Virus record (IMG/VR): IMGVR_UViG_3300034063_000999
Location: 1 to 23,947 of that record
Origin: a virus
Direction: 5' to 3' (one strand)
DNA length: 23,947 bases
Below are positions 1 to 23,947 of this stretch, one piece after another. Below the pieces are notes generated by a model. It saw only the letters and a program-made list of their open reading frames with translations, was not told the origin of the DNA and searched no databases. The translations under genes were made by a program, and so were the position numbers. Position 1 is the first letter of the stretch; each line of letters opens with the position of its first letter.

Positions 1-93
1 ACTATGCCAGTAGCGGTGCTGGATGAGGCCGAGGTCGATGGCGACAAAGAAATAAATGAAGCCGACCGAGGCGATAAGGGCGCTGGAGGTCAT
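1..93 (-). CDS. small membrane protein, truncated by window edge
   Basis: The ATG at 93 overlaps the stop of the upstream gene in an ATGA junction, and the frame stays open to the window edge, so the C-terminus is missing. The 31 visible residues start MTSSALIASVGFIYFFVAID and form a single hydrophobic helix followed by a polar stretch (QHRYWHS). This suggests an inner-membrane protein translationally coupled to the gene before it. Function is unknown; a holin or other lysis role is conceivable but nothing here shows it. Confidence 0.55.
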   Translation of the reverse strand, partial: MTSSALIASVGFIYFFVAIDLGLIQHRYWHS

Positions 94-245
94 CGGCGCG
101 CTTTGGCGGTCTTGGCGGATGCCCGAAATGCTTTGGCGGTCGGAGCGCCAGCGGAACCGGGTTTGCGCATCTTCTCGCCGCTTCCGGCGGCGATGCGGGC
201 TTTTTTGGCGTGTATGTTGGCGTATAGTCCTGCGGGTTTTTTCAT
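90..245 (-). CDS. small basic conserved phage protein
   Basis: This 51-residue, Lys/Arg/Ala-rich protein begins MKKPAGLYANIHAKKARIAA and continues with GSGEKMRKPG and a KAFRASAKTAKARR tail. From memory the block 'GLYANIHAK..RIA.GSGEKMRKPGS.GAPT..AF' recurs as a small protein of unknown function in many tailed phages; I infer it is a conserved phage gene, and the strong basic charge suggests nucleic-acid contact. Its stop overlaps the next ATG (ATGA), and it starts 3 nt after the preceding stop. No catalytic motif is visible. Confidence 0.7.
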   Translation of the reverse strand: MKKPAGLYANIHAKKARIAAGSGEKMRKPGSAGAPTAKAFRASAKTAKARR

Positions 246-248
246 AAA

Positions 249-368
249 TTATTCTTCTTCGTTGTTTCCGTAGCGGATGGCCCAGGCGAACATGCCGCCG
301 TAGGCTGCTAGGGCGCCGAGCACTATGCCTGCGGCGAGGCCGATGAGGATGTAGCCGGCGGCGGTCAC
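249..368 (-). CDS. 39-residue single-helix membrane protein (GTG start)
   Basis: The GTG start at 368 overlaps the TGA of the upstream metalloprotease-like gene as GTGA. The product opens TAAGYILIGLAAGIVLGALA after the initiator: a Gly/Ala-rich transmembrane helix with small-residue spacing, ending in an acidic tail (NNEEE). It is too short for most gene callers, but both junctions match the coupled style of the operon. It may be a small inner-membrane protein acting in lysis or as an accessory; no specific function can be assigned. Confidence 0.55.
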   Translation of the reverse strand: MTAAGYILIGLAAGIVLGALAAYGGMFAWAIRYGNNEEE

Positions 369-613
369 TCGTGGACGCGCCTCCACTTGTCTTTCCACAT
401 CGACCTCGCCATCGTGGCGGACTTCTCGGCGACTGCTTCTTCGCTCATGTCAGGGCAGACATGGTGGAGCAGCTCATGCAGAACCGTGTCTAGCTCGTCC
501 GCGCCGGATTGGCGGGGATCGATGTAGACTTTGCCGTCGCCCAAGGTCATGCCGTCCGCTTTTTCGCGGCCGAGCTTCTTGCGGACGATGGCGATGGTTC
601 TGCGTGGGGGCAT
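365..613 (-). CDS. mini zinc-metallopeptidase-like protein (HExxH)
   Basis: An 82-residue protein. Residues around 46-50 read HELLHH, a match to the HExxH zinc-binding signature, preceded by a helix (ADELDTVL) and followed by CPDMSEEAVAEK, where a Glu could be the third ligand as in SprT/ImmA-like gluzincins. It is much shorter than those enzymes, essentially the active-site helix pair plus a short beta hairpin (GKVYIDP). The ATG directly abuts the upstream TAA (TAAATG) and the stop overlaps the next GTG. Sitting beside replication nucleases, it may process a host or phage protein; catalytic activity is inferred only from the motif. Confidence 0.7.
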   Translation of the reverse strand: MPPRRTIAIVRKKLGREKADGMTLGDGKVYIDPRQSGADELDTVLHELLHHVCPDMSEEAVAEKSATMARSMWKDKWRRVHE

Positions 614-1387
614 TTAGGCGGCTTTCTTCGCCATGAGCTGGACGTAGTGGAGGTTGAGACGCGCTTGGAAGACCTTCCAGAACGGCTCGGCTGAGAACAT
701 CCAAGCGACCTCGAAATCGTCCGGCGACTCCTTGCCGATGCGGACGATGCCGCGGCGTTGGACTTTCATGTCCGGGCGGTTCTCGTTCCAGAGTTGCTCG
801 TAGCCAGCGAGCTGCACCTTGTGCGCGCCGACAATGGCTTTGGATGTCTTCCAGTCGAGGAGGACGATCTTGCCGTCGCGGTCGCGGGACGGTGCATCAA
901 TGGTGCCGCCGAAGAGGAACTCTTCGGAGACGAGCTGCACCTCCGGCTCGATGACGGTGAAGCCTTCGCTGTCCCACCAGCGGCGGAAGTTGTTGTAGGC
1001 GATGGTGGCCTTCTCAACGTCTGCCGGGGAGAACTCCGAGAGGTCGGCAACGTGGTTGTGGAGAAAACACTCGATGAGGAAGTGGGCGATGGTCCCGATG
1101 TCGGCGGCCTTGTCGCGGACCTTGCGGTAATCCTGGCCTTCCATGCCGAGCTTCCAAGCCCAGTGAATCAGCCCGCTGCTGTCCTCGCCGATCTTGGCGA
1201 TGGTGCTGGCGCCGGGAACATCGGTGCCGTCTTTGAGCGGATACTTTTGATGGGCGCGGGTCTTCTCAAGGCGGACGATTTTGCGTCCGTCCTCGGTGAA
1301 GCGATCTGGCTCGGCGGGCTTGGTGGCTTTGCTAGGGGAGCGGCGTTTTGCCGCCCCCCTTTTGACTGTGGTGTTTTTTGCTGGCAT
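614..1387 (-). CDS. PD-(D/E)XK nuclease, RecB/Cas4-like
   Basis: 257 residues. A basic N-terminal tail (residues 1-35) leads into a core carrying the RecB-family motifs in order: GTIAH with His102, GTID with Asp164, LLDWKT with Asp178 and Lys180, and a Q-x3-Y motif at Gln192/Tyr196. This is the standard layout of phage exonuclease and RecB-like nucleases that resect or process DNA ends. It follows the single-stranded DNA-binding protein gene by 5 nt, so it probably works with it in recombination-dependent replication or degradation. The basic N-terminus may be a DNA-binding extension. The nuclease fold is well supported; the exact substrate is not. Confidence 0.85.
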   Translation of the reverse strand: MPAKNTTVKRGAAKRRSPSKATKPAEPDRFTEDGRKIVRLEKTRAHQKYPLKDGTDVPGASTIAKIGEDSSGLIHWAWKLGMEGQDYRKVRDKAADIGTIAHFLIECFLHNHVADLSEFSPADVEKATIAYNNFRRWWDSEGFTVIEPEVQLVSEEFLFGGTIDAPSRDRDGKIVLLDWKTSKAIVGAHKVQLAGYEQLWNENRPDMKVQRRGIVRIGKESPDDFEVAWMFSAEPFWKVFQARLNLHYVQLMAKKAA

Positions 1388-1392
1388 GACGG

Positions 1393-1965
1393 TTACCAGC
1401 TAATTTCTTCGTCGTCGGTGCCGGTTTTGCGAGACTCAGGCTTGGCTTCGCTCACGTCGAAGCCGTAGGACACGGCGCTGCCGCCGTCGCCCCAGGTGAC
1501 AGGGTCATGCACCATGACAGCCTTGGGCTGCAGCGTGATGCCGGCGCCGAGCGTGCCCGTGTACCAGCAGTAGGGCACGACCGCGACTTGGATCTTGCTG
1601 CCGCCGCCGATGTTGTCGGTGATGATGTCGCCGGAGGCGTTGAAGAGCTTCGGCGCGCGGCTGTAGGTCTCACCGGCTTTGTCTTTGCCCACAGCTTTGA
1701 CCTTGAGCTTCAACTGGACGAGACCGTCGTTCTCCTCCCACGGCGCGGCGTGGAGCTTGATCTTGTCCTTCTTCAGCTCGGCTTTCTTCTCGGCGACGAA
1801 CGCAGAGAAAAGCTCCTCGGCTTGTTTGATGAACGGCTCGGCTTCCTCGGCGGTTAGCTCAAGGTTGACTTTGAACACTCCCACGTCGTCGAACTTGGTG
1901 TCGGGACGGTTGAGGTGAGGGTAGCGGGCGATGCCCACGGGTGTGGTTAGGGTTTTATTTGGCAT
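1393..1965 (-). CDS. single-stranded DNA-binding protein, T7 gp2.5-like
   Basis: 190 residues starting MPNKTLTTPVG. The segment IGGGSKIQVAVVPYCWYTG resembles the GGGSK...VPYKW segment of T7 gp2.5, an OB-fold protein. The C-terminus is acidic and ends in an aromatic residue (DDEEISW), the known gp2.5 feature through which it contacts polymerase and helicase. It probably coats replication intermediates and recruits partners. The start is the ATG 2 nt after the upstream stop; the frame is open further upstream to 2229, but that part lies inside the resolvase gene in another frame and shows no family similarity. Confidence 0.87.
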   Translation of the reverse strand: MPNKTLTTPVGIARYPHLNRPDTKFDDVGVFKVNLELTAEEAEPFIKQAEELFSAFVAEKKAELKKDKIKLHAAPWEENDGLVQLKLKVKAVGKDKAGETYSRAPKLFNASGDIITDNIGGGSKIQVAVVPYCWYTGTLGAGITLQPKAVMVHDPVTWGDGGSAVSYGFDVSEAKPESRKTGTDDEEISW

Positions 1966-1967
1966 GG

Positions 1968-2336
1968 TTATGCGTTGGTTGGTTGTGTTTTTGGTTGGAT
2001 AGGAAAGTCGGAGTGACGCAGGAGTTCGCAGAAGTCCTCCATGGTCAGCGTGACCAGCATGCGGCAGTGGTCTTTGCGGTGGATGACGGCGCAGTGTTTG
2101 CGTCCGCAGTCGCGGTAGGCTTGCGCGATGGCGGCGTCTAGGTCGAAGCGGGCGCGGCCGTGGCGTTTGCACTCGAAGTGCCAACCCGGCAAGCAGGGCA
2201 CGATCACGTCGGGCGCAGAAACTCCCCATTGTCCCTGGCTGACCTGCGCGCCCCGCTTGGCCGGAAATCCTTCGGCGGTCAATGCCTTGGCGGCTTCGCG
2301 CTCGAAGCTGGCGCCTTTCTGGCGGGAGTTGATCAT
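1968..2336 (-). CDS. Holliday junction resolvase-like PD-(D/E)XK endonuclease
   Basis: 122 residues, starting MINSRQKGASFEREAAKAL. The motif order fits Hjc/VRR-like nucleases: Glu12 in the first helix, Asp43 in APDVIV, and Glu55-x-Lys57 in FECKRHG, followed by a helix with QAYRD. Such proteins cut branched DNA made by replication and recombination. The start at 2336 overlaps the helicase stop (ATGA), which I prefer over an upstream in-frame ATG at 2354. It is flanked by helicase and SSB genes, a typical replisome context. Confidence 0.8.
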   Translation of the reverse strand: MINSRQKGASFEREAAKALTAEGFPAKRGAQVSQGQWGVSAPDVIVPCLPGWHFECKRHGRARFDLDAAIAQAYRDCGRKHCAVIHRKDHCRMLVTLTMEDFCELLRHSDFPIQPKTQPTNA

Positions 2337-3715
2337 TCGTTCAGCGCCTCCCATAATTTCGGCGATGGTGCGTAAACCGAGCCATCGCTGTCGCTGGTGC
2401 GGCCAACTGGTGCGGTGCCTTCAAAGCGGGTGAGGCTCGGACGCCATGTGAGGTTAAGCGTGCCGGTGCGGCCGGCGCGGTGCTTGGCCACGATCAGCTC
2501 GGCGTCTTGGACTTCCGGTTCCTCGTCTTGCACGGCGTAGTAGGCGGGACGGTGGATCAAGCAAACGATGTCGCTGTCTTGCTCGATGCTCCCGGATTCG
2601 CGGAGGTCGCTAAGTTTCGGGCGGTTGTCGCTGCGCTGTTCGGCTTGTCGGTTGACCTGGGCGGCGGCGACTACTGGAATGCCTAACTCCATGCTCATGG
2701 CTTTGAGGCCGCGGGAGACGAAGCCGACTTCGTTTTCGCGGGACTGGGCGCCGGAGTGTGAGACGAGCTGAAGGTAGTCAACAAAGATGCACTTCACGCC
2801 CCAGCGGCGAACGGCGAGGCGGGCGCGACCGCGGATGTCCAAGAGGGTGAGGCCACCGCGGTCATCAACGTAGAGCGGCTCGCTGGCGAACTGGGTGGCG
2901 GCGTCCATGATGCGGTGCTTGATGCTGGCGGTGAGGAAGCCGTTGCGGATGATCTCGGTGTTGGTCTCAGCGCGGCCGAGGACTACGCGGGCGGCGAGTT
3001 CGTTCGCCGGCATCTCAAGGCTGAAATAGACGACCGGCACTCCGCGGCGGGCCATGTTGTCGGCCATGTTGAGCATCAGTGCGGACTTACCCATGGCGGG
3101 GCGACCGGCAATGATGGTGAGCTGGCCTCCGCGGAGGCCGCCGGTGACTTGGTCGAAGTCGCGGATGCCGGTCTGCAGGCCGAGCTTTTTGCCGCCGGCC
3201 ATGAGGCTCTCCAGCTCTTCAAGGAGACCGGGCACGATGGCGCTGGGGGCGCGCATGGAGTCGGTGGCGGTGGTGAGGGAAAGGCTGAGGACACTCTCGC
3301 CGGCTTGCTGCAGAACGCTGTCGGCATCGCTGGCCATGTCCTGGGCGGCGGCTTGCATGCTGACCGCGGAGTCGATAATGCGGCGGCGGGCGTGGAGGTC
3401 GCGCAATGTCTGCGCGTGGTATTCGACTGCGGCGGGACCGCCTGCGGAGTTGCCGAGCATCTCGGTGAGGGCGCCGGCGCCGCCGACCGAGTTGAGCTTG
3501 TGCGCGGCATCGATGCGCTGAGTCACGGCGATGACGTTGGGTGTGCCGCCGGACGCGCGGACCTCGGTGATGGTCTCGAAGACCAGCCGGTGCGCCGGCG
3601 TGAAGAACAGGTCAGGGTGGAGGCCGCTGACCTCATCGATGAGATTCGGCTCGGCCATGAGGCTGCCGAGCACGGCGCACTCGGTGGCGGGCGATTGGGG
3701 AACGGTGCGTTTCAT
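2333..3715 (-). CDS. dnaB: replicative DNA helicase, DnaB family
   Basis: 460 residues, the usual DnaB length. The N-terminal domain (about 10-140) opens with PQSPATECAVLGSLM. The RecA-like motor has Walker A GRPAMGKS (204-211), the catalytic Glu in SLEM (234), Walker B FVDYLQL with Asp313, motif H3 AAQVNR (Gln353) and a terminal KHRAGRTG arginine-finger segment (about 411-418). It unwinds DNA 5'-3' as a hexamer ahead of the fork. The phage also carries its own O-like initiator, so it seems able to load this helicase itself. The ATG directly follows the TAA of the small membrane gene. Confidence 0.95.
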   Translation of the reverse strand: MKRTVPQSPATECAVLGSLMAEPNLIDEVSGLHPDLFFTPAHRLVFETITEVRASGGTPNVIAVTQRIDAAHKLNSVGGAGALTEMLGNSAGGPAAVEYHAQTLRDLHARRRIIDSAVSMQAAAQDMASDADSVLQQAGESVLSLSLTTATDSMRAPSAIVPGLLEELESLMAGGKKLGLQTGIRDFDQVTGGLRGGQLTIIAGRPAMGKSALMLNMADNMARRGVPVVYFSLEMPANELAARVVLGRAETNTEIIRNGFLTASIKHRIMDAATQFASEPLYVDDRGGLTLLDIRGRARLAVRRWGVKCIFVDYLQLVSHSGAQSRENEVGFVSRGLKAMSMELGIPVVAAAQVNRQAEQRSDNRPKLSDLRESGSIEQDSDIVCLIHRPAYYAVQDEEPEVQDAELIVAKHRAGRTGTLNLTWRPSLTRFEGTAPVGRTSDSDGSVYAPSPKLWEALNE

Positions 3716-3820
3716 TTAGGCGTGTCCTCCGTGGTCGTCGTCATTCCCCAGGGCCAGAAGGGTCACGATCATGAACGCGACCAGCAGGAGCTGAGTCGTT
3801 ATGACAAAGACGCTGCTCAC
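3716..3820 (-). CDS. 34-residue membrane protein nested in the preceding gene (GTG start)
   Basis: This is a short frame with a good Shine-Dalgarno (AAGGAG, plus-strand 3828-3833) 7 nt before a GTG at 3820. The product after the initiator is SSVFVITTQLLLVAFMIVTL followed by an acidic/His tail (GNDDDHGGHA): one strong transmembrane helix. It lies mostly inside the last third of the 71-codon gene at 3741-3956 in a different frame, and its stop directly abuts the dnaB ATG. Such a nested arrangement could couple expression of helicase to the membrane peptide. Function unknown. Confidence 0.5.
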   Translation of the reverse strand: MSSVFVITTQLLLVAFMIVTLLALGNDDDHGGHA

Positions 3821-3956
3821 TGCGTTTCTCCTTCTTGCGGCGATACAGGTCCGCGCGCCACTTGAGCCAGCGGTCGGCGGCTTCGTCCACGGCGATGATG
3901 TCTTCGGCGATGTGTGGCCATTGTTGTCGGAGGAGTCGTTTGGTTTCAGCATTCAT
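3741..3956 (-). CDS. small charged helical hypothetical protein
   Basis: 71 residues beginning MNAETKRLLRQQWPHIAEDI, with a strongly basic segment (YRRKKEKRSEQR) in the middle. It is the first gene after the repeat-containing promoter region at 3995-4035 and so heads the helicase transcription unit. Its final 27 codons overlap the nested GTG gene, and that part (HNDSAPAGRVHDRDPSG) looks unconstrained, so the N-terminal 45 residues are the better-supported part. No family recognised; a small regulator or DNA-binding protein is possible. Confidence 0.55.
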   Translation of the reverse strand: MNAETKRLLRQQWPHIAEDIIAVDEAADRWLKWRADLYRRKKEKRSEQRLCHNDSAPAGRVHDRDPSGPGE

Positions 3957-3994
3957 AGGTCGCCGGTGGGTGCTGCAGTGTGGCGGCCTGCGTC

Positions 3995-4030
3995 ATCTGT
4001 TGGCAGATGTTGGCATATGTAGGCATGGCA
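3995..4030. repeat. 10-bp tandem repeat array A (putative operator)
   Basis: Three full units and one partial unit in exact 10-bp phase: ATCTGTTGGC, AGATGTTGGC, ATATGTAGGC, ATGGCA. The same unit family occurs in four other arrays in this window (10585, 10675, 10741, 11081). It sits about 40 bp upstream of the gene at 3741-3956 and overlaps a promoter-like pair. Direct repeats at one helical turn imply a protein that binds side by side on one DNA face. Confidence 0.75.
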
Positions 4031-4035
4031 ATCAA
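4007..4035 (-). promoter_or_regulatory. putative promoter of helicase operon overlapping array A
   Basis: On the minus strand TTGATT (4035-4030) is followed after 17 bp by CAACAT (4012-4007). The -35 is good and the -10 is poor, with the 10-bp repeats filling the spacer and the -10. Weak -10 plus internal repeats suits a promoter needing an activator or blocked by a repressor. Its transcript would start near 4000, 44 nt before the ATG at 3956. Confidence 0.4.
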
Positions 4036-4337
4036 GGGTTTTTGGGGAGGATGGGCCATTTTTTTAGATGGCCAAAATCGCGGGGTTCGGTGACGGAAGT
4101 CACCTCGCCGCACACGCCGCAGGGGTCTTCGTGCCAGGTCGAGACGTGGCCCTTGGGCATGCCGCGGCCGTGGGCTTCGCCGCAGGGGCGGCAGATCCAG
4201 GCGGGATACGGGAATTGCTCGCGGACCTTCTCCAAGATGTCGGAGAGCGAGTCTTCTTTGTGGAAGATCGCCTCGTAGTTGGCCCGGTAGCGGTCGCCGT
4301 TGACCGGCCGCGGGGCGTCGCCCTTGCCGGCGCTCAC
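4032..4337 (-). CDS. zinc-ribbon phage protein
   Basis: 101 residues from a GTG that overlaps the upstream stop (GTGA). The N-terminus SAGKGDAPRPVNGDRYRANY is a pattern I recognise from many small phage proteins. Cys49-x2-Cys52 (ICRPCGEAHG) and Cys73-x2-Cys76 (PCGVCGEVTSVTEPRDFG) form a likely four-cysteine zinc ribbon. Function is unknown; zinc ribbons of this size often bind DNA or protein. It is the last gene of the long early operon, ending right beside repeat array A, so the next unit downstream (3956 onward) probably has its own promoter. Confidence 0.75.
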   Translation of the reverse strand: MSAGKGDAPRPVNGDRYRANYEAIFHKEDSLSDILEKVREQFPYPAWICRPCGEAHGRGMPKGHVSTWHEDPCGVCGEVTSVTEPRDFGHLKKWPILPKNP

Positions 4338-4600
4338 AGCTCCCAAGCCTCCCGCTTGACGCCGCATTCCTCCCAGAATTGCTTCCGGCAGTGCTCTTCC
4401 AGTTGCTCCATCTGCTCCATGGCGAGGTCGTCCTCCACGATGCGCTCAAGATCCCAGCTCATCGGCAGGTGTTTGACGCGGGCGCGGGCCTCGAGGCGGA
4501 CCTCCCGCGGAACCCGCTTGATTTTGCCTGGCAGACAAAGATCAAGCAGGAACCGGCGGGCGGATGCGATGGCGCGGGCCTGCTCGCAGGGCGTGCTCAT
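4334..4600 (-). CDS. conserved phage hypothetical protein (88 aa)
   Basis: Starts MSTPCEQARAIASARRFLLD and runs through PREVRLEARARVKHLP to an acidic, Gln/Glu-rich C-terminus. The layout 'Thr-Pro-x-Glu-x-Ala-Arg-Ala ... Ala-Arg-x-Phe-Leu ... Val-Pro-x-Glu-Val-Arg ... Ala-x-x-Leu-x-x-x-Pro' is shared with a widespread family of small phage and proteobacterial proteins of unknown function (BPSL0761-like, from memory). All-helical, soluble. Both ends overlap neighbours by ATGA or GTGA, so it is co-translated with the zinc-ribbon protein. Confidence 0.65.
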   Translation of the reverse strand: MSTPCEQARAIASARRFLLDLCLPGKIKRVPREVRLEARARVKHLPMSWDLERIVEDDLAMEQMEQLEEHCRKQFWEECGVKREAWEL

Positions 4601-4854
4601 AGCGGCTGGGCAACCTCGAGCAGCGCCTCATGCTTGTCGTGAGCCACGTCCTCCGACAGCGCGGCGCACCGCTCCAAGACGCGCCGGAGGCGGTTGACGC
4701 GCTTGATGAGCTGCCGGTTCTCCGCCTGCAGGTCGGTGATCTCAGCGGTGTGCCGGCGGTCCGCATCGCGCATAAACTCTAGCTCCGCGGAGGAGTCGAA
4801 ATTGTAGCCGAAGCCGACTTCGCCCACAACCAAGTCAGGGATCATGGTGCTCAT
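4597..4854 (-). CDS. coiled-coil hypothetical protein
   Basis: 85 residues from the ATG at 4854, overlapping the upstream TAA (TAATG). Residues 20-65 (for example TAEITDLQAENRQLIKRVNR) are a clear heptad coiled coil with Leu/Ile at core positions, rather like a leucine zipper, so the protein probably dimerises. No DNA-binding basic region is obvious. Function unknown. An in-frame start 45 nt further upstream would lie within the preceding gene and is less likely. Confidence 0.65.
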   Translation of the reverse strand: MSTMIPDLVVGEVGFGYNFDSSAELEFMRDADRRHTAEITDLQAENRQLIKRVNRLRRVLERCAALSEDVAHDKHEALLEVAQPL

Positions 4855-5045
4855 TAGGCGGCCCTCCGTTGGCCGATGGCGGCGCGGCCGAAAAGCCACT
4901 CGCTGCGGCGGAAGTTGGCGCCGGTGATGAGTCCGCGCTTGGCGAGGAAGCGGTCGCAGGCTTTCTGGATGGCGGTGTGGCCGATCTTGGGCAGACCCGG
5001 AACGCCGGCCTCAATGTCGGTGATGCAGCCGTTTTTAAATTTCAT
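4854..5045 (-). CDS. small hypothetical protein (63 aa)
   Basis: Begins MKFKNGCITDIEAGVPGLPK and ends with an Arg/Ala-rich tail. A helix around residues 25-40 (AIQKACDRFLAKRG) followed by a basic aromatic stretch (NFRRSEWLFGR) could be a small nucleic-acid-binding fold, but I recognise no family. Coupled to both neighbours: ATG overlaps the upstream TGA and its TAA overlaps the next ATG. Confidence 0.6.
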   Translation of the reverse strand: MKFKNGCITDIEAGVPGLPKIGHTAIQKACDRFLAKRGLITGANFRRSEWLFGRAAIGQRRAA

Positions 5046-5215
5046 TTGCGGGCCTCCTCGAGCTGAATGGCCAGTTGAGCGACCAGTGCGCGCAGGACCA
5101 TGACGGTGCTGATGGCTTCGTCGGCGATCTGCTCGAGGTATTCGACGTTGACGTTGAGGTTGCTGGTTTTCGGCTTAACGGCAGCCGCCTTCTTGGTGGT
5201 TTTTGGCTTTTTCAT
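5042..5215 (-). CDS. small protein with Lys-rich N-terminus and helical C-terminus (57 aa)
   Basis: Translation reads MKKPKTTKKAAAVKPKTSNL, a Lys/Ala/Pro-rich basic tail, followed by a single amphipathic helix (VEYLEQIADEAISTVMV and on to QLEEARK) that may form a coiled coil. The basic tail suggests DNA or RNA contact. Its TGA overlaps the ATG of the next gene. It starts 13 nt after the PD-(D/E)XK-like gene. Short, but junctions and codon use match the operon. Confidence 0.6.
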   Translation of the reverse strand: MKKPKTTKKAAAVKPKTSNLNVNVEYLEQIADEAISTVMVLRALVAQLAIQLEEARK

Positions 5216-5227
5216 GCGATGGGTGAA

Positions 5228-5812
5228 TTATGGATTGGGGTGTAGGACATTGGCTGTACTAGGGGTCAAAGATTCTTGGGAATCTGCAGTTGCGACTTGG
5301 TCGAGCAGTTCCCAGTTGTCTGGGTCGCGGGCAGAAAGAGACCCAGGGTTGGCCCTGCGCTTTCTTAAATGTTCCGGCAGGTAAACGAAGCCGACGCGAT
5401 TGCCTAGTTCCGCGCGCGTGTAAAAAACGAATTGATTTGTGTCTGCCAAATGCACGGCCAAAATGTCAAAGGCTGTTGCCGAATATGGCCGGCCCTGCTG
5501 GCAGCAGTTCACTTTATAGTACCAATGGTCGCCGCGAAAATGCTTTGTCCACCGAGCCAATTTTGTTTGCACAGAAACGGGCCGAAGCAGGTGCGGCCGC
5601 TTTACTATCGAATCAAGGTCTCTTCCCTTGCCGCGACCAGACGTGACGAGGTACCCCCGGAGGCGGGCGGCCATATCAAAAGCGTCCTCGCTAAAGTCAC
5701 CCTTATCACAATTGTTTGGCAAAACGTGGTTTTCGGCCGGCACAATGATTCCACCCTCCGTCACCCCGGAGTGCTCCCCATCGGTTACCGCAAATAGCAC
5801 CGGCTGCGTCAC
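5228..5812 (-). CDS. putative PD-(D/E)XK-like nuclease, accessory gene
   Basis: 194 residues from a GTG overlapping the initiator stop (GTGA). The pattern GDFSEDAFDMAARLRGYLV (Glu42), GRDLDSIV (Asp65/67) and VSVQTK (Gln82, Lys84), then FDILAVHLADTNQFVFYTR, matches the order E...D...QxK seen in PD-(D/E)XK proteins of the intron-associated or PDDEXK_5 type. These include homing-type and restriction-type enzymes. The gene looks AT-richer than its neighbours, which suggests recent acquisition. Residues 1-35 and 155-194 look disordered. Fold assignment is moderate; a mobile or anti-competitor role is inference. Confidence 0.55.
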   Translation of the reverse strand: MTQPVLFAVTDGEHSGVTEGGIIVPAENHVLPNNCDKGDFSEDAFDMAARLRGYLVTSGRGKGRDLDSIVKRPHLLRPVSVQTKLARWTKHFRGDHWYYKVNCCQQGRPYSATAFDILAVHLADTNQFVFYTRAELGNRVGFVYLPEHLRKRRANPGSLSARDPDNWELLDQVATADSQESLTPSTANVLHPNP

Positions 5813-6633
5813 GCTGCGTTCTCCTTTGCGAACTGTTCGCGCATCTCGGCGAGGGATCGCTCGAGGGCGGTTTGTTTGGGTTGGCCTTGGGGTGGCAAAG
5901 TGACGAGCTTGGGCGCGGTGGCCGGAGCATCGATGAAGACGCCTCGCCAGCCGTGCTTCACGCTCTTGCGTAGGGCTTCGACGGCGGCGGCTTCGTTGAC
6001 GGCGGCGAGGTCGTCTACGATGCGCTTGGCGGCGGTGGGCGTGAGCGGGGCTTTGATTTCGCGCCGGTGTTGGGCGAACTCGGCCCAGGCGCGGGTGAGG
6101 CCAGGGCCGTGGGGCAAGGGCAGGGACGATGGGTCGAATTTGGGAGCGGGGGCACGTTTGGGTTTCGGGGCTTCCTTTTCCGAAGAAGGTAGCGAAGGCG
6201 ATGAAATCGCCGGAGCAGGCGCGTCAGCGCTTATTTCGGTTTTCTTTTGGTTCTTTTGGTTGGGGTGACGCTGCGTCACCATCGTTGGTGACGTGGCGTC
6301 ATCATCATTGGTGACGCTGCGTCCTTGATGACGTGGCGTCCTTGATGACGCTGCGTCATCATGAATGGCGCTGGTCAGCAGCAGCCAGTCGCACGCCATG
6401 CGGCGGCCGTTCTCGATGCGAGTTGAGGCGATCAGCTTGATGATTCCTGCGGACTGCAGCCGCCCGAGCACGTCGCCGACCCGGCGGGTGCTGATGCCGG
6501 TCATCTCCGAGAGCTTGCCCTTTGAGGCGTAGCAATCGTAGGGATCGGCAAGGTCGGCCAAGGCCAGCAGCACCAGCTTGTCCATCGGCGCGAGCTTCTG
6601 CGGCCACGCCCATTTGCGAGCTGCGGTGCTCAT
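5809..6633 (-). CDS. replication initiator, lambda O-like
   Basis: 274 residues. The N-terminal winged helix-turn-helix (about 10-90: LVLLALADLADPYDCYASKG ... LSEMTGISTRRVGDVLGRLQ) should bind the origin. A charged low-complexity linker (92-175) contains the iterons in its DNA. The C-terminal domain (AWAEFAQHRREIKAPLTP ... KSVKHGWRGVFID, 182-235) resembles the helicase-loading end of phage replication proteins. The start at 6633 gives the ATGA overlap usual in this operon; an ATG at 6642 is possible. Together with the downstream dnaB it would assemble the phage fork. Confidence 0.8.
   Translation of the reverse strand: MSTAARKWAWPQKLAPMDKLVLLALADLADPYDCYASKGKLSEMTGISTRRVGDVLGRLQSAGIIKLIASTRIENGRRMACDWLLLTSAIHDDAASSRTPRHQGRSVTNDDDATSPTMVTQRHPNQKNQKKTEISADAPAPAISSPSLPSSEKEAPKPKRAPAPKFDPSSLPLPHGPGLTRAWAEFAQHRREIKAPLTPTAAKRIVDDLAAVNEAAAVEALRKSVKHGWRGVFIDAPATAPKLVTLPPQGQPKQTALERSLAEMREQFAKENAA
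6266..6358. repeat. iterons of a putative replication origin inside the initiator gene
   Basis: Five 13-bp palindromic repeats: TGACGCTGCGTCA at 6266-6278 and 6346-6358, TGACGTGGCGTCA at 6289-6301, TGACGCTGCGTCC at 6312-6324 and TGACGTGGCGTCC at 6329-6341. Start-to-start distances are 23, 23, 17 and 17 bp. Beside them at 6232-6263 lies a T-rich stretch that could be the unwinding element. Origin iterons within the linker-coding part of the initiator gene is the lambda O/ori arrangement. A weaker copy (10 of 13) is at 5809-5821. Confidence 0.75.
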
Positions 6634-7031
6634 TTGCGCCACCGGTTGCGGCGGATGCCGTCGCGGTTCTCAAAGACGAGGCGACCCTCAGTGTCGGCCT
6701 TGACGTACACGCATTTGATCCGCTCGCCGGCCGACCAGTCCGCGGCATTCTGCACTGAGCAGATCACCGGCTCGCTCCAGTCCGGCACTGAAACGTAGAG
6801 CAGGCGGGTGTTGGGGATCTTCTTGGGGAGAACGGCGCCGGTGACCTGGTCGCCGGGTTGGTAGCCAACCTGCTTGGCGACAGTCTCGGCGAGCTGCTGG
6901 TCGGTGACTGGGGCGGCTTTGAGGATGGCTTCGGGCTGGGCTTCTGGGGTGGGTTTGGGGGGCTTCTCTGTGGGTTGACTGACGGACTGACTTACGGTTG
7001 ACTTTGCGGCGGTTAGGATGGATTTGATCAT
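6630..7031 (-). CDS. hypothetical protein with possible OB/S1-like domain
   Basis: 133 residues from the ATG at 7031 (MIKSILTAAKSTVSQSVSQP). A Pro/Glu-rich linker (about 15-45) precedes a beta-rich region: YQPGDQVTGAVLPKK, NTRLLYVSVPDWSEPVICSV, GERIKCVYVKADTEGRLVFE, whose strand pattern resembles an S1/OB fold that binds nucleic acid. The C-terminus is basic (RRNRWRK). Its stop overlaps the initiator ATG. The frame stays open upstream to a TTG at 7130 with an ATG at 7118; no start has a clear Shine-Dalgarno, so the N-terminus is uncertain. Confidence 0.6.
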   Translation of the reverse strand: MIKSILTAAKSTVSQSVSQPTEKPPKPTPEAQPEAILKAAPVTDQQLAETVAKQVGYQPGDQVTGAVLPKKIPNTRLLYVSVPDWSEPVICSVQNAADWSAGERIKCVYVKADTEGRLVFENRDGIRRNRWRK

Positions 7032-7191
7032 AGGTGTTTTTGCTAAAAATTTCGGGAGGTCGAAGCGGTCGGGGGTATTAGAGAAATTGATAACGACAGA
7101 CCCCGGCCTCCCCTCCATAACACGATCCAATAACTCTCATGTGCAACAGCTCTACTCTGTTGTCGCATTAACGACTTGGTCGGTTTGCGGC
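7032..7191. other. intergenic region with short hairpin
   Basis: 160 nt between two leftward genes, the largest gap in this operon. It holds an inverted repeat CAACAG (7144-7149) / CTGTTG (7157-7162) with a 7-nt loop. No T-tract follows on either strand, so it is more likely an operator or RNA-processing hairpin than a terminator. Part of the gap may be coding if the downstream gene starts at 7118 or 7130. No convincing promoter seen. Confidence 0.3.
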
Positions 7192-7803
7192 TCATCTCTC
7201 GCTTTCCTCTGTCGAGCCAGTCTCAATCTCAATAGCAGCAGCCGGCAGTGCAGCGGCCTTTTGCGCCTCGCGTCCTTCTGGGCCGACCGATAAATCCACC
7301 CGTTCCGCCGTCACATCGATCACCTGCTCGCTCCTCAGTCCACGCACGAAGCTATTCCAAGCATCAGCCGCAGGTGCCATCACATGCTCGACACGCTGCG
7401 TTGCGCCGCCGCTCAACAGCTCTGCCTTCTCGCTTGCCACCGCCGACATGATGACCAAGCCGTGGTCCTTCATATCTGGCACGCGATCAAGCAGTTCCGC
7501 GGTGCCCACAGCTGCGAGGGTTTTCCAATTGTTAGCTGCCGTCTGACGCGCCTTCTCAAGCGCCTCGGGCCGGTTTCGGATCAGCGCAATGATCGTGTGG
7601 TAGGACGTGTTGAAGGCTCGAGCGATGCGCGTGGCCGGCATGCCGCTGACATGCGCTGACAGAATCTCAGCGACCTTGCCCGGAGGCACGTCTTCGCCGG
7701 TGTGGCCCTGAACGCTGACTAGCTCCTTGCCTGCATCATCCTTGATGATCTTGACTCGGTGTCCGCCAGCCTTGGGCTTTGATCGTGTTTTAGGTCTCGC
7801 CAT
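7192..7803 (-). CDS. HTH DNA-binding protein, possibly terminase small subunit-like
   Basis: 203 residues. A very basic N-terminus (ARPKTRSKPKAGGHR) precedes a helix-turn-helix at about 46-75 (AEILSAHVSGMPATRIARAF, NTSYHTIIALIRNRPE). A helical region (TAELLDRVPDMKDHGLVIMS ... LLSGGATQRVEHV, 100-140) resembles the helix pair after the HTH in small terminase-like or transposase-like phage proteins. It could recognise DNA for packaging or regulation. No large terminase is in this window, so the packaging role is only a suggestion. The C-terminus is acidic. Confidence 0.55.
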   Translation of the reverse strand: MARPKTRSKPKAGGHRVKIIKDDAGKELVSVQGHTGEDVPPGKVAEILSAHVSGMPATRIARAFNTSYHTIIALIRNRPEALEKARQTAANNWKTLAAVGTAELLDRVPDMKDHGLVIMSAVASEKAELLSGGATQRVEHVMAPAADAWNSFVRGLRSEQVIDVTAERVDLSVGPEGREAQKAAALPAAAIEIETGSTEESER

Positions 7804-7806
7804 AAA

Positions 7807-8187
7807 TCATTCCTCCGCATCTCCACGCAGCACGGCCGGACGCACCCAATTCGGGTCATTCTCGCCACCTTCACGCCCGCTCAATAAAAGCGGCTCCTGC
7901 GCGATTTTAACGCCCTTGCTATGGGCTGAGATCTCGTTAAGCGCGCGGGTCAGACTCCGCACTACGCTTCTGGCCTTGGTCGCCGTGCAATCCATGGCCC
8001 AGGCCGTCAAATGTCCGCCCTGCCAAGACCGGAGGTAAGGCCGAGCGCCCTTGATTGTGCGCAGCAGTGCGGACAGCTTCGGCTCCCGGCTTTGGAACAA
8101 CCACCGCTTGCCGCCGACATTCCAATAGCACAGCGCCGCGGGATAACGCGGTAGGCCGGTCTTGGGGTTGATAGTGTTGGTAGTCAT
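7807..8187 (-). CDS. hypothetical protein (126 aa)
   Basis: Starts MTTNTINPKTGLPRYPAALC and includes aromatic and basic clusters (WNVGGKRWLFQSREPK, ARPYLRSWQGGHLTAW). A middle helix (KARSVVRSLTRALNEIS) is followed by a loose polar tail. The ATG overlaps the lipoprotein stop (ATGA), and its stop is 3 nt from the HTH gene. No family recognised and no signal peptide or membrane segment. A soluble early protein, perhaps anti-host; that is speculation from position only. Confidence 0.6.
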   Translation of the reverse strand: MTTNTINPKTGLPRYPAALCYWNVGGKRWLFQSREPKLSALLRTIKGARPYLRSWQGGHLTAWAMDCTATKARSVVRSLTRALNEISAHSKGVKIAQEPLLLSGREGGENDPNWVRPAVLRGDAEE

Positions 8188-8405
8188 CTCAACCTCTCCC
8201 GGTAAGACTGCGTAAGGTCATCCCACTCAAACCCACGCGGCGCCGTCAGCCGCATCCACGAGTCCCGCAGCGCATACCAGCCCTCGAGCTTGTAGTTGTA
8301 CTCCCAGCTCGCCGGCGCGTTGTGCGGCGCGGTCGCCCGCCAAGACGCCGCGGAGCAGCCTGCGAAGAGGCTGCAGGCGGCAAGCATGGCGAGCGCGCGG
8401 ATCAC
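8184..8405 (-). CDS. small predicted lipoprotein
   Basis: 73 residues from a GTG at 8405 placed 7 nt after a strong Shine-Dalgarno (GGAGGA), which decides this start over an upstream ATG. The N-terminus (IRALAMLAACSLFAGCS) is a compact signal peptide ending in a lipobox, L-F-A-G-C, so the protein should be lipidated on Cys. The mature part is short, aromatic and charged (WEYNYKLEGWYALRDSW). The start overlaps the stop of the preceding 50-aa gene as GTGA. An early lipoprotein could act in superinfection exclusion; it lacks the Pro-rich look of an Rz1 spanin. Confidence 0.65.
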   Translation of the reverse strand: MIRALAMLAACSLFAGCSAASWRATAPHNAPASWEYNYKLEGWYALRDSWMRLTAPRGFEWDDLTQSYRERLR

Positions 8406-8554
8406 TTGCGCTTCCTCCAAATCCTCTCAGCCACCGCCAACATGGCAGCCGCCGGCAAACACGGCCGGTCGCCGTGATACACCTTGGCGCCGGCTTTCTC
8501 GTTGTCCCGCGCGGCGAGCCATTGTGTGACCATGTCAATGTCGTGGGTGGTCAT
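8402..8554 (-). CDS. 50-residue hypothetical protein
   Basis: Translation is MTTHDIDMVTQWLAARDNEK followed by AGAKVYHGDRPCLPAAAMLAV and ending AERIWRKRK. The ATG at 8554 overlaps the TGA at 8551-8553 that ends the alternative frame of the methyltransferase gene (ATGA), and its own TGA overlaps the lipoprotein GTG. It therefore fits the coupled chain only if that alternative frame is translated. Helical and soluble; function unknown. Confidence 0.6.
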   Translation of the reverse strand: MTTHDIDMVTQWLAARDNEKAGAKVYHGDRPCLPAAAMLAVAERIWRKRK

Positions 8555-9504
8555 GCGGCCTCCTTATGCTGTTGGTCCGCCGAGGAGACGCCATGCGAGC
8601 GCAGCCACTGCTGGAACTTGTCCGTTGCCAATGGCGCGGAGGCGGTGAGACCGATGGGCCATCCCATTAGCCACTCGGTCCAATCGGGGTTCAGCGTCCC
8701 ACCAGTCAGGTCGCCACGGATGTCCGGGTGATTGCCCAGCATCTTCTGCATCTTCGAGCCGGGGCGTCCCGCTGCGTCCTCGTTGGCGCAGGGCGTTGGC
8801 CACATCTTGACCGCGGCCGTCAGCGCCGTTCCTCCCTGCGCATATTTTTTCTTTCTGCTCTTCGCGCAATCCGATGTCGGCGTCGGCCACATCTTGTTGC
8901 CCGTTGCGTGCTCGGCTGCGATCTGCGTTGCCAAACTCCACTGGCCGCGAGGATGCAATCGCTGCGCCTCCTTGAGTAGTGCCGGGATCGTCGCCGACAT
9001 CTGGTAGTTCGCCACCGGCGTAGCCCAAGACCCAGATGCGGTCGCGGCGGTGCGGAGCGCCAACGTGGTGCGCTCCCACAATTCCCCAGCGCGCATCATA
9101 CCCCATTTCGGCAAGGTCACCGAGGACCACGGCAAGTCCTCGCTTAACAAGCAGTGGGCTGTTTTCCACGAAGACGAGGCGCGGTCGAACCTCGCCGACA
9201 ATGCGCGCCATTTCGGTCCACAGTCCTGACTGCTTGCCGGTGATTCCGGCACCCTTGCCGGCGGCGCTGATGTCTGTACAAGGAAACCCGCCAGAAACGA
9301 CTTCAGCAATTCCTCGCCACGGTCGTCCGTCAAAGGTTCGCACGTCAGACCAGACGGGAAACGGCTCCAAGCATCCGTCGTTTTGTCGCGCCACAAGAAC
9401 GCTTGCGGCGTAGGCGTCATATTCGACGGCGCAGACGGTGCGCCATCCGAGCAGCTTGCCGCCGAGTATTCCGCCGCCAGCGCCTGCGAAAAGAGCCAGC
9501 TCAT
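8551..9504 (-). CDS. overlapping same-strand frame within the methyltransferase gene
   Basis: A 317-codon open frame covers nearly the whole methyltransferase gene in another frame. It begins MSWLFSQALAAEYSAASCSD, contains WATP, MWPTPT and MWPTPC repeats, and ends with LNPDWTEWLMGWPIGLT and KFQQWLRSHG. From memory very similar proteins (MSWL..QAL..EYS, WPTP repeats, WLMGWPIGWT) are annotated in many phages, so the frame appears preserved. Its ATG at 9504 lies 7 nt after AGGAGG and overlaps the upstream stop (ATGA); its stop overlaps the next ATG. These signals favour real translation, but GC-rich DNA also yields spurious frames. Confidence 0.45.
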   Translation of the reverse strand: MSWLFSQALAAEYSAASCSDGAPSAPSNMTPTPQAFLWRDKTTDAWSRFPSGLTCEPLTDDRGEELLKSFLAGFLVQTSAPPARVPESPASSQDCGPKWRALSARFDRASSSWKTAHCLLSEDLPWSSVTLPKWGMMRAGELWERTTLALRTAATASGSWATPVANYQMSATIPALLKEAQRLHPRGQWSLATQIAAEHATGNKMWPTPTSDCAKSRKKKYAQGGTALTAAVKMWPTPCANEDAAGRPGSKMQKMLGNHPDIRGDLTGGTLNPDWTEWLMGWPIGLTASAPLATDKFQQWLRSHGVSSADQQHKEAA

Positions 9505-9508
9505 TCAT
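8564..9508 (-). CDS. DNA (cytosine-5) methyltransferase
   Basis: 314 residues. Motifs in order: SAM-binding LALFAGAGGGILGG (motif I), catalytic GGFPCTDISAAGKG (motif IV, with PCT in place of the usual PCQ), VFVENSP (VI), HRRDRIW (VIII) and RLRAIGNGQVPAVAALAW (IX/X). The target-recognition region carries DVADA/DVANA repeats. It would methylate cytosine in phage DNA, likely to evade host restriction. The ATG at 9508 is only 3 nt after AGGAGG, and a second ATG 4 nt later opens another long frame. No cognate endonuclease is adjacent, so it looks like an orphan enzyme. Confidence 0.9.
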   Translation of the reverse strand: MNELALFAGAGGGILGGKLLGWRTVCAVEYDAYAASVLVARQNDGCLEPFPVWSDVRTFDGRPWRGIAEVVSGGFPCTDISAAGKGAGITGKQSGLWTEMARIVGEVRPRLVFVENSPLLVKRGLAVVLGDLAEMGYDARWGIVGAHHVGAPHRRDRIWVLGYAGGELPDVGDDPGTTQGGAAIASSRPVEFGNADRSRARNGQQDVADADIGLREEQKEKICAGRNGADGRGQDVANALRQRGRSGTPRLEDAEDAGQSPGHPWRPDWWDAEPRLDRVANGMAHRSHRLRAIGNGQVPAVAALAWRLLGGPTA

Positions 9509-9695
9509 TTTCCTCCTGCTGCCATTGCGGCGCCTCAAGCATCTTGTGGATGTTGTTGATGACGGCCGTGACCATCGCTGACGTTTCCCTACGAGAATGC
9601 TCGCCAAACTCCTGCGCGAACGCATGGAACTCGTTGCGATGCGCATCCATGAACATCATGAGGATGTCGGCCGTTTGGAAATCGACGGTCTTCAT
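9501..9695 (-). CDS. small hypothetical protein (64 aa)
   Basis: Starts MKTVDFQTADILMMFMDAHR, a helical protein with a Met-rich segment and a Gln/Glu-rich tail (QWQQEENE). The ATG at 9695 overlaps the preceding stop (ATGA) with GGAG 8 nt upstream; an in-frame ATG at 9707 is an alternative. Its last codons contain the Shine-Dalgarno and both start codons of the methyltransferase locus, so ribosomes finishing here can reinitiate at either. Function unknown. Confidence 0.6.
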   Translation of the reverse strand: MKTVDFQTADILMMFMDAHRNEFHAFAQEFGEHSRRETSAMVTAVINNIHKMLEAPQWQQEENE

Positions 9696-9946
9696 ATGTT
9701 GCTCCATTCGTGGCCGCAGATCCGATCCGCCTCGTACTCCAAGCGCTTATCCGCTTCCCACTCGGCGTCTTCCTCCGGCGTGCGCGCGGGCCGCGTGCTG
9801 TCTTCCGCATCCTCGACCAGGCCTTCAAGCGCCGGATCAAACGGCACGCCGTAGCGCTCGCACTGCTCCTCCGCTTGGTTCCAGATGTCAGCCTCGCGCT
9901 GCTCATCGCAGCAACGGTCGTCCGGGTCTCCGAGTTCGTAGCTCAT
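9692..9946 (-). CDS. acidic hypothetical protein (84 aa)
   Basis: Very acidic throughout (MSYELGDPDDRCCDEQREAD; EDAEWEADKRLEYEAD), with no hydrophobic core of note. Such acidic small early phage proteins sometimes mimic DNA to block host nucleases, but that is only a guess from composition. Its end (ICGHEWSNI) carries a Cys/His. Coupled by ATGA at both ends. Confidence 0.6.
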   Translation of the reverse strand: MSYELGDPDDRCCDEQREADIWNQAEEQCERYGVPFDPALEGLVEDAEDSTRPARTPEEDAEWEADKRLEYEADRICGHEWSNI

Positions 9947-10269
9947 TTCCAGCTCCTCTCGTCCCAGTTAGCCCGCAGCTTCACATAGGTGATCAGCGCC
10001 GTGTGCAGCTCGTCAGACGCCGCGGCCATTGCCTTGGGCGAGGTCGTGACGTGAACCAAGTCGGGCATCGCCGCGGCGAGCACCTCGCACATATGGCGCG
10101 CCTCATTGCGCTCCTTAATCAGCTTGAGCATCGGCGACTCCAACTGCGGCAGCGAAGCGGCCAGCGCCTCAACCACCGGAATGACGGCATCGGCGGGTCC
10201 GAGGCATTCGGGGTCGCCGCACTCGCACAGCGCATCCGGGCGATAGGGTTGGTCAAGCAGGTCGATCAT
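9943..10269 (-). CDS. hypothetical protein with Cys motif (108 aa)
   Basis: Starts MIDLLDQPYRPDALCECGDP and has CECGDPEC near residue 15-22, a possible small metal site, then a long helical region (VVEALAASLPQLESPMLKLI, ARHMCEVLAAAMPDL) and a C-terminal helix ending WDERSWK. No family recognised. The ATG overlaps the stop of the membrane gene and the stop overlaps the next ATG, so it is part of the coupled early chain. Confidence 0.6.
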   Translation of the reverse strand: MIDLLDQPYRPDALCECGDPECLGPADAVIPVVEALAASLPQLESPMLKLIKERNEARHMCEVLAAAMPDLVHVTTSPKAMAAASDELHTALITYVKLRANWDERSWK

Positions 10270-10391
10270 CGGGACCGTCCTTTCCGTTCAATCCAGTCGC
10301 AGGCGACCAGCGTGATGACGCAGAGGACGGCGAAGGGAACGAATGGGCCGTCGAGGAGGTAGTTGATCGTTTCGATTAACGTCGGCGTCAT
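10266..10391 (-). CDS. 41-residue membrane protein
   Basis: Translation MTPTLIETINYLLDGPFVPF then AVLCVITLVACDWIERKGRSR: one transmembrane helix and a basic C-terminal end, expected inside by the positive-inside rule. The start at 10391 is supported by GGAGGA 7 nt upstream, which lies in the last codons of the HTH gene. Its TGA overlaps the next ATG. As the second gene in the early operon it could modify the host membrane early in infection, for example in exclusion; no direct evidence. Confidence 0.6.
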   Translation of the reverse strand: MTPTLIETINYLLDGPFVPFAVLCVITLVACDWIERKGRSR

Positions 10392-10392
10392 A

Positions 10393-10581
10393 TCAGTTTC
10401 CTCCGGTGGTGTTGTTCGCGATGAACTTGGCGAGTTGCGTTGCAGGAACCCGGCGCGTGCGTTGCCCAAAGGCAATGCTCGGCAGCCGGCCGTCGATGAC
10501 CCATTTGCGGGCCGTGGCATAGCTCACCCGGAGGGCGTTGGCCGCATCGCGGATCGTGAGCAGTTGTGGTGTGTCTGTCAT
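10393..10581 (-). CDS. excisionase-like / MerR-type HTH DNA-binding protein
   Basis: 62 residues from the ATG at 10581. The sequence LLTIRDAANALRVSYATARK followed by WVIDGRLPSIAFGQRTRRVP is a classic winged helix of the excisionase/AlpA (HTH_17) type: helix-turn-helix, then the 'W-I-x-x-G-x-L-P' wing and basic 'RR-x-P'. Proteins of this group bend DNA for excision or act as regulators (as P2 Cox does both). It heads the early operon and starts just 4 nt after repeat array B, which covers its ribosome-binding region. It is 2 kb from the integrase, so a regulatory role is at least as likely. Confidence 0.8.
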   Translation of the reverse strand: MTDTPQLLTIRDAANALRVSYATARKWVIDGRLPSIAFGQRTRRVPATQLAKFIANNTTGGN

Positions 10582-10584
10582 AAA

Positions 10585-10614
10585 ATCTGTAGGCATGTGT
10601 AGGCACGCAGGGCA
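10585..10614. repeat. 10-bp tandem repeat array B
   Basis: Units in 10-bp phase on the plus strand: ATCTGTAGGC, ATGTGTAGGC, ACGCAGGGCA. They match the array A unit (ATATGTAGGC). The array lies directly upstream of the excisionase-like ATG at 10581 and replaces any recognisable Shine-Dalgarno, so a protein bound there, or the transcript folded there, could control that gene. Confidence 0.65.
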
Positions 10615-10672
10615 CGACATTGCGCGGGGCAGGTGAGGGCGATGTCGTGGTGGGCGGGCATCGATTTCGCTA

Positions 10673-10701
10673 AACATGCCCACACATGCCCACAGGTGCA
10701 A
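10673..10701 (-). promoter_or_regulatory. putative early leftward promoter with repeat array C
   Basis: Two identical 10-bp units ACATGCCCAC occupy 10675-10694 (GTGGGCATGT on the minus strand). They sit between TTGCAC (minus strand, 10701-10696) and CATGTT (10678-10673), 17 bp apart. The boxes are weak, but the layout (TTG box, then 10-bp repeats in the spacer) is the same as at array A. This would drive the long early operon from the HTH gene leftward, with about a 90-nt leader containing array B. Confidence 0.4.
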
Positions 10702-10735
10702 GCATTATTTTTCCGGTGGTAGCAATTGACCCCAA

Positions 10736-10770
10736 TTGACAGCCGTTGGCATCCGTTGGAATGTGTTGGC
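10736..10770 (+). promoter_or_regulatory. putative rightward promoter with repeat array D
   Basis: TTGACA at 10736-10741 is a consensus -35; 17 bp later lies GAATGT (10759-10764), a poor -10. Three 10-bp units, AGCCGTTGGC, ATCCGTTGGA and ATGTGTTGGC (10741-10770), fill the spacer, the -10 and the start region. A second TTGAC at 10726 keeps the 10-bp phase. The ATG at 10774 follows immediately. A protein on the repeats would directly cover the polymerase site. Confidence 0.5.
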
Positions 10771-10773
10771 GCT

Positions 10774-11034
10774 ATGAACACCACAAAGAAACCGAAGCGA
10801 CTTGTCGGCTCACGCCGGTCCGTCTTCGCCAACATCAGCGACCAGGTGCATGCCCGCCTGCAGCGCAGGGCGCCGGCCGCGCACCTCACCGCGGCCAAAT
10901 ACACCGGCGTGGCCCTCGAGTTCTACATGGACCTTGAGGATGCCTTCGGCGGCCCCATGACCGAGCAGTTCCGGTCAATGATCCTGCGCAACGTCGGCGG
11001 GATGGCCGCGAAGCTGGAAAAAGCCCTCCAGTAA
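10774..11034 (+). CDS. possible ribbon-helix-helix-type regulator
   Basis: 86 residues. A basic N-terminus (NTTKKPKRLVGSRRS) leads to VFANISDQVHARLQRRAPAA and HLTAAKYTGVALEFYMDLED, which resembles the strand-helix-helix order of small RHH regulators; the C-terminal half is helical. It is the first gene of the rightward unit, opposite the excisionase-like gene, the position where temperate phages put a repressor. RHH proteins commonly bind short tandem direct repeats, which would fit the 10-bp arrays on both sides. The family assignment is weak. Confidence 0.55.
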   Translation: MNTTKKPKRLVGSRRSVFANISDQVHARLQRRAPAAHLTAAKYTGVALEFYMDLEDAFGGPMTEQFRSMILRNVGGMAAKLEKALQ

Positions 11035-11080
11035 GTCGCTGATTTACAGAGGGAAGCAACTATTTTGTATTAATGTGCAA

Positions 11081-11130
11081 ATGATGCTTGCAGATGCCAA
11101 CAGATGCTATAGGATGACTACCGATGACAA
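11081..11130 (+). repeat. 10-bp tandem repeat array E, overlapping promoter and start codon
   Basis: Five units in phase, each with GATG at positions 3-6: ATGATGCTTG, CAGATGCCAA, CAGATGCTAT, AGGATGACTA, CCGATGACAA. Reversed, CAGATGCCAACA reads TGTTGGCATCTG, the same unit as array A. A promoter-like pair TTGCAG (11088-11093) and TAGGAT (11110-11115), 16 bp apart, lies within it. The last unit contains the ATG of the next gene at 11124, so binding here would block transcription and perhaps translation. Confidence 0.6.
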
Positions 11131-11336
11131 CACACACCACACGATTCGTTGGTCGTCGCGTTGGCCCGCGCGTCTTTGGGTTTAAAACTCGCCCAATGAC
11201 CGAAGACCAAAGGAACAAAGCCGAAAAACGCCACGCCTTGATCACTCAATTGGTCGCCGAGCATCCAGAGCTGAACGCTTTGGGGTTTGGCGCTTGGCCG
11301 GAATGCTACCAAAAACAGATTCGCGCCTTGCTCTAA
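11124..11336 (+). CDS. small basic hypothetical protein (70 aa)
   Basis: Starts MTTHTTRFVGRRVGPRVFGF; the first 25 residues are basic and Gly/Arg-rich, the remainder helical (EDQRNKAEKRHALITQLVAE). The ATG lies in repeat array E, with AGGA 9 nt upstream also formed by a repeat unit. No family recognised. It is 4 nt upstream of the next small gene, so the two are likely co-transcribed. Confidence 0.55.
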   Translation: MTTHTTRFVGRRVGPRVFGFKTRPMTEDQRNKAEKRHALITQLVAEHPELNALGFGAWPECYQKQIRALL

Positions 11337-11340
11337 CGCC

Positions 11341-11535
11341 ATGAAAATTCGCGTCACCTACACGGTCGAAGTGTCTGACATTGAGCGCCGCGGCATTTCT
11401 GCCAGATACAAAGGGCACGACCGGCCCTGCACTCGCAAGGAGGCCCAAGATTATTTGCAAGAAGTCGGTGTGTCCGGGCTTGATGACCTAGAAGACGAAT
11501 TGAATGACTTTCGTTTTCGTAAAACAAAATCATGA
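11341..11535 (+). CDS. small hypothetical protein (64 aa)
   Basis: Starts MKIRVTYTVEVSDIERRGIS; a short beta strand is followed by helices (RKEAQDYLQEVGVSGLDDLE), giving an alpha/beta mini-fold of unknown function. It lacks a clear Shine-Dalgarno and probably relies on reinitiation after the gene ending 4 nt upstream. Its TGA overlaps the ATG of the lipoprotein gene. Confidence 0.55.
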   Translation: MKIRVTYTVEVSDIERRGISARYKGHDRPCTRKEAQDYLQEVGVSGLDDLEDELNDFRFRKTKS

Positions 11536-12086
11536 AACCCATCACCGCCCGCACGCTCTCCCTAGTCGGCTTCGCCGCCAGCCAGTGGGCCACCGAGCGC
11601 CTCAACGGCAGTAAGCACCGGCGCCAATACCGCGAGCTGGTCGCCGCCGGCCTTGCCCTGCATGAGTCCGGCGAGCTATACGCAGCCGCGCCCAAAATGC
11701 GCCGAGCGCTCGCCACCATAGCCAAGCACGCCGCTCCCTTGGCCTTGGTGGTGATCCTCGCCGGCTGCGCCGCGGTCGAGCCGGAGGTCCGCCGGCCAAC
11801 CGCCCGCATGGTGCCCATGAGGATCGCCAGCCAGCCCATCGGCGCCGTGGTCTTTCTCAATGGCGAATACATGGGGCTGACACCGCTGACCATCCCGGTC
11901 GAGGCCGACCCGGACGGCGCGTGGCAGCATGACGTACGCATCCAGGTGCAGGTGCCGCAGGACAGCAGCATCGAGGATACCTACACGTCCTACGAGGGCT
12001 ACGCCGTGCCGCGGCACCTGCTCTTCCGCATCCCGCGCTATGTCCACTGGTATTCCGCCACGCAGCAGCACCGGCCGCAGCTATGA
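11532..12086 (+). CDS. PEGA-domain lipoprotein
   Basis: 184 codons. Residues 56-79 (MRRALATIAKHAAPLALVVI then LAGC) form a textbook lipoprotein signal with lipobox L-A-G-C at Cys79. After it comes a PEGA domain (MRIASQPIGAVVFLNGEYMG LTPLTIPV split by a turn), a beta repeat usually facing the periplasm or outer surface. The 55 residues before the signal peptide look like a separate helical segment, so translation may also start at the internal ATG at 11697. In the lysogeny-side operon it is a candidate for surface alteration or superinfection exclusion by the lysogen. Confidence 0.72.
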   Translation: MKPITARTLSLVGFAASQWATERLNGSKHRRQYRELVAAGLALHESGELYAAAPKMRRALATIAKHAAPLALVVILAGCAAVEPEVRRPTARMVPMRIASQPIGAVVFLNGEYMGLTPLTIPVEADPDGAWQHDVRIQVQVPQDSSIEDTYTSYEGYAVPRHLLFRIPRYVHWYSATQQHRPQL

Positions 12087-12307
12087 CCCGCCACGACTAC
12101 CTCGCCACCGGCACGTTCCCTTGGGACGGCATCCGCATCGCCGGCCGCCGCTTTGACTCACCGGAGCTGCTCGCCATGATGCGGCGGCAGTGCCTGTGCG
12201 CGGACAGCGTGCGTCATGCCTGCGCCGACCTTGATGTGCTGCCATTCGCCGAGGAGGTTGCGGGGATTGAGGCGTATATTTGCCGCAGGGAAGCGGCCTA
12301 CTGCTGA
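12083..12307 (+). CDS. small hypothetical protein (74 aa)
   Basis: Starts MTRHDYLATGTFPWDGIRIA; contains CLCADSVRHAC and ends CRREAAYC, so it is Cys-rich (5 Cys) for its size and could bind a metal. The ATG overlaps the lipoprotein stop (ATGA). Its last 10 nt overlap the convergent integrase gene end. No family recognised. Confidence 0.55.
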   Translation: MTRHDYLATGTFPWDGIRIAGRRFDSPELLAMMRRQCLCADSVRHACADLDVLPFAEEVAGIEAYICRREAAYC

Positions 12308-13398
12308 TCCCAGACGCCGGTCAGATCAACCTCAGTGTCATACGTTGCGTAAAATCTGGAGGTCGTGCTGGGACTTTTGTGGCCGAGCATGTGCTGCACC
12401 ACGCTGATCTTTCCGGTCTCATTGAGCACGTCGCTGCCCGCCTGCCGGCGCAACTCGTAGGCAGCCGACCGCCGATCCGGCAGGAACTCGCGCACCCAGA
12501 GGTTGAAGTTGCGCTCCATAAATTTCTCCCGCATGCCCTTGGTGTGCCCGACCACCATAAAGTCGTCGGCCTCCATCAGCTCCGGAACCATCCACGCTGG
12601 GACGGCCATGACGCGGCCGCGCTTGGCGCCGGTCTTGAGCGTAAGCTTCTCCTCAGATCGCTCAATAACCACCATGACGTGCCGGTCCCCGCGGTCTTCG
12701 ATCCAGCCCTTGCGGCAGTAGGCGACCTCCTTGGGCGTCATGCCCAGGTAGCGAGTTAGTAAATACGCGCGCCGCGTGGCGCCGCCGATGGCCTTGCTGC
12801 TGGCCTCCATCTTTTTCAGCGTCTCCGGCGGGATGCGGACGAAGGTTGAGACTGGCGCCTTCATGCCCTTGGTCGCCGCGGCAAACTTGGCGATGGAGTC
12901 CGGCAGCTCAAAGCCCTCCCAGTCCAAGGGATGGGCGAAGATGGCGCGCGCGGCCGCCATATTGGTCCGCACACTGTAGGCGCTGCCTTGAAACTTCTCC
13001 CGATACTTGGCCACCAGCGAAGGCGAGATGACCGAGAGCGGCTTGGCGCGCGCCGCATCGTTGTCGCCGCCGAAGACCGTGCGCAGGATTAGGAGCAGGC
13101 AGTTGACATTGGCGTGGCGGCTGGCGATTTTGCTGACCTTCAAATAATGATCAATTGCCTTACCAACCGGGAGCGCTGTGGATCGCATGGCGTGATCTTT
13201 AAGGGCCGCGATGCCCTTGACGGCCGTTGCGTTGAGGATGACCTGCGCCTTGGCCTTGGCCATGTCGAGGTTGGCGGTGCCAAGCGAGACCCGTTGCCGC
13301 TTGCGGAGGCTTGGGTGGTAGAACTTGAGCTGCCAGCGCGGAGAGGCGCCTGTTGTGTAAATGCGTCCGGTGATACCGCTACTTTTGATCGTGTGCAT
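12298..13398 (-). CDS. int: tyrosine-type site-specific integrase
   Basis: 366 residues from the ATG at 13398 (MHTIKSSGITGRIYTTGASP); a GTG five codons upstream is possible. An N-terminal arm-binding region is followed by a SAM-like core-binding domain (about 75-170) and the catalytic domain: KTGAKRGR beta-strand Lys (259), YELRR (314-318, Tyr in place of the usual His, Arg present), LGH (338-340) and the nucleophile in SRFYATY (Tyr350). The first catalytic Arg, normally in a GLRxxE motif, appears as GMTPKE. It lies beside attP, as usual, and should insert the phage at a tRNA-Thr gene. Confidence 0.9.
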   Translation of the reverse strand: MHTIKSSGITGRIYTTGASPRWQLKFYHPSLRKRQRVSLGTANLDMAKAKAQVILNATAVKGIAALKDHAMRSTALPVGKAIDHYLKVSKIASRHANVNCLLLILRTVFGGDNDAARAKPLSVISPSLVAKYREKFQGSAYSVRTNMAAARAIFAHPLDWEGFELPDSIAKFAAATKGMKAPVSTFVRIPPETLKKMEASSKAIGGATRRAYLLTRYLGMTPKEVAYCRKGWIEDRGDRHVMVVIERSEEKLTLKTGAKRGRVMAVPAWMVPELMEADDFMVVGHTKGMREKFMERNFNLWVREFLPDRRSAAYELRRQAGSDVLNETGKISVVQHMLGHKSPSTTSRFYATYDTEVDLTGVWDQQ

Positions 13399-13434
13399 GC
13401 CGCTCTTTCGCACGGCAAAAACAGCGCGTCAAAT

Positions 13435-13470
13435 AGTTTGGCAGAATTTTGGTCGAAACTTTGGCAAAAT
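13435..13470 (+). repeat. integrase arm-type repeats, P arm
   Basis: Two direct repeats, AGTTTGGCAGAAT (13435-13447) and ACTTTGGCAAAAT (13458-13470), 23 bp apart, or two helical turns. Two related copies lie across the tRNA fragment at 13623 and 13649. Direct repeats flanking the crossover are the usual arm sites of a tyrosine integrase. They also sit upstream of the integrase gene and may serve its autoregulation. Confidence 0.6.
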
Positions 13471-13535
13471 GTGAGTGCATTCAAATGCAACCAAACGCAA
13501 TGTCTTGCGCTCTTTTCACAAGAATTTGATAGCTC

Positions 13536-13572
13536 GCCGGCATAGTTCAGTGGCAGAACACCTGATTTGTAA
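13536..13572 (+). other. attP core: 5' half of a tRNA-Thr(UGU) gene
   Basis: Sequence matches tRNA positions 1-38: acceptor GCCGGCA (13536-13542), TA, D-stem GTTC/GAAC with loop AGTGGCA, then anticodon stem CCTGA and loop TTTGTAA (anticodon TGT at 13568-13570). The expected 3' anticodon stem TCAGG is absent (CTAGC instead), and no T-arm or acceptor 3' strand follows. Identity therefore stops exactly at the end of the anticodon loop, the usual crossover region for tRNA-targeting integrases. It is not a functional tRNA by itself. Confidence 0.8.
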
Positions 13573-13622
13573 CTAGCCGATTTATCCGGGTTTACTCAGA
13601 TGCTCTAGTGGGTATGGCCAAT

Positions 13623-13657
13623 AGTTTGGCACTTGTTTTTGCCGCATCAGTTTGGTA
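13623..13657 (+). repeat. integrase arm-type repeats, P' arm
   Basis: Copies AGTTTGGCA (13623-13631) and AGTTTGGTA (13649-13657), 26 bp apart and in the same orientation as those at 13435 and 13458. The second overlaps the promoter for the HNH gene, so integrase binding may affect that gene. The segment 13573-13622 between core and arm holds an inverted ACTAG/CTAGT pair (13572-13576, 13605-13609) and nothing coding. Confidence 0.55.
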
Positions 13658-13661
13658 TAAT
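13633..13661 (+). promoter_or_regulatory. promoter of HNH endonuclease gene
   Basis: TTGTTT (13633-13638) and a perfect TATAAT (13656-13661) are separated by 17 bp. The transcript would begin near 13668, leaving only about 7 nt before the ATG at 13675, so the mRNA may be nearly leaderless; no strong Shine-Dalgarno is seen. This is the best sigma-70-type promoter in the window. Confidence 0.6.
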
Positions 13662-13674
13662 TGATGGGTAAATT

Positions 13675-14289
13675 ATGGAAGCTGCTGCCCACTCGGGCAC
13701 CAGCGCGGGAGCAAGCGGGAGGGTGTTTCGGGGTTACCGGACCAAGCGATACAAGGATGGGTCCACGGCCGTTTGCGAGCGCTGGGTTTCGCTCGAGACA
13801 TATCAAAAGGAGTTGGCGTACAAGCGCGAACACAACCGCGCGTACTACCAGCGCAACAAAGAAAGACTAGTGCCCTACCACGCTCAGTGGAAAAAGGACA
13901 ATCCCGAGAAGTTCGCCGCGCACCGTCGCACCTACATGCGCACTAACCCGCGCGCTCGGATCGGGAATAGTCTGCGCCGGCGTGTGGCTCGTTTGTTGGG
14001 CGCCAGCCAAAGTCGCGGGCGCTACCGCAAGCTGATAGGCTGCTCGCCGCAGGACTTGATGCTTTCCCTTGAGTGTCGCTTTGAGCCTGGCATGACGTGG
14101 CAGAACTATGGAAGCGCTTGGCACATCGACCACATTTTGCCGCTGTCTTCCTACGACCTCACCGACCCAGCCCAACAGCGCGAAGCCTTCCACTACACCA
14201 ACCTCCAGCCGCTCTGGGCGAGCGCCAATATGGCCAAGAGCGACACGGTGGAGGGCGAGGACATCGTGCTAGGGATGCTTGCGGCTTAG
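13675..14289 (+). CDS. HNH endonuclease
   Basis: 204 residues. The C-terminal third carries the HNH core: WHIDHILPLSSYDLTDPAQQ, then AFHYTNLQPLWASANMAKSD, where His-Ile-Asp-His supplies the catalytic and metal residues and the Asn of NLQPLW the middle position. The N-terminal part is basic and Tyr/Arg-rich (YKREHNRAYYQRNKERL), likely for DNA contact. A free-standing HNH gene between attP and the late operon, opposite in direction to its neighbours, may be a homing-type insertion or an accessory gene. It does not sit beside terminase here. Confidence 0.85.
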   Translation: MEAAAHSGTSAGASGRVFRGYRTKRYKDGSTAVCERWVSLETYQKELAYKREHNRAYYQRNKERLVPYHAQWKKDNPEKFAAHRRTYMRTNPRARIGNSLRRRVARLLGASQSRGRYRKLIGCSPQDLMLSLECRFEPGMTWQNYGSAWHIDHILPLSSYDLTDPAQQREAFHYTNLQPLWASANMAKSDTVEGEDIVLGMLAA

Positions 14290-14290
14290 G

Positions 14291-14321
14291 CAAAAAGAAA
14301 GGGCCAGCCGTAGCTGACCCT
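14291..14321 (-). terminator. rho-independent terminator of the late operon (possibly bidirectional)
   Basis: Stem 14300-14308 pairs with 14313-14321 around a CGTA loop with one mismatch. On the minus strand it is followed by TTTCTTTTTG (14300-14291), a proper T-tract, ending transcription after the gene at 14350-19881. On the plus strand a weaker TAGTCTCTTT follows, so it may also stop HNH transcripts. It is the only gap between the convergent genes. Confidence 0.75.
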
Positions 14322-14349
14322 TAGTCTCTTTCCGGGCGTGCCGGATGAG

Positions 14350-17300
14350 CTATTGTTCTTCCTGCTCAGCGACCACCGCGGCCATCCCGCCAACAAACAG
14401 CGCCTGCCCAGCCTTCTTGATACTCTCGCGCATCTGCGGGGTGATGTTGACGCGCCAGATGGGTGTTTCGACAGTTTTGGGAATGGTCTTCGGAACGCGC
14501 ATGCCAACGCGGCGAAGGGCAGCGACATCATCTTCGGTGGCATCAACGCGCTGCGAAATCTCGCCCTTCTCCACCTGCGCACCCCACTGCTTCACATACT
14601 TGCTGATCTCCTTGGGCAAGATCTGGTCGTAGAAGCCCTTCATGCCTTCGCCGCCAACGCGCAAATCAACTCCTGTAAAGTCTGCCTCGTATGGGTCGGC
14701 CGTTGTTGCTGCGCGTTGCTTTTGCGTCAGCTTGGCGTCTTTCTCAACCTGGGTCGTTATCTGCTTGATTGCCTTATCGGCAAGCTCCTTGCCTATTGTA
14801 TCGGCAAGCTCTTGGTCGGTTTTTGCAACGCGCCGCAAGCTATCATTCCCAGATGCTTCAACGTGCCATCCCGCCTGATCGGCTGGGCTTTCGATTTTAT
14901 GAACGCGAATCCGGTCAAAGTGCTGGCTCAAATCATACCGCGCAGCCTGCGTCTCCCCAGTCGTCCAGCCGATCCACTCCTTGCCGCTTCCAACGGCATC
15001 GGCGAGGGCGCGCTTGAACATCTGGACGGGCCAGTCTTTGCGGAAGGGGGCGTCGGGGATGGCTGCGTCTGGCGTTGCGGTGAAGTCGCCGTATCGCGCC
15101 CCAGTGTCTTGAATGTCGTTTTTGCTGATACCCTCCTTTGAAGCCTCTGCGCCAATGGCATCCCAGCGCTTTTGTGCCTCTGGCTTGGTAATTTCTCCAA
15201 GTTGGACGGGGCGCCATACTTCAAAATAAAACTGTTTGGCGAAGTCGTATTTACGTTGCTCGCCACCCGGATCGCCAGCATACCCCTTTTCACGCCCAGC
15301 CTGATGCCGGTCGCTCTGAACCTCCTCCAGAAACAACCCAGGTTTACCCGCCGCATCGGTGCGCTCGTTGAGGCGCATGTGGGCAACGTAGTTCGGGGTG
15401 TCGAAGTGTTTTGAGGTATAAACGTCGGGCTGGCCGCGTCCACCAAGACGCTGCGCCTCTTTCATTGCGGCCGCCTTATTGGCGAATCCAAACGCAATGG
15501 TCTGACCGTCCTTGTTTTGAATAGTCCACTTCCCTGACTGCGGAGCGCGGCCAGAGTTGTCTTCTGCAAAGGTGTAGCCCAAATCTCTCATTGGCATCGC
15601 CAGCACCACCTCCCGATAGTTCTCGCCGCCGGGTAGCTGGTATTGGCCGTAGCGAGTCTGGTTGCCGGTATCGTTGGCGTCACTGCCGAGCTGCTGGTCT
15701 TCGTATTCCAGAACGGCGCGCTCGTATTCGGAAAAGTCGCGCGTGCGCTGCGCCTGCCTTTCGAGAGCTTCAATGTCGGCTTGCGTCCACTGCTTGCGGA
15801 CGCCGCCCATCGTCACCTCCTCCAGCCTCACCGCCCCATCATCCGCCAGATACTTCAGCAACGCATCCTTCGGCACCTTCCCATTGTTCTCCTTGGCCAA
15901 CCTCTCGGCCGCCTGCAGTGCGCCGGTCCACTTCAACTCTTCGGCTTTGATGCCGTTCTGCGGGTTGGTCAGGATGGCGCGCACTTGGTCAACCGTGGCG
16001 GCCTTGCCTTGGATCTTGGCGTCGAGCACTTGGGCGGACTTCATGTAGAAGGGTAGGGCGTCTGCGAGAGCAGCATCCGGCATCGCCTGCCCACGCCTCT
16101 GCAACGCCCGCTGCAACTGCGGATCTTCCTCCCGCACGCCGCGGCGCAGCAGCTCTGCGCTGATCGCCTCGTTGCGCCGGAGCAGCTCGCGGGTCTGCGC
16201 CGCGCCGCCACGCACCGGACGGCCCTCGCGCATGCCCAGGGTGGACAGGCCGAGGTAGCCTTGGTTCTCCTCGTATTGGCGTTGGAGTTGGTCGGTGGTC
16301 AGCGTCTCAACGGCATCCGGCATCCCCTGAGCCTCCCGCGGGATCTGCTGGGGCATGCGGTCTTGCGGCAGGTCGGTGTCTAGGTCTGGTCGCGGAGCCG
16401 GGGCATCGGGCATGAAGTTGCCGTTGGCCTTTTGGTAATCAAAGCTAAAGCCTTGGCGGCCGGTGCCAGCGATGTCATCAAAGGTATCAAGGCGCAGCGT
16501 CTTGAGTGCGGAACCCTTGCCGCCGAGTCCGGTCAGCGGGTTGGCCGCTCGGTTGGTCTTGGTGCCGATGCCGAGCAAGGCGTTGACGGCGCTGCGACGG
16601 GTGTCGCCGATACCGTCTGCTCCAGCGCGTCCGTTGGCATGATTGTCCAGCACGCGGCGGAGGTCGGCCTCGAGCTGCTTGAAGTCCCAATTGATCTCGG
16701 CCAGCGAGGGGTCGCGCTGGGCGATGGCCTTCATGGCGCGGTTGCGGAACTGCGTGAGATCTACAACGAAGGCGTTGATGTTGCCGTCCTTGGTCGCTTG
16801 CCACTCAACGAACATCACCTCGCGGTTGATGGCTTGGGCGTTGCGCAGGTCGCCCTGCTTGAAGACATCCTTCGACTTGCCCAGCGCAAAGTAGCGCACC
16901 TGCATGGTCTCGCCAGCGGTGCCGAGCGCTTCCATGCGGCGGGCGAGCTGCTTGAGAGGCGCCGGGAATCGCGTGAGGTCAAAGCGCGGCGGCAACGTCT
17001 TGCCGGCGACAATGCGCTGACCGTCGCGGAAGCGGATGCCAAAGGTCGGGTCGTTCGGCTCCTTGGTGCCGCGGTCAATCATCTCACGCACCTGCTGCTG
17101 GCGGGCGCGAATGAACTTGGCGCGGTCGGGGTCGTTCTTTTTATCCCTCAACTTGACGTTGCCGCTCTCGTCGATGAAGGCCAGCTCGTTCTCAAGGCGG
17201 CCGTTGCCGTAGTCGCGGAACGTGACGTTTGGGTTGTTCTTCAGATCATTCGGGTTACCGCTGCGCGACAGCGGGGCGCCGACCGGAGCCTCATGCGCCG

Positions 17301-19881
17301 GGTCGTTGAGCCACTGCTGGTAGGCGCTGACATACTGCCGGATGTTGCGGCGCATGACGGGGTCAGCGGCGAGGATCGGGTTGTCCTTGAAAAGTCTGTC
17401 GGGAGGCGCCTGCAGCTTGCCGGTCTGCGGGTCGATGGGCGCACCGGCCGCCGCCAGCGCCCTAGCGTTGGCGCCCAGCACGTTCTCGGCAAAGCCGACC
17501 GGATTGAATCCCGCAGGGATGCCGCGGCGAATCTGCGCGTAGTCGATACCGGCCGCGCGGTGCTCCTCAGCGAACACTTCATCGCGCAGCCAGTCAAGGC
17601 GGTCGGAGTCGCCGCGGGCCAAGGCGCCTTCGGACAAGTCGTTAAGCACGCTGTCCACGTCGGTCTCGCTCACCTCAATCTTCTGCCCCGGAAACTCCCG
17701 CGCATTGCGGTTTGCCACAAAGTTCCGCGCATACTCGCGTGCCATGGCGTCCAGCTTCTCGGGACCGTAGCGCTGGTTGATACTGGCGCGGGCCGAGTTC
17801 TTCATCTCCGGCGAGATCGCTGCGCTGGCCAGCAAGGCGTGTCCGTATTCATGCGGAGCCACATCGGTGCGGCGGGCGTCGGCGTTAAGGAAGAGGCGGG
17901 CGCGCTGACCTTCCGGTGCATGCAAGAAGTATCCCGCCGTGCCGTTGCCTCCCAGCGCCCGCACATTGGCGTCGTAGTCAAAGCCGTTGAGCGGAACGAA
18001 ATCTACCGAGTCGCGGTAAAATCCCTGCATGGCGGCCATGCCGGCGAGGTCTTCAAATTTGGTATTGCGCATCAGCGCGTCGATGTCGCCGCCCGCCAGC
18101 TCTACGTCGGTCAGCATGCGGCCGGGTTCTTTCATGCTGTAGTAGACCTCGAAGGCCCGATCCGGCGCAGCGCGTCCCAACTCGCCCGCATTGTTCTGCT
18201 GAATGTCCACCAGCATGCGCCCGATGTCGCTCACCGCCGCATCGCGCCTGCGCCCGCGGGCACCGGCCACACGACCGACCAATCCGCCGCCCGCACCAAA
18301 CAGCACGCCGGCACCGTAGATGCCCTCCGCGGTCTGCTCGTCGCCCATCTCGCGGTAGGCTTCGGCAAAGGGGATGTTGACCAGCGGTCCAACCACTGCG
18401 CCACGCCCCACGGCACCGGCGGTGCGCGAAGCCTGCACGATCAGCGGGTTGGCTAGGCGCGCTGCCACTTGGCGCACGCGCGGGGAAAACGCCTCGTTCT
18501 TGGCGATCCGCGCCGGTGTCGATTCCAGCGGGACGAACTTGCTCGGGTTGACCAGCGCCTCGCGGATCTCCCGCGGCACCGCCGCATTGTTGGCCACGGC
18601 CGCCCGCGCCACATCGTCCATACCGTTGGTCGCATCAGCCGACTCGCGCATGATCATCTTGGCCGTTCCCGCCGCGCCCTCGACGCGGCGAAGCACGCCG
18701 GAACCCATCTTGTACATCGGATAAAGGCTCATCAGCGTCAGCGCCGTGTTGCGCGCCTCCTCCGGCGCGCCAGACATCACAGTCGCCACGGCACCGGCGC
18801 CACCGCCATAGGCTGCCGCCTTGGCGATCTTGGACTGCGTCTTGCGGTCCAGTGCTCCGAAGGTCATCCGCTGCACGGCGCGCGTGAACACGTCCGCACC
18901 CTTGTCGATAATGTTGGCGCTGCCGCCCGCCGCCGCCTCAGCCGCACCCAGCGTTTTGGCGCTGAAAAGTTTTCCGAGACGCGCTGCGCCGGTCACTCTG
19001 GTCGCGGCAAAGCCTGGCGCCAGGTTCTCCGGTGCCAGCAGGATTTCCGCAGGCAGCGTGAAGCTCTGGTTAGGTTTCACGCCCAGCAGCTTCTCGTCCA
19101 TGATGTCGAGGTAGGTGCTGCGGATTGCGTTTTCCTTGGCGTAAAGCTGGTAGCGGTGCTCGTCTAGGTCCGCATCAGTCACTGGCACTAGGGTCTTTCC
19201 TTCGCCAGCCATCTGGGTCAGCGGAGCCACGCCGCCGAGCGGGGAGTAGACAAACTCGCCGGTCTCCTGCACGCGATAACGCGGCTTGCCCATCGCCAAA
19301 TTGTTAAGCGCTAGGACCGTCTCGGTCGTGTTCAGTGCCGTGCCCTGGACGCCCGCCTTGGCCGAAGCCGGAGCCTGCAGCGCCGCCTCCAGCATCGGCA
19401 CGCGCTTGTAGTCACGGTCAAGGGCGCCGGTCTTGATGAGCGCGTTCTCAACGACCGCAGCCAGGTTGCCGCTCTTGTCCAGCGCCATGTTCCAGTCGGC
19501 CACGCTCTGCAGAATGCCGCCACCGATGGCCTTGGCCATCTGCCATTTCCCGGGGCGCTTGCCCTGCTCGGCCAGCTTGACCTCCAGCTCGTCCGCTTCC
19601 TTGAGCTGCTCCGGCGACAACAAGATGCGCGCATCATACTTGGCGTCCACCGTCCGCTGATCCACCTCTTCGGGCGTCAGCTCTGGCGCGCCATACAGCG
19701 CATCGCGCACGTCCAGTTCCTCTGGAGTGTATTCGGCCTTGGTTTCTTGCGGACCGTCGTAATAGCTCATGGCGGCGCCAACGCCGCCCGAGATCACATC
19801 ATAGACCGGACGCGCTGCCTGCTGGGCCTCGCGCGCGTCCAGTTCCTCTGGTGTGTATTCGTCTTTAGCGGCCGGCGGCAT
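14350..19881 (-). CDS. large polyvalent virion protein with HExxH peptidase motif
   Basis: 1843 residues, the largest gene. The N-terminus has two EYTPEELD repeats; residues about 130-560 are Ala/Gly-rich with hydrophobic helices, as in ejected internal virion proteins. HEYGHALL (His677-Glu678-His681) is a zinc-peptidase signature, with DEVFAEEH near 768 as a possible third-ligand region. MPDA linkers occur at 1157, 1187 and 1267. The C-terminal module (about 1300-1825: EELKWTG, YQLPGGENYREV, FLEEVQSDRHQAG, WTTGETQAARYDLSQ, ITPQMRESI) resembles a domain recurring at the end of giant phage and mobile-element polyproteins. It probably enters the host with the DNA. Last gene of the late operon. 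Confidence 0.75.
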   Translation of the reverse strand: MPPAAKDEYTPEELDAREAQQAARPVYDVISGGVGAAMSYYDGPQETKAEYTPEELDVRDALYGAPELTPEEVDQRTVDAKYDARILLSPEQLKEADELEVKLAEQGKRPGKWQMAKAIGGGILQSVADWNMALDKSGNLAAVVENALIKTGALDRDYKRVPMLEAALQAPASAKAGVQGTALNTTETVLALNNLAMGKPRYRVQETGEFVYSPLGGVAPLTQMAGEGKTLVPVTDADLDEHRYQLYAKENAIRSTYLDIMDEKLLGVKPNQSFTLPAEILLAPENLAPGFAATRVTGAARLGKLFSAKTLGAAEAAAGGSANIIDKGADVFTRAVQRMTFGALDRKTQSKIAKAAAYGGGAGAVATVMSGAPEEARNTALTLMSLYPMYKMGSGVLRRVEGAAGTAKMIMRESADATNGMDDVARAAVANNAAVPREIREALVNPSKFVPLESTPARIAKNEAFSPRVRQVAARLANPLIVQASRTAGAVGRGAVVGPLVNIPFAEAYREMGDEQTAEGIYGAGVLFGAGGGLVGRVAGARGRRRDAAVSDIGRMLVDIQQNNAGELGRAAPDRAFEVYYSMKEPGRMLTDVELAGGDIDALMRNTKFEDLAGMAAMQGFYRDSVDFVPLNGFDYDANVRALGGNGTAGYFLHAPEGQRARLFLNADARRTDVAPHEYGHALLASAAISPEMKNSARASINQRYGPEKLDAMAREYARNFVANRNAREFPGQKIEVSETDVDSVLNDLSEGALARGDSDRLDWLRDEVFAEEHRAAGIDYAQIRRGIPAGFNPVGFAENVLGANARALAAAGAPIDPQTGKLQAPPDRLFKDNPILAADPVMRRNIRQYVSAYQQWLNDPAHEAPVGAPLSRSGNPNDLKNNPNVTFRDYGNGRLENELAFIDESGNVKLRDKKNDPDRAKFIRARQQQVREMIDRGTKEPNDPTFGIRFRDGQRIVAGKTLPPRFDLTRFPAPLKQLARRMEALGTAGETMQVRYFALGKSKDVFKQGDLRNAQAINREVMFVEWQATKDGNINAFVVDLTQFRNRAMKAIAQRDPSLAEINWDFKQLEADLRRVLDNHANGRAGADGIGDTRRSAVNALLGIGTKTNRAANPLTGLGGKGSALKTLRLDTFDDIAGTGRQGFSFDYQKANGNFMPDAPAPRPDLDTDLPQDRMPQQIPREAQGMPDAVETLTTDQLQRQYEENQGYLGLSTLGMREGRPVRGGAAQTRELLRRNEAISAELLRRGVREEDPQLQRALQRRGQAMPDAALADALPFYMKSAQVLDAKIQGKAATVDQVRAILTNPQNGIKAEELKWTGALQAAERLAKENNGKVPKDALLKYLADDGAVRLEEVTMGGVRKQWTQADIEALERQAQRTRDFSEYERAVLEYEDQQLGSDANDTGNQTRYGQYQLPGGENYREVVLAMPMRDLGYTFAEDNSGRAPQSGKWTIQNKDGQTIAFGFANKAAAMKEAQRLGGRGQPDVYTSKHFDTPNYVAHMRLNERTDAAGKPGLFLEEVQSDRHQAGREKGYAGDPGGEQRKYDFAKQFYFEVWRPVQLGEITKPEAQKRWDAIGAEASKEGISKNDIQDTGARYGDFTATPDAAIPDAPFRKDWPVQMFKRALADAVGSGKEWIGWTTGETQAARYDLSQHFDRIRVHKIESPADQAGWHVEASGNDSLRRVAKTDQELADTIGKELADKAIKQITTQVEKDAKLTQKQRAATTADPYEADFTGVDLRVGGEGMKGFYDQILPKEISKYVKQWGAQVEKGEISQRVDATEDDVAALRRVGMRVPKTIPKTVETPIWRVNITPQMRESIKKAGQALFVGGMAAVVAEQEEQ
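19711..19861 (-). repeat. 25-bp direct repeat at the start of the polyvalent protein gene
   Basis: Positions 19711-19735 and 19837-19861 are identical except for one base, 126 bp apart, and both encode EYTPEELD. A third, protein-level copy (ELTPEEVDQR) follows. The spacing keeps the frame. This suggests tandem duplication of a short acidic motif, perhaps a docking tag for virion assembly. Confidence 0.6.
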
Positions 19882-20923
19882 TCGATTGCTGTGGCTGCTG
19901 CGGGGCGAGGCGGTAGACCCACTTGCCCTGCTGGTTTTGAGTAAGCGTCATCGTTTGGCCGGTCACTGGATCAATGCGGGTTGGTTTGAGGTTTGGAGGA
20001 GGCTGGGAAGGTTGCGGTGCGGCGGCAGCGGGTGCGGCGCCCTGCGCCTGCGGTTGTTGTGGCAGGCCCTGGGAAAGAATCTCGCGCGTGCGCTTGAAGT
20101 ATTCCCGCCAGACCTGCGGCGGATCGTCGCGGCGCGGGAACATCTCCTCGAGGAACTTGCGCTCGTCGTTGGATAGCGGCTTAACGTATTTGGCCGCCTC
20201 CAGCACCTCAGTCTTGGTCGTGAAGCTAAGTTCAAACCGCTTGGCGTAGCGATCCGGGTTGTTCCACTTGTCCCATTCGTTGGCCACAAAGCTGCCAGCC
20301 GCAGGGCCGACCAGTTTGTCCAAATCACTGTCCTCGGCGGTGTATTTGTCCATGATGCCGAGGACGCTCTGCACGCGGGCTGCTTGTTGGGCCTGCTCGC
20401 GCTGCTTGGCCGGGTCTGAGTCCTTACCCGCCTGCTGCATTGTGATCCGATCCTGTATCTGCCGGTAAGAATCAGCCAGCCCCGCGGCATACTGCGCCGT
20501 CACGCGACTCTTGCCGCGCAGGTTGTCGTAGACGTAAGCATTGACCGGCGAAGCGTTGCGATACTCGTCACGCATCTTGTCAGCCTCTGCAGTGTTGCCT
20601 GCGGCATACAGCGAAGCGATCTGCTTGATCGGCTGCAAATCCCAATGCACGCCCTTGGTCGGCACAACTGGCTCGGCGCGGCGCACCTCAGTTGACGGCA
20701 TCGAAGCCGCATCGGCCGCCACCGCTTCCGGCGTGTCGGCTCGCGCGCCGTTCATGTCCTGCATGCCGGCCTCAAAATCCATCATGCCTGGCAGCGGCTC
20801 AAACTCCGGCGACGGCTCCTCGCCGGGGTCGGCGGGTGCGGTCGCGGGTGCATTGATTTCCGGCGCGAGGACCGGCGTGCCGTCCTCCTCGTAGCCGATG
20901 ACCATCATTCCTTTTGGAGGCAT
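19865..20923 (-). CDS. putative virion protein, Gln/Pro-rich
   Basis: 352 residues starting MPPKGMMVIGYEEDGTPVLA. An acidic, Pro-rich N-terminal third (30-90) is followed by a helical middle (LQPIKQIASLYAAGNTAEAD; QQAGKDSDPAKQREQAQQAA) and a Gln/Pro/Ala-rich tail. No enzyme motif. It lies between a small structural-type gene and the polyvalent protein, overlapping the latter's start by 17 nt, so it is likely a co-packaged structural or ejection protein. Both this gene and the next begin with Met-Pro-Pro. Confidence 0.6.
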   Translation of the reverse strand: MPPKGMMVIGYEEDGTPVLAPEINAPATAPADPGEEPSPEFEPLPGMMDFEAGMQDMNGARADTPEAVAADAASMPSTEVRRAEPVVPTKGVHWDLQPIKQIASLYAAGNTAEADKMRDEYRNASPVNAYVYDNLRGKSRVTAQYAAGLADSYRQIQDRITMQQAGKDSDPAKQREQAQQAARVQSVLGIMDKYTAEDSDLDKLVGPAAGSFVANEWDKWNNPDRYAKRFELSFTTKTEVLEAAKYVKPLSNDERKFLEEMFPRRDDPPQVWREYFKRTREILSQGLPQQPQAQGAAPAAAAPQPSQPPPNLKPTRIDPVTGQTMTLTQNQQGKWVYRLAPQQPQQSNAAGR

Positions 20924-20925
20924 AA

Positions 20926-21381
20926 TTAGCGTAGGGATGTAGCGTCGAAATAGTCGCCCTCTTCGGCGCGGGTGTTGGCGTTGTTAATGTTGTTGCGGGT
21001 AATGTCGCGCTGAGTTTGGACAATAGGCGCCTGCTCCATCCGCTGCTTGCCAAGCTGCGCATTAGCCATGGCGGGCATCCACGATCCGAAGTTGTCGAGC
21101 ATCATGCCGGCATCGTAGTCCTCCATATCGGTGAAGGCGCTGAGTTGGTTCTCGTCAAAGCCAAAGGTCTCTCCGGCCATGCCCATGAACTTTTTGAAGT
21201 TCTTGCCCTTGGCCTTGGTGCCCTGCATCTGCCCATAAGCCCCAGCCAAACTAACCAAAGCCCCGCCAATATCATTAGCCAGTTGGACCTTCGCCTGCGC
21301 ATTCATCTGCGCCGAGTTGACAATTCCCTGTCCACGGATCGCTCCGCTCTCATCATTTACGGTTGGGTTGTAAGCAAACAT
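20926..21381 (-). CDS. small putative virion protein (151 aa)
   Basis: Starts MFAYNPTVNDESGAIRGQGI, with a strong Shine-Dalgarno (GGAGGA) placed inside the last codons of the YkgJ-like gene, which fixes this start; the frame is open further upstream but that part lies in the YkgJ gene. It contains an Ala/Gln-rich helix (NSAQMNAQAKVQLANDIGGA), a Gly hinge (YGQMQGTKAKGKNFKKFMGM) and a Gln/Asn-rich C-terminus. Composition and position suggest an internal virion or ejection protein. Function is inferred from context only. Confidence 0.6.
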   Translation of the reverse strand: MFAYNPTVNDESGAIRGQGIVNSAQMNAQAKVQLANDIGGALVSLAGAYGQMQGTKAKGKNFKKFMGMAGETFGFDENQLSAFTDMEDYDAGMMLDNFGSWMPAMANAQLGKQRMEQAPIVQTQRDITRNNINNANTRAEEGDYFDATSLR

Positions 21382-21386
21382 AGTTT

Positions 21387-21752
21387 TTATTCCTCCAAGA
21401 TTCCCGCCGCAGCCCGTGCTTCGAGGCACAGTTGTGAACCCGGCACGAAAGCGCGGCAGGCTGCCGGCCGGTGGTTGTAGATTGAGCACGACACGCCGCA
21501 GCCGACTTCGCCGGTCAGCGCCACGCAGCGGTTGTTCGTTGTCTTCATCAGTGGGTAGTCGGTGCGCAGCATCCATTGCGGGATGCCAGCAGCGTCAGAT
21601 CGGTCTCGTCGCAGGACAGGCCAGGACCACTTGTGAGAGCAGCATGCCCCACACCGTTGACAGTCGAATCTTGCCACGTCGGGCGGAAGCCCTGCGCTTC
21701 GCTGTGCAAGTCGATGTAGGGTGCCAGATGGCTGATGTTGTTCGTCTCGCAT
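21387..21752 (-). CDS. YkgJ-like cysteine-cluster protein
   Basis: 121 residues from the ATG at 21752. Cys31-x2-Cys34-x2-Cys37-Cys38 (FDCQRCGACCS) and a later GCGVSCSIYNHRPAACRAF match the zinc/iron-chelating CxxCxxCC family. Metal binding is expected; the reaction is unknown. The first 69 codons, including the CxxCxxCC motif, overlap the end of the PAPS-reductase-family gene in a different frame. The two genes probably act together. The start is uncertain: a GTG a few codons before the Cys motif is another choice. Confidence 0.7.
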   Translation of the reverse strand: MRDEQHQPSGTLHRLAQRSAGLPPDVARFDCQRCGACCSHKWSWPVLRRDRSDAAGIPQWMLRTDYPLMKTTNNRCVALTGEVGCGVSCSIYNHRPAACRAFVPGSQLCLEARAAAGILEE

Positions 21753-22504
21753 TGATTCTTCGGGCACCAGACGGCGCCTCCGAGGTGCCGGTTCACGCAG
21801 TTCCAGCACACCGGATAGTAGTCGCTGTTTGCGCTCTTATCCTTCCGGTGTCGCCACACGCCGTCCGACTTCTCGTATCGGGTGTCGTCATTCGGCACGC
21901 CTTCGGCTTCCAAGTAGTTCCACACGTCGGCATCCGACCAGTGGCGCATCGGGTAGAGCTGCGTCGGAATCCCCGCCTGCACCAAAACGTCCTGCGCGAG
22001 CGGCACTTGGCCCTTGATGAGATCCACGTCGGCGCTCTTTTGGCCGTGGAAGGCGGCATCCCACGGGAAGTTGAAGGTGCCGGTCGGGCGCTTGAGGCAG
22101 TCCAAGCCGCACAGATAGCGTCCGCTGGCCAGCTCCTCCGGCTGCGGTTCTTCGGTGCCGAGGCAGAGCGCCAGCGACTTGGTGCCGATCTGGTAGAGCT
22201 TGATGAAGTCAAAGCGCGGAATGCCGGTCTCGATGTCGTAGCCGTCTGTCAGCGCATAGCCGAGAGGCGCGTAGTCATACATTTCAAGATCCCAAGCCTG
22301 CGCCAGCATGTCGCTGTAAGCATAGCGATGCCGGAAACGCGGCTCGCGCCACTGGATTACTGGCAGCTTGGCGCCGACCTTGTGGCGGATGAGGTGCAGC
22401 ATGGCCGTGCTGTCCTTGCCGCCGCTCCAAAGCACAACGGGGCTGGCGCTGGCGTCCAGCCACCGCTCCACCTTCCGGCATGTCTCTTTGACCAGTTGCT
22501 CCAT
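21548..22504 (-). CDS. PAPS reductase-family (PP-loop) protein
   Basis: 318 residues. The PP-loop SGGKDS (27-32) in VVLWSGGKDSTAML binds ATP or an adenylyl group. Cysteines at CGLDC (132,136), CWNC (233,236), 247 and 252 could hold a metal or Fe-S cluster, as in relatives that move sulfur. Despite the family name, phage members need not reduce PAPS; sulfur transfer to nucleic acid is an alternative. The core ends near NNISHLAPYIDL (about 265); the last 50 residues overlap YkgJ-like coding and look unconstrained. Located among virion genes, 3 nt after the structural gene. Confidence 0.82.
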   Translation of the reverse strand: MEQLVKETCRKVERWLDASASPVVLWSGGKDSTAMLHLIRHKVGAKLPVIQWREPRFRHRYAYSDMLAQAWDLEMYDYAPLGYALTDGYDIETGIPRFDFIKLYQIGTKSLALCLGTEEPQPEELASGRYLCGLDCLKRPTGTFNFPWDAAFHGQKSADVDLIKGQVPLAQDVLVQAGIPTQLYPMRHWSDADVWNYLEAEGVPNDDTRYEKSDGVWRHRKDKSANSDYYPVCWNCVNRHLGGAVWCPKNQCETNNISHLAPYIDLHSEAQGFRPTWQDSTVNGVGHAALTSGPGLSCDETDLTLLASRNGCCAPTTH

Positions 22505-22507
22505 AAG

Positions 22508-23806
22508 TTAGATGGCGATGACGCCGATACCCACCGCAGCGCCCACGCCGGTGCCGATCATGCCCATGGTCGCCGAGTTGTTGGCCGCTCCGGCTTGCAT
22601 TTGAGCCGAGCGCATGGACGCCCAGTTGTTCAGCGCGGAATTGGCGCGGCTGTCTATCATGTTCGCGTTGAAGCTGCTGATTTTTCCGGCCATACCGAGG
22701 GCGTTGCCGTAGGTCTGGCCGATGCCCTGCATCAAGTTGGCCTGCGTGTTGCCGGACGACTGCAAACCTAATCCCATCGCGCGGGCATACGGGTCAACTG
22801 ATGTCAGCGCTGACGCGCCAGCCAGCCCAAGGTTGGCCGCGTTTCCATACTGAGCGGCCGCTCCCTGCATGAGGTTGCCTCCGAGGGCCGCTTGCTGGGC
22901 AGCTTGGTCTCGGCGCTGCATGGTGCCGGTGTTGAATGCTTGGTTGGCGTTCAGCATAAACGCGCGGTTCATTTCCCGCTGGTTCATGTTCGCCGTCTGG
23001 TTCGCCGTCTGCGCGTCCATGGCCGCCGCCGCGAGGAACTGGTCGCGGGCTTGGTTGGCCTGCGCGGCTGTCATCCGGTTGGCCACGTTCTGGAACTGCC
23101 GGCCGATGTCTTGCTGCTGCACGCCAGCGGCAAACGCCAAGTCTTCCGCCTGACGGGCGCGGGCAAAGCGGTCGCGGTTGAGAAGTTCGGCCGCCGCAGC
23201 AGCGCCTCCGGTTCCGAGTCCGCGAGCGCCCATGCCGGCGCGGGCCGCTTGCACGGCGTCACGCTCGGCTTCGGCGGAAAGGCGGCCTGTGCTTTGCGCA
23301 CGCGCAGCGGCTTGGGCCATAAGAGCATCGCCAATCTGGCCAGCACCGACATTGTCTGCGGCAATTTGGCGGATGGCATTTTGATTTGGCGCCAAGACTT
23401 GGTCGGCACGCACGCCCATGGCACCTTGCCCGAGGGCTTGAATGTTTCGCTCGCCTTCGGTCGGCCCGCTGGCCAGATAGTTTTGCAGGGCGAAGTCGCC
23501 GATGAGTCCGCCCATGCCAGACAGGCGCTGCCCCTCGGCCTCAAGGTTGCCACGCGAGTCTAAGGCGTCATTGATGGCGCCGGTTGCTCCGGTGGTGTAA
23601 TCGTTTCGGAGATTGTCGGCCAGACGCGAAACAGTGCCGAGCTGCAACTGCTCAAGCTGCGGATAATACTCAACCTGCGCGGCGAGCTGGTCGCGGTAGC
23701 TTTCGCTGGCAGCCTTGTTGGCCTGCGCCATGATTTTACCGTAGTCCAGCGGCTCGGCGTGCTGCACCTGCGGTCTCTTTTGTTTTTTGCCTCCTCCACC
23801 TCCCAT
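22508..23806 (-). CDS. Ala/Gln/Gly-rich virion protein (internal or ejection protein)
   Basis: 432 residues starting MGGGGGKKQKRP. Almost all of it is Ala/Gln/Asn/Gly-rich helix (for example NQAFNTGTMQRRDQAAQQAA and ALMAQAAARAQSTGRL), with no enzyme motif. The C-terminal end (GMIGTGVGAAVGIGVIAI) is a glycine-zipper-like hydrophobic helix that could insert in a membrane. This composition is typical of podovirus internal proteins that help form the DNA ejection channel. GAGG lies about 8 nt before the ATG. Its stop is followed after 3 nt by the PAPS-reductase-family ATG. Confidence 0.7.
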   Translation of the reverse strand: MGGGGGKKQKRPQVQHAEPLDYGKIMAQANKAASESYRDQLAAQVEYYPQLEQLQLGTVSRLADNLRNDYTTGATGAINDALDSRGNLEAEGQRLSGMGGLIGDFALQNYLASGPTEGERNIQALGQGAMGVRADQVLAPNQNAIRQIAADNVGAGQIGDALMAQAAARAQSTGRLSAEAERDAVQAARAGMGARGLGTGGAAAAAELLNRDRFARARQAEDLAFAAGVQQQDIGRQFQNVANRMTAAQANQARDQFLAAAAMDAQTANQTANMNQREMNRAFMLNANQAFNTGTMQRRDQAAQQAALGGNLMQGAAAQYGNAANLGLAGASALTSVDPYARAMGLGLQSSGNTQANLMQGIGQTYGNALGMAGKISSFNANMIDSRANSALNNWASMRSAQMQAGAANNSATMGMIGTGVGAAVGIGVIAI

Positions 23807-23808
23807 AA

Positions 23809-23947
23809 TTATAGCCTCACTTTCTTTGCTAATTGCGCCCAGTCGTGGGCTTTGATTTCAAAACTGTTGTGTCGGCACCAAAGCGCCCATTGCTGCGGGC
23901 GGCTCGCCACGCGCATAAACTCCCGCACAGGGTTTGCATGCCCAGCA
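23809..23947 (-). CDS. C-terminal end of a late gene, truncated by window edge
   Basis: The final 45 codons read AGHANPVREFMRVASRPQQW, then ALWCRHNSFEIKAHDWAQLA and KKVRL before TAA at 23809-23811. The frame is open at the window edge. The stop is 2 nt before the ATG of the structural gene, so it is in the late operon. Too little remains to identify the protein. Confidence 0.55.
   Translation of the reverse strand, partial: AGHANPVREFMRVASRPQQWALWCRHNSFEIKAHDWAQLAKKVRL

Follow-up and report, generated by a model that had tools for sequence, protein, structure and literature searches.

Phage integrase genes adjoining tRNA 5' halves of four isotypes: a putative lambda-type attP that would rebuild its host tRNA

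Integration systems in which the incoming element supplies the 5' part of a tRNA gene are rare but already documented. In the Islander collection, a 5' tDNA fragment is carried by 159 of 3919 mapped islands (~4%), and it is the island that restores this part of the tRNA gene (PMC4383910). A first half is the rule in T7-like cyanophages, whose 39-bp sites match the first half of tRNA-Leu and which integrate without stable lysogeny (PMC8776855). Archaeal integrases of the pTN3 type also use the 5' half, an arrangement seldom found in bacteria (PMC8371274), and the rebuilt tRNA is cut off from its original promoter (PMC8371274, PMC5495485) and is read from that of the integrase (PMC8371274). Divergent (OD) pairs of an integrase gene (int) and a tRNA gene are likewise rare, SIT and OD pairs making up less than 8% of 1273 pairs, and int is predicted to be autoregulated in the divergent arrangement (PMC2951348).

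The DNA analysed here, called the window, is a linear IMG/VR virus record of 23,947 bp in which a tRNA-Thr 5' half stands beside a divergent int. As in the Islander 5'-fragment islands, the element would restore the 5' part of the tRNA, but those islands were mapped in host chromosomes, whereas only the attP form is seen here. P-SSP7 and S-TIP37 (Tiamatvirus and kin) carry a 5' half as well, but of tRNA-Leu only; in phages of the P-SSP7 type, int is upstream and co-oriented, with a promoter before the half, whereas here int is divergent and such a promoter is missing, and no similarity between the two types of integrase is detectable by tblastn. In the pTN3 type, attP lies inside int; integration splits that gene, and the tRNA would be transcribed from its promoter, whereas the int of the window would stay intact. 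The int promoter would overlap the attachment region, as in attL of the KplE1/HK620 type (PMC2951348), although int lies downstream of the tRNA in the KplE1 experimental model and is divergent from it here. An earlier note on this DNA had implied a more exceptional 5' polarity than the Islander share and the cyanophage rule (PMC4383910, PMC8776855) bear out. No description was found in the literature of this integrase lineage, of a uniform polarity over four isotypes, or of the atypical catalytic motif described below; what is new is the lineage, its switching of targets, and that motif.

The same note had read 13536-13572 as positions 1-38 of tRNA-Thr(UGU), ending with the anticodon loop, and direct reading of the sequence confirms this: the segment is GCCGGCA-TA-GTTC-AGTGGCA-GAAC-A-CCTGA-TTTGTAA (Table 1), and 37 nt suffice for positions 1-38, position 17 being missing from the D loop. 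Directly after the loop (13572), the sequence continues as CTAGC where the tRNA would read TCAGG, and the tRNA 3' half is absent. No whole tRNA is found in the window by ARAGORN, and the Rfam tRNA model scores the half at 15.1 bits, below its cut-off of 29 bits. When the halves tested, that of the window included, are joined in silico to the natural tRNA-Thr 3' half of Pseudomonas silesiensis or E. coli, ARAGORN recognizes a complete tRNA-Thr with the right anticodon. Two relatives have halves that agree with natural tRNA-Thr genes at 36/38 and 35/38 positions; the nearest genes among those compared for these two relatives belong to Pseudomonadota, which is only a hint.

Lambda-type integrases use phased arm sites that flank the core on both sides. 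Repeats of the form ASTTTGGYA (AGTTTGGCA type) occur five times in the whole window against 0.44 expected, and five matches were reached in 0 of 100 shuffles. Across 30 distinct relatives, the arm sites lie at about -101, -90, and -78 from the tRNA G1 and at +38/+50 (or +27/+39) after the half, irrespective of isotype. The four repeats reported earlier, at 13435, 13458, 13623, and 13649, are all present in the window; the first three are family sites, to which a further one at 13446 can be added, whereas the copy at 13649 is absent from the relatives and overlaps a TATAAT. The segment is read as a lambda-type attP because phased arm repeats stand on both sides of its core, at fixed spacing; the tyrosine recombinase gene beside the site is a further feature of this type. 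The int–tRNA gap also contains a conserved AATTTGA element and short repeats that could be excisionase sites. The AATTTGA element fits an IHF consensus in the window and in L003-type members (L numbers designate relatives) and only partly in the others; in the window, TATCAAATTCTTG just upstream of the half matches the consensus WATCAANNNNTTR and is a possible accessory-factor site.

To the right of the attP, the promoter-like TTGTTT-17-TATAAT probably serves the endonuclease VII-like HNH gene, which looks like an insertion beside the attP. In L006, L007, L011, L026, and L075, a terminator-like inverted repeat follows the attP directly, with no HNH gene between them. A strong promoter-like TTGACT/TTGACA-CATAAT is present in L002-L005 and L008-L010 on the tRNA strand, immediately 3' of the P' arm sites, and its transcripts would run into the phage in a lysogen.

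Table 1. Features of the putative attP region and its neighbours in the window
Feature	Position	Strand	Basis or remark
Tyrosine-recombinase integrase, 371 aa	12298..13413	-	Pfam PF00589 E 2.4e-6; PHROG 1 integrase E 4.7e-15
Arm-type site P (-101)	13435..13443	+	family-conserved position
Arm-type site P (-90), ATTTTGGTC	13446..13454	+	family-conserved position
Arm-type site P (-78)	13458..13466	+	family-conserved position
Possible accessory-factor (IHF) site, TATCAAATTCTTG	13519..13531	-	sequence reading; just upstream of tRNA half; partly kept in relatives
tRNA-Thr(UGU) 5' half, positions 1-38	13536-13572	+	sequence reading, conserved in relatives; putative attP core
Acceptor 5' strand	13536-13542	+	
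D stem, 4/4 pairs	13545-13548/13556-13559	+	
Anticodon-stem 5' strand	13561-13565	+	
Anticodon loop, whole; presumed overlap of attP core	13566-13572	+	
Anticodon TGT	13568-13570	+	
Phage sequence beside the half			...GAATTTGATAGCTC on integrase side before half; CTAGCCGATTTA after half
Arm-type site P' (+38 after half), degenerate in window	13611..13619	+	many relatives have ACTTTGGCC/ACTCTGGCA there
Arm-type site P' (+50 after half)	13623..13631	+	family-conserved position
Promoter-like TTGTTT-17-TATAAT for right-hand gene	13633..13661	+	score 11.7; overlaps 13649 repeat
Endonuclease VII-like HNH gene adjoining attP	13675..14289	+	PHROG 1035 E 5.8e-13; missing there in several relatives
Terminator-like inverted repeat	14292-14330		beyond HNH gene

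An integrase search of viral contigs returned 27 relatives, and a query built from an alignment of 18 relatives returned about 40 contigs, two of them marginal. The region upstream of int is present in 35 IMG/VR relatives, whose integrases are 59-96% identical, and together with the window these provide 36 attP regions. All 36 contain a 5' half that starts from G1 and ends at the anticodon loop, under a detection rule that required a paired D stem and that every locus passed, and a 3' half is found in 0/36, in agreement with the earlier claim that the attP holds the 5' rather than the 3' half. The halves belong to four isotypes in one register: Thr-UGU (window, L002-L010, L013-L014, L016, L019-L021, L025-L026, L028, L031-L035, and L041), Thr-CGU (L037-L040), Lys-CUU (L011-L012), and Met-CAU (L015, L017, L018, L023, and L030). 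In the integrase tree, the Lys-CUU member is nested with good support inside an otherwise Thr-UGU set, and targets have therefore been switched while polarity and register remained unchanged; the Thr-CGU and Met-CAU members form a clade of their own. The trees of the two integrase halves disagree on the Met group, and a domain exchange is suggested for its integrases. In L015, L018, and L030, the N-terminal half of the integrase groups with the Thr-CGU members and the C-terminal half with the group of the window.

In L002-L005 and L025, the attP reads TTTGTTC in place of the TTTGTAA of tRNA-Thr, a difference at positions 37-38 inside the presumed overlap. The core of these members is a perfect inverted repeat, CACCTGA-TTTGTTC-TCAGGTG. 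The attP RNA of L002 and L003 folds as a T-armless cloverleaf; this candidate structure (L002-L005, -19 to -21 kcal/mol, Rfam 28.1 bits) was rejected, its acceptor partner being at chance level (p 0.36-0.39) and absent in other members.

The acceptor and D arms are identical or nearly so where the flanks have drifted to chance level. Between the window and L006, the half is conserved at 37/37 positions, compared with 33/45 upstream and 24/40 downstream; between L037 and L039 the values are 37/38 for the half and 12/45 upstream, and between L031 and L033 they are 38/38 and 14/45. The half looks to be kept for tRNA function because these arms are conserved while their flanks have drifted, and this is most simply explained if the phage half is incorporated into a functional tRNA. 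The D-stem pairs are all kept in 12 distinct halves (variants GTTC/GAAC, GCTC/GAGC, and GCAC/GTGC), with six double-changed cells at two of the four pairs, and the observed level of paired cells or of the covariation score was reached in 0 of 500 shuffles; part of the covariation may have been copied from the host tRNAs and not have arisen by selection in the phage.

The integrase aligns with the HP1, lambda, P2, and P-SSP7 integrases in a profile comparison (probability 92.8, E 4e-7) and keeps K260, R322, H345, and Y355. The canonical R..K..H/KxxR..H..Y set is incomplete: the Arg-I position, which is Arg in those four integrases, is occupied by T226 (in LGMTPKE), the HxLR box reads YELR, with Tyr319 in place of His, and the Tyr nucleophile comes one residue late, at LGH+10, with F/W at +9. 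Thr226 and Tyr319 are invariant in 24 members of the integrase family. Given these two replacements, activity of the integrase is not assured, and AlphaFold models of the protein (pLDDT 54 and 44) were too poor to judge substitute catalytic residues.

The reading favoured here, with a probability of roughly 0.8, is that a lambda-type attP has this segment as its core and that integration rebuilds tRNA-Thr from the phage 5' half and the host 3' half, with transcription started from the int–tRNA gap. In a host tRNA-Thr(UGU) gene, the DNA of the anticodon loop would be recombined with the attP core by the tyrosine integrase; for strand exchange alone, the stretch around this loop would suffice. 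The complete tRNA would be formed at the integrase-side junction, pointing out of the prophage and away from int, while at the other end the host promoter would be stranded with a dead 5' fragment. The earlier proposal that the tRNA would be restored at the integrase-side end, at a distance from the host promoter, is supported. Positions 1-26 would be retained by the phage along with the recombination core, since the working tRNA would include them.

As the rebuilt tRNA would sit behind phage DNA, it would have to be started from the 122-bp gap that separates the int start from tRNA position 1. Phage read-through had been considered in the earlier note as a supply of the tRNA, but from the integrase gene it is excluded by geometry since int is divergent, and a phage transcript must therefore start in the gap or run antisense to int. 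A sigma-70 scan of the gap gives a best score of 2.3 and a second scan gives none, against 12.4 with the same matrix for the positive control P-SSP7, in which TTGTTA-16-TATAAT precedes the tRNA-Leu half; the claim that the integrase side has no convincing promoter thus stands. Nor is one found in 29 upstream regions (window and 28 relatives) scanned with this sigma-70 matrix; only L004 (8.8, p 0.04) and L006 (8.1, p 0.08) among the 28 relatives approach significance, and the -10 elements of the two do not coincide in position. A candidate TTGACA-17-GATTTT (score 9.6) lies at 13103 inside int, antisense to it. If the gap does start the tRNA, its promoter is probably unlike sigma-70.

A possible, if rather unlikely, alternative is that integration is only transient, so that expression of the junction tRNA hardly matters. 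It has precedents in P-SSP7 and S-TIP37, which carry the tRNA-Leu first half and integrate without becoming stable lysogens (PMC8776855), but a good promoter does precede the half in P-SSP7. All relatives are in attP form, none being integrated in viral contigs or in 84,980 genomes, and no repressor was recognized in the annotated parts of two relatives, a partial annotation in which most ORFs have no match. The search suggested earlier for the tRNA segment followed by TCAGG, run as an exact 33-mer, gave zero matches in the 84,980 genomes; the integrase profile gave 23 pattern matches there but no relative, and tblastn of the integrase found none in phage and plasmid collections. In viral contigs, DNA patterns for either side of the site returned attP forms only, and a single tRNA pattern match proved to be the tRNA gene of a T4-like phage, which is unrelated. 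Thus, no attB, attL, attR, host, or integrated copy was found in the genomes or viral contigs, but host genomes may simply be missing from those searched.

The proposal that the rebuilt tRNA is dispensable, owing to a second host gene, with selection acting on the recombination core alone, would suit the lack of a visible promoter, but it fits poorly with the halves themselves and is considered improbable. Positions 1-26 lie outside the core but match it in conservation, the D-stem pairs are kept, and the start at G1 is exact over four isotypes; tRNA-Lys(CUU) and elongator tRNA-Met, both of which are often single-copy, are among the apparent targets. A replacement of the broken host tRNA by a whole phage tRNA, as in the tRNA-dependent lysogeny of mycobacteriophages, shares the tyrosine integrase and the tRNA target with the present system, and tRNA gene targets of this kind are known in actinobacteriophages (PMC10865867). 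Those phages, however, share a core of about 10 bp and supply a whole tRNA without rebuilding (PMC10865867), whereas 37-38 nt are shared here and neither the window nor 28 relative loci nor six near-complete relatives were found to contain a whole tRNA able to replace a broken one, which makes this explanation very improbable. That the 37-nt match is a chance or relic fragment unrelated to the attP, as the lack of an attB might suggest, is contradicted by its same place, register, and polarity in 36/36 regions and by arm sites at fixed distances, and has a negligible likelihood.

The terminase and capsid genes of the relative L049 (L049:3830-5452 and L049:7436-8452) point only to Phage C75C1, for which no host is given. 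Phage C75C1 holds the one terminase relative in 50,697 phage records, at 35% identity, and also gives the nearest capsid match; no integrase is annotated in it. The window (21548-22504, a short match only) and L049 (2832-3833, a longer match) both contain a PAPS (phosphoadenosine phosphosulfate) reductase-like auxiliary gene.

A further-reaching form of the favoured tRNA-rebuilding reading, considered doubtful at present, describes a widespread, uncultured phage lineage with a rewired integrase active site, lacking the canonical Arg-I and the box-II His, which always carries 5' halves, switches between isotypes, and has in the P arm an unrecognized promoter or control element that starts the rebuilt tRNA. 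If this is true, both an essential host tRNA and the phage's own integrase would come under prophage control. In this integrase family, the rare 5'-half polarity is the rule across four tRNA isotypes, which opens the question of how expression of an essential host tRNA is maintained by a prophage that has separated it from its promoter, and whether phages gain control of the tRNA in this way.
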